From an uncultured Bacteroidales bacterium (GTDB taxonomy: Bacteria; Bacteroidota; Bacteroidia; Bacteroidales; UBA932), in NCBI GenBank assembly GCA_900316955.1, contig ONEX01000001.1, forward strand, positions 126,630 through 190,629: a stretch of DNA of 64,000 nucleotides. Reading direction: 5' to 3'. Below, in pieces: positions 1 to 64,000 of the stretch. The notes beneath the pieces are model-generated. The model ran no database searches. It was not told the origin of the DNA and was given only the letters and a program-made list of their open reading frames with translations. The translations under genes were made by a program, and so were the position numbers. Position 1 is the first letter of the stretch; every line of letters starts with the position of its first letter.

Positions 1-221
1 TCGCTGATGATGATGTTCATGCCCGACAGGCGGATGACCTCGTGCAACTGGTTCTTGCGCTCGTTGATGCAGCCGTACTTGGGCATGAAGGCACGGATCT
101 CCTTCTTGCGTTCCTGGATGCCCTGCGGGAGCTGCCGGCAGAGGTTGCCGACAGGGCTCTCCGGGAGGTAGGGAACCATCTCGGAATTGACGAACAGGAC
201 TTTCTTGACGGAATCAGCCAT
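1..221 (-). CDS. glgA: Glycogen/starch synthase (GT5), N-terminal fragment
   Basis: This is the first 73 codons of a gene that runs off the left edge of the window. The start ATG is at 221-219. The N-terminus begins KVLFVNSEMVPYLPES, followed by a GNLCRQLPQGIQ segment and an AFMPKYGCINERKNQL segment. This is the pattern of the Bacteroidetes family of glycosyltransferase family 5 proteins annotated as glycogen synthase, which transfer glucose from a nucleotide sugar to a growing alpha-1,4-glucan in the cytoplasm. The classical KxGGL nucleotide-sugar loop is replaced by a PVGNL-like sequence, as in other members that I recall from this phylum. It is divergent from ftsX, with 85 bp between the start codons. 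The rest of the protein is not visible, so the catalytic C-terminal domain cannot be checked. Confidence 0.8.
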   Translation of the reverse strand, partial: MADSVKKVLFVNSEMVPYLPESPVGNLCRQLPQGIQERKKEIRAFMPKYGCINERKNQLHEVIRLSGMNIIIS

Positions 222-240
222 GACTTGTTATTTTAACATA

Positions 241-248
241 CAAAGTTA
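241..248 (-). promoter_or_regulatory. -7 box of the glgA promoter
   Basis: Read on the minus strand this is TAACTTTG, a perfect match to the Bacteroidetes -7 consensus TAnnTTTG. It lies 19 nt upstream of the glgA ATG. I see no good -33 TTTG at the expected distance. Confidence 0.55.
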
Positions 249-258
249 AGAAATTTTT

Positions 259-288
259 TTTGAGATTTGTCCCGAATTGCTAACTTTG
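259..288 (+). promoter_or_regulatory. Promoter of the ftsX operon
   Basis: A -33 TTTG (259-262) is followed after 18 nt by the -7 box TAACTTTG (281-288). This fits the Bacteroidetes primary sigma factor consensus. The ATG at 307 is 18 nt downstream, so the leader is short. The promoter location also argues against a TTG start at 277, which would lie upstream of the -7 box. Confidence 0.65.
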
Positions 289-306
289 GGCGAAATTAGG
301 GGTGCT

Positions 307-1188
307 ATGCAGAATCTCAGCAACAGACTCGTCCGCCGCCGGCTCTTCGGAGCCTGGGTGTCCACGGTGATCAGCATCAGCCTGGTGCTGCTCCTGGTGG
401 GCGTCGCATCGATCCTGCTGCTCAACGCCCGGAGCGTCTCCGACTACTTCAAGGAGAACCTGCAGGTTTCCGTCCTGATGAAGCAGGACGTGACCGAGGA
501 GCAGGCGCTCGCCTACCAGTCCTCCCTCGCCGGCATGCCGGGCGTGAAGGCCACGACCTTCATCTCCCGCGAGCAGGGCATCGAGGAGATGGCCCAGATG
601 CTGGGCCGCGACTTCCTGGACGTCTTCTCCACGGCCCCGGTTCCCGTCTCCATCGACGTGAACCTCGAGGCCGCCTACGTGTCCCCGGACAGCCTGGACG
701 TGGTCAAGAAGGCCCTGTCGGCCTCGCCGCTTGTGGACGAGGTCGTGTACCAGACCTCCCTCGTGGAGGCCCTGAACGCGAACCTCCAGAAGATCGGCCT
801 CGTGCTGGGCGTCCTGATCCTCCTGCTCCTGTTCATCTCCTTCGTGCTCATCGGCAACATGGTGCGGCTGAACGTGTTCTCGCGCCGCTTCACCATCCAC
901 ACGATGCAGCTGGTGGGGGCCACGCGCGGGTTCATCCGCGCCCCGTTCATCGGCCAGTCGGCCCTCCAGGGACTCTTCGCGGCCCTGGTGGCCATCCTGA
1001 TGCTGGTGGCCGGCCTGTTCATCCTCCGGAAGGAGTTCGTGCAGCTGTTCGAGATCTTCCGCCTGGACACGCTCCTCGCGACGATGGGCATCGTCATCGT
1101 CAGCGGCGTCCTCATCTGCGTGGTGAGCACCTGGATCGTGGTCGGCCGCCTGGTCCGGTTCGACCGGGACCAGCTTTATGCAATCTAG
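307..1188 (+). CDS. ftsX: Cell division protein FtsX
   Basis: This is the permease-like half of the FtsEX complex, which couples the cytosolic ATPase FtsE to activation of peptidoglycan hydrolases at the division septum. The 293-residue product has a transmembrane segment near residues 15-40, a periplasmic domain of about 115 residues with the typical QVSVLMKQDVTEEQ start, and three more transmembrane segments near 160-185, 215-240 and 255-285. The FTIHTMQLVGAT motif between segments 2 and 3 is characteristic of FtsX. I chose ATG 307 because the in-frame TTG at 277 lies upstream of the promoter -7 box. FtsE is not next to it, as is usual in Bacteroidales. It begins an operon with DUF3098, uppP and lpxH. 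Confidence 0.93.
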   Translation: MQNLSNRLVRRRLFGAWVSTVISISLVLLLVGVASILLLNARSVSDYFKENLQVSVLMKQDVTEEQALAYQSSLAGMPGVKATTFISREQGIEEMAQMLGRDFLDVFSTAPVPVSIDVNLEAAYVSPDSLDVVKKALSASPLVDEVVYQTSLVEALNANLQKIGLVLGVLILLLLFISFVLIGNMVRLNVFSRRFTIHTMQLVGATRGFIRAPFIGQSALQGLFAALVAILMLVAGLFILRKEFVQLFEIFRLDTLLATMGIVIVSGVLICVVSTWIVVGRLVRFDRDQLYAI

Positions 1189-1191
1189 ATT

Positions 1192-1437
1192 ATGGGAAAG
1201 AATGATAATAAGATGGCCATGACGGCCTCCGGGATCAAGCTGATGATCGGCGGACTGCTTGTCATGGCGGCGGGGTTCATCCTCCTCGCCGGCGGCGGGT
1301 CCGACGACCCGCAGGTGTTCAACTATGCGATGTTCGACTTCCGGCGGCTGGTCGTCGCTCCGATCGTCATCGTCGCGGGAATCGTCGTGGTGGTGGTCTC
1401 CATCATGCGCCGCCCCAAGGACAAGAAGGAGGAGTAG
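1192..1437 (+). CDS. DUF3098 family membrane protein
   Basis: This is an 81-residue protein with two hydrophobic segments (about residues 14-34 and 53-71), separated by a short loop ending in VFNYAMFDFRRLVVAPI and followed by a basic tail. The loop motif and the position between ftsX and uppP match the DUF3098 family of Bacteroidetes. Its biochemical role is unknown to me. It starts 3 bp after the ftsX stop codon and ends 3 bp before uppP, so translation within the operon is probably coupled. Its conserved neighbourhood suggests a role in envelope growth or division, which is inference only. Confidence 0.85.
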   Translation: MGKNDNKMAMTASGIKLMIGGLLVMAAGFILLAGGGSDDPQVFNYAMFDFRRLVVAPIVIVAGIVVVVVSIMRRPKDKKEE

Positions 1438-1440
1438 GCG

Positions 1441-2259
1441 ATGGAGTGGTGGCAAGCGATTATCCTGGGCATCGTCCAGGGCCTGACGGAATTCCTCCCG
1501 GTGTCCAGCTCGGGACACCTGATGATGTTCAAGGAACTGCTCGGCGTGGATGCGGAAGGCTTCCTCGATTTCACGGTGACGGTCCATTTCGCCACGGTCC
1601 TCGCGACCATCGTGGTGTTCTGGGGCGCCATCTGGCAGCTCTTGAAGGGCTTTTTCAAGTTCAAGTACAATGACGAGACGGACTACGTCTGCAAGATCCT
1701 CGTCTCGCTCATCCCCGTGATGATCGTGGGCTTCTTCTTCAAGGACCAGGTCGACGCCCTGTTCAGCGGCTCACTGAAGCAGGTCGCCGTGGGCCTGTGC
1801 ATCACGGCCGGCCTCCTGCTGCTGTCCGACCAGATCGGCAAACGGATCCGCGCCCCGAAGGCGAAGGACACCCGGAACGGCATCTCCTACGGCCAGGCCG
1901 CCCTCGTGGGCGTGGCCCAGGCCTTCGCCGTCGTCCCGGGCGTGTCCCGCAGCGGCAGCACCATCGCCACCGGCCTCCTGGGCGGCGTGAAGCGCGAGGT
2001 GATGGCGCAGTTCTCCTTCCTGATGGTCCTCATCCCCATCATCGGCGAGCAGTCGCTGGACCTGCTGAAGGTCGCCATGGGCAAGGAAGTCTTCGGCGGC
2101 AGCGTGGGCGCCCTCTCCCTCGTGCTGGGCTTCATCGCCGCGTTCCTCGCCGGCTTCTTCGCCTGCAAGGTGATGATTGCCATCGTCCGGAAGGCGAAAC
2201 TCTCCTGGTTCGCCCTCTACTGCCTCCTCGTCGCGATCCTGATCTTCGTCCTTGCCTAG
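1441..2259 (+). CDS. uppP: Undecaprenyl-diphosphatase
   Basis: This enzyme of the BacA family removes one phosphate from undecaprenyl diphosphate. It recycles the lipid carrier used for peptidoglycan, LPS and capsule assembly in the inner membrane. The 272-residue protein shows the two family signatures: an N-terminal GLTEFLPVSSSGHLM region (about residues 14-28), which includes the catalytic Glu and Ser residues, and a central PGVSRSGSTIATGLLGG region (about 165-181). About eight hydrophobic segments are visible. It overlaps the next gene by 8 bp, so the two are translated together. Confidence 0.96.
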   Translation: MEWWQAIILGIVQGLTEFLPVSSSGHLMMFKELLGVDAEGFLDFTVTVHFATVLATIVVFWGAIWQLLKGFFKFKYNDETDYVCKILVSLIPVMIVGFFFKDQVDALFSGSLKQVAVGLCITAGLLLLSDQIGKRIRAPKAKDTRNGISYGQAALVGVAQAFAVVPGVSRSGSTIATGLLGGVKREVMAQFSFLMVLIPIIGEQSLDLLKVAMGKEVFGGSVGALSLVLGFIAAFLAGFFACKVMIAIVRKAKLSWFALYCLLVAILIFVLA

Positions 2260-3013
2260 AAATCTCACATACTTCGCCTCCGACGTCCACCTGGGCCTCC
2301 GGGTGGCGGACCCGGCGGGCCGCGAGGCGCGGTTCGTCTCCTTCCTCCGGAGTATTCCGGCGGCGGAGACGGAGGCGCTGTACCTGCTGGGCGACATCTG
2401 GGATTTCTGGTACGAGTACCGGGACGTGGTCCCGAAGGGCTACGTGCGCGTCTTCGGCGCCTTGACGGACCTCATGGACGCCGGCGTGAAGGTGTACTTC
2501 TTCCCCGGGAACCATGACGTATGGGCCTACGGCTACTTCGAGGAGCTGGGCATGAAGATCCTGGAGCAGCCTTGCGTGACGGAAATCGGCGGGAAGACCT
2601 TCTGCCTCGGGCACGGCGACGGCCTCGGCCCCGTGGACCGCGGCTACCGGATTCTCCGGGGCATCTTCCACAACCGCTTCCTGCAGGCGTGCTTCAGCGC
2701 CCTGCACCCCTGGTTCGCCTTCAGCCTGGGCAATGGCTGGTCGCGGCGCTCCCGCCTGGGCAAGCGCGACCGCTATGTCTTCCGGGGAGCGGACGAGCCG
2801 CTGTACAAGTTCTGCGCGTCCTTCAACGGCGAGCGCGCCGCGAAGGGCCTCCCGCCGGTGGACATCTTCCTCTTCGGCCACTACCACTGCCCCGTGGACA
2901 TGCCCGTCGGCCCCTCCCGCCTCCTGCTCCTCGACGACTGGATCACCCAGTCGGACTGGCTCGTCTTCGACGCCGCGGCGGGCACCATCGACCGTCTCTC
3001 CCAAAACGCTTAG
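2252..3013 (+). CDS. lpxH: UDP-2,3-diacylglucosamine diphosphatase-like metallophosphoesterase
   Basis: This calcineurin-type phosphoesterase most likely cleaves UDP-2,3-diacylglucosamine to lipid X in lipid A synthesis at the inner membrane surface. The metal-binding motifs are all present: SDVHLG (D11, H13), LLGDIWDFW (D48), PGNHD (N87, H88), CLGHGDG (H121) and GHYHCP (H210, H212). The 253-residue length fits the Bacteroidetes LpxH type. The start is a TTG at 2252 that overlaps the end of uppP; no in-frame ATG lies closer to the SDVH motif. A hairpin terminator-like repeat follows 16 bp after the stop codon. The exact substrate is assigned from family knowledge. Confidence 0.85.
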   Translation: MPRNLTYFASDVHLGLRVADPAGREARFVSFLRSIPAAETEALYLLGDIWDFWYEYRDVVPKGYVRVFGALTDLMDAGVKVYFFPGNHDVWAYGYFEELGMKILEQPCVTEIGGKTFCLGHGDGLGPVDRGYRILRGIFHNRFLQACFSALHPWFAFSLGNGWSRRSRLGKRDRYVFRGADEPLYKFCASFNGERAAKGLPPVDIFLFGHYHCPVDMPVGPSRLLLLDDWITQSDWLVFDAAAGTIDRLSQNA

Positions 3014-3028
3014 AATCAACGGATTACG

Positions 3029-3082
3029 CAAAACTCCCTGGTACATTTGCACCAGGGAGTTTTGTTTAAGTGACTGTGTGTC
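3029..3082. repeat. Dispersed hairpin element, copy 1 (also a likely bidirectional terminator)
   Basis: A perfect 14-bp stem (3029-3042 with 3051-3064, core AACTCCCTGGT) encloses the 8-nt loop ACATTTGC. It is followed by the flank TTTAAGTGACTGTGTGTC (3065-3082). The same stem and flank occur in inverted orientation at 31548-31604. T-rich sequence on both sides suits termination of the convergent lpxH and DUF4294 genes. Weaker similarity continues leftwards into the end of lpxH. Confidence 0.8.
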
Positions 3083-3824
3083 AGGTATTTGGCTGGGACG
3101 CGCCGGTCTTGTAGAAGTCCGGGACCTTCACTTCCGGCGGGTCCTCCCAGAAGATGGACCAGTAGAGGGACTTGAAGGTGCCGTTCTGCCAGGCCTGGAC
3201 GAGACCCTCGAGGTCGCGGTCGGCGCCTTCGGGGTCGTATTCGGACTTGAGGTCGTTGTCGAAGAGCTTGGCGACGCCCTGCCAGAAGCCGGCGGCGATG
3301 CCGTTCTTGTAGTCGTGGATGATGGAGTAGGACGACTGCCCGGTTTCCCGGTCGATGAGCTTCAGCAGGACGGCGCCCTGGGAGATGGTCATCTTCCGGA
3401 GCGCGCCCTCGAAGTCCTTGAACAGCATGCTCTGGACCTCGTTCATGTAGCGGTCCTTCTTCATGCGGCCGTAGTTGTTCGCGGCGATGGTGCTGTCCAC
3501 GATCTCCTGGAGCCGGCCCGACGCCTGCGCGTAAGGGTACACGCGGGCGAAGTTATAGACGAGTTTGTAGTACTTCTTCCAATCCTTCTGCTGCTTGCGG
3601 GAGAAGATCCACACCGGGTCGATGGTGTCGAAATACACCGTGTCTCCGTCCATCACGCGGTAGGAGAGGTAGCCGGACAGGCCCGAGCCGCCTTCGTCCA
3701 TCAGGATCCGGCGGGCCATCGCCTCCTCGCGCTCCTTCGCCTTCCGCATCGCGGCCTGCACGTGCTGCCCCGCGGCGGGGATGACCGTCGCGAGCAGGAG
3801 GGATATGACCAGAAGACGCTTCAT
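3081..3824 (-). CDS. DUF4294 domain-containing secreted protein
   Basis: The 247-residue product starts with a signal peptide (MKRLLVISLLLATVIPAAGQ, cleavage probably after AGQ). It contains the DUF4294 pattern YRVMDGDTVYFDTIDPVWIF followed by YKLVYNFARVYPYA at about residues 75-105. This family is common in Bacteroidetes and its function is unknown to me. The translation can be extended 37 codons upstream, but ATG 3824 is preferred because the signal peptide begins there and a -7 box lies 9 nt upstream. It is a single-gene unit on the minus strand, between lpxH and the ribosomal cluster. Its stop codon overlaps the flank of the hairpin repeat. Confidence 0.82.
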   Translation of the reverse strand: MKRLLVISLLLATVIPAAGQHVQAAMRKAKEREEAMARRILMDEGGSGLSGYLSYRVMDGDTVYFDTIDPVWIFSRKQQKDWKKYYKLVYNFARVYPYAQASGRLQEIVDSTIAANNYGRMKKDRYMNEVQSMLFKDFEGALRKMTISQGAVLLKLIDRETGQSSYSIIHDYKNGIAAGFWQGVAKLFDNDLKSEYDPEGADRDLEGLVQAWQNGTFKSLYWSIFWEDPPEVKVPDFYKTGASQPNT

Positions 3825-3833
3825 TTCAAGGCG

Positions 3834-3865
3834 CAAAGATACTGCTTTGCAAAAACTTCGCCAAA
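3834..3865 (-). promoter_or_regulatory. Promoter of the DUF4294 gene
   Basis: On the minus strand, the -33 TTTG (3862-3865) is followed after 20 nt by the -7 box TATCTTTG (3834-3841). The -7 box ends 9 nt before the ATG at 3824, so the predicted leader is only a few nucleotides. Confidence 0.6.
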
Positions 3866-4014
3866 TGTCCCGGACCCCGCCCGGACACCCCCGAAAAACC
3901 GTCGGTCGAAAATGCAGGTAAAAACTTTTCAACAAAATTCGTAACTGCCGATAAAATCGTACAGTTAAGTTTCAAAACACGCGGTAGAAAAGTTTGAAAA
4001 ATAATGCAAAAAAA

Positions 4015-4133
4015 CTTGCGGATTCAAAAAAAATAACTAACTTTGCAATCCCTAAATCGGGACGATATGCACCCAACCAGCTGAAAATCAACGAGTTAGG
4101 GACGATAAAGGAAAATTTTAAAACATTACAGCA
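4015..4133 (+). promoter_or_regulatory. Promoter and 88-nt leader of the rplP operon
   Basis: The -33-like CTTG (4015-4018) and the -7 box TAACTTTG (4038-4045) are 19 nt apart. The start codon of rplP is 88 nt beyond the -7 box, the longest leader in this window. Within it, CCCTAA (4050-4055) can pair with TTAGGG (4096-4101), and the 8-mer GGACGATA occurs twice (4059-4066 and 4100-4107). A leader with this much internal pairing upstream of a ribosomal operon may be a regulatory site, but I recognise no known leader motif. The 3936-4014 stretch upstream is AT-rich and holds nothing else that I recognise. Confidence 0.55.
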
Positions 4134-4556
4134 ATGTTACAGCCTAAAAGAACTAAATTCAGAAGGGAACAGAAAAACCGCATGAAGGGCAATTCCGGTC
4201 GCGGAAACCAGCTCGCATTCGGTTCCTTCGGACTCAAGAACCTGGAGAACTGCTGGCTGACCGCCCATCAGATCGAGGCCGCCCGTCAGGCGATCTCCCG
4301 TCGCATGAACCGTGAGGGTCAGATCTGGATCCGGGTCTTCCCCGTCAAGCCGTTCACCGCGAAGCCGCTCGATACCCGTATGGGTAAGGGTAAGGGCGAT
4401 CCCCAGGGCTTTGTCGCCCCGATCACTCCGGGCCGCATCCTGTTCGAGGCCGAGGGCGTTTCCCTCGAGACCGCGCGCGAGGCCATGCGCCTGGCTGCCA
4501 ACAAGCTCCCGGTCGCCACGAAGTTCGTCGTGCGCAGGGACTATGTCGAAGAATAA
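4134..4556 (+). CDS. rplP: 50S ribosomal protein L16
   Basis: L16 binds 23S rRNA near the peptidyl-transferase centre and helps position tRNA. The 140-residue protein starts [14 protein letters not shown] and contains the family motifs [29 protein letters not shown]-like (here [18 protein letters not shown]) and [11 protein letters not shown]. It is the first gene of this cluster. In nearly all bacteria it follows rpsC, but here the upstream neighbour is an unrelated gene on the opposite strand, and rplP has its own promoter. Confidence 0.98.
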
Positions 4557-4573
4557 TTTAAGGAGCTAGAGAA

Positions 4574-4771
4574 ATGAAAGTTACTGAAGTACGCGAAATG
4601 TCCATCGCCGACCTCCGCGACCGCATCGAGATCGAGAAGAACAATCTCGACACCATGAAGCTCAATCACGCTATCTCTCCGCTGGAGGATACGTCCAAGA
4701 TCAGAAAAACCCGTCAGGATATTGCCCGCATGATCACTATCCTTGCCGAGAAAGAAAAACAGCAGAACTAA
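4574..4771 (+). CDS. rpmC: 50S ribosomal protein L29
   Basis: L29 is a small helical protein that lies near the exit of the ribosomal tunnel beside L23. The 65 residues form two helices with the usual LRDRIEIEKNNLDTMKLNHAIS pattern (first half of the family motif) and an ARMITILAEKEKQ end. An AAGGAG Shine-Dalgarno lies 8 nt upstream of the ATG. It sits between rplP and rpsQ, the universal order. Confidence 0.95.
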   Translation: MKVTEVREMSIADLRDRIEIEKNNLDTMKLNHAISPLEDTSKIRKTRQDIARMITILAEKEKQQN

Positions 4772-4785
4772 ACAAGTGAAGTCCT

Positions 4786-5040
4786 ATGGAAAGAAATCTT
4801 CGTAAGGAAAGAGTCGGCATCGTCGTGAGCAACAAGATGGACAAGACCATCGTCGTCTCCGTCGAAACCCACGAGAAGCATCCCATTTACGGCAAGTTCG
4901 TGAAGAAGTCCACCAAGTTCGTGGCCCAGGACGAGAACAACGAGTGCTCCGAGGGCGATACCGTCCGCATCATGGAGACCCGTCCCCTGAGCAAGACCAA
5001 GAAGTGGAGATTAGTTGAAATCGTTGAAAAAGTCAAGTAA
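4786..5040 (+). CDS. rpsQ: 30S ribosomal protein S17
   Basis: S17 is a primary 16S rRNA-binding protein of the small subunit body. The 84-residue protein has the OB-fold core with [17 protein letters not shown] and the diagnostic [14 protein letters not shown] segment, ending in [18 protein letters not shown]. Its stop codon is 2 bp before the rplN start. Confidence 0.97.
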
Positions 5041-5042
5041 TT

Positions 5043-5408
5043 ATGATACAGCAGGAAACACGTTTATCTGTGGCTGACAACAGCGGTGCGAAGGAAGTCC
5101 TCTGCATCCGCGTCCTCGGTGGTACCCGCCACCGCTACGCCACGGTCGGCGAGACCATCGTCGTCACGGTCAAGAGCGCCATCCCCGGCGGTGACATCAA
5201 GAAAGGCACCGTCACCCGGGCTGTCGTCGTCCGCACCAAGAAGGAGATCCGTCGCGCCGACGGTTCCTATATCCGCTTCGACGACAACGCTTGCGTCCTC
5301 CTGAACGGCGCTGGCGAACTCCGCGGCACCCGTATTTTCGGCCCCGTCGCCCGCGAGCTCCGCGAGAACTACATGAAGATTGTTTCACTGGCACCGGAGG
5401 TCCTTTAA
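5043..5408 (+). CDS. rplN: 50S ribosomal protein L14
   Basis: L14 binds 23S rRNA at the subunit interface. The 121 residues open with [19 protein letters not shown] and include the family signature [12 protein letters not shown] plus [13 protein letters not shown] near the C-terminus. It begins the spc-type section of the operon and is followed by rplX after 12 bp. Confidence 0.98.
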
Positions 5409-5420
5409 TCGTAGCGCATT

Positions 5421-5735
5421 ATGAAAAAGTTCAATATCAAGAAAGGCGACACCGTGTTCGTGAATGCCGGTAACGACAAGGGCAAGACCGGTAAGGTCCT
5501 GGAGATCCTCCGCGAGAAGGACCGCGTCGTTGTCGAAGGTGTCAACATGGTTTCCAAGCACACCAAGCCGAATCCCCAGCAGCCGCAGGGCGGCATCGTC
5601 AAGAAGGAAGCCCCCATCCATATTTCCAACGTCAACCTGATGGACGCCGCCGGCAAGCCGACGAAGGTCGCCCACAAGCGCGTGGATGGCAAGCTCGTCC
5701 GTATCGCGAAAACTAACGGAGAGGAGATCAAGTAA
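5421..5735 (+). CDS. rplX: 50S ribosomal protein L24
   Basis: L24 is one of two initiators of large-subunit assembly. The 104-residue protein contains the KOW motif near the N-terminus ([20 protein letters not shown]) and the conserved [20 protein letters not shown] and PIHISNV segments. The stop codon is 2 bp from the rplE start. Confidence 0.97.
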
Positions 5736-5737
5736 TT

Positions 5738-6337
5738 ATGGCAAAGAAGACTAACAAGCCCGCCGAAGCCCAGGCGCTTCCCAAGGGATATGTTCCGGAC
5801 CTCAAGAAGGTCTACAAAGAGGAGATCGTTCCCGCTCTCATGAAGCAGTTCTCCTACACCACCGTGATGCAGGTTCCCCGCCTCGTCAAGATCACCCTCA
5901 ACGAAGGTGTCGGCGACGCGACCCAGGACAAGAAGCTGGTCGAGGAAGCCGCTGAGGAGCTCTCCATCATCGCCGGTCAGAAGGCGGTCATCACCGCTTC
6001 CCGCAAGGATATCTCCAACTTCAAGCTCCGTAAGGGCATGCCCATCGGTGCGAAGGTCACCCTCCGCGACGTCAAGATGTACGAGTTCCTCGAGCGTCTG
6101 ATGCGTGTCGCTCTCCCGCGTATCCGCGACTTCAACGGCATCGCCGAGAAGATGGACGGCCAGGGCAACTACACCCTCGGTATCAAGGAGCAGATCATCT
6201 TCCCTGAAATCGAGATCGACAAGAACCCGCGCATCCACGGTATCGAGATCACGTTCGTGACCACCGCCAACACCGACGAAGAGGCGCACGCCCTCCTGAA
6301 GGCCTTCGGTCTCCCGTTCAAGAAACATAATAACTAA
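5738..6337 (+). CDS. rplE: 50S ribosomal protein L5
   Basis: L5 binds 5S rRNA in the central protuberance. The 199-residue product carries the conserved [35 protein letters not shown] and [14 protein letters not shown] motifs. It has an N-terminal extension of about 20 residues ([19 protein letters not shown]) compared with the usual 180-residue protein. It is followed by rpsN. Confidence 0.97.
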
Positions 6338-6346
6338 GATAGAAGC

Positions 6347-6616
6347 ATGGCAAAGGAATCAATGAAAGCACGCGAAGTCAAGCGCGCGAAACTCGTGGCC
6401 AAGTACGCCGCTAAGCGGGCAGCCCTCAAGGAGGCCGGTGATTACGCCGCCCTCGACAAGCTCCCCAAGAACGCGAGCCCGGTCCGCCTCCACAACCGTT
6501 GCTCCCTTACCGGTCGTCCGAAAGGATACATGCGCGACTTCGGTCTGAGCCGTATCCAGTTCCGTGAGATGGCTTCCGCCGGTCTCATCCCGGGCGTCAA
6601 GAAGGCCAGCTGGTGA
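6347..6616 (+). CDS. rpsN: 30S ribosomal protein S14, zinc-free type
   Basis: S14 lies in the head of the small subunit. At 89 residues, with no CxxC pairs in the centre (the sequence runs [20 protein letters not shown]), this is the long zinc-independent form. The C-terminus [18 protein letters not shown] is conserved. Position between rplE and rpsH is standard. Confidence 0.96.
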
Positions 6617-6640
6617 TAACCTTTAAATGAAAGAACAATT

Positions 6641-7036
6641 ATGACTGATCCTATTGCAGATTATCTGACCAGAATCCGGAACGCTTACCTCGCCGGTAAG
6701 AAGGTTGTCGAGATCCCTGCTTCCAACATGAAGCTCGCGATCACCAAGATTCTGTGCGAGAAAGGTTACATCCTCACCTACAAGGTGGTCGAGGGCAACC
6801 CTTTCAATACCATCAAGATCGCGCTCAAGTATCACCCCGAGACCAAGGCCGCTGCCGTGAAGAGCATCGTCCGCGTGTCCACCCCGGGTCTCCGCAAGTA
6901 TGCGGACGTGAAGAACATGCCGCGCGTCCTCAACGGCCTCGGCATCGCCATCCTCTCCACCTCCAAGGGTGTGATCACCGATAAGGAAGCCAAGGACATG
7001 AATGTCGGCGGCGAGGTGATTTGCTATGTTTATTAA
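6641..7036 (+). CDS. rpsH: 30S ribosomal protein S8
   Basis: S8 binds the central domain of 16S rRNA and in some bacteria represses its own operon. The 131-residue protein starts MTDPIADYLTRIRNAYLAGK and ends with the signature LNGLGIAILSTSKGVITDKEA and GGEVICYVY. Order rpsN-rpsH-rplF is conserved. Confidence 0.97.
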   Translation: MTDPIADYLTRIRNAYLAGKKVVEIPASNMKLAITKILCEKGYILTYKVVEGNPFNTIKIALKYHPETKAAAVKSIVRVSTPGLRKYADVKNMPRVLNGLGIAILSTSKGVITDKEAKDMNVGGEVICYVY

Positions 7037-7054
7037 TTTATAAGAATCCAAGAT

Positions 7055-7615
7055 ATGTCAAGAATTGGAAAACTGCCTGTAGTCCTTCCGGCCGGCACGA
7101 AAGCTGAGCTTCTCGACGGCAACATCGTGAAGGTGAAAGGCCCTCTTGGTGAGATGTGCCAGAAAGTCGATCCGGACATCAAGGTCACCATCGAGGGAAA
7201 TGAAATCAAGTTCGAGCGTCCCAGCGACCTTCCCCGCTTCCGTTCGATGCACGGCCTGTACCGCGCCCTCGTCCACAACATGGTGGTCGGCGTGTCCGAA
7301 GGCTACACCATCAAGCAGGAGTTCGTCGGTGTCGGTTACCGCGTGGCCGCCCAGGGTCAGCTGCTGACCATGGCTCTCGGCTACTCCCACGACATCCAGA
7401 TCATGCTTCCCAAGGAAGTGACCGCCGAGACCCCCCAGGTCCGCAAGGGTGAGAACCCTGTCCTGATCCTCAAGAGCGCCGACAAGCAGCTCGTGGGTCA
7501 GATCGCGGCCAAGATCCGCTCGTTCCGTCGTCCTGAGCCTTATAAGGGCAAGGGTATCAAGTTCGCCGGTGAGACCCTGCGTCGCAAGGCCGGTAAGACC
7601 GCTTCCGCTAAATAA
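7055..7615 (+). CDS. rplF: 50S ribosomal protein L6
   Basis: L6 lies at the base of the L7/L12 stalk near the factor-binding site. The 186-residue protein shows MSRIGKLPVVLPAGTK at the start, GVSEGYTIKQEFVGVGYR in the middle and the C-terminal signature PEPYKGKGIKF. A slightly extended basic and Ala-rich tail (RRKAGKTASAK) is normal for Bacteroidetes. Confidence 0.97.
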   Translation: MSRIGKLPVVLPAGTKAELLDGNIVKVKGPLGEMCQKVDPDIKVTIEGNEIKFERPSDLPRFRSMHGLYRALVHNMVVGVSEGYTIKQEFVGVGYRVAAQGQLLTMALGYSHDIQIMLPKEVTAETPQVRKGENPVLILKSADKQLVGQIAAKIRSFRRPEPYKGKGIKFAGETLRRKAGKTASAK

Positions 7616-7630
7616 TAGGAGGATAGAGAT

Positions 7631-7993
7631 ATGGCACTCAATAGAATTGAAAGAAGAAGAAGGATCCACTACCGCATCCGCAAGCACGTCAACGGCACCG
7701 CCGAGCGTCCCCGCATGGTCGTGTTCCGCAGCAACAAGCAGATCTATGTCCAGGTCATCAACGACCTCGAGGGCAAGACCCTGGTTGCCGCCGCGTCCAA
7801 CGACAAGGGCCTCGCCGCCGAGACAAAGGGCAAGAATGGTATCGACGCCGCCGCCATCGTCGGCAAGGCGATCGCCGAGCGCGCCCTCGCCGCGGGTATC
7901 ACCAAGGTCGCTTTCGACCGCGGAGGCTATCTCTTCCATGGCAGAGTTAAAAGTTTGGCCGATGCTGCCCGTGAAGGCGGCCTCGTATTCTAA
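7631..7993 (+). CDS. rplR: 50S ribosomal protein L18
   Basis: L18 is a 5S rRNA-binding protein that delivers 5S rRNA to the central protuberance with L5. The 120 residues include [36 protein letters not shown] and the C-terminal [20 protein letters not shown] motif. A full AGGAGG Shine-Dalgarno (7617-7622) is placed 8 nt before the ATG, which shows that strong ribosome binding sites are used inside this operon. Confidence 0.97.
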
Positions 7994-8005
7994 TTAAAAG
8001 AGACT

Positions 8006-8524
8006 ATGGCAAATACGAACGTTAAAAGAGTCAAGACGTCTGACCTTGAACTGAAGGACAGACTCGTCGCCATCAACCGTGTGACGAAAGTCACCAAGGG
8101 TGGCCGTCACTTCCGTTTCGCCGCCATTGTCGTCGTCGGTGACGAAAATGGTGTGGTGGGCTACGGTCTCGGTAAGGCTAACGAGGTCACGGCCGCTATT
8201 GCGAAGGGCGTCGAGGACGCCAAGAAGAACCTGGTGAAGATTCCCATCATCAACACCACCATCCCGCACGAGCAGGTGGCCCGCTTCGGCGGCGCCGAGG
8301 TGTTCATGAAGCCCGCCGCTCCCGGTACCGGTGTGAAGGCCGGTGGCGCTATGCGCGCCGTCTTCGAGTCCGCCGGCATCCAGAACGTGCTTGCGAAATC
8401 CAAGGGCTCTTCCAACCCGCACAACCTCGTGAAGGCTACGATCCAGGCGCTCACCGAAATGCGTGACGCTTACACGGTCGCCGGTCTGCGCGGTATCGCG
8501 ATGAACAAGGTGTTTAACGGATAA
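8006..8524 (+). CDS. rpsE: 30S ribosomal protein S5
   Basis: S5 helps maintain decoding accuracy in the small subunit. The 172-residue protein has the N-terminal double-stranded-RNA-binding-like domain ([38 protein letters not shown]) and the C-terminal domain with [19 protein letters not shown] and [13 protein letters not shown]. It follows rplR after 12 bp. Confidence 0.97.
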
Positions 8525-8537
8525 TCAGAGAGAAACT

Positions 8538-8720
8538 ATGGCAAAGCTTAGAATCACCCAGATCCGGAGCAAGAACGGCGAGACCAAGCGTCAGATCGCC
8601 AACCTCCGCACTCTCGGCATCCGCAGAATGCATCAGACCGTCGAGGTCGAGGACACCCCTATCACCCGCGGCATGCTGGAGAAGGTGCACCACCTCGTAT
8701 CTTATGAAGTTATTGACTAA
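8538..8720 (+). CDS. rpmD: 50S ribosomal protein L30
   Basis: L30 is a short 60-residue protein of the large subunit. It shows the usual start KLRITQIRSKNGETKRQ, the TLRTLGIRRMHQTVEVEDT-like core and the end MLEKVHHLVSYEVI. It is placed between rpsE and rplO as in most bacteria. Confidence 0.96.
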   Translation: MAKLRITQIRSKNGETKRQIANLRTLGIRRMHQTVEVEDTPITRGMLEKVHHLVSYEVID

Positions 8721-8734
8721 GGAGGAGCAGAGAG

Positions 8735-9184
8735 ATGAAACTTGAAAACATGAAGCCCGCTAAGGGCGCAACGCACAATAGCAAGAGAGTCGGTCGCGGA
8801 CAGGGTTCCGGTAAGGGCGGCACCGCCACCCGTGGTACCAAGGGCGCCCAGGCCCGTGCCGGTTACGAGCACAAGATCGGTTTCGAAGGCGGCCAGATGC
8901 CTATCCAGCGCCGTCTCCCGAAGTTCGGTTTCAAGAACCCCACCCGCGTCGAGTACAAGGGCATCAACGTCGCCACCCTGCAGGCGCTCTTCGAGAGCAA
9001 GGGCCTGAAGGAGTTCGATGTCGAGACCTTCATCGCCTGCGGTCTCGCCTCCAAGGGCGAACTGGTCAAGGTCCTCGGAAACGGTGAGCTCACCGCCGCC
9101 GTCGAGGTCAAGGCCAACGCCTTCTCCAAGTCCGCTGTTGCCAAGATCGAGGCCGCCGGTGGCAAGGCGACCGTTATCGAATAA
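8735..9184 (+). CDS. rplO: 50S ribosomal protein L15
   Basis: L15 binds 23S rRNA late in large-subunit assembly. The 149-residue protein begins MKLENMKPAKGATHNSKRVG, continues with a Gly- and basic-rich arm (GRGQGSGKGGTATRGTKG) and includes EGGQMPIQRRLPKFGF. A strong AAGGAGG Shine-Dalgarno lies upstream of the ATG. It is followed by secY after 11 bp. Confidence 0.97.
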   Translation: MKLENMKPAKGATHNSKRVGRGQGSGKGGTATRGTKGAQARAGYEHKIGFEGGQMPIQRRLPKFGFKNPTRVEYKGINVATLQALFESKGLKEFDVETFIACGLASKGELVKVLGNGELTAAVEVKANAFSKSAVAKIEAAGGKATVIE

Positions 9185-9195
9185 GAGTAAGCGAA

Positions 9196-10515
9196 ATGGC
9201 AAAGTTTGTTGAGACCATCACCAACATCTTCAAGATTGAAGAGCTCAAGAAGCGGATCATCTACACCCTGCTTCTTGTGCTGGTGTACCGTCTGGGCTGC
9301 TACATCCTTCTCCCGGGTCTCGATCCCGAGGCGCTGAAGGGCGGCATCAGCGGCACGCAGGAAGGTCTCGTCGGACTGCTCAACATGTTCTCCGGCGGCG
9401 CCTTCGGCAACGCTTCCATCTTCGCTCTTGGCGTGATGCCGTACATCTCGGCATCCATCGTGGTCCAGCTTCTCGGCATGTTCGTCCCTTCCTTCCGCAA
9501 GATGCAGATGGAAGGCGAGAGCGGCCGCCGGAAGATGAACCAGATCACCCGTTACCTCACCATCGCGATCCTCGCGATCCAGGGTCCGGCTTACGTTACC
9601 GGCATGATCCCGCGTAACGCCATCGCCGTGGGCTGGTCCAGCTTCGTGTTCAACCTCGTGTCCACCGTCATCCTGATGGCCGGAACGATGTTCGTCATGT
9701 GGCTCGGCGAGCGCATCACCGACCGTGGTATCGGCAACGGTATTTCCCTCATCATCATGATCGGTATCGTCGCGCGTCTCCCGTACGCCCTGGTCGCTGA
9801 ATTCGGCCAGAAGTTCTCGGGCAACGGCGTGGGCGGTCCGCTCATCCTCGTCGTGGAGCTCGTCATCTGGTTCCTCGTCATCATCGCCGCCATCGCCATC
9901 GTGCAGGCCGTCCGCAAGGTCCCTGTGCAGTATGCGAAGCGCGTCATCGGCAACAAGCAGTACGGCGGTGTCCGCCAGTACCTCCCGCTCAAGATCAACG
10001 CCGCGGGTGTCATGCCGATCATCTTCGCGCAGGCCCTGATGATGTTCCCGATGCTCCTGGGCCGCTGGGATGCCACCCGTGGCATCGCCGCCGCCTTCTC
10101 GAGCTACACGAACGTCTGGTACAACATCGTGTTCGCATTCCTGGTGATCGTGTTCACTTACTTCTACACCGCCGTGACCGTCAACCCGACGATGATGGCT
10201 GAGGACATGAAGAAGAACGGCGGCTTCATCCCGGGCGTCAAGCCGGGCAAGCAGACCGCCAACTACATCGACACGATCATGTCCCGGATCACCCTTCCGG
10301 GCTCCATCGCGCTGGCGTTCATCGCCATCATGCCTGCGTTCGCGAACATCTTCGGCATCAACAACCAGTTTGCCAGCTTCTTCGGCGGAACCTCCCTCCT
10401 CATCACGGTGGGCGTGGTCCTCGATACGCTGCAGCAGATTGAGAGCTACCTGCTGATGCGCCACTATGACGGATTGATGAAGACCGGCCGTCTGACCGGA
10501 CGGTCCGGTATGTAA
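9196..10515 (+). CDS. secY: Protein translocase subunit SecY
   Basis: SecY is the pore subunit of the SecYEG channel in the inner membrane. The 439-residue protein has about ten transmembrane segments. Family motifs include LLNMFSGGAFGNASIFALGV and MPYISASIVVQLL in the plug and TM2 area, GIGNGISLIIMIGI in TM4, and PVQYAKRVIGNKQYGG in the cytosolic loop. The C-terminus ends DGLMKTGRLTGRSGM. Its location between rplO and map is standard for Bacteroidetes. Confidence 0.97.
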   Translation: MAKFVETITNIFKIEELKKRIIYTLLLVLVYRLGCYILLPGLDPEALKGGISGTQEGLVGLLNMFSGGAFGNASIFALGVMPYISASIVVQLLGMFVPSFRKMQMEGESGRRKMNQITRYLTIAILAIQGPAYVTGMIPRNAIAVGWSSFVFNLVSTVILMAGTMFVMWLGERITDRGIGNGISLIIMIGIVARLPYALVAEFGQKFSGNGVGGPLILVVELVIWFLVIIAAIAIVQAVRKVPVQYAKRVIGNKQYGGVRQYLPLKINAAGVMPIIFAQALMMFPMLLGRWDATRGIAAAFSSYTNVWYNIVFAFLVIVFTYFYTAVTVNPTMMAEDMKKNGGFIPGVKPGKQTANYIDTIMSRITLPGSIALAFIAIMPAFANIFGINNQFASFFGGTSLLITVGVVLDTLQQIESYLLMRHYDGLMKTGRLTGRSGM

Positions 10516-10545
10516 GTTCTTTGAAAGGAAATCACAGCGTCGAAA

Positions 10546-11316
10546 ATGGTAAGGCCGAAAACTGAAGAAGAGATCGAGCTCCTGCGGATCAACGGAGAGC
10601 TGGTGTCCAAGACACTGGCGGAGGTCGGTAAGTGGGTCGCCCCTGGTGTGACAACTGAGAAGTTGAACGAGGTGGCCGAGACCTTTATCCGGGACCACGG
10701 TGCCATCCCTTCCTTCAAAGGTTTCGAAGGCTTTCCCGCCGCGCTCTGCATCTCGGTCAACGATGTGGTCGTCCACGGTTTTCCGTCCGACTATGTCCTC
10801 AAGGAGGGCGACATCGTGTCCGTAGACTGCGGAACCCTGTACAAAGGATACAACGGTGATTCCGCGTACACCTTCCCGGTCGGGGAGGTGGACGCGGAGA
10901 CCCGGAAGCTCCTGGACGTCACCAAGGCGTCCCTGTACAAGGGGATCGAGCAGGCGGTGGCCGGAAACCGGACCGGTGATATCGGATACGCGGTGCAATC
11001 GTATGCGGAAAGTTATGGCTTCTCCGTCGTCCGTGAGCTGGAAGGCCACGGGCTGGGCAAGGAGATGCACGAGGCTCCCGGCGTCCCGAACTACGGGCGG
11101 CAGGGCCACGGCGCTCGTCTGGCGGACGGACTCGTCATCTGTATCGAGCCGATGATCTGCGCGGGCGGCAGAGGTGTGTATCTTGCAAGAAATGGTTGGG
11201 CAGTACACACCGCCGACCACAAGAACGCGGCCCACTACGAGCTTACGGTTGTTGTCCGGAAAGGCCGGGCTGAACAGCTTTCGACCTTCGATTTCATCGA
11301 GAAAGGAACGTTATAG
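10546..11316 (+). CDS. map: Methionine aminopeptidase, type I
   Basis: This enzyme removes the N-terminal methionine from nascent proteins. The 256-residue length fits type I (no insertion, no N-terminal zinc finger). The metal ligands are visible: SVDCGTLYKGYNGDSAYTF (two Asp), the His in ELEGHGLGKEMHEAP, a Glu in VICIEPMIC, and the C-terminal Glu in AAHYELTVVV. It lies between secY and infA, the usual site in this phylum. Confidence 0.97.
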   Translation: MVRPKTEEEIELLRINGELVSKTLAEVGKWVAPGVTTEKLNEVAETFIRDHGAIPSFKGFEGFPAALCISVNDVVVHGFPSDYVLKEGDIVSVDCGTLYKGYNGDSAYTFPVGEVDAETRKLLDVTKASLYKGIEQAVAGNRTGDIGYAVQSYAESYGFSVVRELEGHGLGKEMHEAPGVPNYGRQGHGARLADGLVICIEPMICAGGRGVYLARNGWAVHTADHKNAAHYELTVVVRKGRAEQLSTFDFIEKGTL

Positions 11317-11350
11317 TACTGATGTCAAATAATAAAAGTGATTTTTGAAC

Positions 11351-11569
11351 ATGTCCAAACAAGTAGCTATCGAGCAGGACGGTGTAGTCATCGAAACCCT
11401 CCCCAACGCTATGTTCCGCGTGGAGTTGGAGAACGGACACATCCTCCTTTGCAACATCTCAGGCAAGATGAGGATGCACTTCATCCATATCCTTCTCGGC
11501 GACCGGGTCAAGGTTGAAATCTCGCCTTACGATTTGACAAAGGGAAGAATTTCTTTCAGATACAAATAA
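11351..11569 (+). CDS. infA: Translation initiation factor IF-1
   Basis: IF-1 binds the ribosomal A site during initiation. The 72-residue protein is a single S1/OB-fold domain with the classic [20 protein letters not shown] and [18 protein letters not shown] stretches and the [13 protein letters not shown] end. I placed the start at ATG 11351. A TTG two codons upstream would give MNM but has no support. It is followed by rpmJ after 14 bp. Confidence 0.97.
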
Positions 11570-11583
11570 TAAAAGATAAGACT

Positions 11584-11700
11584 ATGAAAGTCAAGACATC
11601 CATCAAGAAGCGCAGCGAAGACTGCAAGATCGTCCGGCGCAAAGGCCGCCTGTACGTGATCTGCAAGAAGAACCCCAAGTTCAAGATGCGTCAGGGATAA
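11584..11700 (+). CDS. rpmJ: 50S ribosomal protein L36
   Basis: This 38-residue gene is easily missed because of its size. It reads [20 protein letters not shown] and continues to PKFKMRQG. The classic form of L36 holds zinc with three Cys and one His. Here the positions equivalent to Cys11 and His33 are Ser and Phe, and only Cys14 and Cys27 remain, so zinc binding is unlikely. Such loss is common in Bacteroidetes. It sits between infA and rpsM. Confidence 0.95.
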
Positions 11701-11729
11701 TTGTGTAACCAAATAAGTACAGCAAGAAT

Positions 11730-12107
11730 ATGGCAAGAATAGCCGGTGTTGATTTACCCAACAACAAACATGGTGTGATCGGTCTGACCTACATCTTCGG
11801 TATCGGCCGCAGCTCCGCCAGCAAGATCCTGGCCACCTGTGGCATCGATCCCACCATCAAGGTCGGCGACTGGAACGACGAACAGATCGCTGCCATCCGT
11901 GCCCTCATCAACGACGAGTACAAGATCGAGGGTGAACTCCGTTCTTCCGTCCAGATGGACATCAAGCGCCTCATGGACATCGGTTGCTATCGCGGAATCC
12001 GCCACCGCAGCGGTCTCCCCGTGCGCGGCCAGAGCACCAAGAACAACGCCCGTACCCGCAAGGGCAAGAAGAAGACCGTCGCCAACAAGAAGAAGGCCAC
12101 CAAGTAA
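11730..12107 (+). CDS. rpsM: 30S ribosomal protein S13
   Basis: S13 is located in the head of the 30S subunit and contacts the P-site tRNA and L5. The 125-residue product starts [20 protein letters not shown] and contains [14 protein letters not shown] plus the C-terminal signature [20 protein letters not shown] with a lysine-rich tail. It begins the alpha-operon section. Confidence 0.98.
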
Positions 12108-12119
12108 AGACTGACAGTT

Positions 12120-12509
12120 ATGGCAAAGAAAACTCAAACTACAAAGAAGCGGGTCGTCAAGGTTGAGGCCTACGGTGAGGCCCATATCTCCTCGACCTTC
12201 AACAACGTGATCGTCGCCCTGACCAACGCCCAGGGCCAGGTGATCAGCTGGTCTTCCGCCGGTAAGTGCGGCTTCCGCGGTTCCAAGAAGAACACTCCGT
12301 ACGCCGCCCAGATGGCCGCCGAGGATGCTTCCAAGACTGCGTTCGATGCGGGTCTCCGCAAGGTCAAGTGCTATGTGAAGGGCCCGGGTGCCGGTCGTGA
12401 GTCCGCCATCCGCACCATCAACAACGCGGGTATCATCGTGACCGAGATCATCGACGTCACCCCGATGCCGCACAACGGTTGCCGTCCTAAGGGCCGCCGC
12501 AAAGTCTAA
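12120..12509 (+). CDS. rpsK: 30S ribosomal protein S11
   Basis: S11 forms part of the platform of the 30S subunit. The 129 residues include the conserved [39 protein letters not shown] and the C-terminal signature [18 protein letters not shown]. It follows rpsM after 12 bp. Confidence 0.98.
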
Positions 12510-12530
12510 TCATCTTAAAGAAGAAGAACC

Positions 12531-13133
12531 ATGGCAAGATATACTGGTCCTACCACCCGCATCGCCCGCAAGTTCGGCGAGCCCATCTATGGCCCTGACA
12601 AGAACTTCGAAAAGAGAAATACCCCTCCGGGACAGCACGGTCTCGCCTCCAAGCGCAAGAAAGTGAAGGAGTACGGCACCCAGCTCAAGGAGAAGCAGAA
12701 AGTGAAGTACATGTACGGTGTCCTGGAGCGTCAGTTCCGCAACACCTACGCCCGTGCCGCCCGCATGAAGGGCCAGACCGGTGAGAACCTCCTCTTCCTG
12801 CTGGAGTCCCGCCTCGACAACCTGGTGTACCGCCTGGGCATCGCTCCCACCCGCGCCGCCGCCCGTCAGCTGGTCCTCCACCGCCACATCACCCTCGACG
12901 GCGTCATCTGCAACGTCCCGTCCTGCCTGGTGAAGCCCGGCCAGACCATCGCCGTCCGCGAGCGTTCCAAGAGCCTCGAGGTCATCCAGAACAGCGTCGC
13001 CTCCGCCACCAAGTATTCCTGGCTGGAGTTCGACCCCAAGACCCTCGTGGGCAAGTACCTGAACATCCCGGCCCGCACCGAGATTCCGGAGAGCATCAAC
13101 GAACAGCTGATCGTCGACATCTACTCCAAGTAA
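12531..13133 (+). CDS. rpsD: 30S ribosomal protein S4, zinc-free type
   Basis: S4 nucleates assembly of the 30S body and, in enterobacteria, represses the alpha operon. The 200-residue protein starts MARYTGPTTRIARKFGEPIY and lacks the N-terminal CxxC pairs of the zinc form. The S4 RNA-binding domain is visible from LESRLDNLVYRLG to PSCLVKPGQTIAVRERS. It is followed by rpoA. Confidence 0.98.
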   Translation: MARYTGPTTRIARKFGEPIYGPDKNFEKRNTPPGQHGLASKRKKVKEYGTQLKEKQKVKYMYGVLERQFRNTYARAARMKGQTGENLLFLLESRLDNLVYRLGIAPTRAAARQLVLHRHITLDGVICNVPSCLVKPGQTIAVRERSKSLEVIQNSVASATKYSWLEFDPKTLVGKYLNIPARTEIPESINEQLIVDIYSK

Positions 13134-13161
13134 CCGCGTTTAACACCAAGAAACCCGCATT

Positions 13162-14169
13162 ATGGCAATCTTAGCATTTCAGAAACCCGACAAGGTGATC
13201 ATGCTCGAAGGCACCGAGACCGTCGGCCGTTTCGAGTTCAGGCCGCTTGAGCCTGGCTACGGACAGACCATCGGCAACGCCCTCCGCCGCATCCTCCTCG
13301 CCTCTCTGGAAGGTTTCGCCATCTCGCAGATCAAGGTCGGCGGGGTCCAGGAAGAATTCCAGACCATCCCCGGCGTGATCGAAGGCATGCAGGACATCAT
13401 CCTGAACCTGAAGCAGGTCCGCTTCCGCAGGATGGTGGACACCGTGGACACCGAGACGGCGAGCATCACGATCAGCGGTAAGTCCGAATTTACCGCCGAG
13501 GACATCTCCAAGGGATTGTCTTCTTTCAAGGTGTTGAACCCCGAGCTTCACATCTGCTCCCTCGAGCCCTCCGTCAAACTGGAAATCACCATCACGATCA
13601 CCAAGGGCCGCGGCTTCGTCCCGGCCGAGGAGATGCGCGACGAGAACACGCCCATCGGCACGATTCCCGTGGACGCCATCTACACCCCGATCAAGAAGGT
13701 GAACTGGACGGTGGAGAACTTCCGCGTCGAGCAGAAGACCGACTACGAGAAACTCCTCCTGGAGATCGTCACCGACGGTTCCATCTCCCCGGAGGCCGCC
13801 CTTCAGGATGCCGCCAACATCCTCATCTACCACTTCAAGCTGTTCACGGACGACAAGAAGATCTCCCTGGAGAACGCCGTGGAGTCCGACAGCAAGGAGC
13901 TGGACGAGGAGTCGCTGCGGATGCGCCACCTGCTGCTGACCAAGCTCTCGGACATGGGCCTGAGCGTCCGCGCCTTCAACTGCCTGAAGGCCGCCGACAT
14001 CGACACCTTCGCCGACCTCGTGTCCTACAGCCGCGCCGAACTGATGAAGTTCCGCAACTTCGGCCGCAAGTCCCTGAACGAAATCGACCTGCTCGTCGAG
14101 AAGATGAAGCTCTCGTTCGGAATGGATGTCACCAAGTACAATATCGAACCTAAGAAAAAGATCGTTTAA
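13162..14169 (+). CDS. rpoA: RNA polymerase subunit alpha
   Basis: The alpha dimer starts assembly of RNA polymerase, and its C-terminal domain contacts upstream DNA and activators. The 335-residue protein has the N-terminal domain with [21 protein letters not shown] and [10 protein letters not shown] motifs, a flexible linker near residues 235-255, and the C-terminal domain with [20 protein letters not shown] and [12 protein letters not shown]. The stop codon is 2 bp from rplQ. Confidence 0.98.
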
Positions 14170-14171
14170 CC

Positions 14172-14645
14172 ATGAGACACAATAGAAAAGTCAATCATCT
14201 GGGTCGTAAGAGCGGTCACCGCAAAGCGATGCTCTCCAACATGGCATCCTCCCTTATCCTGAACAAGCGGATCGAGACCACCGAGGCCAAGGCGAAAGCC
14301 CTGAAGCCGTACGTGGAGCCCCTCATCACCAAGTCCAAGGAGGACACCACCCACAACCGCCGCGTGGTCTTCAGCTACCTGAAGGACAAGAACGCCACCG
14401 CCGAGCTCTTCCGCACGATCGCTCCGAAGATCGCCGACCGTCCGGGCGGATACCTCCGTATCCTGCACACCGGTTTCCGCAGCGGCGACGCTTCCGAGAT
14501 GGTGCTTCTCGAGCTGGTGGACTTCAACGAGGCCGCCCTCACCGCTCCCAAGGCGGAGAAGAAGAGCACCCGCCGCAGCCGCTCCAAGAAGGCTGCCGAG
14601 GAGGCTGCTCCCGCCGCCGAGGCCGAGGCCCCTGCCGCCGAGTAA
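14172..14645 (+). CDS. rplQ: 50S ribosomal protein L17
   Basis: L17 is located near the tunnel exit of the large subunit. The core (residues 1-120) shows [40 protein letters not shown] and [18 protein letters not shown]. The last 40 residues form a low-complexity tail rich in Ala, Glu and Lys (about residues 120-157), which is typical of Bacteroidetes. It is the last gene of the superoperon and is followed by a strong terminator. Confidence 0.97.
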
Positions 14646-14667
14646 ATCCCAACGCGTACACAACAAA

Positions 14668-14699
14668 AACACTTCCCTTGCCGGGGGAGTGTTTTTTTT
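14668..14699 (+). terminator. Rho-independent terminator after rplQ
   Basis: A 10-bp stem (AACACTTCCC at 14668-14677 with GGGGAGTGTT at 14684-14693, one G-T pair) is followed by a run of eight T. It closes the ribosomal protein operon 23 bp after the rplQ stop codon. Confidence 0.9.
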
Positions 14700-14701
14700 C
14701 C

Positions 14702-14709
14702 TATTTTTG
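14702..14709 (+). promoter_or_regulatory. -7 box of the S41 protease gene
   Basis: TATTTTTG matches TAnnTTTG. It ends only 4 nt before the ATG at 14714, so the transcript is predicted to be leaderless. It directly abuts the T-tract of the rplQ terminator. Confidence 0.55.
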
Positions 14710-14713
14710 CCCT

Positions 14714-16177
14714 ATGAATCTGAACCGATGGATCATCGGCCTTGTCGCCCTCCCGCTGCTGCTGGCCGGCTGCGCGAAGCAGGTGCCGGACGAGTACGGG
14801 CAGCTGGACGACGAGACCAAGCTGCAGCGGAAGTATGTCAATACCTTCGCCTGGAACGTCTTGGACACGTACTACCTGTGGCGGGACGAGATCGCCTCGG
14901 CGTTGGAGAAATGGAAGAACTGGGAGGAGCCCGTCCGGAAGGTGGCGGACATCCGGTACAAGGACGCCGCCGGGAAGGACATCGACCGCTGGACCCTCCT
15001 GACGGACGATTACGCTTCGCTCATCGGGGGCGTTTCCGGGCATACCCGGACCATCGGGATGGATTTCAACCTGTATTTTGCCGACAAGGCCAAGACCCGC
15101 GTCTGCGCGGTGGTGACCTATACCTACAACCTCGGCCCTGCCGACCAGGCCGGCCTGGGACGCGGAGACGTCATCCTGACCGTGGACGGCCGGGAAATGA
15201 CCCCCGACAACTACAAGGAAATCGTCCGGGACCGTCTGCTGGGCGGCGGGACCGTGAAACTGGGGCTCTCCGACGGCCGTTCCGTCACGGTCACGGCGGT
15301 GGACATGTATGAGGACCCGGTCCAGACCATCCGCATCCTGGAACGGCCCGGCGGGAAAAAAGTCGGCTATCTGCATTACACGTCCTTCACGCTGGATTCC
15401 TGCGAGGACCTGACGGTCGTATTCCAGCAGTTCAAGGAAGCGGGCATCGACGACCTGGTGCTGGACCTCCGGTACAACGGCGGCGGCTACCTGATCGCCG
15501 AGGAGGTGCTGGCGTCCCTGCTGGCCCCCGTTTCCGTGGTCGATGCCGGCAGCGTGTTGTCCCAGGAGATCTATGGCTCCGGGATGCCGGAGGAGGGCCG
15601 GAGCGGCCCCACCCTTTTCAAGACCGGATTCATTTTCCGCAAGGACGGCGCCCTGCAGGTCGTGTCCACGGCCGGGGCCAATCCGGACCTGCCGCGCCTG
15701 TATGTCCTCGTTTCAGAGAACAGCGCATCGGCCTCGGAGAGCCTGGTCTGCGGCCTGCGTCCGTATATGGACGTCATCCTGGTCGGCGGACGGACCAGCG
15801 GCAAGTACTGCGCCGGCTATCTGATCGCGGCCACGAAATGGTATGAATCGGTCAAGGAGAGCCTCGAAGAAGGCGAATACGCAAAGGCGCTTCCCTATGT
15901 GGACAACTGGGGCATCTACGTGATGTACGCCCGCTATGCCGACTGCAACGGCGTCACGCTCTCGATGCCCGACGGCATCGCCCCCGACTTCGAGGCGGAG
16001 GACGACCCGCTGGACGGCTACGCCCTCGGCGACCCCGGGGAGACGATGCTCGCGACCGCCCTCGGCCTCATCGAAGGCCGCACCCGGAGCGCGGCCACGC
16101 CCTCCGGTCCGCGCCTGACGCCCGTTCCCGAGGGCTTCCATCCCCGCTCGACGGGGCTTCTGGTTGGGCGTCTTTGA
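14714..16177 (+). CDS. S41 family peptidase lipoprotein
   Basis: This is a predicted surface or periplasmic serine protease of the C-terminal processing (tail-specific) type. The 487-residue protein has a lipoprotein signal ending LLAGC (Cys20). A PDZ-like domain lies near residues 135-195 (GPADQAGLGRGDVILTVDG). The S41 catalytic domain follows, with DLRYNGGGY near 251-259, the nucleophile Ser337 in ENSASASES, and the general base Lys364 in GGRTSGKYCAG. An N-terminal helical segment (residues 35-105) precedes the PDZ, as in Bacteroidetes S41 lipoproteins. The ATG at 14714 is chosen over one 12 codons upstream because it starts the signal peptide. It is upstream of the surface protein block but has its own promoter, and the next gene also has one. 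The substrate is unknown. Confidence 0.85.
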   Translation: MNLNRWIIGLVALPLLLAGCAKQVPDEYGQLDDETKLQRKYVNTFAWNVLDTYYLWRDEIASALEKWKNWEEPVRKVADIRYKDAAGKDIDRWTLLTDDYASLIGGVSGHTRTIGMDFNLYFADKAKTRVCAVVTYTYNLGPADQAGLGRGDVILTVDGREMTPDNYKEIVRDRLLGGGTVKLGLSDGRSVTVTAVDMYEDPVQTIRILERPGGKKVGYLHYTSFTLDSCEDLTVVFQQFKEAGIDDLVLDLRYNGGGYLIAEEVLASLLAPVSVVDAGSVLSQEIYGSGMPEEGRSGPTLFKTGFIFRKDGALQVVSTAGANPDLPRLYVLVSENSASASESLVCGLRPYMDVILVGGRTSGKYCAGYLIAATKWYESVKESLEEGEYAKALPYVDNWGIYVMYARYADCNGVTLSMPDGIAPDFEAEDDPLDGYALGDPGETMLATALGLIEGRTRSAATPSGPRLTPVPEGFHPRSTGLLVGRL

Positions 16178-16203
16178 ATTCCCTCCGTTTTTGCGTATAT
16201 TTG
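16173..16203 (+). promoter_or_regulatory. Promoter of the lipoprotein/M6 protease operon
   Basis: The -33 TTTG (16173-16176) and the -7 box TATATTTG (16196-16203) are separated by 19 nt, an ideal Bacteroidetes promoter. It overlaps the end of the S41 gene. The -7 box ends 6 nt before the ATG at 16210, so a leaderless transcript is predicted. Confidence 0.7.
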
Positions 16204-16209
16204 CAAACT

Positions 16210-17916
16210 ATGCGCAAAACAACGAAATTGTACAAAATAGTCGCTCTGGCGGCCCTCCTGCCGGCATTGGTGCAGTGCGCATCCGTGCAGGAAGCCGAGA
16301 TGAGCGCCCCGGCCGTCGGTACCTTCGAGGTGTTCGCGACTCCGGGGAATACCCGTACGGTCAATGACGGCATGTCCACCGACTGGCTTAATGGCGACAA
16401 GTTCAACTTGTTCCACGCCCCGGCCGGCGCCGACAGGTATGTTTCGGACGGTGCCTTCACCGTGGACGATCCGGAAACCGGCCACGCCGTGGGCAACGTC
16501 CAGTCCCTGGGCTCCGGCAAGAAAGACTGGTTCCTGCTGTATCCGTACGTTTCTTCCGCCACCCTTCCCACGGCCGTTCCCGTGACTGTCGGCGCGCCTG
16601 TCGGCGCCAGCCAGGTCCAGGCCCTCGCGGATGACATGTCCGGCCTGGCCGGCCCTTATTTCCCGCTGATGGGCCGTGCGCTTGCCGTGTCCGCCGATGC
16701 GGTCCCGACCCTGACCGTCTCGCCGGCCCTGTCCGTCCTGGCCGTGAATGTGACCAATGCCACGGACAGCCCGGTTGCCGTGACCCAGGTCCGGTTCAAG
16801 GCCCCCGAAGCCATCGTCGGCTCGTTCAAGGTCGATGTCACCGGCGCGGAGCCCGTGTACACGGCCGTCGACGCCGCTGACGAGGCCGTCCTCGCCGTCA
16901 ACGAGGATGTGTTCCTGCCCGCCGGAGACAACGGTGTCTTCTATCTGGGAATCAAGCCTTTCACCGCCGGCGCCGGCACCACGCTCACCCTCACGGTGAA
17001 CGACGAGGTCCGCACCGTCACCCTCACCCGTCCCGTCACTTTCTCGGCGGGCAAGATCAAGACGCTGAACATGCCCCTGGAAGCGTCCGGTCCGGGCGAT
17101 CCGGGGACCTACTTCTTCAAGCGCGCCCAGACCGCTTCCTTGGGCAAGACCTATCTCTTCGTCGCCGAGGATGAAGAGGGAGCGCTCCGGATGGCGACCG
17201 CGCTGCCGGCCGGTACCGGGAACGGACGCCTGGCAGGCGTGGACGTGGAGGCGAACGACGGGGTGATCACGCTGGAAAGCCTGGATAACGCCTTCAGTTT
17301 CTTCCAGGGCGAGCACGGAACGCTGATCCGCCAGGCGGACGATCGCTATCTTTACAACGCATCGGCTACCAACAACAATGTGTACGCGGGTACGGCCCTG
17401 AACAACACAGGCTATTACTGGACCATCACCCAGGATTCCGCCGGCCGGGCGACCATCGTGAACTTGCGAAACCGCCAGCTGAAATATAACGAGGAGGTCG
17501 GAAGCTTCGAGGCGCGGATGAATACCGACAACCTGGGCCTGTTGTTCTATCTGTACGAACTGCAGAACAGCGAGTCGGCTGTGGCGGAGTTCCTGGAGAA
17601 GGAGACTCCCGGCGTGTACGCCTATAACGGACAGGACTGGCTTTACACGGAAGGATCGCAGCAGCTGAGCGTTCGTACTTCCGGTCCGTCCATCGCTTTC
17701 CGGCTGTTCGATCCGGCGGCCTACACCGCCATCCAGGTGACGGGTCTCCCGGTGGATTTGGCCGAGAAGGACCGCTTCACCATCCGGATGGTGCGTTCCG
17801 TCAAGCAGGCGGCCACCCATGCCGCCGAATTCGAGGTCCAGGCCGTCCGCGTCGCGGACGGAAAGGCCTGGCTGATGGCCGGTAACGGCACAGGTTTCAT
17901 CGTTTGCATCCAGTAG
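16210..17916 (+). CDS. Fimbrillin-like surface lipoprotein (paralogue A)
   Basis: The 568-residue protein has a lipoprotein signal (lipobox LVQC, Cys23). Residues 30-300 resemble fimbrillin-type beta-sandwich proteins: the N-terminal VFATPGNTRTVND strand, WLNGDKFNLFHAP, and an LTVSPALSVLAVNVTNATDS repeat-like strand region. After a GDPGTYFFKRAQ junction comes a second region with a trefoil-like pattern (ALRMATALPAGTGNGRL, FSFFQGEHGTLIRQADDRYL). The last 110 residues form a third domain that also ends the paralogue at 20574-22235 (both finish ...KxWL..GxGxGxI). I infer a surface adhesin or stalk protein. It is followed after 2 bp by an M6 protease. The exact Pfam match could not be tested. Confidence 0.65.
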   Translation: MRKTTKLYKIVALAALLPALVQCASVQEAEMSAPAVGTFEVFATPGNTRTVNDGMSTDWLNGDKFNLFHAPAGADRYVSDGAFTVDDPETGHAVGNVQSLGSGKKDWFLLYPYVSSATLPTAVPVTVGAPVGASQVQALADDMSGLAGPYFPLMGRALAVSADAVPTLTVSPALSVLAVNVTNATDSPVAVTQVRFKAPEAIVGSFKVDVTGAEPVYTAVDAADEAVLAVNEDVFLPAGDNGVFYLGIKPFTAGAGTTLTLTVNDEVRTVTLTRPVTFSAGKIKTLNMPLEASGPGDPGTYFFKRAQTASLGKTYLFVAEDEEGALRMATALPAGTGNGRLAGVDVEANDGVITLESLDNAFSFFQGEHGTLIRQADDRYLYNASATNNNVYAGTALNNTGYYWTITQDSAGRATIVNLRNRQLKYNEEVGSFEARMNTDNLGLLFYLYELQNSESAVAEFLEKETPGVYAYNGQDWLYTEGSQQLSVRTSGPSIAFRLFDPAAYTAIQVTGLPVDLAEKDRFTIRMVRSVKQAATHAAEFEVQAVRVADGKAWLMAGNGTGFIVCIQ

Positions 17917-17918
17917 CC

Positions 17919-20432
17919 ATGAAAAGAATCCTTGCCACCCTCGCGCTCCTGCTGGGCGCCCTCCATATCCTCTCCGCCATCCCCGCCTACCCCGGCAAGA
18001 TCAAGGTGACCCAGCCGGACGGCAGCGTCATCACGATCCAGGTCCATGGTGACGAGTGGCTCCATTATGTGACCGATGACCGCGGCCGGGTTGTCGCCCG
18101 GGGCGAAGACGGCTTCTTCCGTCCGGCGGCCAAACCTTCCGCCGCGGAGCGCGAAGAGGCGCAGTCGATGCGCCGTGCGGCCCGGCAGATGCAGGCCGCC
18201 GCCAGGGCTTCTTCCCTGTCCCAGGGCGTCCACCGGATTCCCGTGATCCTGGTCGCTTTCAAGGATACCGATTACACCATCCAGGATCCCCAGGCCGCCT
18301 TCGATGCCTTGCTCAACCAGGAAGGCTATTCCACCAATGGCGCCACAGGGTCGGTCCGTGATTACTATGTCGAGAATTCCGGGGGGCAGTATACGCCCGT
18401 CTTCGACGTGTACGGTCCGTATGTCCTGTCCAATAATCGTTCGAGATATGTGAATAATGCCGCAAGCGCCTTGCTGGAAGCCTGCAAGGGGCTGAACAGC
18501 GGAATCGATTTCTCCCGGTACGATTCGAACGGGGATGGCAAGGTGGACATGACCCTGATGTACTATGCCGGCCACAACCAGGCCGAGTCGGGGGACGCGA
18601 CCACCATCTGGCCGCATCAGTCGTATGTCCAGAGCGGCACGGCCCTGGACGGGAAGTACCTGGACCGTTATTTCTGCACCTCCGAACTGAAAGGGACGGG
18701 GAGCCAGATGTGTGGCATCGGGACGACCGTCCACGAATTCGCCCATTCGCTCGGCCTGCCGGACTTCTATGACACGGACTACGAGGAGAACGGTCAAGCC
18801 GGAGGCCTTTACAGTTTCTCCGCCATGTGCGAGGGTTCCTATCTGAACAACGGCCGCACGCCGCCCTATTTCAATTCCGAGGAGCGGATCCTGCTGGGAT
18901 GGATGGAGGGGCAGACGGAGATCTCGCAGCAAGGCTCGCTCACCATCGGCCCGATCCAGGAGGGCGTCGCCTACAGGACGCCGACGTCGGTCGACGGAGA
19001 GTATTTCGTGTACGAGTGCCGCAGCAAGACCGGCTGGGACCGGTATATTCCGAACGTCGGACTGCTGGTGTACCACGTGGACAAGTCCACGGCCCATCGG
19101 GTGGGAAACCAGACGGCCTATACCCATTGGGCCCGTTGGGAGTGGTACAACAAGATCAACGCCTATCTGGAGCACCCTTGCTTCTACCTGGTCCCCGCCG
19201 CGGACCAAGGCAACCTGCAGTTCGCCTACCGGTACTTCTATAATGACGAGGACGGCAATCCGGTGTATGGTTTCGACAGTGCCCAGTATCCGAAGATTCC
19301 CTTCCCGGGGACCAAGAAAGTAAAGACCTACCTCCCGGTGGACTGGGACGGTGTCAATTCCGATTTCCGCTTTACGAACATCGCCTACAGCAACAACGCG
19401 GTGACGATGACGGTCTCGTACACCACGATGCCGGGTGTGACCGGACGCGTGCTGAATACGTCGGCCAAGCCCGTGCGCGGCGCGACGGTCTCTCTCTCCG
19501 GCAACGGGATCCAGCGCTCCGTCGTGACGGACGTGGACGGAACCTACGCTTTCACCGGGGCCGACCTGGCGGACAGGACCTTCAATCTTTCGGTCTCCTG
19601 CGAGGGCTTTGTGCCGGCGGAGGCGTCCGTCTCCGTGGGCCGGAAAGATACCACCCTGGATTTCTATCTGCGCAGGGTCGATGAGCCCGAGGAGGCGTCC
19701 TTCTGCAAGTACGATCCTTCCGCATCGACACTCTCTTTCGGGGACGGAGATGCATCCAACCTCGCCGCGGGCATCCTGCTGAATGCCGACGAACTGGCTC
19801 CCTATGTGGGCAAGCAGTTGAAATCCATTTCGTTCCAGCTGGCCGGGAATGCGTCATCCTCGGTGGAGGACGTCTATGTCTTCGTGGAGGTGGCGGGCCG
19901 CCGGAAACTGACCCAGCGGGCGGACCAGGTGGTGTTCGGCGCCCTGAATACCGTCAACATCGTCGCCCATGAGTTCTATATTCCCGCCGGCTCGTCGATG
20001 TATATCGGATACGGCGTCATCGGCCCGTCCGAGGCCGATCCGCTCCTGGTCCAGGCCTGCTCTTCCGACAAGAAGGGCTATTACGGAACCTATAACGGAA
20101 CGCGGGCCGTGTCCTGGAATGAAATGTCCAAAGACGGGCAGTATTATACTCCCGTCCTTTCCGCCGCCGTGGGCGAGCCCGTGCAACCCGAGCTGGGCTT
20201 CAACCACATCGCCAACCCGGGGAACGGGACCTATGCCGCGGGCGACCGTTTCGAACTCGCCCTGGTGCAGTACGCGGACGACCCGTACACCTCTCTCTCG
20301 TGGAAGTTCGACGGGCAGGCCGTCCAGGCCGGCTCCGTCACCCTGACGGCGGGAAAGCATCTGGTAGAAGCACATCTGATTTATCCGGACGGGGCCGTCG
20401 AGGTCATCCGTCTGACCATTCAAGCTGAATGA
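17919..20432 (+). CDS. M6 family metalloprotease, long form
   Basis: This is a predicted secreted zinc protease of the immune-inhibitor-A (M6) type. The 837-residue protein has a Sec signal peptide (residues 1-20), an N-terminal propeptide-like segment (VTQPDGSVITIQVHGDEWLH), and a catalytic domain with VHEFAHSLGLPDFYD. In it His272, Glu273, His276 and Asp282 supply zinc ligands and the general base. Downstream are a carboxypeptidase-regulatory-like beta sandwich near residues 505-590 (VTGRVLNTSAKPVRGATVSL), a further beta domain, and a C-terminal Ig-like module (SVTLTAGKHLVEAHLIYPDG). No type IX secretion C-terminal signal is evident. The ATG at 17919 is used; the 5-codon upstream extension starts with GTG inside the previous gene. 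The paralogue at 22242-24056 lacks the two middle domains. Confidence 0.85.
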   Translation: MKRILATLALLLGALHILSAIPAYPGKIKVTQPDGSVITIQVHGDEWLHYVTDDRGRVVARGEDGFFRPAAKPSAAEREEAQSMRRAARQMQAAARASSLSQGVHRIPVILVAFKDTDYTIQDPQAAFDALLNQEGYSTNGATGSVRDYYVENSGGQYTPVFDVYGPYVLSNNRSRYVNNAASALLEACKGLNSGIDFSRYDSNGDGKVDMTLMYYAGHNQAESGDATTIWPHQSYVQSGTALDGKYLDRYFCTSELKGTGSQMCGIGTTVHEFAHSLGLPDFYDTDYEENGQAGGLYSFSAMCEGSYLNNGRTPPYFNSEERILLGWMEGQTEISQQGSLTIGPIQEGVAYRTPTSVDGEYFVYECRSKTGWDRYIPNVGLLVYHVDKSTAHRVGNQTAYTHWARWEWYNKINAYLEHPCFYLVPAADQGNLQFAYRYFYNDEDGNPVYGFDSAQYPKIPFPGTKKVKTYLPVDWDGVNSDFRFTNIAYSNNAVTMTVSYTTMPGVTGRVLNTSAKPVRGATVSLSGNGIQRSVVTDVDGTYAFTGADLADRTFNLSVSCEGFVPAEASVSVGRKDTTLDFYLRRVDEPEEASFCKYDPSASTLSFGDGDASNLAAGILLNADELAPYVGKQLKSISFQLAGNASSSVEDVYVFVEVAGRRKLTQRADQVVFGALNTVNIVAHEFYIPAGSSMYIGYGVIGPSEADPLLVQACSSDKKGYYGTYNGTRAVSWNEMSKDGQYYTPVLSAAVGEPVQPELGFNHIANPGNGTYAAGDRFELALVQYADDPYTSLSWKFDGQAVQAGSVTLTAGKHLVEAHLIYPDGAVEVIRLTIQAE

Positions 20433-20566
20433 TGATGAAAAACGACAGACAAAACTATGAAACTCCGGCCGTGCGTGTGGTCGATACGCGCCTGGAGGTG
20501 AACTTCCTCCAGTCCGGAGGCGGAAACATCGACCCGGGTACGGACGATCCGTGGGGCGAATACTAG
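20429..20566 (+). CDS. 45-residue peptide with Y..P and DPWGEY motifs
   Basis: This short gene overlaps the M6 protease stop codon (ATG at 20429, TGA at 20430-20432). Two more in-frame ATGs at 20432 and 20435 could also be the start. It ends 7 bp before the next lipoprotein gene. The peptide has a hydrophilic N-terminus with YETPAVRVVDTRLEVNF, then LQSGGG, and an acidic aromatic C-terminus ending DPWGEY. There is no signal peptide and no Cys. From memory, similar short unnamed proteins (Tyr-x-x-Pro near the start, a Leu-x-Ser-Gly centre, an Asp/Trp-rich end) occur beside surface-protein genes in Bacteroidales. I do not know a demonstrated function. The tight operon fit and codon use like that of the neighbours support that it is expressed. 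Confidence 0.7.
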   Translation: MMMKNDRQNYETPAVRVVDTRLEVNFLQSGGGNIDPGTDDPWGEY

Positions 20567-20573
20567 GACAGCG

Positions 20574-22235
20574 ATGAAGAAGATTTTCCAGATCGCCGTC
20601 ACGGCCCTCATGGCCCTGGCTGCGCTGTCCGGCTGCCGCAACGCCGAGCAGGAGGTCCCGGAGGCGTCTTCCGTGAAGACGGTCCGGTTCCATGCCGGCG
20701 CGGCCCCCACCCGCACCGCTTTCGCCGAAGCCGTGGACGGGGTCTATCAGACCCTGTGGACCGAAAATGACAGCGACATCCTGCTTTCCCTGAACTACGG
20801 GAAAGCGGAGACTTCCGCCGTCACGCCCTCCGCGGACGGGACGACGGCCTCGTTCGAAGCGTCCTTCGACGCTTCCGCCACGTCGGCTCCCTACACTTTC
20901 TACGCCGTCTCCCCGGCGTCCGCCGCCCGGGCCATCAGCCCGAGCCGCAGCGCCTGGAGCGTTTACATCGCCGCCTTCCAGCATCCGTCGGCCCTGTCCG
21001 TGGACGAGGACGCGCAGCTGCTGGTCGCGAAATCCGCCGCATCCGCGACGCTTCCCGGCGAGGTGGACCTCCATTTCTCGCACCTGACGGCCTACGGCCG
21101 CATCGCGCTCAAGAACCTGGAACTCGGAGACGCCACCGTGAGCAAGGTGGACCTGGTCTTCAGCACGCCGGTCGTGGGCGAGTGGTACTGGGGTGAGGAC
21201 GGCACTCTGACCGCCAACGGCGACTCGCACACCATCACCCTGGATACCGACGCTTCCGGCGACCTCTGGTTCGCCTGCGCGCCGGTGGATGTGTCCGGCC
21301 AGACGCTGAAACTGGTCGTGTTCACCGACCAGGGCAACCTGATCCGGGAAATCACCTTCCCCGAGGGCCGCAAGTTCAACTCCGGCAAGGTGGCGCGCTT
21401 CTCCGTGGACATGGCGGGCATCGAGATCCAGGGCGGGGACACCTTTGTCCTCGTCACCGACGCTTCCGAGCTCCAGGTAGGAGACGAAGTCCTCGTAGTC
21501 AGCAAGGACGGGACGTACGCCCTCGGCGCGCAGCAGTCGAACTATCGCAAGGAAGTTTCCGTGAACGCCACGGGCGGCGTGATTGCCGATCCCGGCGAGG
21601 CGACGGTCCTGACCCTGGAACTGGGAAGCGCCATCGGCACCTGGTCTTTCCGGACCGGGAATGCGTACCTCGCATCCACCTCTTCCGGCAACAACTTGAC
21701 GGAAGTCGCTTCCAAGAACGCCAATGCCAGCTGGAAGGTGACCGTTTCCAGTTCTGCGACCCTGATCCAGGCGCAGGCCGGCGGCTCGAAGCTCATGAAA
21801 CACAACCCGAGCGCCCACCGTTTTTCCTGCTATAAGAACTCCTCCACGAACGTGGAGAACGTGGTCCTGTACCGCAAGGGCTCCGTTCCTGCCAGCGTCG
21901 AAGACGATCCGTTGACGGCGTATGACGCGTACGGAAGCTATCTCACCGGTGTGGAAAGGACGTATGAGCCGGGCGTGGACCAGCTCCTGCGTTCCTATCC
22001 GGACGGCAAGCTCGAGTTCGCCATCCTGCGGGCGGCGGACAAGGAACAGCTGGTAGTTTCCGGGTTCGACCCGTCCCTGGCCAAGGGGGATGCGGTGACC
22101 GTGACGGTCGCTTGGCGGAAGGGACTGAATTTTCTCCTGAAGGAGAAATCCTTCGACCTGAAAGTGGTGAAGGAAGACGGTCCGAAGGTGTGGCTGGGCG
22201 ACGGTTCCGGCCAGGGTCTCATCCTTAAAAAGTAA
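20574..22235 (+). CDS. Fimbrillin-like surface lipoprotein (paralogue B)
   Basis: The 553-residue protein carries a lipoprotein signal with lipobox LSGC (Cys21). Residues 30-285 look like a fimbrillin-type region (RTAFAEAVDGVYQTLWTEND, AYGRIALKNLELGDATVSKV, FNSGKVARFSVDMAGIEI). Residues 290-435 contain a domain seen in many secreted Bacteroidetes proteins (FVLVTDASELQVGDEVLVVS, YALGAQQSNYRK, KLMKHNPSAHRFSCYK). The C-terminal 110 residues match the end of paralogue A, finishing PKVWLGDGSGQGLILKK. It is 6 bp upstream of the second M6 protease, repeating the order of the first pair. Surface location is inferred from the lipobox. The ligand is unknown. Confidence 0.65.
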   Translation: MKKIFQIAVTALMALAALSGCRNAEQEVPEASSVKTVRFHAGAAPTRTAFAEAVDGVYQTLWTENDSDILLSLNYGKAETSAVTPSADGTTASFEASFDASATSAPYTFYAVSPASAARAISPSRSAWSVYIAAFQHPSALSVDEDAQLLVAKSAASATLPGEVDLHFSHLTAYGRIALKNLELGDATVSKVDLVFSTPVVGEWYWGEDGTLTANGDSHTITLDTDASGDLWFACAPVDVSGQTLKLVVFTDQGNLIREITFPEGRKFNSGKVARFSVDMAGIEIQGGDTFVLVTDASELQVGDEVLVVSKDGTYALGAQQSNYRKEVSVNATGGVIADPGEATVLTLELGSAIGTWSFRTGNAYLASTSSGNNLTEVASKNANASWKVTVSSSATLIQAQAGGSKLMKHNPSAHRFSCYKNSSTNVENVVLYRKGSVPASVEDDPLTAYDAYGSYLTGVERTYEPGVDQLLRSYPDGKLEFAILRAADKEQLVVSGFDPSLAKGDAVTVTVAWRKGLNFLLKEKSFDLKVVKEDGPKVWLGDGSGQGLILKK

Positions 22236-22241
22236 GAAGCC

Positions 22242-24056
22242 ATGAGAAAACACATCCTTTTTGCGCTGATGGCGCTGCTCGCTGGCTTCCAGCTCATGAA
22301 CGCCGTTCCGGCCCGTCCCGGCCGGTTTACGGTGACCCAGCCCGACGGCACCCGCATCACCCTGCAGCAGCACGGTGACGAGTGGGGCCACTGGCTCACC
22401 AACGCGTCCGGCCAGATGGTCCGGGCCGACGAGGACGGTTTCTACCGGGTCGTGCCGGCCGTCGAGGCCGCGGCCATCCGGCAGAAGGCCGTCGAGAACC
22501 GGGCGCTCCGCCGCCAGGCCAGGGCCCAGGCCCAAGCCCGGGCGCGCCGCGCCCCGCGCGCCAATGCCGCCCCGATCGCCATCGGCCAGAAACACTTCCT
22601 CGTCATCCTCGTGGAGTTCACGAACAAGTCTTTCGCGGCGGGCGAGGGGACGAACGCCGCTTTCACGGCCTTGCTGAACGAGCCGGGATACTCCGTCAAC
22701 GGGGGAACCGGTTCCGCCCGGGATTACTATTACGACAATTCGCACGGGGTTTTCGAGCCGATTTTCGATGTCTATGGCCCCGTGAAGATGGACACCACCT
22801 ATGCCTATTATGGCCAGAACGACTGGCAGGGAAACGACAAGCGTCCCGAAGAAGCCGTCATCCAGGGCTGCCAGAAGCTCGATGACCAGATCGATTTCAC
22901 CCGCTATGACAATGACGGGGACGGCACGGTGGACCTCGTGTTCATGTATTATGCCGGACAGGGAGAGGCCGACGGCGGCCCTGCCACCACCATCTGGCCG
23001 CATCAGTATGAAATCAGCTCGGCCGGAAAGCATCTGGAACTGGACGGAAAAGTCATCGATTCCTATGCCTGCACCAACGAGGTGAACGGCTGGGATGGGA
23101 AGATGTGCGGCATCGGCACCGCCTGCCACGAGTTCGGCCATGCCATGGGACTGCCGGATTTCTACGATACCGATTACGATGACAACGGCCAGGCGGGCGG
23201 GTTGTTCACTTTCTCCACGATGGACGGCGGCGCCTACAACAATAACGGCCGGACCCCTCCGTATTTCAATATCGAGGAACGCGTCCTGCTGGGCTGGCTG
23301 GATTGGGACGAGGTTGTCCGGGAGTTCCCGAAATCCGGGATCTATACAATCCCTTCGGTGCAGGAGGACGTTGCATACATGACGCCTACCGACAAGGAGG
23401 GCGAGTATTTCGTCTATGAATGCCGGGGTTCCAACGGCTGGGACGCCTCCCTTCCCGGTCATGGAATGCTTGTGTACCACGTGGACAAGTCGGACCGCAA
23501 GGTTTTCAACTGGGCTACCGCCCAGGCGCTCTGGGACGAGTGGGAAGATTCCAACAGCATCAACGCGAACGGAAGCCACCCTTGTTTCTACATCGTTCCC
23601 GCCCCGGATCAGGACAATCTGAAATATGGATATACCAGCGGTTATTACTCGTCTTTCGACGAGGAGACCTATGGTCCCAAGATCCCTTTCCCGGGTAAAG
23701 ACCGCGTGACCTCCTATACGCCCAAGAGCTGGAACGGCGTGGAAGGCCTCACCACCTTCAGCAACATCGCGTATGCCAACAACGTGGTGACCCTGCGGGC
23801 CAAAGTCCCGTCCGAGGACCTGGACTTCGTGACCATCGCCGACGCCGGATCCTACCACGCCGGGGACCGCTTCACCTTCGAACTGGTCCGTCCGGAAGAG
23901 GTCGAAGCCCCTGCTTCCGTGGTCTGGTACTATGACGACGAGCCCGCCGGGGCCGATTCCGTCACCCTCACGGCCGGGACGCATGTCGTGGACGCGCGCC
24001 TGACTTTTGCTGACGGTTCCCAGCAGGTTCTCACCCTGGAGATCGAGGTCCTGTAA
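22242..24056 (+). CDS. M6 family metalloprotease, short form
   Basis: The 604-residue secreted protease has a signal peptide (residues 1-21), the same propeptide-like VTQPDGTRITLQQHGDEWGH segment as its paralogue, an Arg/Ala-rich linker near 85-108 that could be a maturation site, and the catalytic motif CHEFGHAMGLPDFYD (His296, Glu297, His300, Asp306). A C-terminal Ig-like module (about 535-604) is homologous to the end of the long form. The carboxypeptidase-regulatory-like and adjoining domains are absent. The high similarity in gene order suggests that the lipoprotein-M6 pair was duplicated as a unit and then diverged. It is followed after 11 bp by an SGNH-like gene. Confidence 0.85.
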   Translation: MRKHILFALMALLAGFQLMNAVPARPGRFTVTQPDGTRITLQQHGDEWGHWLTNASGQMVRADEDGFYRVVPAVEAAAIRQKAVENRALRRQARAQAQARARRAPRANAAPIAIGQKHFLVILVEFTNKSFAAGEGTNAAFTALLNEPGYSVNGGTGSARDYYYDNSHGVFEPIFDVYGPVKMDTTYAYYGQNDWQGNDKRPEEAVIQGCQKLDDQIDFTRYDNDGDGTVDLVFMYYAGQGEADGGPATTIWPHQYEISSAGKHLELDGKVIDSYACTNEVNGWDGKMCGIGTACHEFGHAMGLPDFYDTDYDDNGQAGGLFTFSTMDGGAYNNNGRTPPYFNIEERVLLGWLDWDEVVREFPKSGIYTIPSVQEDVAYMTPTDKEGEYFVYECRGSNGWDASLPGHGMLVYHVDKSDRKVFNWATAQALWDEWEDSNSINANGSHPCFYIVPAPDQDNLKYGYTSGYYSSFDEETYGPKIPFPGKDRVTSYTPKSWNGVEGLTTFSNIAYANNVVTLRAKVPSEDLDFVTIADAGSYHAGDRFTFELVRPEEVEAPASVVWYYDDEPAGADSVTLTAGTHVVDARLTFADGSQQVLTLEIEVL

Positions 24057-24067
24057 CATCGACCGGA

Positions 24068-25501
24068 ATGAAGGCGCGGCAGGTATTGTTCTTTATCCTG
24101 GGAGTATTCCTGATGCTGGGGGCGGCCTGGTCCGTGTTCCCGGCGGACGGGGTGCGATTGGGGGGAAAACGCCTGCGCTTCGCTTCGTATGCCGGACGCA
24201 TCCGGGACGCGAAGGAAAAGAAGGTCGATGTCGATTCGGTCCTGAACGCCCTGGACGGGCGGTTCGCGATGCACGAGGACACGCTCGCCTTCTACCGGGA
24301 GTTCTTCTATGAGAATCCGGACCGGATCTATCTGCCGGACGACGACTATACGTTCTTCGACCCGGTGTTCCGGGCGTTCGAGCGGGCGAGGCAGGAAGGC
24401 AGGACGGTCCGCGTCGTGCATTACGGGGATTCGCAGATCGAGCTGGACCGCATCTCCTCCAACCTCAGGGAGGCGCTGCAGACGCGCTTCGGCGGGCGCG
24501 GCACGGGGATGTTCCCCGCGCTGACCAACACGCCGATGGCGTCCATCTCGCGCTCCTCCTCGGGCGGTTTCATCTCCTACACGATGTTCGGAGATTCCAC
24601 CACCCGCCGCGCCGGGCACCGGCGCTACGGCCCGCTGGCGCAGGTGACCGGTTTCACCGGCACCGGCACCGTGAGCCTCCGCGCCCAGAAGCTGAAATCC
24701 ACGCAGGAACACGTCCGGACCTTCCAGTCCGTGTCCATCCTGTACGGCCGCGCGTCGGATGATTTCACCGTGACCACGCAGTCCGACACGCTGAAGCCCG
24801 CGCCCGTCACCCGGGCGAGGGGCGGCGTGACCTGGGTCACGTGGACCTTCAGCCGGCCCGTCGAGAAGGCGACGCTGAAGCTCGACGGCAGCGCCGAGAT
24901 CTACGGCATCTCCACCGACGGCACGGCCGGCGTCACCGTGGACAACGTCCCCATGCGCGGCAGCACGGGCCACATCCTCACCCGCATCGACAAGGACCTG
25001 ATGAAGGCTTCTTTCGAGCTGGACGGCACCCGGCTGGTGATCCTGCAGTTCGGCGGGAACTTCGTCCCGGCGGCCAGCTCTTCCAAGGCCATTTCCGGCT
25101 ACATGGACAAGGTCCGGGAGCAGATCGCCTACTACCGCGAGGTGGCCCCGGCCGCGAAGATCCTCTTCATCGGCCCGTCCGACATGGCGTCCACCACGGA
25201 GGAGGGCCGGATCGTGTCCTACCGCCATCTGCCCGAACTGGTGGATTCCCTGAAAGCCGTCTCGCTCGCCGCCGACGTCGCCTACTGGGACTTGTACCGG
25301 ATGATGGGCGGACAGAACTCGATGGCCCAGTGGGTCCGGCACAGCCCGGCCTACGCGGGACCGGACTATGTCCATTTCACCACGGCCGGCGCCAAGGTCG
25401 TGGGCGAGACTCTCTCCCGGTCCTTCCTCACGTATTATGACTTCTACGACCTGCGGAAGACCCTCCCGTCCGCCGCGGTCCAGCAAAGAATGGGAAGATG
25501 A
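24068..25501 (+). CDS. SGNH/GDSL-like protein, probably linked to polysaccharide O-acylation
   Basis: The 477-residue protein has an N-terminal signal anchor (residues 5-24). Its SGNH-type motifs are HYGDSQIELDR (Asp121, Ser122), a block-III-like QFGGN (around residue 340) and the C-terminal PDYVHFTTAG (Asp433, His436). A beta-rich insertion of about 200 residues lies between the first and third blocks. Bacteroidetes proteins of this kind usually sit next to MBOAT acyltransferases, as here two genes downstream. I infer that it transfers or removes acetyl groups on an extracellular glycan. It overlaps the next gene by 4 bp. Confidence 0.7.
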   Translation: MKARQVLFFILGVFLMLGAAWSVFPADGVRLGGKRLRFASYAGRIRDAKEKKVDVDSVLNALDGRFAMHEDTLAFYREFFYENPDRIYLPDDDYTFFDPVFRAFERARQEGRTVRVVHYGDSQIELDRISSNLREALQTRFGGRGTGMFPALTNTPMASISRSSSGGFISYTMFGDSTTRRAGHRRYGPLAQVTGFTGTGTVSLRAQKLKSTQEHVRTFQSVSILYGRASDDFTVTTQSDTLKPAPVTRARGGVTWVTWTFSRPVEKATLKLDGSAEIYGISTDGTAGVTVDNVPMRGSTGHILTRIDKDLMKASFELDGTRLVILQFGGNFVPAASSSKAISGYMDKVREQIAYYREVAPAAKILFIGPSDMASTTEEGRIVSYRHLPELVDSLKAVSLAADVAYWDLYRMMGGQNSMAQWVRHSPAYAGPDYVHFTTAGAKVVGETLSRSFLTYYDFYDLRKTLPSAAVQQRMGR

Positions 25502-26706
25502 AACGACTGATCCTCCTCGCGGCCCTCGCCGTCACCCTCCTCCCCGCGGGCGCCCAGAGCCGCTTCCATCGCCGGATTCCGCCGATGCCCTATGCCCGCA
25601 TCGAGCGGAACGCCCTCCAGTTCCCGGGCGGCTCCTCGGCCGATTTCGACGCCTTCCTGCGGAAGCTGGACACCCTCGTCCTCACCGGGCGCGGGGACGT
25701 CCGCATCCTGCACATCGGCGGGTCGCACGTCCAGGGCGGCACCTGGACGAACACCCTCCGCAAGAACCTGATGGCCCTGCGCTACGGGATGGACGGCGGC
25801 CGCGGCCTCGTGTTCCCCTACGCCGCGGCGGGTACGAACACCCCTATGGGCTACCAGAGCTCCTATACGGGCACCTGGACCAGCAGCCGCTGCCTGAAGC
25901 CGGAGACGGTGATGGGCGTCAGCGGCATGACCGTGACGACGGCCGACACCGCCGCGACGGTGGCCCTGGACCTGGTCCCGGAGGAGCGGAAGATGTGGGA
26001 CCTGCGCTTCACTTTCCGCAGCATCGACGTCCTGGGGTACGGCGACCTGGAGCCCGTCATCCTCTCCGGGAGCGACACCCTCCGCGGCCGGCAGATGGAC
26101 GAGCGCTGGCACTTCGACCTGCCGCGCTACATCGACTATTTCCGGGTCGGCTTCGTGGGATTTCCGGGTCGGTTCACCCTCAAGGGACTCTACCTGGACA
26201 ACCCCGCCAACGGATTGACAATCAGCGAGGTTGGCGTCAACGGCGCCGCCACGTCCTCCTTCCTCAAGTGCGAGGATTTCACCCGCGACCTCCAGCTCAT
26301 GAAGCCGGACCTCGTGATTTTCTCCATCGGCATCAACGACCTCCAGGGGTCGGATTTCGAAGCCCGCCGCTTCATCTCCAACTACGGCCGGCTGGTCCAG
26401 CTGGTGCGGCATGCGAACCCGCACTGCGCCTTCCTGTTCACCTCCTGCAACGACAGCTGGAAGAACGGGCGGTCCAATCCCTTCGGCGCCCGGGCGGAAC
26501 GGGCCTTCGAGGAGATTGCCGCCGGCTGTGACGGGGCCTTCTGGGACCTGTTCGACATCATGGGCGGGTCCGGGTCGATGGATGCGTGGGTGAACGCCGG
26601 GTACGGCCGTCCGGACCACATCCACTTTACGCCGGAAGGCTACACGATTCTCGGGAACCTCCTGTTCAACGCCCTGATGGACGCGTACGCCGTGCAGGCC
26701 CGATGA
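25498..26706 (+). CDS. SGNH/GDSL-like protein with variant first block
   Basis: The 402-residue secreted protein (signal peptide 1-19, LLPAGAQS) has an SGNH-like fold. Its first block reads LHIGGSHVQGG, so the usual GDS is GGS: Ser76 is retained but the Asp is replaced. The other blocks are intact, with SIGINDLQGS near residue 280 and DHIHFTPEGY near 373-382 (Asp373, His376). A beta-sandwich insertion covers about residues 100-260. The gene overlaps its neighbours by 4 bp on each side, which couples it to the first SGNH gene and to the MBOAT gene. This three-gene set resembles AlgI/AlgJ-type O-acetylation systems, though the target polymer is unknown. Confidence 0.7.
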   Translation: MKRLILLAALAVTLLPAGAQSRFHRRIPPMPYARIERNALQFPGGSSADFDAFLRKLDTLVLTGRGDVRILHIGGSHVQGGTWTNTLRKNLMALRYGMDGGRGLVFPYAAAGTNTPMGYQSSYTGTWTSSRCLKPETVMGVSGMTVTTADTAATVALDLVPEERKMWDLRFTFRSIDVLGYGDLEPVILSGSDTLRGRQMDERWHFDLPRYIDYFRVGFVGFPGRFTLKGLYLDNPANGLTISEVGVNGAATSSFLKCEDFTRDLQLMKPDLVIFSIGINDLQGSDFEARRFISNYGRLVQLVRHANPHCAFLFTSCNDSWKNGRSNPFGARAERAFEEIAAGCDGAFWDLFDIMGGSGSMDAWVNAGYGRPDHIHFTPEGYTILGNLLFNALMDAYAVQAR

Positions 26707-28637
26707 CCCTCGCTGACATCATACGGGATTTCCTCGGAGCGCTGTTCTCCTTCGACAGCGCGCACCCGCTGCTGTTCACCCAGTTCTACTTCTGGGCGTT
26801 CTTCGCGCTGGTGTTCGCGGGCTTCTCGCTGATTCACAGCAAGCCGCTCCTTCGGAACGCGTATCTTTTCTTCGTCAGCCTTTTCTTCTACTACAAGACC
26901 AGCGGCGTGTTCCTCCTGCTGCTGCTCTTCATCGTGACGTACAACTACTTCGCGGCCCGCGCGCTGCGCCGCGCCCGGCCCGCCTGGCAGACCTTCTGGG
27001 TCGCGCTCTCGGTGGTGGTGGACCTGGGCATCCTGGCCTATTTCAAGTACGCGTACTTCATCGCGGACTTCCTGAACGACCTGTTCGGCCTGTCCATCCA
27101 GGTGCATGACGTGCTGGGCGAGCTGATGAACGGGATCACGGGCACGACGGCCTTCCGCGTGGACGCCATCATCCTGCCTGTGGGCATCTCCTTCTTCACG
27201 TTCCAGGCCGTGAGCTACATCGTGGACGTGAAGCGGGGGAAGATCGAACCGCTCCGCAAGTTCCTGGATTTCGGCTTCTTCCTGACGTTCTTCCCACAGC
27301 TCGTGGCGGGGCCGATCGTCCGGGCGCCGGAGTTCTTCCCGCAGCTGTACAAGCCTTACAACTTGAGCCGCCGCTGGTTCGGCATCGCGGTGTTCTGGAT
27401 CCTGAACGGCCTCATCAAGAAACTCGTCCTGGCCGATTACCTGGCGGTGAACCTCAGCGATCGGGTATTCGGGAACCCGCTCCTGTACACGGGCTTCGAG
27501 AACCTCGCCGCCCTGTTCTGCTACTCCCTGCAGGTCTATGCCGATTTCTCCGGCTACACGGACATCGCCACCGGCGTCGCCATGCTGATGGGCTTCTACC
27601 TGCCCCAGAACTTCAATTCTCCCTACAAGGCGGAGAATGCGCAGCAGTTCTGGCGCCGCTGGCACATGACCCTGTCGCGCTGGCTGCGGGACTACCTGTA
27701 CATTCCCCTCGGCGGCAACCGGAACGCCACCTGGGGCTCGTACATCATCATTTTCGCCGTCGCGGTCATCGGCTCGTTCCTGTCCGGCTCGTGGTGGGTG
27801 GCCTTCGCGGTGGCGCTCGTGACGGTGTCGGTGCTGGTCTATGGCTGGCTGAAGCCCGAGAGCCGGAAGATGCTCCGCACGCACGTGAACTCCATGGACA
27901 CGATGCTCCTCGGCGGCCTCTGGCACGGCGCGAGCTGGAACTTCATGATCTGGGGCGGCCTCAACGGCATCGGCCAGATCGTCTATAAGATCTGGACGAA
28001 ATGGTCCCGGCCCGTGCAGGCGGCCTTCATCTGCGCCCTCTGCGCCTTGATGTTCGGCCTCTCCCGCTGGACCCCCGCCCCCGTCTGGAACCTCTTCTTC
28101 GTCTGGACCCTCGTCCTCGCGCTCGGCACGCTGGTAAGGCTGGGGTACTACCTGGTTCAGAGATGGCCGATCGGGGTCGGCCATGACGATACCCGTTATT
28201 CCGGGCGGTCCCTGAGCCTGTCGAAGAGCGACCGGGAATCGCCTGCCGTCGCCTGGATCTCCAACGCCTGGGCCGTCTTCCAGACCTTCGTCTTCATCAC
28301 CTTCACCCGCCTGTTCTTCCGCAGCGGCTCCAACCTGGATCCCGCCCTCGCGAACGAGGAAGCGTGGAACACGGCGAAGAACATGGTGACGCAGATCGGG
28401 TCGGCCTGGAACCTGTCCATCCTGCCGCGCGTCGCCTGGCAACACCGGTACGTGCTCATCGTCTTCGCCGTCGGGATGCTCATCCACTGGATCCCTGAAA
28501 AATGGAAGCGGCGCTACCGCATCCGGTTCGCGTCGCTCCCGCTGTTCCTGATGGTCCTGGCGGTGTTCCTGGTCGTCGTTTTCGTCTACCAGTTCATTAC
28601 CGCCGACCTCCAGAGCTTCATCTATTTCCAGTTCTAG
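26703..28637 (+). CDS. MBOAT family O-acyltransferase (AlgI-like)
   Basis: This inner-membrane enzyme is predicted to carry acyl groups, most often acetyl, across the membrane for modification of an exported polysaccharide. The 644-residue protein has about a dozen hydrophobic segments. The MBOAT signatures are present: FPQLVAGPIVRAPEFFPQL near 197-215, FWRRWHMTLSRWLRDYLYIP near 316-335 (His321) and GGLWHGASWNFMIWGGLNG near 404-422 (catalytic His408). Between the last two motifs is an extra segment of about 50 residues with two hydrophobic stretches. A palindromic repeat is inserted in frame near residues 491-513. I chose ATG 26703, which overlaps the stop of the previous gene, over an upstream GTG-type extension. 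The next gene converges with only 3 bp between them. Confidence 0.88.
   Translation: MTLADIIRDFLGALFSFDSAHPLLFTQFYFWAFFALVFAGFSLIHSKPLLRNAYLFFVSLFFYYKTSGVFLLLLLFIVTYNYFAARALRRARPAWQTFWVALSVVVDLGILAYFKYAYFIADFLNDLFGLSIQVHDVLGELMNGITGTTAFRVDAIILPVGISFFTFQAVSYIVDVKRGKIEPLRKFLDFGFFLTFFPQLVAGPIVRAPEFFPQLYKPYNLSRRWFGIAVFWILNGLIKKLVLADYLAVNLSDRVFGNPLLYTGFENLAALFCYSLQVYADFSGYTDIATGVAMLMGFYLPQNFNSPYKAENAQQFWRRWHMTLSRWLRDYLYIPLGGNRNATWGSYIIIFAVAVIGSFLSGSWWVAFAVALVTVSVLVYGWLKPESRKMLRTHVNSMDTMLLGGLWHGASWNFMIWGGLNGIGQIVYKIWTKWSRPVQAAFICALCALMFGLSRWTPAPVWNLFFVWTLVLALGTLVRLGYYLVQRWPIGVGHDDTRYSGRSLSLSKSDRESPAVAWISNAWAVFQTFVFITFTRLFFRSGSNLDPALANEEAWNTAKNMVTQIGSAWNLSILPRVAWQHRYVLIVFAVGMLIHWIPEKWKRRYRIRFASLPLFLMVLAVFLVVVFVYQFITADLQSFIYFQF
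28177..28243. repeat. Palindromic repeat inserted in frame in the MBOAT gene
   Basis: The segment contains an outer imperfect inverted repeat (ATTCCGGGCGGTC at 28198-28210, GACCGGGAAT at 28230-28239) around the core CCTGAGCCTGTCGAAG (28211-28226). From memory, this core is a dispersed repeat known from many unrelated bacterial genomes. It is translated as a hydrophilic stretch (DDTRYSGRSLSLSKSDRES) between two hydrophobic regions, without a frameshift. Confidence 0.65.
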
Positions 28638-28640
28638 GCC

Positions 28641-29879
28641 TTACACCAGCCCCAGGTCCTTCGCCTTGGAGACGAGCGCGGCGGAGGTGGGGACATCGAA
28701 TTTCACCAGCAGTTTTTTCCGGTACCATTTGATGGTTTCGGGGCTCAGGAAGAGAGCCTCGGCGATCTGCGGATTGGTCTTTCCTTCGGCGACGAGGGCG
28801 AGGATCTGCTGCTCGCGGTCGGAGAGTTTCGGGGCGGCGGCTTTTTCGGAGGCCGTTTCCGCCGGGGCGGGCCGCAGTTCCTCCAGGGTTTCGTCGATGA
28901 CTTCCGCGGCCTCGGCCTGTTCCCGGCGGAGGCGGCGCAGCCGCCGCAGGACCAGCGTCAGGCCGACGAGCAGGACAACCAGCAGGACCAGGGCCGCCAG
29001 CCACCACGCCAGGGCCTTCTTCTGCGCCTGGAGCACCTGGCTCATGAAATCCAGGTTCTCCATCCGGAAGCGGAACTCCTGGTCGTCGTGCAGGGAATAA
29101 TACTTGTCCGCCTCCTGCAGGCAGCGGAGCGCCTTCCAGGTCTTGCCCGTGTCCAGATACAGGCCGCCCAGGCCCTTCAGGGCATTGGCCACCAGCAGGG
29201 AGTCGCCCGCGGTCCGGGCGTAGTCCAGCGACTTCTCGTAGGCCGGGAGCGCCTGGGCGTAGTCCTTTTCATCGACCCAGGTCTCGCCGATGTTGTAGTA
29301 CAGGACGGAATTGCTTTCGTTCCAGCCGTGCTTGTCGAAGATCTGGCCCGCCTTCTCATAATAGTCCATGGCCGTCGGGATGTCGCCCATCACGTTGTAC
29401 AGGTTGCCGATGGCCCCGTACAGCGACGAGCGGCTGTCGTCGATGTCTTTCTCGGCGTATCCATCCGGATGGCTCGGGGAGGTGGCGCCGGCGGCCATCT
29501 TTTCCACGCAGGCGAGGGACTCCTGGAACCACACCATCGCGCTGTCGAACTGTTCCCGGGCGTAGAAGTACTGGCCGATATGCCGGGCGGCGTCGCCCGT
29601 GGCCTCGGTCCATCCCTTCCGGCGGCTGATCGCAATCGCCTTCCGGGCGTAGAATACAGCCTTCTCCCCGTTGATCACCTCATACCCCAGCATCAGGTCG
29701 CGGTAGGCCCGGTTCAGGTCGATGAGTTCCTCCTCCGTGGCATTGTCGATGGTTTCGGGGGTCCAGCGGGCGACGACCCGCTCCAGCGAGTCCACGTTGT
29801 GGCCGCGGTGGTCCGTGTAGGCGCCGGCGGGGAGCAGGGCCCCCGCGAGCAGCGCGAGCGTGATGGCGAGATGTCTCAT
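28641..29879 (-). CDS. Membrane-bound TPR protein with C-terminal LuxR-type HTH
   Basis: This 412-residue protein is a one-piece signal transducer typical of Bacteroidales. It has a signal peptide (residues 1-20, LLPAGAY), about six TPR-like helical repeats from residues 40-285 (ATGDAARHIGQYFYAREQFD, YGAIGNLYNVMGDIPTAMDY, YYNIGETWVDEKDYAQALPA), and one transmembrane segment near 297-320 (WWLAALVLLVVLLVGLTLVL). After an acidic linker, a LuxR/GerE HTH occupies the C-terminus, with LSDREQQILALVAEGKTNPQ and SPETIKWYRKKLLVKF. The TPR part is predicted to be periplasmic and the HTH cytosolic. Start at ATG 29879, where the signal begins, not the 22-codon extension. It is divergent from a small gene whose HTH is closely related. 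Confidence 0.82.
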   Translation of the reverse strand: MRHLAITLALLAGALLPAGAYTDHRGHNVDSLERVVARWTPETIDNATEEELIDLNRAYRDLMLGYEVINGEKAVFYARKAIAISRRKGWTEATGDAARHIGQYFYAREQFDSAMVWFQESLACVEKMAAGATSPSHPDGYAEKDIDDSRSSLYGAIGNLYNVMGDIPTAMDYYEKAGQIFDKHGWNESNSVLYYNIGETWVDEKDYAQALPAYEKSLDYARTAGDSLLVANALKGLGGLYLDTGKTWKALRCLQEADKYYSLHDDQEFRFRMENLDFMSQVLQAQKKALAWWLAALVLLVVLLVGLTLVLRRLRRLRREQAEAAEVIDETLEELRPAPAETASEKAAAPKLSDREQQILALVAEGKTNPQIAEALFLSPETIKWYRKKLLVKFDVPTSAALVSKAKDLGLV

Positions 29880-29884
29880 GGACA

Positions 29885-29892
29885 CAAAGTTA
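29885..29892 (-). promoter_or_regulatory. -7 box of the TPR-LuxR gene
   Basis: On the minus strand it reads TAACTTTG, a perfect -7 box. It ends 5 nt before the ATG at 29879, so the mRNA is predicted to be leaderless. No clear -33 element is visible. Confidence 0.55.
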
Positions 29893-29927
29893 GGAAAAAA
29901 GCGGGGAAGGGAGGGTAAATTCGGAGA

Positions 29928-29963
29928 ACCACCCCTGATTTCCACCCTTTGGGGTGGTGTTTT
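29928..29963. promoter_or_regulatory. Two mutually exclusive hairpins between divergent regulators
   Basis: ACCACCCC (29928-29935) can pair with GGGGTGGT (29951-29958). Alternatively CCACCC (29942-29947) can pair with GGGTGG (29952-29957) around a TTTG loop. A run of T follows (29960-29964). The two structures share the same 3' arm, so they compete. The element is in the space between the TPR-LuxR gene and the small HTH gene. It may be a terminator, an attenuator or a protein-binding inverted repeat. Confidence 0.4.
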
Positions 29964-30007
29964 TGCCCTTTATAAAAGTGAAATTTGTAATCGGTAAGAT
30001 TCGCATC

Positions 30008-30211
30008 ATGGACCAGACGCCTCAATTGACCGGACGGGAACGCCAGATTGTCCGTTACATCGCCCAGGGAATGACCACCCCGCAGATTGCGGAGGCCCTT
30101 TCCCTGAGTCCCGAGACGGTGAAGTGGCACCGCAAGAAGATTCTCGCCAAGTTCTCTGCCTCTACCTCAGCGGAGATGGTCCGGATGAGCATCGAGCAAG
30201 GCATCCTTTAG
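30008..30211 (+). CDS. Stand-alone LuxR/GerE-type HTH protein
   Basis: The 67-residue product is little more than one HTH domain: LTGRERQIVRYIAQGMTTPQ, IAEALSLSPETVKWHRKKIL and AKFSASTSAEMVRMSIEQGI. The HTH is clearly related to the C-terminus of the divergent TPR-LuxR protein (shared PQIAEALxLSPETxKWxRKK). It has no receiver or sensor domain. ATG 30008 is used; an upstream in-frame extension of 18 codons starts within the hairpin region and is not supported. The OmpA-like gene starts 23 bp downstream and is probably co-transcribed. A role in regulating that gene or in modulating the TPR-LuxR protein is inference. Confidence 0.75.
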   Translation: MDQTPQLTGRERQIVRYIAQGMTTPQIAEALSLSPETVKWHRKKILAKFSASTSAEMVRMSIEQGIL

Positions 30212-30234
30212 AAACTAATAATCATCATTCCATT

Positions 30235-31524
30235 ATGAAAAAGTACATCCTCACCGCAGCGCTCTTCGCGCTGATTTGCGGCACCGCCTCCGCCCAGGGC
30301 CTCCTCGGGCGTCTCGGCGAGCGCGCCAAGCAGGCTGTCGAGAACAATGTCGGCAACAAGATCGAGAAAGGCGTGAACGACCTCCTCGACGGCAAGAAAA
30401 AGGATAAGAAAGACAAGCAGGCCAACGAGGATCAGGAATCGGAAGAAGCCGGCGTGGAGGCCAAGGAAACGGTGGATTTCGCCGAGATCCAGGCCAAGAG
30501 CGACTTCAAGCGCGGTGCGAACGTGTTCTTCGAGGACAACCTGAACGGCGAGCAAATGGGCGAATTCCCCTCCAAGTGGGACCTGCTGGAAGGCAGTGAA
30601 GTGGAGGTGGTGAACATCAAGGGCGCGAAAGCCATCCGGATGGAAGCGTCCCGGATCCAGCCCCTCATGGAAGAGAAAGAATACCTGCCTGAGGAGTTCA
30701 CGATCGAATTCGATGTCCTGGCGCAGCCGGCGGAAGAAGGGTCCGGATGGGACGGAACGTTGGACCTGATCATGGATGGAGCCGACGGCAAGAGAGTCTT
30801 CGACATCCGTATGAGTCCGGAATACCATCCCTACTATGGCGGTGAATACAGCGGCATCGGCTGGGGCTGGGGCGCGGAGAATCCCAACGGCAACAAGATG
30901 GAGGGCGAACCCGGCAGGCAGACCATCAACCGGTATCTGAAAAAGAACGAATGGAACCATATCGCCTTCTCCTTCAACAAGCGCGCGTTCAAGATGTATC
31001 TCAACTACCAGCGCATCGTCAACATTCCCAACATGATCCAGCCCCGTTCCTGGTGGATGGACGGCAGCTCCGACAGCGACAAGGGCATCTTCGTCACCAA
31101 TATCGTGATGGCCAAGGGCGCCGTCGACCTGTATGAGCGCAATGCGACCGACTATTCTTCCGCCGTCGAGAAGGCCATCGCCGAGACGGGTAAGTTCGTC
31201 ACGAACAACATCCTCTTCGAGACCGGCAAGGCCACGCTGAAGCCCGAGTCGATGGAGGAGATCGAGAAGGTCGCCGACTACATGAAGAAGAACCCGAACG
31301 CCCGCTTCGAGGTCCAGGGCCATACCGACAACCAGGGCTCCGACAAGGTCAACGACCCGCTCAGCCAGCAGCGCGCCGAGGCCGTCGTCAAGGCCCTCGA
31401 GGAGAAGGGCGTGGACCCGTTCAACCTCCGCGCCGTGGGCAAGGGCGCGCATGAGCCCGTCGCCGACAACAAGACCGACGAAGGCCGCGCCAAGAACCGC
31501 CGCGTCGAATTCATCAAGAAGTAA
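30235..31524 (+). CDS. OmpA family protein with central lectin-like domain
   Basis: The 429-residue secreted protein has a signal peptide (1-21, GTASAQ), a helical basic and acidic region (residues 25-70), a central beta-rich domain near 95-300 that resembles a concanavalin/LamG-type sandwich (NEWNHIAFSFNKRAFKMYLN), and a C-terminal OmpA domain (about 325-429). The OmpA peptidoglycan-binding motifs are clear: NILFETGKATLKPESMEE, VQGHTDNQGSDKVNDPLSQQ with RAEAVVKALEEKG, and EGRAKNRRVEFIKK at the end. There is no beta-barrel, so it is likely periplasmic, bound to peptidoglycan. It follows the HTH gene closely and ends before the second hairpin repeat. Confidence 0.82.
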   Translation: MKKYILTAALFALICGTASAQGLLGRLGERAKQAVENNVGNKIEKGVNDLLDGKKKDKKDKQANEDQESEEAGVEAKETVDFAEIQAKSDFKRGANVFFEDNLNGEQMGEFPSKWDLLEGSEVEVVNIKGAKAIRMEASRIQPLMEEKEYLPEEFTIEFDVLAQPAEEGSGWDGTLDLIMDGADGKRVFDIRMSPEYHPYYGGEYSGIGWGWGAENPNGNKMEGEPGRQTINRYLKKNEWNHIAFSFNKRAFKMYLNYQRIVNIPNMIQPRSWWMDGSSDSDKGIFVTNIVMAKGAVDLYERNATDYSSAVEKAIAETGKFVTNNILFETGKATLKPESMEEIEKVADYMKKNPNARFEVQGHTDNQGSDKVNDPLSQQRAEAVVKALEEKGVDPFNLRAVGKGAHEPVADNKTDEGRAKNRRVEFIKK

Positions 31525-31547
31525 ACTCGCGTCTCGCCTAACCGCTT

Positions 31548-31637
31548 GACGCACAGTCACTTAAAAGAAACTCCCTGGTGCAGATGTACCAGGGAGTTTT
31601 GTGTAAGGCGCTGGTTTTCAGCGGGTTGAGCGGGACG
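31548..31637. repeat. Dispersed hairpin element, copy 2 (inverted relative to copy 1)
   Basis: The flank GACGCACAGTCACTTAAA (31548-31565) is followed by the stem AAACTCCCTGGT (31568-31579), loop GCAGATGT and ACCAGGGAGTTT (31588-31599), then a TTGTGTAAG tail. This is the reverse complement of the element at 3029-3082 with few changes. Weaker similarity continues for about 38 bp to 31637 (about 25 of 38 identical by eye). It fills the whole gap between two convergent genes, so it probably also terminates both. Confidence 0.8.
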
Positions 31638-31638
31638 A

Positions 31639-32268
31639 CTAGAAGCCGCCGAAGCCGCCGCCACCGGGGAAGCCGCCGGGGCCGCCAGGGCCCATGCCAC
31701 CGCCCGGGAAGCCGCCGGGGCCGCCAGGGCCCATGCCGCCGGGACGGCCGCCGCCCATCCCGCCTTGCATCCGGCGCTGCATCTCGGCCTCCTGACGACG
31801 GCGATCCTTGCGGTACGCTTTCAGCTGGTCCTTGTCCAGGAAGCCCTCGAGCTCTTTCTCATACTCTTTGCGGGCTTCCTGCATGGCCTGCATCTTTTCC
31901 TGCATTTCGCCCATCTGGGCCTGCATCTTCTGCATGAATTCCTGGCGCTGCTCGTCGGTCATCGAGCGGAAGTCGGGACGTTCGCCGTTCTCGCCGCCGA
32001 ACATGTTGCCGGGACGGAAGTTCAGCTGCGGGGCATACTTACCGTTGAGTTCGCGCACCTTGGCCTCCTGCTCGGGGGTGAGGGTGTACTTCTCGACCAT
32101 TTCCTGGGTACGCTGGATCACCCAGACACTGTCGGACACGGGCTCGGGGAAGTCGCCGCGACCGCCGCGGCCGCCACGGCCGCCGCGCTCCGGACGTCCT
32201 TCCTGCGCAAACAGGGTCACAGCGCACAGCACTCCCGCTGCCGCTGCAAGGATTCGTAAAGCTTTCAT
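31639..32268 (-). CDS. Secreted Met/Gln/Gly-rich protein, Spy/DUF4890-like
   Basis: The 209-residue product has a signal peptide (residues 1-22, ending VTLFAQ), a short Arg/Gly-rich segment (RGGRGGRGGRGDF), and a helical domain near residues 45-165 with TLTPEQEAKVRELNGKYAPQ and repeated Met-Gln helices (MQKMQAQMGEMQEKMQAMQE). This pattern resembles Spy-like periplasmic chaperones and Bacteroidetes DUF4890 proteins. The last 40 residues consist of Gly/Pro/Met repeats with two near-identical copies of GPGGPGGFPGGGMGPGGPGG-type units. The start at 32268 begins the signal peptide; the longer 18-codon extension overlaps a terminator. The function is not established. Confidence 0.7.
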   Translation of the reverse strand: MKALRILAAAAGVLCAVTLFAQEGRPERGGRGGRGGRGDFPEPVSDSVWVIQRTQEMVEKYTLTPEQEAKVRELNGKYAPQLNFRPGNMFGGENGERPDFRSMTDEQRQEFMQKMQAQMGEMQEKMQAMQEARKEYEKELEGFLDKDQLKAYRKDRRRQEAEMQRRMQGGMGGGRPGGMGPGGPGGFPGGGMGPGGPGGFPGGGGFGGF

Positions 32269-32285
32269 ATCAGATAACATAAAAA

Positions 32286-32312
32286 AACTGTCTCTTGAAT
32301 TTGCAGACAGTT
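32286..32312 (-). terminator. Terminator of ispF
   Basis: AACTGTCT (32286-32293) pairs with AGACAGTT (32305-32312). On the minus strand the stem is followed by seven T residues, so it terminates ispF transcription before the Gly-rich protein gene. Confidence 0.85.
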
Positions 32313-32332
32313 CTTTTGACACGAAGCGCCCG

Positions 32333-32812
32333 TCAAGGTTTAATCACGGTGACGGAAGCCCACACTTCGCAGCCTTCGCCCCGGCCCACGAAGCCCAGGC
32401 GCTCGGTGGTGGTGGCCTTCACGGAGACCGCATCGACCGGAACGCCCATCACGCGGGCGAGGGTTTCCCGCATCGACAGGATGTGCGGGGCGAGCTTGGG
32501 AACCTGCAGGGCGATGGTGATGTCCGCGTTGCCCACCCGCCAGCCGCGCCCGGCGATGAGGGCGACGACCTTCGCGAGGAGGATCTTGCTGTCGATGCCT
32601 TTCCACTCGGGGGACGTGTCCGGGAAGAGATGGCCGATGTCCCCGAGGGCCAGCGCCCCGAGGATAGCGTCGCAGAGGGCGTGGATCGCGACGTCTCCGT
32701 CCGAGTGCGCCACGAAACCGACCGCCGAGGGGATGTTCACCCCGCCCAGCCACATGGGCAGCCCTTCTTCGAGGGCGTGCACGTCGTATCCGTTTCCGAT
32801 TCTGAGTTCCAT
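32333..32812 (-). CDS. ispF: 2-C-methyl-D-erythritol 2,4-cyclodiphosphate synthase
   Basis: This enzyme of the MEP pathway forms the cyclic diphosphate intermediate of isoprenoid synthesis. The 159-residue protein has the expected length. It starts MELRIGNGYDVHALEEG with the metal ligands Asp and His of GYDVH, then FVAHSDGDVAIHALCDAILG with the family signature, and ends ATTTERLGFVGRGEGCE. The start at 32812 is supported by the MELRIGxGxDVH consensus and by a -7 box 5 nt upstream. It is divergent from the small gene at 32872. Confidence 0.97.
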   Translation of the reverse strand: MELRIGNGYDVHALEEGLPMWLGGVNIPSAVGFVAHSDGDVAIHALCDAILGALALGDIGHLFPDTSPEWKGIDSKILLAKVVALIAGRGWRVGNADITIALQVPKLAPHILSMRETLARVMGVPVDAVSVKATTTERLGFVGRGEGCEVWASVTVIKP

Positions 32813-32817
32813 GACCA

Positions 32818-32825
32818 CAAAGGTA
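32818..32825 (-). promoter_or_regulatory. -7 box of ispF
   Basis: On the minus strand it reads TACCTTTG and ends 5 nt before the ispF ATG, which predicts a leaderless mRNA. Confidence 0.5.
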
Positions 32826-32838
32826 ACGAAAAAAATGC

Positions 32839-32846
32839 TACATTTG
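32839..32846 (+). promoter_or_regulatory. -7 box of the 32872-35010 operon
   Basis: TACATTTG matches TAnnTTTG and lies 25 nt before the ATG at 32872. It is back to back with the ispF promoter. Confidence 0.5.
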
Positions 32847-32871
32847 TAAGTTAAGACAAAACGAAGCGGCC

Positions 32872-33186
32872 ATGGCAATTTTCAATTTCGGTTTCTTCGG
32901 AAACCCCGAACACCGGGTGTTCAACTACAAGCCCCGATACTACGATCCCGAAGAGGAGGAGCGCCGCCGCATGTTCGGTGACGTGGACGGCACCAACGAG
33001 AAAGCCAAGGAAGACGGGAAGTACGTCCCGGGCAGCAGCATCCGCGGCGCCTGGCGCGACGGCAACTACAAGCGCACCCGCACCACCGCCTCCCGCACGC
33101 AGACCATCATCGGCATCATCACCCTGCTGCTGATCGCCCTCGTGCTGATCTATGTCACGAAGATTTACGGTTTGCTCGGCGTCTAG
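32872..33186 (+). CDS. Conserved small membrane protein upstream of mutL
   Basis: The 104-residue protein has a hydrophilic N-terminal part (FNFGFFGNPEHRVFNYKPRY, YYDPEEEERRRMFGDVD) and one C-terminal transmembrane segment (about residues 78-96, TIIGIITLLLIALVLIYVTK). I recognise it as a conserved Bacteroidetes type that commonly precedes mutL, with no known function. It ends directly at the mutL ATG (0 bp gap), so the two are translationally coupled. Confidence 0.75.
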   Translation: MAIFNFGFFGNPEHRVFNYKPRYYDPEEEERRRMFGDVDGTNEKAKEDGKYVPGSSIRGAWRDGNYKRTRTTASRTQTIIGIITLLLIALVLIYVTKIYGLLGV

Positions 33187-35010
33187 ATGGAACTGAAGAT
33201 TCTCCCCAGGAACATCGCGGACATGATCGCCGCGGGAGAGGTCGTCCAGCGGCCCGCTTCCGTGGTGAAGGAGCTCATGGAGAACGCCGTGGACGCGGGG
33301 GCCGACGAGGTCTCCGTCACGGTGACCGACGCCGGCCGCACCCTCATCCAGGTCATCGACAACGGCAGTGGCATGTCCCCGGACGACGCCGTGCTGTGCT
33401 TCGAGCGCCACGCCACCTCCAAGATCGCCACCGCGGAGGACCTGCAGGAGATCACCACCTTCGGCTTCCGCGGGGAAGCCCTCGCGTCCATCGCCGCCGT
33501 CGCGGACGTCGTCCTCAGAACCCGCCGCGAGGAAGACGAAGTGGGCGTGGAGGTCCATCTCTCCGGTTCCGAACACCTCTCCACCCGCGAAGTCGCCGCC
33601 CCCAAGGGCTCCAACTTCGCCGTCCGGAACCTCTTCTACAACATCCCCGCCCGCCGCAAGTTCCTCAAGTCGGACAACGTGGAGTTCCGCCACATCCTGG
33701 AGGAATTCCAGCGCGTGGCCCTCACCCGGCCCGAAATCGCCTTCACCCTCACGCACAACGGCCGCGACATCCACGTCCTGAAGAAGGCCAAATCCCTCAA
33801 GTTCCGCGTGACGGACCTCCTGGGCCCGCAGCTCGTGGGCGAGGTGATGGACATCGAGGCCGATACCTCCCTGGTCCGGATCCACGGCTTCGTGGGCCGG
33901 CCCGAAGCGGCGAAAAAGACCCTGGGGAACCAGTTCCTCTTCGTCAACGGCCGCTATTTCCGCAGCCCTTACCTGCACAAGGCGGTGATGAAGGCCTACG
34001 AGGCCCTCATTCCCGAAGGCACGACGCCGTCCTACTTCATCTTCCTGGAGGTGGACCCTTCCACCATCGACGTGAACATCCACCCCACCAAGACGGAGAT
34101 CAAGTTCGAGGAGGACAGCGTCATCTTCCAGACCCTGTACGCCTGCGTCCGCGAGGCCACGGCCCGCGGCGGCGCCGGCGGCGACATCGACTTCGACAAT
34201 CCCGAGGCCCGGGAACTGCCCGTCATCGGCCCCCGTTTCGGCGAGTACCGCCCGGTGAGCATCCCTACGGCCGGCGTGGACCCGACCTACAACCCCTTCA
34301 CGGCCGGCGACGGCAACCTGGACGTCCGGGACTTCTCGCCCATGGGCGGCTCCACCGGCGTCCCTTCCGGCGCCCCGATGCGCCCGTCCTATACTGTCGA
34401 CAAGCACGAGGACTACGGCAAGCTCTTCGAGGACCGGACCATGCCCACGGCGCAGGTCCTGGTGGTCCAGGGCAAGTACATCTTCTCCCAGTCGGCGTCC
34501 GGCGTGATGATCGTGAACGTCCGCCGCGCCCGGGAGCGCATCCTCTATGACCGCTTCCTCAAGGTGCTGGGCCAGGAGGCCCATGTGAGCCAGAGCGCCC
34601 TGTTCCCGGTGCAGGTCAATGTGGGCGTGGAAGGGCGGCTGCTCTTCGACGCGAACGCGGACCTGCTGAAGCGCCTGGGCTTCGACATCGAGGCCTTCGG
34701 CACGGACACCGTCGTCGTGAACGGCGTCCCGGAGGGCTACAGCACCGAGGCCGGCAAGGTCCATACGATGGTGGGCGACCTCACCCTCATCCTGGCCGAC
34801 GACCACGGCTCCCTGCCGGAGACCATGGTCCAGTCCCTGGCGCAGAAATTCGCCGTCCTGGGCGCGTCCGGCGGCGAAAAGCTGTCCTCCCCGACGGAGG
34901 CGCAGCGCCTGGTGGACGCCCTCCTTTCCTCCTCCAACCCTGAATTCACCTCCTCCGGCCGCCGGATCATCAGCATCCTGCCGCTGGACGAAATCGACAA
35001 ACGATTCTGA
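33187..35010 (+). CDS. mutL: DNA mismatch repair protein MutL
   Basis: MutL couples MutS mismatch recognition to strand removal. The 607-residue protein has the GHKL ATPase domain at the N-terminus: NIADMIAAGEVVQRPASVVK (Asn-box region begins with ELMENAVDAGA), DNGSGM, RHATSKI, TFGFRGEALASIA, and FVNGRYF with KTEIKF. A low-complexity linker spans about residues 335-410. The C-terminal dimerisation domain is present. I do not see the DQHA(x)2E(x)4E endonuclease motif at the expected place: the region reads IVNVRRARERILYDRF, so it may be a non-nicking variant. The stop codon overlaps the next start by one base. Confidence 0.95.
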   Translation: MELKILPRNIADMIAAGEVVQRPASVVKELMENAVDAGADEVSVTVTDAGRTLIQVIDNGSGMSPDDAVLCFERHATSKIATAEDLQEITTFGFRGEALASIAAVADVVLRTRREEDEVGVEVHLSGSEHLSTREVAAPKGSNFAVRNLFYNIPARRKFLKSDNVEFRHILEEFQRVALTRPEIAFTLTHNGRDIHVLKKAKSLKFRVTDLLGPQLVGEVMDIEADTSLVRIHGFVGRPEAAKKTLGNQFLFVNGRYFRSPYLHKAVMKAYEALIPEGTTPSYFIFLEVDPSTIDVNIHPTKTEIKFEEDSVIFQTLYACVREATARGGAGGDIDFDNPEARELPVIGPRFGEYRPVSIPTAGVDPTYNPFTAGDGNLDVRDFSPMGGSTGVPSGAPMRPSYTVDKHEDYGKLFEDRTMPTAQVLVVQGKYIFSQSASGVMIVNVRRARERILYDRFLKVLGQEAHVSQSALFPVQVNVGVEGRLLFDANADLLKRLGFDIEAFGTDTVVVNGVPEGYSTEAGKVHTMVGDLTLILADDHGSLPETMVQSLAQKFAVLGASGGEKLSSPTEAQRLVDALLSSSNPEFTSSGRRIISILPLDEIDKRF

Positions 35011-35678
35011 TGGCCTTCCAAAGCAACTTCCTCGAAAGGATCCCGACCGTTACCCGGAGCCTCCTCATCATCAACGTGATCATGTTCGTGGCCACGCTGA
35101 TCAACGAGAACTTCATGATCGGGACCTTCGCGATGTTCTATCCGGCGTCGCCGCTCTTCCGGTGGTGGCAGCCCCTCACGCACATGTTCATGCACGGCGG
35201 CTGGTGGCACATCTTCTTCAACATGTACACCCTCGTGATGTTCGGCATGGTGGTGGAGCAGGCGCTGGGTACGAAGAAATTCCTCATCCTGTACTTCGTC
35301 ACGGGTCTCGGCGCCGCCGCCCTGCACACGGGCGTGGAGTGGCTGCAGTACCACCAGGCGCTCGCCGCGGCCGATACGGCCCTGACGCAGGATGTCATCG
35401 ACCTGTTCCGCACCCCGATGGTGGGCGCCTCCGGCGCCATCTACGGCGTCCTCGTCGCCTTCGCGATGCTCTATCCGGAGGCGCGGATGACCCTCATCTT
35501 CCCGCCCGTCACCCTGGACGCGAAGTGGATGGTGGCCATCTTCATCGGCATCGAACTCCTCACCGGCATCACCGGCACGCAGATGGGCGTAGCCCATTTC
35601 GCGCACCTGGGCGGCGCCCTGTTCGGCTTCCTGCTGGTCCTGTACTGGCGTAAACGCGGCGAATTATGGCGGAGGTAA
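35010..35678 (+). CDS. Rhomboid family intramembrane serine protease
   Basis: The 222-residue membrane protein has six hydrophobic segments. The catalytic motif GASGAIYG (Ser near residue 138) and the His in VAHFAHLGGALFG near residue 196 form the rhomboid dyad. The loop motif HGGWWHIFFNMYTLVMFG (about residues 69-86) is also typical. It cleaves substrates within the membrane, though the target is unknown. It overlaps mutL by 1 bp and the next gene by 13 bp, so it belongs to the same operon. Confidence 0.92.
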   Translation: MAFQSNFLERIPTVTRSLLIINVIMFVATLINENFMIGTFAMFYPASPLFRWWQPLTHMFMHGGWWHIFFNMYTLVMFGMVVEQALGTKKFLILYFVTGLGAAALHTGVEWLQYHQALAAADTALTQDVIDLFRTPMVGASGAIYGVLVAFAMLYPEARMTLIFPPVTLDAKWMVAIFIGIELLTGITGTQMGVAHFAHLGGALFGFLLVLYWRKRGELWRR

Positions 35679-36745
35679 AGAAACGGCACGGATGGTTCTC
35701 CCGGCTCACGTTCGGGACGGTCTCGCTGGCCCTCGGCGGCCTGCTGGCCCTGAGCTACGTGTCCGTGCTCGTGAACCCCGCGAAGGCCTGGTTCTTCACC
35801 ATCTTCGGCCTCCTGTTCATCCCGGTGCTGGCCCTGACGGTCCTGTTCTTCATCTGGGCCCTCTTCCGGCGCTCCCGGATGACCGGCTTCCTGCTCGTGA
35901 TGATCCTGCCGGCCATCTTCCTCATCGGCAAGTACTACCAGTTCAAGGCCCCGGAACCGGAGCGCGAGCCCACGCTCAAGGTCGTGTCCTACAATGTGGG
36001 CCTGTTCGCGCACGGGAACATGGGCGACAAGCGTCTGGTCCTGGCCGATTCCGTCGCCGCCTTCCTGCGCCGCCTCGATGCCGACGTCATCTGCCTGCAG
36101 GAATTTCATCTTCCGAACACCCTGAACATGGACGCGTGGTTCCGCGACCGCTTCCCGGGCTATCACGCGGAGTATTATGTGCTCACGGGGGAGAGCGGCC
36201 ACGCGGGGAACGTCACGCTGTCCCGCCGCCCCGTCCTGTACAAGGGCAAGCTGGACTTCGAGAAGTCCACGAACCTGGCCCTTTACTCCGACATCCAGCT
36301 GGACTCCACGGTCCTGCGCTTCTACAACTGCCATTTCGAGAGCTACAACATCTCCCTGTCCGGCCTCGTGAAGTCCATCGGCCACCATACCGACGAGATG
36401 GTGGAGGATACCGGCCGGAAGATGCGCCGCGGCATCACGCAGCGGCCCCGGCAGGTGGAGGAGGTGATGAAGGACGTGGACGAATGCCCCGTCCGCTCGG
36501 TAGTCCTGGGCGATTTCAACGACAATCCGCTTTCCTATACGCTGTACCGCCTCTCCCGCGGCCGCCAGGACGCTTTCGTCCAGGCCGGCAAGGGCTTCGG
36601 CGCCACCTTCCGCCCCCTCTGGCCGCTGCTGCGGATCGACTATATCCTCTACCCCCGCGACCTGCATGTCGTGAGCTACGAGGTCCCGAAAGTCAAGTAT
36701 TCCGACCATTATCCCGTCATTGCCACCTACTATGAAACGCGATGA
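35666..36745 (+). CDS. Endonuclease/exonuclease/phosphatase family protein, membrane-anchored
   Basis: The 359-residue protein has three N-terminal transmembrane segments (about residues 15-35, 42-66 and 72-92) followed by an EEP (DNase I-like) domain. Its motifs are VVSYNVGLF, DADVICLQEF (catalytic Glu), VLGDFNDNPLSYT and SDHYPVIATY (catalytic Asp-His). Such proteins in Bacteroidetes may act on phospholipids or nucleic acids; the substrate cannot be told here. The ATG overlaps the rhomboid gene by 13 bp, and the end overlaps the tsaC-like gene by 14 bp. Confidence 0.88.
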   Translation: MAEVKKRHGWFSRLTFGTVSLALGGLLALSYVSVLVNPAKAWFFTIFGLLFIPVLALTVLFFIWALFRRSRMTGFLLVMILPAIFLIGKYYQFKAPEPEREPTLKVVSYNVGLFAHGNMGDKRLVLADSVAAFLRRLDADVICLQEFHLPNTLNMDAWFRDRFPGYHAEYYVLTGESGHAGNVTLSRRPVLYKGKLDFEKSTNLALYSDIQLDSTVLRFYNCHFESYNISLSGLVKSIGHHTDEMVEDTGRKMRRGITQRPRQVEEVMKDVDECPVRSVVLGDFNDNPLSYTLYRLSRGRQDAFVQAGKGFGATFRPLWPLLRIDYILYPRDLHVVSYEVPKVKYSDHYPVIATYYETR

Positions 36746-37334
36746 AGTCCTTGCCGAGGCCCTGAAGACCCTCCGGGCCGGCGGCACCATCCTGTATCCC
36801 ACCGACACCGTCTGGGGCCTGGGCTGCGACGCCACGAACCCCGAAGCCGTCGCGAAGATCTTCGCCATCAAGCGGCGGAGCGAGGCCAAGTCGCTGGTCC
36901 TCCTGGCCTCCGACCTGGACATGGTCGCGAAGTACGTGCGGCAGGTCCCGTCCATGGCCGTGGAGCTCGTGGAGGTCAATGACAAGCCGATGACAATCAT
37001 CTATCCCGACGCGCAGGCCGGCGTGGAAGGGGAGCCCGGCGACCGCTGGCACCTCGCCTGGAACGCCGTCGCCGAGGACGGCTCCGTGGGGATGCGCATC
37101 CCGCTGTTCGATTTCTGCCGCGACCTCGCGTTCAAGCTCGGCCGCCCGGTGGTATCGACCTCCGCGAACATCTCCGGCGAGCCCACCCCCGCCCGCTTCA
37201 GCGAAATCCCGCCCGAGATCAAGGACGCCGTCGATTTCGTCGTCCCGCCCTCCATCGACACCGACTCCACCGGCAAGGCCTCCCAGATCATCAAGGTCGG
37301 CATGGACGGCGAGGTGGAGATTATCCGGATGTAA
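36732..37334 (+). CDS. Threonylcarbamoyl-AMP synthase (Sua5/YciO/YrdC family)
   Basis: This enzyme makes threonylcarbamoyl-AMP for the t6A37 modification of tRNAs that read ANN codons. The 200-residue protein is the short type with only the YrdC domain. Motifs include GGTILYPTDTVWGLGCDATN near residues 17-36, KRRSEAKSLVLL, and GRPVVSTSANISGEPTPAR. ATG 36732 fits the start of the domain; an upstream in-frame TTG is less likely. It overlaps the EEP gene and ends 2 bp before the convergent rsmE stop codon. Confidence 0.9.
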   Translation: MKRDEVLAEALKTLRAGGTILYPTDTVWGLGCDATNPEAVAKIFAIKRRSEAKSLVLLASDLDMVAKYVRQVPSMAVELVEVNDKPMTIIYPDAQAGVEGEPGDRWHLAWNAVAEDGSVGMRIPLFDFCRDLAFKLGRPVVSTSANISGEPTPARFSEIPPEIKDAVDFVVPPSIDTDSTGKASQIIKVGMDGEVEIIRM

Positions 37335-37336
37335 AT

Positions 37337-38077
37337 CTATTCGTACCGCAGGTACACCGCCGTCGCGGCAAGGACCGCGGCTGTTTCCGTGCGCAGGCGT
37401 GAAGCGCCGAGGTGCACGGGGATGTAGCCGTTCTCCACGGCCAGGTGCGCTTCTTCCGGGGAGAAGTCCCCTTCGGGGCCGATGAGAATGGTGACCTCGT
37501 TCCCTTCGTAGGCTTTCAACGCGTCCTGGATGGAGATGCGCTTGGTGTCACCTTCGAAGCAGTAGGCGATGAGTTTGAGAGGCGCACTGTCATTTCGACC
37601 GAGCGAAGCGAGTGGAGAAATCTGTATGAAATCCTTGACGGATATGGGTTCCGCGATCTCGGGGATGCGGGATTTGAGGGACTGCTTGGTGGCGGAGAGG
37701 GCGATGCGGGCGGCGCGGTCGGTCTTGTAGACCTTGCGCTCGGAGCGCTCGCCGATGGTGGGCACGATGCGGTCTACACCTACTTCGGTGGCTTTTTCCA
37801 CGAACCACTCGAACCGGTCGTTGTTCTTGGTGGGACAGCAGGCGACGGTGAGCCGGTAGGGATGGCCGCCCCAGCCGGGGAAGGCCTCGAGGACCTCGGC
37901 CTCGGCCCCCTTGGGGTTGTCATCGACCAGTCGGCAGCGGAACATCGACCCGAGACCGTCGATCACGTGAATCTCGTCGCCGGCGCGGTGCCGCAGTACG
38001 CGGCAGCAGTGGCCGGACTCGTCGGCGTCCAGCCGGCAGAAGCGGCCGTCGGCCTCATACGCAAAAAACACTTCCAT
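37337..38077 (-). CDS. rsmE: 16S rRNA (uracil-1498-N3)-methyltransferase
   Basis: RsmE methylates U1498 of 16S rRNA. The 246-residue SPOUT enzyme shows an N-terminal PUA-like part (HCCRVLRHRAGDEIHVIDGL), the WFVEKATEVGVDRIVPTIGE core, and the C-terminal knot with IGPEGDFSPEEAHLA and LGASRLRTETAAVLAATAVY. ATG 38077 begins MEVFFAYEADG. The reading frame stays open far upstream through the repeat array, but that stretch is not coding. A palindromic repeat inserted in frame adds QISPLASLGRNDSAP between the KDF and LKLIAYCFEG segments. Confidence 0.93.
   Translation of the reverse strand: MEVFFAYEADGRFCRLDADESGHCCRVLRHRAGDEIHVIDGLGSMFRCRLVDDNPKGAEAEVLEAFPGWGGHPYRLTVACCPTKNNDRFEWFVEKATEVGVDRIVPTIGERSERKVYKTDRAARIALSATKQSLKSRIPEIAEPISVKDFIQISPLASLGRNDSAPLKLIAYCFEGDTKRISIQDALKAYEGNEVTILIGPEGDFSPEEAHLAVENGYIPVHLGASRLRTETAAVLAATAVYLRYE
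37588..37623. repeat. Palindromic repeat inserted in frame in rsmE
   Basis: The sequence begins TGTCATTTCGACCGAGCGAA and ends GTGGAGAAATCT, with ATTTC and GAAAT as outer arms and GCGAAGCGA in the centre. From memory, this is a widespread dispersed repeat in Bacteroidetes and other phyla. It lies inside rsmE and is translated on the minus strand as about 13 extra residues without breaking the frame. Confidence 0.75.
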
Positions 38078-38106
38078 ACGACAAATATCGGAATTTTTCA
38101 GGAATG

Positions 38107-38315
38107 TGGCGCAGGTGTATGGTGTTGTTGGCGCAGGTGGAAACACTTTTTGGCGCAGGTGCGGAAAAAGGGTGGGGACCTGCGCCGCGAATCGTGCTCC
38201 TACGCTCTCCAATGGAGCAGGTCCCCCAGCAAAAAACACACCTGCGCCAAAAACGGTGTACACCTGCGCCAAGAAGCGAGGGGACCTGCACCAAAAAACG
38301 TAGAGACCTGCTCCA
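38107..38315. repeat. Mirror-symmetric 22-bp-period repeat array
   Basis: The motif TGGCGCAGGTG (variants TGGNGCAGGTS) occurs nine times. Forward copies begin at 38107, 38129, 38151 and 38213. Reverse copies end at 38187, 38249, 38271, 38293 and 38315. Neighbouring copies in each arm are exactly 22 bp apart, and the 11-bp spacers vary but tend to end in T runs. Four forward/reverse pairs have the same midpoint (38200). The 345-bp gap between rsmE and the YfcE-like gene holds this array, a short GTCGCA-TTT-TGCGAC hairpin (38371-38385) and the promoter below. 22 is not a multiple of 3, so it is not a peptide repeat. Confidence 0.85.
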
Positions 38316-38407
38316 AGTGGGCCTACCGACGCTTCCGCACGGAGACCACCGCGGTCTTCCCCCACTTGAAGTCGCATTTTGCGACCCCGAGTTTGGCCAA
38401 CATTTGC

Positions 38408-38415
38408 TAACTTTG
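38408..38415 (+). promoter_or_regulatory. -7 box of the YfcE-like gene
   Basis: TAACTTTG is a perfect -7 box and ends 7 nt before the ATG at 38423. No TTTG lies at the standard -33 distance. Confidence 0.5.
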
Positions 38416-38422
38416 CAAAACT

Positions 38423-38917
38423 ATGTACATCGGCCTCATATCGGATACGCACGGGGTGTTCTCGGCGGAGTTCAAGGAGTTCCTCAAGGATGTCGACGAG
38501 ATCTGGCACGCCGGGGACTTCGGGGGAGGGCTGGACACGGAGGCGGAGATCGCCGCGTTCAAGCCCCTGGTGGGAGTCATCGGCAATTGCGACGACCGGC
38601 GGCTGCTGGACCGGTGCCCGCTGTACCGCTGCTGGGAATGCGAGGGCCTGAAAGTGCTGATGACCCATATCGGCGGGTCGCCGGGCCACTATTATCCCGA
38701 AGCCCGGGCGCTTATCCGGCAGCATCGGCCCGATATCTTCGTCTGCGGGCATTCCCACATCCTGAAGGTTATGAATGATAAGTCCGATAATCTCCTGTAC
38801 ATGAACCCTGGGGCCTGTGGAAACCAGGGTTGGCACGCTTTCCGGACGGCCCTCCGCTTTCACATTGATAGCGGAAAAGTACATGACATGGAGGTCTTTG
38901 AGCTGAATCGCCGATAG
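38423..38917 (+). CDS. YfcE/MJ0936-type metallophosphoesterase
   Basis: The 164-residue cytosolic protein is a minimal calcineurin-like phosphodiesterase. Metal-binding motifs are ISDTHG (Asp8, His10), IWHAGDF (Asp), VIGNCDD (Asn), MTHIGG (His) and VCGHSHI (His-x-His). Family members hydrolyse phosphodiesters in vitro, and their cellular substrate is generally unknown. It is a single gene with its own promoter, next to the repeat array. Confidence 0.9.
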   Translation: MYIGLISDTHGVFSAEFKEFLKDVDEIWHAGDFGGGLDTEAEIAAFKPLVGVIGNCDDRRLLDRCPLYRCWECEGLKVLMTHIGGSPGHYYPEARALIRQHRPDIFVCGHSHILKVMNDKSDNLLYMNPGACGNQGWHAFRTALRFHIDSGKVHDMEVFELNRR

Positions 38918-38966
38918 ACTGTAATGAAATTGTAATATCCCTAAATTATAATTTTTTTAAAAAATT

Positions 38967-38998
38967 CTTGCTTGTTTCAAGAATCGGGTGTACCTTTG
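38967..38998 (+). promoter_or_regulatory. Promoter of the small Ala-rich lipoprotein gene
   Basis: A -33-like CTTG (38967-38970) and -7 box TACCTTTG (38991-38998) are spaced by 20 nt. The leader to the ATG at 39045 is about 40 nt. An AT-rich tract (38942-38966) lies just upstream and could act as an UP-like element. Confidence 0.6.
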
Positions 38999-39044
38999 CC
39001 GCCCGAAAGTGTTTTGTTTAACTAGTTAGTAAAAACTTGCAACC

Positions 39045-39260
39045 ATGAAAAAGGTATTTATGTCCGCCGCCGTCATCGCTATGATGATCTGCGCCGCCGC
39101 TTGCGGTAACAACAACGCCAAGAAGGCTGAGGCCGAGGCCGACGCCGCCGTCGAGGCCGCCGCCGAGGAGGCCAAGCAGGCCGTCGAGGCTGTCGACACC
39201 ACCGTCGCCGCCGCCGCCGATTCCCTCGTGAGCGCCGCCAACCAGGTCGTCGCCGAGTAA
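39045..39260 (+). CDS. Small Ala/Glu-rich lipoprotein
   Basis: The 71-residue product has a lipoprotein signal with a lipobox ending AAAC (Cys20), then GNNNAKK and a highly biased helix of Ala, Glu and Val (AEAEADAAVEAAAEEAKQAV), ending SAANQVVAE. A strong promoter, a leader and a terminator make it an independent unit, so it may be abundant, like Lpp-type or osmotically induced lipoproteins. I do not recognise a named family. Codon bias is extreme (GCC and GAG), as in highly expressed genes of this genome. Confidence 0.75.
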   Translation: MKKVFMSAAVIAMMICAAACGNNNAKKAEAEADAAVEAAAEEAKQAVEAVDTTVAAAADSLVSAANQVVAE

Positions 39261-39286
39261 GGAAACGCACGCAATCATTGCGATGA

Positions 39287-39321
39287 GATATTGTCCCGAG
39301 ATGGAACAATATCTTTTTTTT
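39287..39321 (+). terminator. Terminator after the small lipoprotein gene
   Basis: GATATTGT (39287-39294) pairs with ACAATATC (39306-39313) and is followed by eight T residues. Confidence 0.9.
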
Positions 39322-39322
39322 G

Positions 39323-39330
39323 TATCTTAG
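39323..39330 (+). promoter_or_regulatory. -7 box of radA
   Basis: TATCTTAG has one mismatch to TAnnTTTG. It starts 2 nt after the T-tract of the preceding terminator and lies 20 nt upstream of the radA ATG. Confidence 0.4.
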
Positions 39331-39350
39331 CGGAACGAAAGACGACGGAT

Positions 39351-40721
39351 ATGGCTGTGAAAGGAACGACGAAAGCGAAGACCGTGTGGTTCTGCTCGAA
39401 CTGCGGCAACGAGTACTCCAAGTGGATGGGCAAGTGCCCCGCCTGCGGGGAGTGGAATACGATGGTGGAGAAGGAAGTGGTGACGGGGAAGCGGCCACTC
39501 GCGGTGTCCGTCCCCGGCGCCGGGCGGAAGCCCATGCCCCTGAAGGACGTGTCCACGACCGCGGAGGACCGCGTGTCCCTCGGCAGCGCCGAGGTGGACC
39601 GGCTCCTCGGCGGCGGCATCGTCAAGGGCTCCCTGGTGCTGATGGGCGGCGAGCCCGGTATCGGCAAGTCCACCCTTTCGCTCCAGATTCCTCTCAGTTG
39701 CCCGTCCCTGAAAGTCCTCTACGTCACGGGCGAGGAAAGCGTCAAGCAGGTGAAGATGCGGGCGGACCGCCTGGGCGGAGACGCCTCCAACTGCCTGATT
39801 TACAGCGAGACCCTGATGGACAACATCATCGCTGAGGCGGAGGAGGTGGCCCCGGACCTCGTCATCGTGGACTCCGTCCAGACGATGTACTGCCAGAACG
39901 TGGAGTCCACCGCCGGCTCCGTGACGCAGGTCAAGGAGGTCGCCGCCGCGCTGCTCCGCTTCGCGAAAGGCAGCGGCATCCCGGTCATCCTCATCGGCCA
40001 TATCACCAAGGAAGGCGCCATCGCGGGCCCGAAGGTGCTGGAGCACATTGTCGATGTAGTCCTCCAGTTCGAGGGCGAGAACCGCGGCCCTTACCGCGTC
40101 CTGCGGAGCATCAAGAACCGTTTCGGCTCCACGGCGGAACTCGCCGTGTTCGAGATGACCGGCGCGGGCCTCCGCCAGGTGGCGAACCCTTCAGAACTCC
40201 TCATCCCCCAGCACGAGGACGGGCTCAGCGGCACGGCCGTGAGCGCGATGCTGGACGGTAACCGGCCCTTCATGTTCGAGGTACAGGCGCTGGTCTCGTC
40301 GGCCGTGTACGGTACGGCGCAGCGCAGCGCGACGGGCTTCGACGTCCGCCGCCTGAACATGCTCCTCGCCGTGCTCGAGCGCCGCGCGGGCTTCAAGCTC
40401 AGCCAGAAGGACGTGTTCCTGAACATGGCGGGCGGCCTGCGCATCACGGACCCGGCCTGCGACCTGGCGGTCGTGGTGGCCGTCCTGTCCTCCAACTTCG
40501 ACTACGCCATTCCGAACAATGTGTGCTTCGCCGGCGAGGTGGGCCTGAGCGGCGAGATCCGGCCGGTCTCCCAGGCCGAGCGCCGCGCCGTGGAGGCCGC
40601 CCGCCTGGGCTTCAAGCGCATCTTCGTCTCCTCCTATACCCGCTTCGACCGCAAGCCCGAGGGCATCGAGGTCGTGAAAGTGGCCGACATCCCCGCCCTC
40701 GTTAAATCCCTGTTCCGATGA
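39351..40721 (+). CDS. radA: DNA repair protein RadA
   Basis: RadA (Sms) promotes branch migration in recombination. The 456-residue protein has an N-terminal zinc finger (WFCSNCGNEY and KCPACGEW), a RecA-like ATPase with Walker A GGEPGIGKST, and the RadA-specific KNRFGS motif near residue 250. A C-terminal Lon-like domain is also present (GGLRITDPACDLAVVVAVLS, GLSGEIRPVSQAERR). ATG 39351 is preferred over an upstream ORF start within the terminator. It overlaps the deformylase start by 4 bp. Confidence 0.96.
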   Translation: MAVKGTTKAKTVWFCSNCGNEYSKWMGKCPACGEWNTMVEKEVVTGKRPLAVSVPGAGRKPMPLKDVSTTAEDRVSLGSAEVDRLLGGGIVKGSLVLMGGEPGIGKSTLSLQIPLSCPSLKVLYVTGEESVKQVKMRADRLGGDASNCLIYSETLMDNIIAEAEEVAPDLVIVDSVQTMYCQNVESTAGSVTQVKEVAAALLRFAKGSGIPVILIGHITKEGAIAGPKVLEHIVDVVLQFEGENRGPYRVLRSIKNRFGSTAELAVFEMTGAGLRQVANPSELLIPQHEDGLSGTAVSAMLDGNRPFMFEVQALVSSAVYGTAQRSATGFDVRRLNMLLAVLERRAGFKLSQKDVFLNMAGGLRITDPACDLAVVVAVLSSNFDYAIPNNVCFAGEVGLSGEIRPVSQAERRAVEAARLGFKRIFVSSYTRFDRKPEGIEVVKVADIPALVKSLFR

Positions 40722-41398
40722 ATGTTACGATGAGACAGATCAACCGGTACCTCTTCCCGCTGTTGATCCTGATCGCGGTGTTCCTGGCCTTCAACCGCCC
40801 GAAGGCGTTCACCAAGGAGGAGCGCCTGATCATCCGCCAGTCCGATTCCGTGATGTACGTGACCGTATGGCCGGAGGACAGCGCGATTCTCCGCACCCCG
40901 TGCGTGGATTTCACCAAGGCCGAGCTCAAGTCCAAGGATCTCAAGACGCTGATGGCCAAGATGCAGGCCACCGTGCGCGCCCCGCAGCACGACGGCGTGG
41001 GCATCGCCGGGCCGCAGGTGGGCATCGGCAAGCGCATCATCTGGCTGCAGCGGCTGGACAAGGAGGGCGGTCCGTTCGAGTGCTACCTGAACGTCCGCAT
41101 CGACAGTCTCTTCGGAAGCATCGGCAAGGGTCCGGAAGGCTGCCTGTCCGTCCCGCCCATGCGCGGCCTCGTCCCGCGCTACACGGACGTCATTGTCTCG
41201 TATGTCCATCCGGAAACGCTTGAACCCAAGCGCGATACGGTCCACGGCTACACCGCCGTCATCTTCCAGCACGAGTGCGACCACCTGGAGGGCCGCCTGT
41301 ACATCGACCGGGCCGATACGGTCTATGTCTCCACGGCCTGGGAGGCGGAGCGTCGCGCTTTCGACTATTCCAAGCCCGACTGGTGGCCGCTGCAGTAG
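40718..41398 (+). CDS. def: Peptide deformylase with N-terminal membrane anchor
   Basis: Deformylase removes the formyl group from nascent N-terminal methionine. The three motifs are present: GVGIAGPQVG, EGCLSVPP and the metal-binding QHECDHLEG. The 226-residue protein is longer than usual because of an N-terminal hydrophobic segment (about residues 10-28, YLFPLLILIAVFLAFNR) and a linker before the catalytic domain. The PDF domain would lie on the cytosolic or periplasmic side depending on topology. A basic N-terminus (MRQINR) followed by the hydrophobic segment would predict an N-in, C-out anchor, which is unexpected for this enzyme. The end overlaps the convergent radical SAM gene by 34 bp. 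Confidence 0.88.
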   Translation: MNVTMRQINRYLFPLLILIAVFLAFNRPKAFTKEERLIIRQSDSVMYVTVWPEDSAILRTPCVDFTKAELKSKDLKTLMAKMQATVRAPQHDGVGIAGPQVGIGKRIIWLQRLDKEGGPFECYLNVRIDSLFGSIGKGPEGCLSVPPMRGLVPRYTDVIVSYVHPETLEPKRDTVHGYTAVIFQHECDHLEGRLYIDRADTVYVSTAWEAERRAFDYSKPDWWPLQ

Positions 41399-42264
41399 GC
41401 CTTTCCCTGCCAAGTATTCCTTTCCCGTAAGCGCCGCTCCAGGAGCTGGTGCAGGTCCGATGCGCGCACGCCCCAGCCGGGAACGGCGAGGAAGCGGGGC
41501 GGAACGCTCGCGGCGAGCCGGCCGACGGCGAGGTCCGGGCGCAGGCGCTCCAGGATGTCGGCCAGGAGGTCGATATACTCGTCCAGCGTCCATCGGACGA
41601 AATCCTCCGGATGCGCGGCGAATTCCTCCGCCATCGGCGTTCCTTTCAGGATCTGCAGCTGATGGAACTTGATGCTGTCCAGGGGAAGGGCGTTGATGCG
41701 GGACACGTCTTCCAGCAAAGTCTCCCGCGTTTCGCCCGGCAGCCCCAAGATGAAGTGGCCGCAGACCGGGATGCCGCGCGCGGCGGTCTCCTGCATCGCC
41801 CGTTCCGCGCAGGCGAAATCGTGCCCCCGGTGCACCCGCAGCAGGGTTTCATCCCGGCAGGACTCGATTCCGTACTCGATCCGCGCGCACCCGAGCGAAG
41901 CGATGTAATCCAGCTTTTCCGCGTCCACGCAGTCCGGCCGCGTGCCGATCACCAGGCCCGACACCGCCGGATGCGCCAGCGCCTCCGCATACGCCTCCTG
42001 CAGCCGCGCAAGCGGCGCAAACGTATTGGAAAAAGACTGGAAGTAAGCCAGATACGGCCCATGCGACCGTCCCCTTGCCGCATGGAACGCAATCCCTTCA
42101 TCGATCTGCTGCGTAATGCTCTTGGACGGCGTGCTGTAAGCGGGATGGAACGCGGCGTTGTCACAGAACGTGCATCGGCCGTGCGGACACGAGAACCCCG
42201 CATCCACGACCAGTTTCAGCCCCGGTTCTTTCGCTGCAAGATAGCTTGTTCCGGCCCGTTCCAT
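41365..42264 (-). CDS. TIGR01212-type radical SAM protein (YhcC/YtqA-like)
   Basis: The 299-residue protein binds a 4Fe-4S cluster through the Cys residues of CPHGRCTFCDN (near residues 26-36), and has a radical SAM core with YLAYFQSFSNTFAPLARLQE, LVIGTRPDCVD, ARIEYGIESCRDETL and FILGLPGETRETLLED. This layout matches the TIGR01212 family. The reaction is unknown. The Cys spacing is C-x4-C-x2-C, shorter than in the family members that I recall. The 3' end overlaps that of the deformylase gene. The -7 box is 4 nt upstream of the ATG. Confidence 0.85.
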   Translation of the reverse strand: MERAGTSYLAAKEPGLKLVVDAGFSCPHGRCTFCDNAAFHPAYSTPSKSITQQIDEGIAFHAARGRSHGPYLAYFQSFSNTFAPLARLQEAYAEALAHPAVSGLVIGTRPDCVDAEKLDYIASLGCARIEYGIESCRDETLLRVHRGHDFACAERAMQETAARGIPVCGHFILGLPGETRETLLEDVSRINALPLDSIKFHQLQILKGTPMAEEFAAHPEDFVRWTLDEYIDLLADILERLRPDLAVGRLAASVPPRFLAVPGWGVRASDLHQLLERRLRERNTWQGKAYCSGHQSGLE

Positions 42265-42268
42265 GCTT

Positions 42269-42276
42269 CAAAGTTA
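42269..42276 (-). promoter_or_regulatory. -7 box of the radical SAM gene
   Basis: On the minus strand it reads TAACTTTG. It ends 4 nt before the ATG at 42264, which predicts a leaderless transcript. Confidence 0.55.
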
Positions 42277-42318
42277 AGAAATATTAAGGATAAGCGGTTT
42301 ATTCTCAGGTTTTTTTCT

Positions 42319-42326
42319 TATCTTTG
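42319..42326 (+). promoter_or_regulatory. -7 box of the MBL-fold gene
   Basis: TATCTTTG is a perfect -7 box, 30 nt upstream of the ATG at 42357. A T-rich tract (42310-42318) precedes it, with no clear -33 TTTG. Confidence 0.55.
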
Positions 42327-42356
42327 GAAAGGTGTGTCATTTAATTTCTTAGAATC

Positions 42357-43844
42357 ATGGCTGGTAATATTAAAAAGGTGGGATACGCCACCTATCCGTC
42401 GGTGAAACTCCAGAGCATGGAAACCGACGCCAAGACGGGCAAGACCAAGTTCACTTTCATCAAGGAACTGCTGTTCGGCGACTTCATGTCCCCCTACATC
42501 GAGGACGGCGCCTATGTGACCAAGACGGTCACCAGCGGAAAGAAGACGGACGAATACGTCAAGGTCCATTGCCGGAACGCCGACGGCTGGATCAAGCGCT
42601 CCGAGATGCAGTTCGACCGGCCGCTCGAGGTCAATTTCATCGACGTGGGCCAGGGAGACGGCTGCCACATCGTCACCCCGGACGACAAGCACTTCCTGAT
42701 CGACGCCGGCAAGTCGGACAACATGTACCGCTTCCTGAAATGGCGCTTCAACCTGCGCTCGCCCAAGAATGTCGCCCCTCCGTTCACGGTGGTCATCTCG
42801 CATTCGGACACGGACCACTACCTGGGATTCGGCACCATCTTCGCCAAGTCGAAGGAAAAGGAGCCGCAGATCCAGATCAAGAAGGTCTATCACAACGGCA
42901 TGATCGAGGGAGCCGGCGCCTCGCTCGGCACGGATATCAAGTACAACGGCAAGACCTATGTCACCGACCTGTGCGACACAGACGCCGATTACCAGGAGCG
43001 GATCAAGCACGTGAAGGCCGGCACCTACATCAACATGCTCAAGAAGACGGACGCCCCCAAGATCGGCCTCCGGAAGGGGTCGGAACCCCTCTATGACAAG
43101 AATGGGCTGAAGATGGAGGTCATGGGCCCCGTGGCCGAGGAGATCGACGGAAAGGCCGCCCTGCCGTCCTTCGGCGACACCGGCAAGACGAAGAACGGCC
43201 ATTCGGTGGTCGTCAAGCTCACCATCGGCCACCTGCGGCTCCTGGCCGGCGGCGACCTGAACACCGAGTCGGAATACCACCTGATCAAGGCCTACTCCGG
43301 CGTGGACATCGCCGCCCTCAAGAAGGAGCTGGAGGGCAAGAAACTCAGCGAGGAGGACCGGAAGAAGAAGGAGGCCGAAATCGAGAAAGCCGTCCTCGCC
43401 GCCCGGGAATCCCTGGAGGTGGACATCGCCAAGTCCTGCCACCACGGCAGCGCGGACTTCTCCAGCGAGTTCCTGCAGGTGCTGAACCCCATTGCCACGA
43501 TCATTTCCAGCGGTGACGAGGAGCCGCATTGCCACCCGCGTCCCGACACGCTCGGCACCATCGGCAAATACAGCCGCGGCAAGCGTTCCCTCATCTTCTC
43601 CACCGAACTGGCCCGTTCGGGCAAGGAGTTCCTGGAACTCAAGGACATGGACATTTCCGCGCAGAAGAAGAAAGAGCGCGTGGTGACGGTGTACGGCATG
43701 ATCAACGTCCGCACGGACGGCGAGAAGGTGGTCATCGCCCAGAAGCTGGAAAGCGCCGCCAAGGGGCGGAACTGGGACCTCCACAAGCTGGAGTGGAACG
43801 AGAAGCTCGGACAGTTCGAGTACATCTCGGACAAGGAGTCCTGA
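42357..43844 (+). CDS. ComEC-like MBL-fold hydrolase with SH3-like N-terminus
   Basis: The 495-residue cytosolic protein has an N-terminal domain of about 90 residues with an SH3-like pattern (YVKVHCRNADGWIKRSEM). A metallo-beta-lactamase domain of the ComEC/Rec2 type follows: NFIDVGQGDGCHIVTPDD, FLIDAGKSDN, VVISHSDTDHYLGF (the SHSDTDH metal motif), LTIGHLRLLAGGDLN and SCHHGSADF. There is no transmembrane competence channel, so this is a stand-alone nuclease or phosphodiesterase-like enzyme. A charged helical insertion (KKELEGKKLSEEDRKKKEAE, about residues 322-350) sits between the last two motifs. The C-terminal 60 residues form an extra small domain. It is a single gene; a defence or signalling role is possible but not shown. 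Confidence 0.8.
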   Translation: MAGNIKKVGYATYPSVKLQSMETDAKTGKTKFTFIKELLFGDFMSPYIEDGAYVTKTVTSGKKTDEYVKVHCRNADGWIKRSEMQFDRPLEVNFIDVGQGDGCHIVTPDDKHFLIDAGKSDNMYRFLKWRFNLRSPKNVAPPFTVVISHSDTDHYLGFGTIFAKSKEKEPQIQIKKVYHNGMIEGAGASLGTDIKYNGKTYVTDLCDTDADYQERIKHVKAGTYINMLKKTDAPKIGLRKGSEPLYDKNGLKMEVMGPVAEEIDGKAALPSFGDTGKTKNGHSVVVKLTIGHLRLLAGGDLNTESEYHLIKAYSGVDIAALKKELEGKKLSEEDRKKKEAEIEKAVLAARESLEVDIAKSCHHGSADFSSEFLQVLNPIATIISSGDEEPHCHPRPDTLGTIGKYSRGKRSLIFSTELARSGKEFLELKDMDISAQKKKERVVTVYGMINVRTDGEKVVIAQKLESAAKGRNWDLHKLEWNEKLGQFEYISDKES

Positions 43845-43885
43845 TTCCGGCCGGTCCGCTTCGCCGGTTATTCAAAGAAAATTGC

Positions 43886-43893
43886 TATCTTTG
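43886..43893 (+). promoter_or_regulatory. -7 box of the 43915 gene
   Basis: TATCTTTG is a perfect -7 box located 21 nt upstream of the ATG at 43915. Confidence 0.55.
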
Positions 43894-43914
43894 CGGTGTT
43901 AAAAACGAAATGAT

Positions 43915-44196
43915 ATGAACCTGAGAGACATCAAGAAAGACATCGAGTATGTGATCGGTGCATTCGTGGACGACTGCGCGCTGTTCCTTTCCGTCCATCC
44001 GGGCAAGAACGCCGACGAGGTGGCGAACCTCATCGACGGCGCCGTGGACCTCTTCAACGAGCTCCGCGACAAGCTGGGCAAGCCGGAAGGCAACAAGAAG
44101 GCCTACTACGACGGCGTCCGCAAGGAACTCCTCGAGAAGACCGACGCCCTCTACGACCAGCTCAGCGAGGCTGTGAAGAAGGGTCTCGGCGAGTAA
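43915..44196 (+). CDS. Conserved Bacteroidetes protein of unknown function (93 aa)
   Basis: The 93-residue acidic helical protein starts MNLRDIKKDIEYVIGAFVDD and continues with GKNADEVANLIDGAVDLFNE and a KKAYYDGVRKELLEKTDALY segment. I recognise it from memory as a short cytosolic protein present in most Bacteroidales, with no known role. It has its own promoter and terminator. Confidence 0.75.
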   Translation: MNLRDIKKDIEYVIGAFVDDCALFLSVHPGKNADEVANLIDGAVDLFNELRDKLGKPEGNKKAYYDGVRKELLEKTDALYDQLSEAVKKGLGE

Positions 44197-44219
44197 GCCG
44201 CATCACACACCCATATGAA

Positions 44220-44251
44220 AAAGGTGCCCGGAGTCGTCTCCGGACACCTTT
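44220..44251. terminator. Bidirectional terminator
   Basis: AAAGGTGCCCGGAG (44220-44233) and CTCCGGACACCTTT (44238-44251) form a 14-bp stem with one mismatch and the loop TCGT. It separates two convergent genes; A and T runs on either side are short, so termination is likely in both directions but not certain. Confidence 0.8.
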
Positions 44252-44269
44252 CGTCGTCTTGGGACGCCG

Positions 44270-45109
44270 TCAGAACTCCCACTTGTAGCCCACGCCGGCG
44301 GTGATCATGTTCCCGACGTGCCAGTCGATGGCTTTCAGCACGAGGCCGTTCTTCTCCCAGCTGCTGGAACCTTCGCGGTTCGTGTCGATGGACTTGTCCA
44401 TATAGTGGTCGCCCAGGAGGTAGAACTCCAGCGCGTGGCGCTTGTCGAACTTGATGGTCGTCCCCAGTTCGATCCGGTAGCGGTTCACGTAGGCGTGCGT
44501 GTAGCCCAGGAACTCCTCGTTGGCATAGATGTCCTTGTTCTTGTCCGCCGAGGCGTTGTAGGTGCCCTTGTAGGCCGCGTCGTTGAGGGCGTTCCGCACC
44601 TCGAAGCCGGCGAAGGGGACGATCTTGCCCCAGCCCAGGTACTTGGCCGAGACCTTGGACTTGAGGGCGAGGACGTTGCGGGGCGCCTGCAGGGTGTTCA
44701 TGTCGCCCGGCCGGTGCGTGAGGCGCAGCGTCTCCTTGAGGCCGAACTGCCAGCCCGAGGTCTTGAGCGTGCCCGTGAGGAAGAAGTTCCCGCGGTGCCG
44801 GATGCTCCAGGTATTGGCATTCAGGTCCACGTCGAACTTGTAGCGGTTGATGAGCTCGTATTCCGCGCCCACCTTCAGGAAAGGCAGCACCTTGTATTCC
44901 AGGCCGATGCCGGTGTGGAAGCGCAGGATGTCCTCGGAATCGCCGTAGTAGCGGAACTGCTCGTGGGCCATCAGGTGCAGGCCTTTCGCCAGCTTGGCGT
45001 CGGCTTCCACCGTGGCGCGGGCACCGAAGGAGAGGCCGTCGTCATAGGTGGTCTGCGCGAAGGCGGCCACCGGCAGCAGCAGGGCCAGGGTCAGCAGGAT
45101 CTTCCTCAT
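44270..45109 (-). CDS. DUF2490-type outer membrane beta-barrel protein
   Basis: The 279-residue protein has a signal peptide (1-19, PVAAFAQ) and alternating beta-strand sequence throughout, with aromatic residues closing strands (LRFHTGIGLEYKVLPFLKVG, YRIELGTTIKFDKRHALEF) and a C-terminal aromatic end VGYKWEF, as in outer-membrane beta barrels. The pattern fits the DUF2490 family. It overlaps the DUF4956 gene by 4 bp and is the last gene of the VTC operon, so it may be an export or anchoring component of that system. Confidence 0.75.
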   Translation of the reverse strand: MRKILLTLALLLPVAAFAQTTYDDGLSFGARATVEADAKLAKGLHLMAHEQFRYYGDSEDILRFHTGIGLEYKVLPFLKVGAEYELINRYKFDVDLNANTWSIRHRGNFFLTGTLKTSGWQFGLKETLRLTHRPGDMNTLQAPRNVLALKSKVSAKYLGWGKIVPFAGFEVRNALNDAAYKGTYNASADKNKDIYANEEFLGYTHAYVNRYRIELGTTIKFDKRHALEFYLLGDHYMDKSIDTNREGSSSWEKNGLVLKAIDWHVGNMITAGVGYKWEF

Positions 45110-45873
45110 TGCTCCACATAGTCTTTGGCCCGCGTGAGCTGGTCGATGGAACCGGTCTCGTCATGGCCGAGGGTATAGAAAACCTTGATGAACGCCGCGT
45201 CCTTGAGGAAGTCCACGTGCCCGATCTCCACGTTGTCGATCTTCAGGCCCAGGCGCTTCTCCAGGTCCGCCACGAGCTCCGCCCGGCGCTCCGGGACGAT
45301 GAGCTCGATCCGGTCATAGAGCACCAGCTTGGTGGAGGTGTGCTTGGTCACCTTGTCGCTCTCCAGGAACCAGATGAGGCCGATCACGAGGAGATTCGAG
45401 ATGACCGTCACGAGCAGCGCGCCCGTGTTCAGGGCGTAGTGCGGGTTGTCCGACAGGGCGCCCGCGACCCGGTACAGCGGCGCGAGGCCGTTCATCGCGG
45501 CCAGGGCGATGATGACGAACAGGTAGGTCATCTCCCGGATCGGGACGGTCTCCGTCCGGTACCGGATGACGCCGAAGATGGCGAACAGGCCCAGGGTGAG
45601 GCCCACGCCCACCTCCACGTTGCCCATGATGTACAGCAGCATGAGCATCGCGGTGGAGAACACCATGAACGTGAAATAATAGTCACGGCGGTGGCTCTTC
45701 CGGTAATAGAACAGGCCCACGATGACCCAGCACACGGCGAGGTTCAGGAAGAAGCGGATGGCCAGTTCCGTGAGGCTCTGGGCAGTGGTCATCATCGCGT
45801 CCGTGATGGACTGGACGTCGAGGAAGTTTTCGTCGGCGAGGTCGTACTCGCCGAGGTCTTGCAGGAATATCAT
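45106..45873 (-). CDS. DUF4956 family membrane protein
   Basis: The 255-residue protein has about five transmembrane segments (near residues 37-56, 66-84, 88-105, 117-135, 150-170), with IFGVIRYRTETVPIREMTYL between segments, the signature of DUF4956. A cytosolic C-terminal domain follows (YDRIELIVPERRAELVADLE). DUF4956 is typically encoded beside VTC-domain polyphosphate polymerases, as here. It overlaps both neighbours by 4 bp. The molecular function is unknown; transport or regulation of the polymerase is inference. Confidence 0.85.
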   Translation of the reverse strand: MIFLQDLGEYDLADENFLDVQSITDAMMTTAQSLTELAIRFFLNLAVCWVIVGLFYYRKSHRRDYYFTFMVFSTAMLMLLYIMGNVEVGVGLTLGLFAIFGVIRYRTETVPIREMTYLFVIIALAAMNGLAPLYRVAGALSDNPHYALNTGALLVTVISNLLVIGLIWFLESDKVTKHTSTKLVLYDRIELIVPERRAELVADLEKRLGLKIDNVEIGHVDFLKDAAFIKVFYTLGHDETGSIDQLTRAKDYVEQ

Positions 45874-46667
45874 AGGACGTTGATTTTATGCTGGATGGTC
45901 TTTTCGATGAGCCGGACCTTCTCCTTGAACCGGCCGGCGCGGGCCGACGGGTCGGTGAGGGTGACGGCGATGCAGTATTTGCTGATCCGGGCGGGTTTCA
46001 CCCGGTGGTCGCGCAGGATGCCCTTCATCGCGGAGGCGGCGTGGCCGTCCTGCTTCAGTTCGATGACGACGGCCTCCCCGAGGGAAGTCTCGAGCCCGGT
46101 CCGGAAGTTCTTGAAACACAGGTTCGTGTCGATGGTGAGCCGTTCCGTCAGGTCCGGATTCACGAGGGTGATCCGCTGGAAGAGGGTCTCGAGCGTGGGC
46201 TGCAGCTGGCCGGCCTCGAAGTCCGAATGCCCGGCGAGGTACCGGCAGGCGGCGTCATTGGCCCGGAAGTCCGGCAGGTCCGCCATCGGGATGCCGGTGC
46301 GCTTCTTCTTCGTCCGGCCGTGGTTGTTCTTCCGCTTGATTTCCAGGAAGGCGTCCCCGGAATTGACATAGGCGCGGGTGCGCACCTTCTGCCGGCGGAG
46401 CTTCTGGTTCCGATGGTCGGTGAACATCCGGAGGGCGTCGGTGTCGAAGTAGATGGAGTCGTACGGGCTGATGCGGGCGCCGTCGGCGACGAGGACGCGG
46501 TAGCCGGCGGCGGCCGCGTCGCGGAGCACGTCCGCGAGCGTCGCCCGGTCCGTCAGGTACTTCGTGTCCACCCGGTTCATCAGCTTGACGGCGTCCATCT
46601 CCGCGAGGGAGATGGGCGCGAACCCGTCCAGCGGTCCGGCGAGCGATATGGAGGCGGGATCAGGCAT
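45870..46667 (-). CDS. VTC domain-containing (polyphosphate polymerase-type) protein
   Basis: The 265-residue protein has the triphosphate-tunnel fold of the VTC domain: MNRVDTKYLTDR near residues 31-42, YDSIYFDTDALRMFTDHRNQ, RQKVRTRAYVNSG, FLEIKRKNNHGRTKKKR with the catalytic basic residues and Glu, and a C-terminal VVIELKQDG and ISKYCIAVTL. In yeast the VTC4 domain makes polyphosphate from ATP. Bacterial members are assigned the same activity by homology, which is not tested here. The gene overlaps the DUF4956 gene by 4 bp and the upstream gene by 8 bp, which shows a tight operon. Confidence 0.88.
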   Translation of the reverse strand: MPDPASISLAGPLDGFAPISLAEMDAVKLMNRVDTKYLTDRATLADVLRDAAAAGYRVLVADGARISPYDSIYFDTDALRMFTDHRNQKLRRQKVRTRAYVNSGDAFLEIKRKNNHGRTKKKRTGIPMADLPDFRANDAACRYLAGHSDFEAGQLQPTLETLFQRITLVNPDLTERLTIDTNLCFKNFRTGLETSLGEAVVIELKQDGHAASAMKGILRDHRVKPARISKYCIAVTLTDPSARAGRFKEKVRLIEKTIQHKINVL

Positions 46668-47070
46668 CTTCGGCGATGTATTCGAAGACCTTGATGGTCA
46701 GGAGCTTTCCCTTCGCGTTGTAGTTGTACTGGGTCTTCTTGCGGCCGAACTCGTTGTATTCGTATTTCTTGACGGTTTCCAGCTTGTTGCGGTCGTTGTA
46801 CACCATCTCCTTCACGCACTTGCCGTCCGCGCCGTACTCGAAGCGCTTGCGCCATTTCTGGCCCTCGGAGCCGTATTCGATCTCCTCGACCTTCTTGCCG
46901 TCGGCGTCGAAGGTGGTCACGTGGTCCAGCACCTTCTTCCCGCTCCGGGGCTCGGTGTTCCACTCCTTGATGACCAGGTTCTTCTTGTTGATCTTCTGGC
47001 CGGTATTCTGGGCCAGGGCCGGCGCCGCGAGCGCGAAGGCCAAGGCGATGATTGTCAGCAGCTTTTTCAT
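46660..47070 (-). CDS. Small secreted YD-repeat-like protein
   Basis: The 136-residue product has a signal peptide (MKKLLTIIALAFALAAPALA) and four degenerate repeats of the YD type: HVTTFDADGKKVEEIEYGSE, RFEYGADGKCVKEMVYNDRN, KKYEYNEFGRKKTQYNYNAK and GKLLTIKVFEY. These resemble the RHS/YD and DUF3836-like beta hairpins. I prefer ATG 47070; ATG 47076 is only 1 nt past the -7 box. It overlaps the VTC gene by 8 bp. Confidence 0.75.
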   Translation of the reverse strand: MKKLLTIIALAFALAAPALAQNTGQKINKKNLVIKEWNTEPRSGKKVLDHVTTFDADGKKVEEIEYGSEGQKWRKRFEYGADGKCVKEMVYNDRNKLETVKKYEYNEFGRKKTQYNYNAKGKLLTIKVFEYIAEDA

Positions 47071-47077
47071 AATCATA

Positions 47078-47085
47078 CAAAGATA
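47078..47085 (-). promoter_or_regulatory. -7 box upstream of the YD-like/VTC operon
   Basis: On the minus strand it reads TATCTTTG. It ends 7 nt before ATG 47070. It shows that YD-VTC-DUF4956-DUF2490 can be transcribed separately from the upstream beta-solenoid gene. Confidence 0.55.
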
Positions 47086-47097
47086 CGAAAAAATACA

Positions 47098-48855
47098 TCA
47101 CCAACCACCGGGCCCGCCATGGCCGCCACCGCCGGAGTAGGCGGACAGGTTGCACCCGCTTCCGCCGCTCACGGTGGCGCCGTCCGTGTAAGCGCCGTTG
47201 AACAAGGCCGTTCCGCCGCTGACGGTGACGCCGTACTTCACGGAATCCAGCGAAGGAGCGGACAGCACCAGGGTAAGGTTCCCCGTCGACGGGGTCTTGA
47301 AAGCGCCGAGGACTTTCCCGTCCTTGTCGTAGAGGGCGTAGGCCGTATTGGCCTTCACGGTGCCGGCCGACCAGCAGGTCTGGGAGAGGGTGGCGCCGCT
47401 TTCCAGGCCGCCTACGGCGATGACGGTGCCGCCGGTGAGATAGAGCTTCTTCTGCGCCTCCGAGTTCGCGTCCACGGCGAGTTCCGCGCCGCCGGAGCCG
47501 AGGGCGAAGACGATGCCGCCCTTGATGTAGAAGTTGCCGTTGGCGTCCAGGCCGTCGTTGCCGGTGGACTGGGCATAGACCGCCCCGCCGTCGATGGTGA
47601 AGTCGCCGCCGGCGTTGATGGCGTCGTCGATCGAATAGGCGTACACTTCGCCGCCGGTGACCTGGATGACGCCCTTGGCCTCGATGGCCTCGTGCTTGGC
47701 GCTCTTCGCCGTGACCTTTCCGCCGGAGATGTACAGATTGCCGTCGAACTTGATGCCCTTGGACGCGACGGAGTTGTCGGAGGAGGAACTGCTGCCTTGG
47801 CCGCCGCCGGGCCAGCCACCGTGACCGCCGCCGGGGCCGAAGCCGCCGGAGGAGCTGGTCCCATAGTTCGCGCCGGTGACATTGACCGTGACCGTGCCGC
47901 CCTTGAAGTAGGCGACGTTGTCCCCGCTGATGCCCTTGGCGCCCGTGCCGGTACTGGTGACGTTCAGGACGCCGTCCACCATCTCGAAGCGGAGGTCCGC
48001 CTTGATGCCGGCGACGCCGGTGAGCTCGCCGTCCACCTCGCCCGCGGAGCCGGTGGTCTTGATCGTGGTCACGCCGCCGCCGATGTACACGAGCGTATCG
48101 GACGAGAACCCTTTCTTGCCGGTGCCGGAGACGTTCACGTCCACGGTTCCGTCACTGACGATGATGGACTCCTTGCCGCGGACGCCGTGACCGGCGCTGG
48201 AGGTGACCTTCACCGTGGGCGCGGCCATGAAACGGACATAGTCGTCGGAGGTGATGCCCGCCTTGCCGGTGGCATTGACGGTCAAAGTGCCGTCGCCGCT
48301 GAACACGAGCTGGCCTTCGGAGAAGAAGGCGGCCTTCTCGTCCTCGTCGGAGGGTGTCTGGGTGTAGGAAGCGCCGTCGGCCAGGGTGTTCGTGCCCTTC
48401 ACGACCACGAACGTGCGCTTGTGGCTCTGGTTGTTGATGGCCGCGCCTTTCTTGTTCGTGAGGGTCAGTCCGTTGAGGAGGATTTCCTGCTTCTTGGTGC
48501 TGTACAGCTTGAAATATCCGTCGGTGGAGGTGCCGGATAGTTCGTAGATGACGGCTTCGCTGCCGTTGTTGGTGATGGTCACGCCGGCCCCGTCGGTGAC
48601 GACGGTGAAGTCCGCGGTCGCGCCGGTGACCGTGGCGCCGCCGCCGCTGAAGGCGACCTTCACGGTGCGGGCGAAGGTGGTGTTGGCGACGTTGTCATCG
48701 TCCTTGTCGGTCTCGATGTTCGAGCCGGCGGTATCGTCGGCGTTGACAGGAGTGTCTGTCTCGTTGCCGGGAAGGGCTATGTCGATGGGGTCCTTCGTGC
48801 AGCCCTGCGTGGAAAGGGTGGCCAGGACCAGGAGGAGGGATAGGGTCTTTTCCAT
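47098..48855 (-). CDS. Carbohydrate-binding beta-solenoid lipoprotein (Cthe_2159-like)
   Basis: The 585-residue protein has a lipoprotein signal (lipobox STQGC, Cys19), an acidic linker and a long array of short beta repeats, each about 20-30 residues (FSGDGTLTVNATGKAGITSD, MAAPTVKVTSSAGHGVRGKE, IVSDGTVDVNVSGTGKKGFS, NLYISGGKVTAKSAKHEAIE). This is the right-handed parallel beta-helix pattern of Cthe_2159-type carbohydrate-binding proteins, which are often encoded with VTC, DUF4956 and CotH genes. A Gly/Ser-rich insert near residue 345-365 interrupts the helix, and the C-terminus is GGGGHGGPGGW. CotH is not found here. Confidence 0.75.
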   Translation of the reverse strand: MEKTLSLLLVLATLSTQGCTKDPIDIALPGNETDTPVNADDTAGSNIETDKDDDNVANTTFARTVKVAFSGGGATVTGATADFTVVTDGAGVTITNNGSEAVIYELSGTSTDGYFKLYSTKKQEILLNGLTLTNKKGAAINNQSHKRTFVVVKGTNTLADGASYTQTPSDEDEKAAFFSEGQLVFSGDGTLTVNATGKAGITSDDYVRFMAAPTVKVTSSAGHGVRGKESIIVSDGTVDVNVSGTGKKGFSSDTLVYIGGGVTTIKTTGSAGEVDGELTGVAGIKADLRFEMVDGVLNVTSTGTGAKGISGDNVAYFKGGTVTVNVTGANYGTSSSGGFGPGGGHGGWPGGGQGSSSSSDNSVASKGIKFDGNLYISGGKVTAKSAKHEAIEAKGVIQVTGGEVYAYSIDDAINAGGDFTIDGGAVYAQSTGNDGLDANGNFYIKGGIVFALGSGGAELAVDANSEAQKKLYLTGGTVIAVGGLESGATLSQTCWSAGTVKANTAYALYDKDGKVLGAFKTPSTGNLTLVLSAPSLDSVKYGVTVSGGTALFNGAYTDGATVSGGSGCNLSAYSGGGGHGGPGGW

Positions 48856-48928
48856 AACTGCTTCGGTTTTTCGTTACACGTCAAGTACTTGCCGGTGACA
48901 AGAAAATCAACAATCCGGCCTTGTGGAA

Positions 48929-48964
48929 ATTCTTTCAGCGAAAAGGGCGATTCTTTCAGCGAAA
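48929..48964 (+). promoter_or_regulatory. Direct repeat, candidate LytTR binding site
   Basis: ATTCTTTCAGCGAAA occurs twice (48929-48943 and 48950-48964), exactly 21 bp apart. It lies immediately upstream of the -33 region of the LytS/LytTR promoter. LytTR-family regulators bind pairs of short direct repeats with two-turn spacing, so autoregulation is plausible. Confidence 0.6.
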
Positions 48965-48989
48965 TGGAACGGGAATGAAGAAAGTTTCG

Positions 48990-48997
48990 TATTTTTG
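48990..48997 (+). promoter_or_regulatory. -7 box of the LytS/LytTR operon
   Basis: TATTTTTG matches TAnnTTTG and ends 8 nt before ATG 49006. A second in-frame ATG at 49015 is possible. Confidence 0.55.
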
Positions 48998-49005
48998 CTA
49001 CAGGC

Positions 49006-50088
49006 ATGAGACAGATGGAAAAAGAAAAGAAACAGGAGGTTGTCATCTACGGCATCCTCTGGTTCGTCATCCTGACCATCGTCCCCGTGATCATGTTTTT
49101 CCAGGGGTATACGATGAGGATCCCCTTCCGGTTCGAAGATTTGCTGCACATCTGGCTGGGCATCCTGCCGTTCTTCGTCCTGTTCCTGTTCCATGACTTC
49201 CTGGCCACCCCGCTGCTGCTGGAAAAAAGAAATCTCGCTGCGTATATCGGGGCTCTCCTGGGTCTGACGGTGCTGTTTGCGGCCTATATCTGGGCGAGCC
49301 GGGGAGCGCCGGGCGGTCCGCCTCCGCCCGGCGGCCAGGCCCCGCCTTCGCCCGGGGGCCGGGAACTGCCGACGACCCCGGAGGTGCTGAAGGTGATCAT
49401 GGGCCTGCTCATGATGGGGGTGAACGTGGGCGTGAAGTATTATATGAAGTCCGTCCGCGGCGAGCGCCGGATGCAGGAGCTGCAGGCGGAGAACCTGGGC
49501 CGTCAGCTGGAAACCCTCCGCTACCAGATCAATCCGCACTTCTTCATGAACACCCTGAACAACATCCACGCGCTCGTGGACATCGACCCGGAGCAGGCGA
49601 AGGCGAGCATCGAGGAGTTCTCGAAGATGATGCGGCATGTCCTTTACGAAGGAGACCGGCCCACCATCCCCCTGGCGAAGGAAATGGATTTCCTCCGCCA
49701 TTACGTGTACCTGATGAAACTGCGGTATGCCGATACCGTCCGCGTCGTCCTTTCCCTGCCGGACAAGAACGAAGGCGCCGAGATACCCCCCCTGATGCTG
49801 ACCACTTTCGTGGAGAACGCGTTCAAGCACGGCATCAGCTACGAGAAGCCGTCCTTCGTGCATGTAACCTTGTCGGTGGAGGACGGAAAGATCGTTTTCC
49901 ACTGCGTGAACAGCCGGCGGGAACCCGTGAAGTCGGACCATACCGGCGTCGGCCTCGTGAATGTCCGGAGACGGCTGGACCTGCTGTACGGCGACCGCTA
50001 TACGCTGCATATCGACCAGAGCGGGGATGTGTATGACGTTCTGCTGCTGTTCCCCGCGACGGCAAACTTGAAAAAGGAGGGGGCATGA
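49006..50088 (+). CDS. LytS/YehU-type sensor histidine kinase
   Basis: The 360-residue membrane kinase has four hydrophobic segments near residues 13-33, 46-65, 76-97 and 127-143. A Pro/Gly-rich periplasmic or linker segment near residues 100-125 (GAPGGPPPPGGQAPPSPGG) precedes the last one. The His kinase domain shows LRYQINPHFFMNTLNNIHAL (His near residue 182), the N-box TFVENAFKHGIS and the G-box TGVGLVNVRRRLDL. It overlaps the response regulator start by 4 bp (ATGA). ATG 49015 is an alternative start and would remove only three residues. The ligand is unknown. Confidence 0.92.
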   Translation: MRQMEKEKKQEVVIYGILWFVILTIVPVIMFFQGYTMRIPFRFEDLLHIWLGILPFFVLFLFHDFLATPLLLEKRNLAAYIGALLGLTVLFAAYIWASRGAPGGPPPPGGQAPPSPGGRELPTTPEVLKVIMGLLMMGVNVGVKYYMKSVRGERRMQELQAENLGRQLETLRYQINPHFFMNTLNNIHALVDIDPEQAKASIEEFSKMMRHVLYEGDRPTIPLAKEMDFLRHYVYLMKLRYADTVRVVLSLPDKNEGAEIPPLMLTTFVENAFKHGISYEKPSFVHVTLSVEDGKIVFHCVNSRREPVKSDHTGVGLVNVRRRLDLLYGDRYTLHIDQSGDVYDVLLLFPATANLKKEGA

Positions 50089-50780
50089 TCCGGGTGGTGA
50101 CCATCGATGACGAGCCGCTGGCGCTGCGCCAGCTGGAAATCTATATCGGGAAGATTCCGTACCTGGAGCTCATCGCCGCGTGCCCGTCGGCCGCGGCGGC
50201 GCGGCCTTACGTGGAGCAGGCGGACGTCCTGTATGTGGACATCAATATGCCGGACCTGTCGGGCATGGACTTCGTGCGTTCGCTGGAGCATCCGCCGCTG
50301 GTCGTCTTCACGACGGCCTATTCCGAGTACGCCCTGGACAGCTACAAGGTCCATGCGGCCGACTACCTCCTGAAACCCTTCAGTTTCCAGGAGTTCGAGG
50401 TGTCGGCGGCGCATCTGCGGGACCGGATCGAGGCGTCCCGTCCCCGGGCGGAAGCCCGGCCTGAAACCTTGACCTTCCGGGCGGATTACAAGACCGTCCG
50501 GGTGGAGCCCGACCGCATCCGGTACGTGGAAAGCATGAGCGAATACCTGAAAATCTGGCTCCGGGACGAGCCGGCGCCGCTGGTGGTCCTGTACAGCCTG
50601 AAGCGGCTCGCGGAGCAGCTGCCGGAGGACCGCTTCCTCCGCATCCATCGCTCCTACCTCGTACACCTTTCGGAAATCCGCGAATATTCCCGCACGTCCG
50701 TCACGCTGGAAGGCGGTCCCACCTTGCCTGTGGGCGACCTCTACCGTCCGGCGCTCGCCGCCGTTCTTTCGGGGAAATAA
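50085..50780 (+). CDS. LytTR-family response regulator
   Basis: The 231-residue protein has a receiver domain with TIDDEPLAL (Asp8, Asp9), the phosphorylation site Asp52 in VDINMPDLSGMD, and Lys97 in LLKPF. A LytTR DNA-binding domain follows near residues 128-228 (IRYVESMSEYLKIWL, RFLRIHRSYLVHLSEI). It is coupled to the kinase gene and probably regulates it through the 21-bp-spaced repeat upstream. It converges with the dacB-type gene, with 4 bp between the stop codons. Confidence 0.93.
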   Translation: MIRVVTIDDEPLALRQLEIYIGKIPYLELIAACPSAAAARPYVEQADVLYVDINMPDLSGMDFVRSLEHPPLVVFTTAYSEYALDSYKVHAADYLLKPFSFQEFEVSAAHLRDRIEASRPRAEARPETLTFRADYKTVRVEPDRIRYVESMSEYLKIWLRDEPAPLVVLYSLKRLAEQLPEDRFLRIHRSYLVHLSEIREYSRTSVTLEGGPTLPVGDLYRPALAAVLSGK

Positions 50781-50784
50781 ATCG

Positions 50785-52251
50785 CTACAGCATCGCTTCG
50801 ATCAGGCCGCCCAGCGTCTCGCGCAGGGCGGCCGTTTTCGCGGTGGCCCCGTTCACCATCAGGGAAAAGATGCGGGCGGGCTTGCCCTGCTCGTCCAGGA
50901 TGTAGCCGCTGTAGCAAAGGACGCCGTCCATCGACCCGCTCTTGACGCGGATGCGGGCTTTCTGGGCGGGCGTGAGCTTGGGAAGGAGCGTGTTCAGCGT
51001 GCCCTCGCCCGGCTGCGGGAGGCTGGCGAGGAAGGCGTCGAAGCCGCGGGAGCGGGTCATCGACCGCAGGAACGAGACCAGGAAGGCGGGCGAGGCGGAG
51101 TTCAGGCGCGACAGGCCGCTGCCGTCCTCGAGGCGGATGCCGGCCAGGTCGCTGTCCATCAGCCCCTCCAGCACTTCGTAAACCGCCACGCGGCAGCTGT
51201 CGTACACGGCGATGCCGGAAGCTTTCTCGCCCATCTGGCGGAAGAGGGCCTCTGCGTAGAAATTGTCACTGAGGACGTTCGTCTGGCGGACGATCTTCGA
51301 GAGGACGGGCGAGGCGGACTGGCCGAGCACCTGCGGGGTGCCGGCCTTGTACGCGGGGACGAAGTCCGCGCCCCGGACGTAGCCGCCGCGGTCGATGTCG
51401 GCATAGCCGCCCGAGATGTCCCAGCCCGTGTCGCGGAGGTTCTGCCAGAAATAGTAGGCGCAGGTGAGGGCGCCGTACTTGTTCGCGAAATGCTCCAGCT
51501 TGGGCTTGCGGTCGATGGAATAGGTGCCGCGCATCTCCGCATAGGGCGCCAGGTCGGTGGTGTACAGGTACAAACTGTTGCCGGTGCCTGCGGGCCCGGT
51601 CGACGTGCGGTTGCTGAAGTGCATCCAGGGGGTGTCGGGGAAGCGCTGGGTCACCTTGACCGGCTCGTCCGCGGCCCCCGCCGAGACCAGGTAGTCCACG
51701 GCGTTCTCATAGTAGCTGAGCGCGCTGCAGCCGGCTCCGTAATAAGTGCCGGTGTCATCATAGCCCCAGGTCGTGTTCTCCAGATGGCCCTCGTAGGCCC
51801 GTCCGTCGCCGATGATGCGGCCGTCGATGCGGCTGATTCCGGCATCCTTGAGCATCGACTTCCAGCGCCAGAACAGGGCGTCCGGCTTCACGGCGACGGT
51901 GTCCGTGACGCCGAGGGTGGGGTCGCCCCCGCCGATGATGTACACGTCCCCGTGCAGGGTGCCGTCCTCCACGGTGCCGGTGTAGCCGATGCCCGTCTCG
52001 AACCGGAAATCCGGCCCGAGGGCGTGCAGCGCCGTGCCCGTGGTGACGAGCTTGAGGTTGGAGGCCGGCACCAGGCGGCGGCCGGGCTCCCGGCTCGCCA
52101 CGACGTGCCCGGCGGCGTCCTGCACCATCACCCCCACGACCGCCCCCTTGAGCGGCTCCACCGCCACGGCCTGGTCCACTTTCTGCTGCAGCGTCTGCGC
52201 CTGCAGCCCGAGGCACATCACCAGCGCCCCGACAAACATCATCTTCCGCAT
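50785..52251 (-). CDS. dacB: D-alanyl-D-alanine carboxypeptidase/endopeptidase, PBP4 type
   Basis: This penicillin-binding protein of class C (S13) trims or cleaves peptidoglycan cross-links. The 488-residue protein has a signal peptide (residues 1-19), the SxxK motif as PASNLKLV (Ser64, Lys67), the SxN motif in LSDNFYAEAL, and the KTG-equivalent RVKSGSMDGV. The large insertion between SxxK and SxN, typical of PBP4, is present. Start is placed at ATG 52251 because the signal begins there and a -7 box is 4 nt upstream. It is divergent from galE. Confidence 0.92.
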   Translation of the reverse strand: MRKMMFVGALVMCLGLQAQTLQQKVDQAVAVEPLKGAVVGVMVQDAAGHVVASREPGRRLVPASNLKLVTTGTALHALGPDFRFETGIGYTGTVEDGTLHGDVYIIGGGDPTLGVTDTVAVKPDALFWRWKSMLKDAGISRIDGRIIGDGRAYEGHLENTTWGYDDTGTYYGAGCSALSYYENAVDYLVSAGAADEPVKVTQRFPDTPWMHFSNRTSTGPAGTGNSLYLYTTDLAPYAEMRGTYSIDRKPKLEHFANKYGALTCAYYFWQNLRDTGWDISGGYADIDRGGYVRGADFVPAYKAGTPQVLGQSASPVLSKIVRQTNVLSDNFYAEALFRQMGEKASGIAVYDSCRVAVYEVLEGLMDSDLAGIRLEDGSGLSRLNSASPAFLVSFLRSMTRSRGFDAFLASLPQPGEGTLNTLLPKLTPAQKARIRVKSGSMDGVLCYSGYILDEQGKPARIFSLMVNGATAKTAALRETLGGLIEAML

Positions 52252-52255
52252 ACTG

Positions 52256-52263
52256 CAAAGATA
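52256..52263 (-). promoter_or_regulatory. -7 box of dacB
   Basis: On the minus strand it reads TATCTTTG and ends 4 nt before the ATG, which predicts a leaderless mRNA. Confidence 0.6.
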
Positions 52264-52274
52264 GGTTTTTTTCG

Positions 52275-52282
52275 TATCTTTG
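52275..52282 (+). promoter_or_regulatory. -7 box of galE
   Basis: TATCTTTG, 21 nt upstream of the galE ATG at 52304. It is back to back with the dacB promoter, so the two divergent promoters share about 30 bp. Confidence 0.55.
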
Positions 52283-52303
52283 CTATCTGCTATTCTAAAC
52301 GAT

Positions 52304-53332
52304 ATGAAAAAGACAGTGCTTGTGTCCGGCGGGGCGGGGTTCATCGGGAGCCACGTCACCGTGGAACTGATCGAGGCGGGCTACGATGTGGTGGTCGCCG
52401 ATAATTTCTCCAACTGCGACCTCACCTGCTTCGAGGGGGTGAAGAAGATCACCGGGCGGGACGACATCCCGCTGGTGGAGATGGACTTCTGCGACGCGGA
52501 AGCCGTGCGGAAGATCTTCGCCGACTATCCCATTGACGCGGTCATCCATTTCGCGGCGTTCAAGGCCGTGGGCGAGTCCGTCGCGAAGCCGCTGATGTAC
52601 TATCAGAACAACCTCCTGAGCTTCATGAACGTGCTCCAGGCCGCGCAGGAAAAGGGCGGCTGCAACGTGCTGTTCTCCTCCTCCGCCACCGTCTATGGCG
52701 AGCCCGAGGTCGTGCCCGTCACGGAAAAGACCCCGCGCAAGCCGGCGATGTCGCCGTACGGCAACACCAAGACCATGTGCGAGGACATCCTCCGCGACAC
52801 GGTGAAGGCCAACGGCGGCGCCGTCAAGGGCATCCTCCTGCGCTACTTCAACCCCATCGGCGCGCACCCGAGCGCCCTCATCGGCGAGCTCCCGCGCGGC
52901 GTCCCGAACAACCTGGTGCCGTACATCACCCAGACCGCCATCGGCAAGCGCGAGTGCCTCAGCATCTTCGGCAACGACTATCCCACCCCGGACGGCACCT
53001 GCCTCCGCGACTACATCGACATCGTGGACCTCGCCAAGGCCCATGTGTACGCGGTCACCCGCATGATCGACGGGAAGATGAAGGAGGACTGCGAGGTCTT
53101 CAACATCGGCACCGGCCGGCCCGTCTCCGTGCTGGAGCTGGTCTTCGCCTTCGAGAAGGTGAACGGCGTCCCGGTCCCGCACAAGTTCGCCCCGCGACGC
53201 CCTGGCGACGTCACCGCCATCTGGGCCGATCCGACCCTCGCCAACGAAGAGATGGGCTGGAAAGCCACCCGCACCGTCGAGGAAACCCTCGCCGCCGCCT
53301 GGGCCTGGGAGAAGCACCTGGCCGAGCAATGA
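52304..53332 (+). CDS. galE: UDP-glucose 4-epimerase
   Basis: GalE interconverts UDP-glucose and UDP-galactose in sugar nucleotide supply for glycans. The 342-residue short-chain dehydrogenase-type enzyme shows the NAD-binding GGAGFIGSHV near residues 9-18, HFAAFKAVGESV, SSSATVYGEP, the catalytic Tyr/Lys in SPYGNTK (YxxxK) and RYFNPIGAHPSALIGE. ATG 52304 begins MKKTVLVSG. It overlaps the esterase gene by 4 bp. Confidence 0.95.
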   Translation: MKKTVLVSGGAGFIGSHVTVELIEAGYDVVVADNFSNCDLTCFEGVKKITGRDDIPLVEMDFCDAEAVRKIFADYPIDAVIHFAAFKAVGESVAKPLMYYQNNLLSFMNVLQAAQEKGGCNVLFSSSATVYGEPEVVPVTEKTPRKPAMSPYGNTKTMCEDILRDTVKANGGAVKGILLRYFNPIGAHPSALIGELPRGVPNNLVPYITQTAIGKRECLSIFGNDYPTPDGTCLRDYIDIVDLAKAHVYAVTRMIDGKMKEDCEVFNIGTGRPVSVLELVFAFEKVNGVPVPHKFAPRRPGDVTAIWADPTLANEEMGWKATRTVEETLAAAWAWEKHLAEQ

Positions 53333-54183
53333 GGCGCCTGAGGTTCATCCTCGTTGCGTTCCTCTGCCTCGTCCTGGACGCGACGGCGGCGGAAACCGTC
53401 CGCTACACGATGAAATACAAGGGCGAAGTCCGCACCTATTGGCTCTATGTCCCGGAAGGGGCCGGTCCGGCTACGCCGCTGGTCCTGGTCCTGCACGGCT
53501 ACGGCGGCAGCGCCGAGGGCTACTGCCCGTCGATGCTGGAAGTCGCCGAGCGCGAAGGCTTCGCCGTGTGCTATCCACAGGGCGAGAAGGATGCGAAGGG
53601 AAAGACCGGCTGGAACGTCGGTTACGACGTCCAGCAGGGCCTGGAGCGGGACGACGTGGGCTTTGTCAAGGCCCTGGTCAAGCACCTCCGCAAGACGCAT
53701 CGCATCGGCAAGGACAATGTCTTCATGTCCGGCATGTCCAACGGGGGAGAGATGACCTATTTCATGGCCTACCGGTATCCGGACCTGTTCCGGGCCTATG
53801 CCACCATCGCCGGCCTGACGATGCAGTGGGCCTACAAGGAATGGAAGGCGAAGAAGCCCGTTCCGCTGATGGAAGTCCACGGCACCGCCGACAAGACTTC
53901 CATGTGGGAAGGCGATCCCACGGACACGGGCGGCTGGGGCGCGTATATCGCCGTGCCCGCGGCCGTGGGCTACTGGGCCGCGCAGGCCCGCTGCACGCAC
54001 GAGGAAACGACGACGCTGCCGCAGAAGGGCGAGCATCCCGTCGTCCTGCACCGCTACCTGGGCGGGGACGACGGAATCGAGGTCCGGCTGTACGAAGTGC
54101 AGGGTGCCAAGCACAGCTGGCACCTCGCCGATATGGACACCTGTGAGGAAATGTGGGCGTTTTTCCGCCAGTATCTGAAATAA
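53329..54183 (+). CDS. Secreted LpqC/feruloyl esterase-like alpha/beta hydrolase
   Basis: The 284-residue protein has a signal peptide (1-20, LVLDATAA). The alpha/beta hydrolase core has LVLVLHGYGGSAEGY (oxyanion-hole HGxGG), GYDVQQGLERDDVGFVKALV, the nucleophile elbow GMSNGGEM (Ser) and the C-terminal His in GAKHSWHLAD. The Asp is likely in EVHGTADKTS. This arrangement fits the LpqC/polyhydroxybutyrate depolymerase family, which often contains esterases that act on plant cell wall phenolic esters. The substrate is inference. It starts within the galE stop codon. Confidence 0.85.
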   Translation: MRRLRFILVAFLCLVLDATAAETVRYTMKYKGEVRTYWLYVPEGAGPATPLVLVLHGYGGSAEGYCPSMLEVAEREGFAVCYPQGEKDAKGKTGWNVGYDVQQGLERDDVGFVKALVKHLRKTHRIGKDNVFMSGMSNGGEMTYFMAYRYPDLFRAYATIAGLTMQWAYKEWKAKKPVPLMEVHGTADKTSMWEGDPTDTGGWGAYIAVPAAVGYWAAQARCTHEETTTLPQKGEHPVVLHRYLGGDDGIEVRLYEVQGAKHSWHLADMDTCEEMWAFFRQYLK

Positions 54184-54189
54184 AATCAC

Positions 54190-54197
54190 TATATTTG
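54190..54197 (+). promoter_or_regulatory. -7 box of the ATP synthase operon
   Basis: TATATTTG is a perfect -7 box, 23 nt before the atpD ATG at 54221. No -33 TTTG is found at the expected distance, so the strength may depend on other factors. Confidence 0.6.
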
Positions 54198-54205
54198 TAG
54201 ATTGA

Positions 54206-55731
<1,526 letters not shown>

Positions 55732-55732
<1 letters not shown>

Positions 55733-55977
55733 TGGACGTAATCAAGCTGCATATCGTATCGCCCGAGCGGACGCTCGTGGAGCAGGCGGTGTCCTCCGTG
55801 ACGCTGCCGGGGACCATCGGCCCGTTCATGGTCCTGAAGGACCACGCGCCCATCATCTCCTCCCTGGAGAAGGGCGATATCGTGTACGTTTCCGGCGGCA
55901 AGGAATCCCGCCTTCCCATCCGCGAAGGCTTCGTGGAAGTGCTTGACAACCAAGTGGACGTTTGCGTGGAAGTATGA
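55732..55977 (+). CDS. atpC: ATP synthase F1 subunit epsilon, short form
   Basis: The epsilon subunit is part of the central stalk. At 81 residues it consists only of the N-terminal beta-sandwich domain (IVSPERTLVEQAVSSVTLPG, GPFMVLKDHAPIISSLEKGD) and lacks the C-terminal helical hairpin that inhibits ATP hydrolysis in Escherichia coli. Short forms are normal in Bacteroidetes. The start overlaps the last base of the atpD stop codon, and the stop overlaps the atpB start. Confidence 0.95.
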
Positions 55978-57014
55978 AGTGGTGGCGGGTCATATCAGTC
56001 TTTATCCTGGCTCTGTTGCCGGTGTCTCTCGCCGCGGAAGAGCTGGACATGGACGAGTACCTGTACGGCCACGTGCTGGACTCCTACGAATGGCATATCA
56101 CGACCATCAAGGGCCATCCTGTAAGCATTCCGCTGCCCGTCATCGTCCGCAGCAAGACCACCGGGTGGCATGTTTTCTCGTCCAAGCACCTGGAGGAGGG
56201 AGAATATGAGGGCTTCTATCTGTTCCATGATCCCGAATCGCACAAGGAGCGCGTGATGGAGCACACCCCGGACGGGGACGTGCGCCCGCTGGACATTTCC
56301 ATCACCAAGAACGTGGCGGGGCTGATGTTCAACAGCCTCGTGCTGGTGATCCTGATCCTGCTGGGCGCGCGGTGGTACCGCAAGCATGACGCCCGCGAGG
56401 AGGCTCCCGGCGGTTTCTCGGGCTTGATCGAGATGCTGGTGATGATGGTGGAGGACGACATTATCAAGCCCTGTGTGGGCCCGGACTACAAGCGGTATTC
56501 GCCATACCTGCTGACGGCCTTCTTCTTCATCTTCGTGAACAACCTCCTCGGCATCGTCCCGTTCTTCCCGGGCGGGGCGAACATCACGGGCAACATCGCC
56601 GTGACTTTTGCGTTGGCGATGTGCACGTTCCTGGCCGTGAACCTGTTCGGAAACAAACACTACTACAAGGACATCTTCTGGCCGGACGTCCCTGCTTTCC
56701 TGAAGATCTTCCCGTTGATGCCCCTGATTGAGATCATCGGCCTGTTCACCAAGCCGTTCTCGCTGATGGTCCGGCTTTTCGCCAACATCCTGGCGGGCCA
56801 CATGATGATCCTGGGCGTGGTGGCGGTCGTGTTCCTCACCGCCGAGCTCGGCGCGGCGATGAATGCGGGCCTGACGGTCATCGCCGTCCTGTTCGGCGTG
56901 TTCATGGACGTGCTGGAACTGCTCGTCGCATTCCTGCAGGCCTACATATTTACGATGCTCTCCAGTGTGTTCATCGGTCTCAGCCGGCAGCACTCGGAGA
57001 AAGAAAACGAATAG
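55974..57014 (+). CDS. atpB: ATP synthase F0 subunit a
   Basis: Subunit a forms the proton half-channels. The 346-residue protein has an N-terminal signal-like segment (residues 1-23, LLPVSLAAEE) and an extracytoplasmic domain of about 90 residues, as in Bacteroidetes subunit a. The membrane part has five or six hydrophobic segments, with the essential Arg in FSLMVRLFANILAGHMM. ATG 55974 overlaps the atpC stop codon (ATGA). The upstream ATG-like start 4 codons earlier is less likely. Confidence 0.95.
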   Translation: MKWWRVISVFILALLPVSLAAEELDMDEYLYGHVLDSYEWHITTIKGHPVSIPLPVIVRSKTTGWHVFSSKHLEEGEYEGFYLFHDPESHKERVMEHTPDGDVRPLDISITKNVAGLMFNSLVLVILILLGARWYRKHDAREEAPGGFSGLIEMLVMMVEDDIIKPCVGPDYKRYSPYLLTAFFFIFVNNLLGIVPFFPGGANITGNIAVTFALAMCTFLAVNLFGNKHYYKDIFWPDVPAFLKIFPLMPLIEIIGLFTKPFSLMVRLFANILAGHMMILGVVAVVFLTAELGAAMNAGLTVIAVLFGVFMDVLELLVAFLQAYIFTMLSSVFIGLSRQHSEKENE

Positions 57015-57036
57015 ACAACCAAAAAACCATAGCACT

Positions 57037-57288
57037 ATGTTACTCTCTACCATGATTCTCCAGGCCGCTGCCGGAGCAGCCCTCGGAAAGGCCGGCGCCG
57101 CCATCGGCGCCGCCATCGCCGCCATCGCCGCCGCTTTCGGTATCGGCAACATCGGTAAGGCCGCCCTCGAGGCCGGCGCCCGCCAGCCGGAGAAGGCCGA
57201 CAGCTACCGCCTGACCGCCATCATTATCGGCGCTCTCGTCGAAGGCGCCTGCTTGTTCGCCATCCTCGTCTGCCTGATCGGCAAGTAG
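57037..57288 (+). CDS. atpE: ATP synthase F0 subunit c
   Basis: Subunit c forms the rotating ring. The 83-residue hairpin has a Gly/Ala-rich first helix (GKAGAAIGAAIAAIAAAFGI), the polar loop ARQPEKADSYR and a second helix with the ion-binding Glu in GALVEGACLF. The residues that coordinate sodium in sodium-dependent enzymes (a Gln in helix 1 and Ser/Thr after the Glu) are absent, so proton coupling is expected. An upstream run of CAACCAAAAAACCAT lies between atpB and this gene. Confidence 0.96.
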   Translation: MLLSTMILQAAAGAALGKAGAAIGAAIAAIAAAFGIGNIGKAALEAGARQPEKADSYRLTAIIIGALVEGACLFAILVCLIGK

Positions 57289-57292
57289 TCCT

Positions 57293-57799
57293 ATGTCGCT
57301 CATTACGCCCGAATTCGGTCTCCTGTTCTGGATGACGGTCATCTTCGCCATCGTGTTCTTCCTGCTGGCGAAGTTCGGTTTCCCCGTCATTACGGATATG
57401 GTGCGCAAGCGTCAGGAACGGATTGACCGTTCGCTGAAGGACGCCCGTGAGATCGAGGCGCGGATGGGCCAGATGGTCGAGGAGCACGCCCGGATGCTGG
57501 ACGAGGCCCGCAAGGAGCAGGCCCAGATCCTCCGGGAGGCCACCGACACCCGCAACAAGATCCTCGCGACAGCGAAGGACGAGGCGCGGGAAGAGGCGGC
57601 CAAGATCCTCGCCGAAGCCCGCACCGAGATCGAGGCCGAGAAGGAAGCCGCCCTGCGCGACGTCCGCAAGGAAGTCGCCGTGCTCTCCGTGTCCATCGCC
57701 GAGAAGATCCTCCGCAAGGAGCTCTCCGAAGACAAGGAGCAGCGGGAATACATTGACAGGATGGTCGAGGAGACCGTCCGCGAACAAGCCCAGTCGTGA
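57293..57799 (+). CDS. atpF: ATP synthase F0 subunit b
   Basis: Subunit b is the peripheral stalk. The 168-residue protein has one N-terminal membrane helix (LLFWMTVIFAIVFFLLAKFG, about residues 10-29) followed by a long charged helix predicted to form a coiled coil (RIDRSLKDAREIEARMGQMV and beyond) and ending [10 protein letters not shown]. It overlaps atpH by 4 bp. Confidence 0.96.
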   Translation: MSLITPEFGLLFWMTVIFAIVFFLLAKFGFPVITDMVRKRQERIDRSLKDAREIEARMGQMVEEHARMLDEARKEQAQILREATDTRNKILATAKDEAREEAAKILAEARTEIEAEKEAALRDVRKEVAVLSVSIAEKILRKELSEDKEQREYIDRMVEETVREQAQS

Positions 57800-58353
57800 A
57801 CGACAGCATTATCCGGACCAGGTACGCCGACGCCCTGGTGAAATACGTCCGGGAGACCGGGAACGGCGATTCCGTCTGCAAGCAGGCGGAGAAGCTCGCC
57901 CGTGTCCTCGGCGAGGTGCCCGACCTGTCCCGGATGATGGCCGCGAAGGACGTGGTGTCCGACGCGAAGAAGCGCGAGCTGCTCCAGGCGGCCCTCGGCG
58001 AGCCGATGGCGCCGGAGCTCGCGCGTTTTGTGGACCTGCTGATCGCGAACGGCCGGATTGGCGACCTCCGGATGATCCTGTTGGATTTCAAGGAACGGTA
58101 CCGCCGGAGCCTCGGATTCCGGAAAGCGTGCCTGAAGGTGGCCGTCCCGCCGCCGGAGGAGCTCCTGACGCGGCTCAAGGCCCTGGTCAAGGAACGCACC
58201 GGAGACGAGGCCGACATCGAGGTGGTGGTGGACCCGGACCTGATCGGCGGATTCGTCTTCGACATCGACGACGCGATCATCGACAAGAGCGTCGCCCGCA
58301 AGCTGGAACTGATCAAGCTCCAGTTCATTGAGAAAAACAGAAGAATCGTGTAG
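57796..58353 (+). CDS. atpH: ATP synthase F1 subunit delta
   Basis: Subunit delta connects F1 to the peripheral stalk. The 185-residue protein starts with a GTG codon that overlaps the atpF stop codon. It has the [16 protein letters not shown]-terminal helix and the conserved C-terminal stretch [20 protein letters not shown]. The length and position between atpF and atpA are standard. Confidence 0.95.
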
Positions 58354-58355
58354 CT

Positions 58356-59939
58356 ATGCCCAATGCGATAAAACCCAGCGAGATTTCCGAAGTGCTGCTC
58401 AGCCAGCTCCGGGATATCAAGAGCGATCTCCAGTTTGAGGAGATCGGCAAAGTCCTGCAGGTCAGCGACGGCGTCGTCCGCATCTACGGACTGGACCATG
58501 CCGAAGCCGGCGAACTGCTGGACTGCGGCAACGGCGTGATGGCCGTTGTGATGAACCTGGAGCCCGACAACGTGGGCGCCGTCCTGATGGGCCCGACGGA
58601 CCTCCTGAAGGAAGGAGACGTGGTCCGGCGCACCCGCCGCATCGCCTCCATCCCGGTGGGCGAGGCCCTGGTGGGCCGCGTCGTGGACCCGCTCGGCAAT
58701 CCCCTGGACGGTCTGGGCAACATCGAGGGCGAGAAGGTCGATATGCCCCTGGAGCGCAAGGCCCCGGGCGTCATCTACCGCCAGCCCGTGAACGAGCCGC
58801 TGCAGACGGGCCTCAAGGCCATCGACGCGATGATCCCGATCGGCCGCGGCCAGCGCGAGCTCATCATCGGCGACCGCCAGACGGGAAAGACCGCCATCGC
58901 CATCGACACTATCATCAACCAGCGGGACAACTTCCTGAAGGGGGACCCGGTGTACTGCATCTATGTGGCCGTGGGCCAGAAGGGTTCCACGGTCGCCAGC
59001 ATCGTCAAGACCCTCCGCGACCACGGCGCGATGGACTACACCATCGTCGTCGCCGCCACCGCCGCGGATCCGGCCGCCCTGCAGTACTATGCGCCCTTCG
59101 CCGGCGCGGCCATCGGCGAATACTTCCGCGACACGGGCCGCCACGCCCTCGTCGTGTATGACGACCTTTCCAAGCAGGCGGTCGCGTATCGCGAGGTGTC
59201 CCTGATCCTGCGCCGTCCTTCCGGCCGCGAAGCCTATCCGGGCGACATCTTCTACCTGCATTCCCGCCTCCTGGAACGGGCCGCGAAGATCATCGGCCAG
59301 CAGGAAGTCGCCGAGCAGATGAACGACCTCCCGGAAGCCCTCAAGGGCAAGGTCCGGGGCGGCGGTTCCCTCACCGCTCTCCCGATCATCGAAACCCAGG
59401 CTGGCGACGTGTCGGCCTACATCCCGACCAACGTGATTTCCATCACCGACGGTCAGATTTACCTGGAGTCCGGCCTGTTCAACCAAGGCATCCGCCCGGC
59501 CATCAACGTGGGCATCAGCGTATCCCGCGTGGGCGGCAGCGCGCAGGTGAAGTCGATGAAGAAGGTCGCCGGCACCCTGAAGATCGACCAGGCCCAGTAC
59601 GCCGAACTGGAGGCATTCTCCAAGTTCTCTTCGGATATGGACAAGGTCACGGAAATGGCTCTGGACAAAGGCCGCAAGAACAACCAGCTACTCATTCAGC
59701 CCCAGTACAGCCCGATGCCCGTGGGCGAACAGGTCGCCGTCCTGTACTGCGGCACGAACGCCCTGATGCGCGACATCCCCGTGGACCGCGTCCGCGAGTT
59801 CCAGGACCTGTTCCTGGACCGCATCCGCGCCGCCCATAAGGCCGATGTCCTCGAGCCTCTCACCGCCGGCAAGATGACGGACGAGATCGCCGGCATCCTC
59901 CGCGACACCGCCGCCTCCGTCATCACCGGAATGCAATAA
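58356..59939 (+). CDS. atpA: ATP synthase F1 subunit alpha
   Basis: The alpha subunit carries the non-catalytic nucleotide sites of F1. The 527-residue protein contains Walker [11 protein letters not shown] near residue 171, [16 protein letters not shown], the arginine-finger region and the signature [14 protein letters not shown]. The N-terminus begins [18 protein letters not shown]. It is 2 bp after atpH and 3 bp before atpG. Confidence 0.98.
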
Positions 59940-59942
59940 CCC

Positions 59943-60875
59943 ATGCCGTCATTAAAGGAAATCAAGGGCCGCATCGGCTCCGTCCAGAGCACGCTGAAGA
60001 TCACTTCCGCGATGAAGCTCGTGGCCTCCGCCAAGCTCCGCAAGGCGCAGCAGACCATCGAGGGAATGCGTCCCTACGAGCGGAAGCTGCAGGGCATGCT
60101 GGAGCACCTCGTGGCCTCCGGCGCAAAGCTGAGCGGGGAGTACACCCGGACCCCGGCGGCGGGGCCGGACGCGCCCACGCAGCGCATCGCCCTCGTCGCT
60201 TTCGCGTCCAATTCCTCCCTCTGCGGCGCGTTCAATGCTAATGCGGTGCGCCTCACGCTGGAAACGATCCGTTCCTATGGCGAAGCCGACGTCACCGTGT
60301 ACAGCATCGGCCGCAAGATGGCCGATGCGATGCGGAAGGCCGGGTATCCCTCGCCGGCGGATTACCAGAAGCTCGCCGACAAGCCCGCCTACGCCCCCGC
60401 CGCCGAACTGGCGGAAAAGCTGATGGCCGATTTCCTCGCCGGCCGACTGGACCGCATCGACCTGGTGTACAACCACTTCGTCTCCTCCGGCAAGCAGGTC
60501 CCCGTCCGGGAGACCCTCCTGCCGATGGGGGAGATTCCGGGTCAAGCCCGGAATGAGGACGAATCGGCCCCTACCGCCTCCCCGGGCACCCCTTCCCTCA
60601 TCCCGGGCTCGACCCGGGATCTCGACTACATCCTCGAACCCTCCGCCTCCGCCCTCCTCGCGGACCTGCTCCCGAAGTCCCTGCGCCTGAAGTTCTACAC
60701 GGCCCTCCTGGACAGCAACGCCTCCGAGCATGCCGCCCGCACCGTCGCGATGCAGACGGCCACCGACAACGGCGAAGACCTCCTGCAGGAACTCACCCTG
60801 CAATACAACAAATCCCGCCAGCAGAAGATCACCTCGGAAATCCTGGATCTGGCGGGCGGGAGTCAGCAGCAGTAA
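59943..60875 (+). CDS. atpG: ATP synthase F1 subunit gamma, with in-frame repeat insertion
   Basis: Subunit gamma is the rotating central shaft. The N-terminal (MPSLKEIKGRIGSVQSTLKI, ITSAMKLVASAKLRKAQ) and C-terminal (MQTATDNGEDLLQELTLQYN, KSRQQKITSEILDL) helices match the family. The 310-residue protein is longer than usual. Part of the excess is a 31-residue stretch, about residues 197-227, that is translated from two inverted palindromic repeats at 60531-60623. The stretch reads EIPGQARNEDESAP and then PSLIPGSTRDLD, and it lies in the globular Rossmann-like domain, away from the shaft helices. The operon ends here. Confidence 0.95.
   Translation: MPSLKEIKGRIGSVQSTLKITSAMKLVASAKLRKAQQTIEGMRPYERKLQGMLEHLVASGAKLSGEYTRTPAAGPDAPTQRIALVAFASNSSLCGAFNANAVRLTLETIRSYGEADVTVYSIGRKMADAMRKAGYPSPADYQKLADKPAYAPAAELAEKLMADFLAGRLDRIDLVYNHFVSSGKQVPVRETLLPMGEIPGQARNEDESAPTASPGTPSLIPGSTRDLDYILEPSASALLADLLPKSLRLKFYTALLDSNASEHAARTVAMQTATDNGEDLLQELTLQYNKSRQQKITSEILDLAGGSQQQ
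60531..60623. repeat. REP-like inverted pair of 26-bp palindromes inside atpG
   Basis: The first unit (60531-60556) contains ATTCCGGG-N5-CCCGGAAT. The second (60598-60623) contains ATCCCGGG-N5-CCCGGGAT. The second unit is the reverse complement of the first at 23 of 26 positions. They are separated by 41 bp. The whole element is 93 bp, exactly 31 codons, and both units are read through in frame. The inverted pairing resembles a REP doublet (BIME). Confidence 0.85.
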
Positions 60876-60876
60876 A

Positions 60877-60898
60877 GGGAAAGGTCAGTCGCTTTCCC
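60877..60898. terminator. Weak hairpin between atpG and the convergent gene
   Basis: GGGAAAG (60877-60883) pairs with CTTTCCC (60892-60898). It overlaps the 3' end of the minus-strand gene and has no T run, so factor-independent termination is doubtful. Confidence 0.4.
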
Positions 60899-61355
60899 GA
60901 TTTCGGAAATAGTATTCGATGGAACTCACGACCCGGACGAGGTCGCGGGAGAGGCCTTCCGCCTCCCAGCCGCCCAGGACGGGCGTGAGGGTGACGGTAT
61001 CTTCCCAGAACCGGAAGGCCCGGTTCACGGGCGAGGAAAGATGGAATTTCAGGACGCCGTCCGCATCGCTTTCCAGGACATAGCCCCGGATTTTCAGCGC
61101 TTCGGCGATGCCTTCGCGCGCCAGGGCCGGGTCGCCGTTGACCCGGATCATCCGCTTCTGGTAGCCGAAGAAGGGATAGACGAGCGCCATCACGGCGAAG
61201 ATGGCGAGGATCCACCAGACGGATTTCCAACCATGGGTGAAGGCGACGGAGATGTCCTTGGACACCATCCCGGAAAGCATCAGGATGCCAATGATGATGG
61301 CGAGCAGGAGGCAGGTCTGGATGAAATACTTGATGGCTCTGCGGAGGTAGGTCAT
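60885..61355 (-). CDS. Hypothetical membrane protein
   Basis: The 156-residue protein has two hydrophobic segments near residues 10-30 (FIQTCLLLAIIIGILMLSGM) and 45-65 (SVWWILAIFAVMALVYPFFG), followed by a soluble domain of about 90 residues (RMIRVNGDPALAREGIAEAL, TLTPVLGGWEAEGLSRDL, SIEYYFRNRESD). I do not recognise a family. It overlaps the next gene upstream by 4 bp and seems part of a minus-strand operon that starts with the 63408-64000 gene or hemW. Membrane location is the only inference. Confidence 0.65.
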   Translation of the reverse strand: MTYLRRAIKYFIQTCLLLAIIIGILMLSGMVSKDISVAFTHGWKSVWWILAIFAVMALVYPFFGYQKRMIRVNGDPALAREGIAEALKIRGYVLESDADGVLKFHLSSPVNRAFRFWEDTVTLTPVLGGWEAEGLSRDLVRVVSSIEYYFRNRESD

Positions 61356-61600
61356 TTTTCGAGAAGTCTTCGGAGGGAACGGACGGCATTGATGCCGATG
61401 GTGTACAGGTGATGGTCCAGGGCGAATCGCCGCACGCCGTTGAGCGCGATGTTCCGGGGCGTGTAGAACTCCTGGACCTGGGTCAGGCCCGTCTGGACGG
61501 ACTCGCCCTTCGCCTCGATCTTCGCCCGGTTGGCGTGGATGGCGGCGCTGAGTTCGTCCAGCGTCTTGATGTCCAGGTAGTTATTCTTTTGCTTGCCCAT
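61352..61600 (-). CDS. Small hypothetical protein (82 aa)
   Basis: The 82-residue protein is soluble and charged (KTLDELSAAIHANRAKIEAK, LDHHLYTIGINAVRSLRRLL). I do not recognise it. It overlaps its upstream neighbour by 20 bp and its downstream neighbour by 4 bp. Such small proteins occur in Bacteroidetes next to YtxH and holin-like envelope genes. The role is unknown. Confidence 0.65.
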   Translation of the reverse strand: MGKQKNNYLDIKTLDELSAAIHANRAKIEAKGESVQTGLTQVQEFYTPRNIALNGVRRFALDHHLYTIGINAVRSLRRLLEK

Positions 61601-61946
61601 CGTCGTCGTTGAAGAAGAGGTTGATGAACAGGGGGACGAAGGTGTCCTTGAACAGGTGGTCGCGCCGGCGGATGAGGATCCAGAGGCCGATGGCCAGCAG
61701 GGCGGACACGCCCAGGGCCGACCAGGCGTAGCTGCCGATGAGTTCGCCCAGGAGCAGGATCAGGCCGAAGGACAACGCCAGGATGAGGCTCGTCCCCACC
61801 CCGATGATCAGGAAGAGGGCCACCAGCTTGGACGCGGTGATGGACAGGCCCTTCGCCGTCCGGAGCTTGATGTCGTCCAGGCGGAGGTCGATGTAATCCT
61901 TGGCTCTCCGGGAGAGGTCTTCGGCCGGCTCGGTGAAGCGCGTCAT
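61581..61946 (-). CDS. Phage holin superfamily-like membrane protein (envelope stress type)
   Basis: The 121-residue protein has an amphipathic N-terminus (EPAEDLSRRAKDYIDLRLDD) and two hydrophobic segments near residues 38-62 and 67-87 (GVGTSLILALSFGLILLLGE, AWSALGVSALLAIGLWILI), followed by a short basic and acidic tail. This resembles the holin-like family 3_6 proteins (YqjE-type) that pair with YtxH/DUF883-like proteins. It is chromosomal and unlikely to be from a phage, since no other phage gene is near. It overlaps both neighbours. Confidence 0.7.
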   Translation of the reverse strand: MTRFTEPAEDLSRRAKDYIDLRLDDIKLRTAKGLSITASKLVALFLIIGVGTSLILALSFGLILLLGELIGSYAWSALGVSALLAIGLWILIRRRDHLFKDTFVPLFINLFFNDDDGQAKE

Positions 61947-62317
61947 GCCTCGGGAGCCTGGTCGTCGGGCTGTTCGGTGACGTTCGCCTCGGCGGTCTCC
62001 TCGGCCTGCTTCAAGGCGTTCTCCAGGCGCTCCAGCTGCTTCAGGAGCATGTCGCGGGTGTCTTCCTTGATTTCGGCGCCCTTCGTGCGGAGGGTTTCCC
62101 GGATGTCCTTGAGGGAGGCCTTGGCCTGTGCGGCCTTCTCATCGACCTTGGCGCCCAGGTCGCCGAGGTTTTCCTTGAGGTCCTCGTAGCCGTTCGCCGC
62201 GGCTTTCTTCACGCGGGCGCGGGTTTTCCAGCCCTTGTCCGGGGCGTAGAGGATACCGAATGCGGCGCCTGCGGCGAGGCCCGCCAGGAGGGAGAAGAAA
62301 GATTTCGAGCTTGCCAT
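61943..62317 (-). CDS. YtxH domain-containing protein
   Basis: The 124-residue protein has one N-terminal transmembrane segment (FFSLLAGLAAGAAFGILYAP, with the GxxxG-rich YtxH signature) followed by a long charged helix (KKAAANGYEDLKENLGDLGA to LKQLERLENALKQAEE) that could form a coiled coil. YtxH proteins are often stress-induced. It overlaps the holin-like gene by 4 bp and follows hemW after 12 bp. Confidence 0.8.
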   Translation of the reverse strand: MASSKSFFSLLAGLAAGAAFGILYAPDKGWKTRARVKKAAANGYEDLKENLGDLGAKVDEKAAQAKASLKDIRETLRTKGAEIKEDTRDMLLKQLERLENALKQAEETAEANVTEQPDDQAPEA

Positions 62318-62329
62318 GATGATGTGGTT

Positions 62330-63406
62330 TTAAATCAGTTCGCGGATGATTTCGTCGGAGACGAAGAAATGGTCCTCGGGAATCCGGTAGCGGTCGCCCG
62401 TGCGGACCAGGGCTCCGGTCTCCAGGAGTCGTCCGATGTCTTCCTTGCTGCAATTTCCGTGCAGGAAGCCTGCGTCGATGCCTTTGTCAGTCCTGAGGGC
62501 CAGCATGATGGTCTCGACGAGGGCGTCCTCGGGGGAGAGGATCTCCTTCGTGGACTTCCAGCCGCGGAGTTCCTTGCTGTTCCAGGAGCGGGTGTTCCCC
62601 CGGAAAGAATGCGCTCCGGGGCCGATTCCGACGTACGGACGCCGTGCCCAGTAGCCGCCGTTGTGGACCGCCTCGAAGCCTTCCTTGGCGAAATTGGAGA
62701 TCTCGTAGTGGTGGTACCCGGCCGCGGCGAGCTTCTGACAGAGCATGTCATATTGTCTGCGGCACAGGGTGTCGTCGGCCTCCGTGTAGCGGCCTTCGGC
62801 GACCATCTCCGCCAGGGCGCTCTCGCCTTCGACGGAGAGCTGGTAGCAGGAGATGTGTTCCGGTCCCAGGGCGATGGCCTGGTCGATGGTGTCGGCCCAG
62901 ACGGCGTCGTCGAGGTGGGTGATGCCGAAGATGAGGTCCAGGCTGATGTTCTCGGCCCCGGCTTCGCGCGCGAGACGGAAGGCTTCCTTCGCCCCGGCGG
63001 CGTCATGCCGGCGGTTCATCCACTGCAGCATCCCGTCGTCGAAGGACTGGACGCCGATGCTCAGGCGGTTCACGCCGAGGGAGAGGAGGCTGTCGACATA
63101 CCCTTTTCCCTTCTCGACGAGGTCCTCCGGGTTCACTTCCATCGTGAACTCCCGGTAGGGGCCGCCGTGCCCGACCTCGTCCAGGGTGATGAGGATGCGG
63201 GTCAGAACGGAAAGCGGCAGCACCGAAGGGGTGCCGCCACCGAAATACAGGGTCTTGGGGTCGACGTCCATCTCCTTCGCGCGCTGGCGGATTTCCGCAC
63301 AGACGCCGTCGGCGTAGGCCTTGAAGCATCCTTCTCCGGCGATTTCCGAGTAGAAATCGCAGTAGGTGCAGAACTTCTTGCAGAAGGGGACGTGGACGTA
63401 GATCAT
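62330..63406 (-). CDS. hemW: HemW-type radical SAM protein
   Basis: HemW binds heme and a 4Fe-4S cluster and is thought to deliver heme to haemoproteins; it was once annotated as coproporphyrinogen oxidase. The 358-residue protein starts MIYVHVPFCKKFCTYCDFYS with the CxxxCxxC cluster motif. It also has LYFGGGTPSVLP, the family TMEVNPEDL motif (here FTMEVNPEDLVEK), RLSIGVQSFDDGMLQWMNR and LDLIFGITHLDDAVWADTID. The start is 1 bp from the end of the gene at 63408-64000. It begins an apparent operon of small membrane proteins. Confidence 0.93.
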   Translation of the reverse strand: MIYVHVPFCKKFCTYCDFYSEIAGEGCFKAYADGVCAEIRQRAKEMDVDPKTLYFGGGTPSVLPLSVLTRILITLDEVGHGGPYREFTMEVNPEDLVEKGKGYVDSLLSLGVNRLSIGVQSFDDGMLQWMNRRHDAAGAKEAFRLAREAGAENISLDLIFGITHLDDAVWADTIDQAIALGPEHISCYQLSVEGESALAEMVAEGRYTEADDTLCRRQYDMLCQKLAAAGYHHYEISNFAKEGFEAVHNGGYWARRPYVGIGPGAHSFRGNTRSWNSKELRGWKSTKEILSPEDALVETIMLALRTDKGIDAGFLHGNCSKEDIGRLLETGALVRTGDRYRIPEDHFFVSDEIIRELI

Positions 63407-63407
63407 A

Positions 63408-64000
63408 CTAGCGCAGCATCAGTTCGCAGCGGCCGAGGAAGGTCTTCTCCGTGTAGGCCTCGGCGGTGTAGATGCCCTTGCCCAGCCCGCTCATGTCCTT
63501 GATGTAGATGCTCATCTCCACATCCTGGCCTTCGTAGTCGACCTCGCGGGAGGCGGAGGCGGTCATGGTCTCGCCGCCCGAGGTGAAGTCCGTGGAAGAG
63601 CTGTTCAGGAGGATGATGCCGTTCGGGTCCTTGACGCGGACATACACGCGGATGGGGCCGTGCTCGGCGATCTCGTTCGCCACCAGGGACAGCGTCGCGA
63701 CGAAGTAGGTGACGCGGCTGGAGCGGTCGGTCGTCCGGTCGGAGCCGTTGTAGGCGTCCAGGTGCAGGCCGCGGGCCTTCACGACGGAGCCGGCGGCCAC
63801 CTGGCCGGAGAGGTTCTCCACCTGGCGGGTCAGGTTCTCATTGGCCTGGCGGCTCTCGGCGGCTTCGCGCCGCGCGGCGGCGGCATCGGCCGTGAGTTTC
63901 TTGTTCAGGGTGTTCAGGGAGTCGATCTGGACGATGTAGCCGCGCATGATGGAGCGCAGGGTGCCCAGCTCCTTCTCGTACTGGCGGATCTTCGCGCGGT
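63408..64000 (-). CDS. Coiled-coil protein with C-terminal beta domain, 5' end outside window
   Basis: The visible 197 residues are the C-terminal part of a protein that continues beyond the right edge of the window. They begin with a helical coiled-coil (YEKELGTLRSIMRGYIVQID, LNKKLTADAAAARREAAESR), followed by SGQVAAGSVVKARGLHLDAYNG and a beta-rich domain (VTYFVATLSLVANEIAEHGP, IRVYVRVKDPNGIILLNSSS) that ends FLGRCELMLR. I think of Bacteroidetes proteins with this coiled-coil plus beta layout, but no named family is known to me. It precedes hemW by 1 bp. Confidence 0.65.
   Translation of the reverse strand, partial: RAKIRQYEKELGTLRSIMRGYIVQIDSLNTLNKKLTADAAAARREAAESRQANENLTRQVENLSGQVAAGSVVKARGLHLDAYNGSDRTTDRSSRVTYFVATLSLVANEIAEHGPIRVYVRVKDPNGIILLNSSSTDFTSGGETMTASASREVDYEGQDVEMSIYIKDMSGLGKGIYTAEAYTEKTFLGRCELMLR

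Follow-up and report, generated by a model that had tools for sequence, protein, structure and literature searches.

The window, as we call the whole stretch of 64,000 nucleotides analysed here, contains an array of short repeats that is very probably a solo, non-autonomous REPIN-like copy, its partner being a RAYT-type Y1 HUH transposase encoded on another contig (C22) of the same genome (G000). This reading rests on the association of such arrays with the gene, their geometry, the predicted fold of a relative of the transposase, the joint change of motif and protein, and the absence of the element from a sister genome.

Nine copies of the motif make up the array, forward copies starting at 38107, 38129, 38151 and 38213 and reverse copies ending at 38187, 38249, 38271, 38293 and 38315. 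The window contains 11 exact copies of the motif TGGNGCAGGT where 0.53 would be expected, and none of 100 dinucleotide shuffles has as many; eight of the 11 fall inside the 209 bp from 38107 to 38315, where the ninth copy reads CGGCGCAGGT. A preliminary description of the stretch had placed all nine copies at these positions, and its 22-bp steps, both of its 62-bp distances between inner and outer copies, its shared midpoint at 38200 and its dyad are likewise correct. The motif that it gave as 11 bp is real, but the conserved unit is 10 bp and the eleventh base varies. We also agree that the array is neither a CRISPR nor a peptide repeat. The features are as follows.

38107 to 38315, no strand assigned: the whole element as bounded by its motif copies, added DNA in the rsmE-like/yfcE-like intergenic region (copy positions and gap comparison).
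38107 to 38150, forward strand: left array of two forward half-sites (38107-38116 and 38129-38138) at 22-bp steps, with spacers (22-bp rule, 129 twins).
38151 to 38187, forward strand: core hairpin 1 (arm 38151-38160, 17-nt loop 38161-38177, arm 38178-38187).
38188 to 38212, no strand assigned: the 25-bp centre separating the core hairpins.
38213 to 38249, reverse strand: core hairpin 2 (arm 38213-38222, 17-nt loop 38223-38239, arm 38240-38249), inverted relative to hairpin 1 on the basis of the loop relation over 100 related twins.
38250 to 38315, reverse strand: right array of three reverse half-sites (38262-38271, 38284-38293 and 38306-38315) at 22-bp steps (22-bp rule, 129 twins).
G000, contig C22, 67173-68135: RAYT-type Y1 HUH transposase gene of the same genome, bracketed by two arrays of the window's motif.
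TGGCGCAGGT: candidate single half-site for the C22 transposase.

A palindrome-like stretch, CATTTCGACCGAGCGAAGCGAGTGGAGAAATC, was also seen in frame within the rsmE-like gene (window 37580-37630); it presumably resembles a repeat widespread in Bacteroidetes genomes.

The search for further arrays that the preliminary description had proposed, naming the lack of any second array of this geometry as the outcome that would count against it, turned up four more in the window's own genome and others in related species. Within G000 (3.13 Mb in 38 contigs), the exact pattern TGGNGCAGGT-N12-TGGNGCAGGT occurs 17 times and forms five arrays, two on C15, one on C20 (the window) and two on C22. In the core common to all five, the arms start at 0, 27, 62 and 89, in the order arm, 17-nt loop, arm, 25-bp centre, arm, 17-nt loop, arm; that is, two hairpins with 10-bp arms and 17-nt loops in inverted order. 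Beyond this core, half-sites run outward, mostly 22 bp apart; in the window the left side has two and the right side three. The two C22 arrays bracket the Y1 HUH transposase gene. Arrays of the exact pattern were found in 4 of 101 genomes, namely the window's own and 3 of 60 others of the genus, and in none of 40 genomes of other families. A transposase flanked by the window's motif is present in two of these four genomes (G000 and G037); in the third, G005, both transposases found carry other motifs, and in the fourth, G055 (82% complete), no transposase was found at 1e-30, the assemblies of G005 and G055 being fragmentary.

Several other repeats were noticed at these loci. G000 carries a second element family with the arm TGTACAAGGT, represented by a hairpin pair beside the C23 transposase (L035 1364-1473) and by an apparently solo pair at C12:156319-156428. 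A different dispersed repeat of about 160 bp adjoins the first C15 array (L031 2186-2349) and has further matches of about 80% in contigs C21 and C67 of genome G003. An 18-bp direct repeat resembling GGATGAGGATC-AGTCCG follows a G037 array (L014 1541-1650), and in L133 (4806-5060) an array is followed by an inverted-repeat series with another motif, CGCGACGGGA, and 34-bp centres.

By itself, the C22 protein matched no Pfam or NCBIfam transposase model. At E <= 0.05, Pfam Y1_Tnp matched 20 of 29 relatives and NCBIfam REP_Tyr_transpos matched 8 of the 29. Residues H68, H70, Y128 and N132 are invariant in 29/29 and 52/52 aligned proteins (alignment A1, 29 of 30 loci with L060 left out, and alignment A2, 52 of 80 loci), giving the HUH motif and single catalytic tyrosine motif of a RAYT. 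The predicted fold of a relative, as expected of a RAYT, is that of a REP transposase, with 4er8, the Escherichia coli REP transposase with its REP hairpin, as best match, although the best Foldseek E-value is just 1.5e-3. The proteins are about 305 residues long, with a long C-terminal region and an AYIPRNA-like (AY[IV]PRNA-like) tyrosine motif. Among the genomes sampled, the family is confined to one genus: at 1e-30 it was found in 23 of 101 genomes, all of the window's genus, and profile matches at 1e-20 occurred in 3 of 393 genomes drawn evenly across the order (204 genera), again all of that genus. For the wider comparison we used the best 80 of 138 relatives from named genomes; by their titles, 79 of these best 80 are from Bacteroidales or Bacteroidia, many of them ruminant, and one is from Fibrobacter. 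In the distant relative L062 (31% identity), a hairpin pair with the arm GTGTTTAGTGGT was seen by eye in the 3' flank, and the design may therefore extend past the close family.

A scan independent of the motif found twin hairpins at 74 of the 80 transposase loci (137 twins in 432 kb) and none at the other six, which were left out of the tree and covariation analyses. Only 2 of 30 control loci (104 kb) had twins, one being the window itself and the other L085, where the motif is unrelated. Both loops measure 17 nt in 105 of the 137 twins, and the centre is 25-26 bp long in 62 twins and 36-38 bp in 67; the half-site, loop, base-table and spacer-pairing analyses do not include the eight twins whose centres have other lengths. 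At 43 of the 74 loci the twins lie on both sides of the gene, which is thus hairpin-flanked as RAYT genes are; by eye, the flanking twins are inverted in L034 and L049 and direct in others, for example L044 and L066. Most of those on the 3' side (49/56) fall in the interval from -72 to +132 nt relative to the stop codon. The arm consensus differs by clade, with 32 combinations of motif and spacing class in the 74 loci, and ends in GGT in 72 of them. The core consists of two 37-nt units, an inverted pair of hairpin repeats in the 20-40 nt range of REPs and REPINs. Loop 1 shares its consensus with the reverse complement of loop 2, and loop complementarity is 9.06 of 17 within an element against 7.09 between elements (maximum of 500 shuffles, 7.63; three duplicates additionally left out). 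The loop relation of the core is that of a REPIN. The base tables next to the arms contain no GT[AG]G at the hairpin feet. GTGG is found inside the 25-bp centres instead, in 19 of 43 against 6.7 expected, and the window's centre contains CTAC; GTAG within the centres was counted in 7/43 and 6/51 against 5.4 and 13.0 expected.

Motif and protein change together. On a quick tree of the 74 proteins the spacing class changes 4 times, compared with 23.7 in shuffles (0/500 as low), and motif distance is correlated with protein distance (r 0.61, Mantel p 0.001). When 160 variable columns were ranked by independent pairs (residues in L104 numbering), arm bases 3 and 4 both had residue 169 at the top, base 5 had 173 and base 6 had 179; close runners-up were 158 for base 3 and 172, 274 and 76 for base 4, some of them far from the 169-179 stretch, and the predicted model places a helix at 169-176. 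Arm base 4 is G with Lys169 at 41/46 loci and C with Arg169 at 18/18; base 5 is G with Glu173 at 33/33 and C with Arg173 at 32/39; base 6 is A with Gly or Ala179 at 47/47 and C with His or Arg179 at 24/24. These raw counts are inflated by kinship, and the columns and residue groups were picked on the same data. A check set of 24 of the 30 further genome-search loci held 15 identical to training loci and nine that were not; among those nine, base 5 fits at all eight loci that have G or C (the ninth has A), base 6 fits at 9/9, and base 4 at 3/4 of those with G or C. The C22 protein has Arg, Glu, Phe and His at 169, 173, 176 and 179, as predicted from the window's bases GCGC, and the second G000 transposase, on C23, has Arg, Arg, Phe and Gly at those positions and carries the TGTACAAGGT twins. 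Well supported branches give just 2 to 6 independent pairs per base, too few for any single sign test to reach significance. Taken together, the covariation of arm bases 3-6 with residues 169, 173 and 179 hints at a candidate code.

In the closely related genome G003, whose YfcE-like protein is 94% identical, we found neither an exact-pattern array nor, at 1e-30, a transposase of this kind. At the G003 site corresponding to the first C15 site, a segment of 209 bp is missing: the array itself, some 10 bp to the left of it and, to the right, a degenerate half-site and a few bases. In G000 this segment stands between 7-bp direct repeats, CCGGGAA, where G003 has a single CTGGGAA; the exact ends are uncertain because the left flank has diverged in G003. 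The counterpart of the C22 site lacks 3150 bp including the whole gene unit, and its matching flanks are 2 bp apart by BLAST ends, although the right end of the segment is uncertain because of right-flank repeats in G000. At two matching sites the element is absent from the sister genome, through either insertion in one lineage or loss in the other. At the window site itself, the rsmE-like/yfcE-like gap is 345 bp in G000. Among 21 loci with both genes in reach, the two genes still lie close together and divergent in three other genomes, with gaps of 37, 46 and 96 bp; in G003 another gene was seen by eye between the two. As a separate observation, at the right end of the C22 unit (L033 5240-5380) the flank TATCCCAGGAA-CCGC-GAGG appears three times between half-sites, and one copy runs on into a piece resembling the uninterrupted junction of G003.

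Absence at matching sites, together with the invariance of the HUH and tyrosine residues, tells against a domesticated system in which the transposase would bind the arrays without moving them, the arrays acting as regulatory or chromosome-organising sites, here upstream of two divergent genes. We regard this alternative as unlikely, although it is the strongest of those considered and several observations are in keeping with it. Copy number is low, with about five arrays of the window's motif in G000, and the half-sites of arrays are kept while their spacers diverge. Moreover, the loci L119, L143, L174 and L180, with flanking DNA alike and with diverged transposase sequences and motifs, suggest that one chromosomal place holds differing transposases and arm motifs across species. 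Pairwise flank matches mark a probable shared place for L119, L120, L135, L140, L143, L144, L165, L173, L174, L176, L180 and L182. With place shared and genes diverged, the gene unit seems to have been inherited at a fixed site and to have changed fast, rather than to have jumped often.

The 22-bp step itself, read in the preliminary description as two helical turns, recurs in relatives. Using the local motif at a match of at least 8/10, extra half-sites stand at offset 22 in 41 left and 41 right flanks of 129 twins, at offset 44 in 29 and 20, and at offset 66 in 8 and 7, with none in the wrong orientation at these three offsets. Offset 21 yields 3 and 7, and all offsets from 11 to 79 outside 21-23, 43-45 and 65-67 yield 32 matches in total. 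At a looser cut-off, half-sites are present on both sides of 37 twins, on the left only of 7, on the right only of 7 and on neither side of 78; arrays are therefore common but not universal. That the motif is what is kept, as first suggested, holds among related elements, in which the spacers vary. Mirror spacers next to the core pair at 4.08 of 12 positions compared with 3.75 in shuffles (maximum of 1000 shuffles 4.78; 37 elements). With the motif kept and the mirror spacers pairing no more than by chance, the data speak for protein sites, probably along one face of the duplex, more than for arrays folded into a long helix.

The same spacers bear on the helices that the preliminary description expected of the folded array: the two core hairpins stand, and the window region folds far better than 200 shuffles (RNA z -6.5, 0/200 as good), as its proposed folding check now shows, but the spacers add no pairing beyond chance. 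It is very improbable that this folding reflects a structured RNA, a terminator or stability element in the transcripts of the neighbouring genes, since DNA folds equally well on each strand (z about -6.7), the array spacers do not pair beyond chance, the window has no Rfam match at gathering thresholds, the array lies upstream of both neighbour genes and the motif is tied to a DNA transposase. Least probable of all is an array of iteron type that serves an unrelated DNA-binding protein in replication, in partition or as an operator, a reading to which the direct half-sites, two-turn steps and dyad symmetry lend themselves and which the preliminary description had raised in comparing the array to iterons; the gene recurring beside such arrays is a transposase, whose sequence the motif follows, and there are several chromosomal copies in G000. 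Translation of the neighbours of the arrays showed no replication initiator gene.

A small gene lies upstream of the transposase at 46 of the 80 named loci and at 13 of the 30 genome-search loci, which overlap with the named ones. Its products fall into two classes of about 117 and 140 residues (39 of 44 with a start codon in alignment A3) and matched no recurrent known family. The gap to the transposase is 1-3 nt in 29/47, and 45 5' twins lie outside the small gene, none between it and the transposase. In L116, an ORF with an HRDC domain (Pfam E 1.4e-15) replaces the usual small gene; judged by eye, the ORFs at L118 and L109 are similar.

Among known systems, IS200/IS605 elements, in which tnpB is often linked, differ in that the protein here is about twice as long, with an added C-terminal region, and is accompanied by the small partner gene. 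Shared with them are the Y1 HUH fold and hairpin ends (PMC6006769). The likeness to RAYTs and REPtrons is closer: in the passages compared, these too have a Y1 HUH gene with flanking hairpin repeats, inverted repeat pairs, dispersed copies and a separate repeat family for each transposase (PMC6006769; PMC8266576), and the predicted fold is nearest 4er8. Unlike them, as those passages describe them, the present elements have no GT[AG]G at the hairpin feet, long 17-nt loops, outward 22-bp half-site arrays, a conserved small gene upstream at many loci and about five array copies in their own genome rather than many, and the protein, at about 305 residues against 165 for 4er8, has a long C-terminal region. 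Canonical REPs and REPINs exceed 100 copies per genome (PMC2817692). We looked for the GTAG foot and the high copy number and found neither, and for this reason do not file the element as a canonical REP. In the classification of Quentin et al. (PMC6006769), the passages on RAYT subclass 2.6 describe Bacteroidetes genes with atypical flanking secondary structures and copies elsewhere in the genome, as here, but with a YIH[QN]NP motif and a median length of 179, so that the present proteins fall outside the subclass on both motif and length. TIRYTs, in the account compared (PMC3733652), likewise resemble RAYT genes and have repeats at their flanks that bear no relation to GTAG REPs; some of these are double palindromes and some recur in the genome. 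Here, however, the flanking twins are direct or inverted, and 22-bp half-site arrays go without mention in those TIRtron descriptions. Nor do the RAYT descriptions compared mention phased half-site arrays or the partner gene. The element is RAYT-associated and REPIN-like, a variant with phased half-site arrays and a partner gene; as the repeat partner of a RAYT-type Y1 HUH transposase, it is not the wholly undescribed element first supposed.

How such a REPIN-like copy and its transposase would work together we infer from the sequences, and this includes cutting, half-site binding, movement and the part of the small protein. The HUH-tyrosine domain would cut and join single-stranded DNA at the twin hairpin, and the stretch around residues 169-179 may read the 10-bp arm as a double helix, in the hairpin stem or in duplex DNA. 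Set at two-turn steps, the half-sites further out would then be extra copies of the site on one DNA face, and we propose that several transposase molecules could be loaded or held there. Tentatively, then, this may be a single-strand DNA transposase for which double-stranded half-sites, set in helical phase, form a recruiting ladder; one short helix would read each of them by a simple code that evolves, and a new small protein would act as helper and partner. We know of no RAYT or IS200-type enzyme that loads by way of a phased half-site ladder.

RAYT groups recognise their REPs in different ways, and only for a few enzymes is it understood how a RAYT locates the repeats of its own family, according to the passages compared (PMC8266576). 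The present set offers dozens of enzyme-repeat pairs set apart by a small number of bases and residues; the candidate specificity code may thus be readable from nature and would be directly testable.
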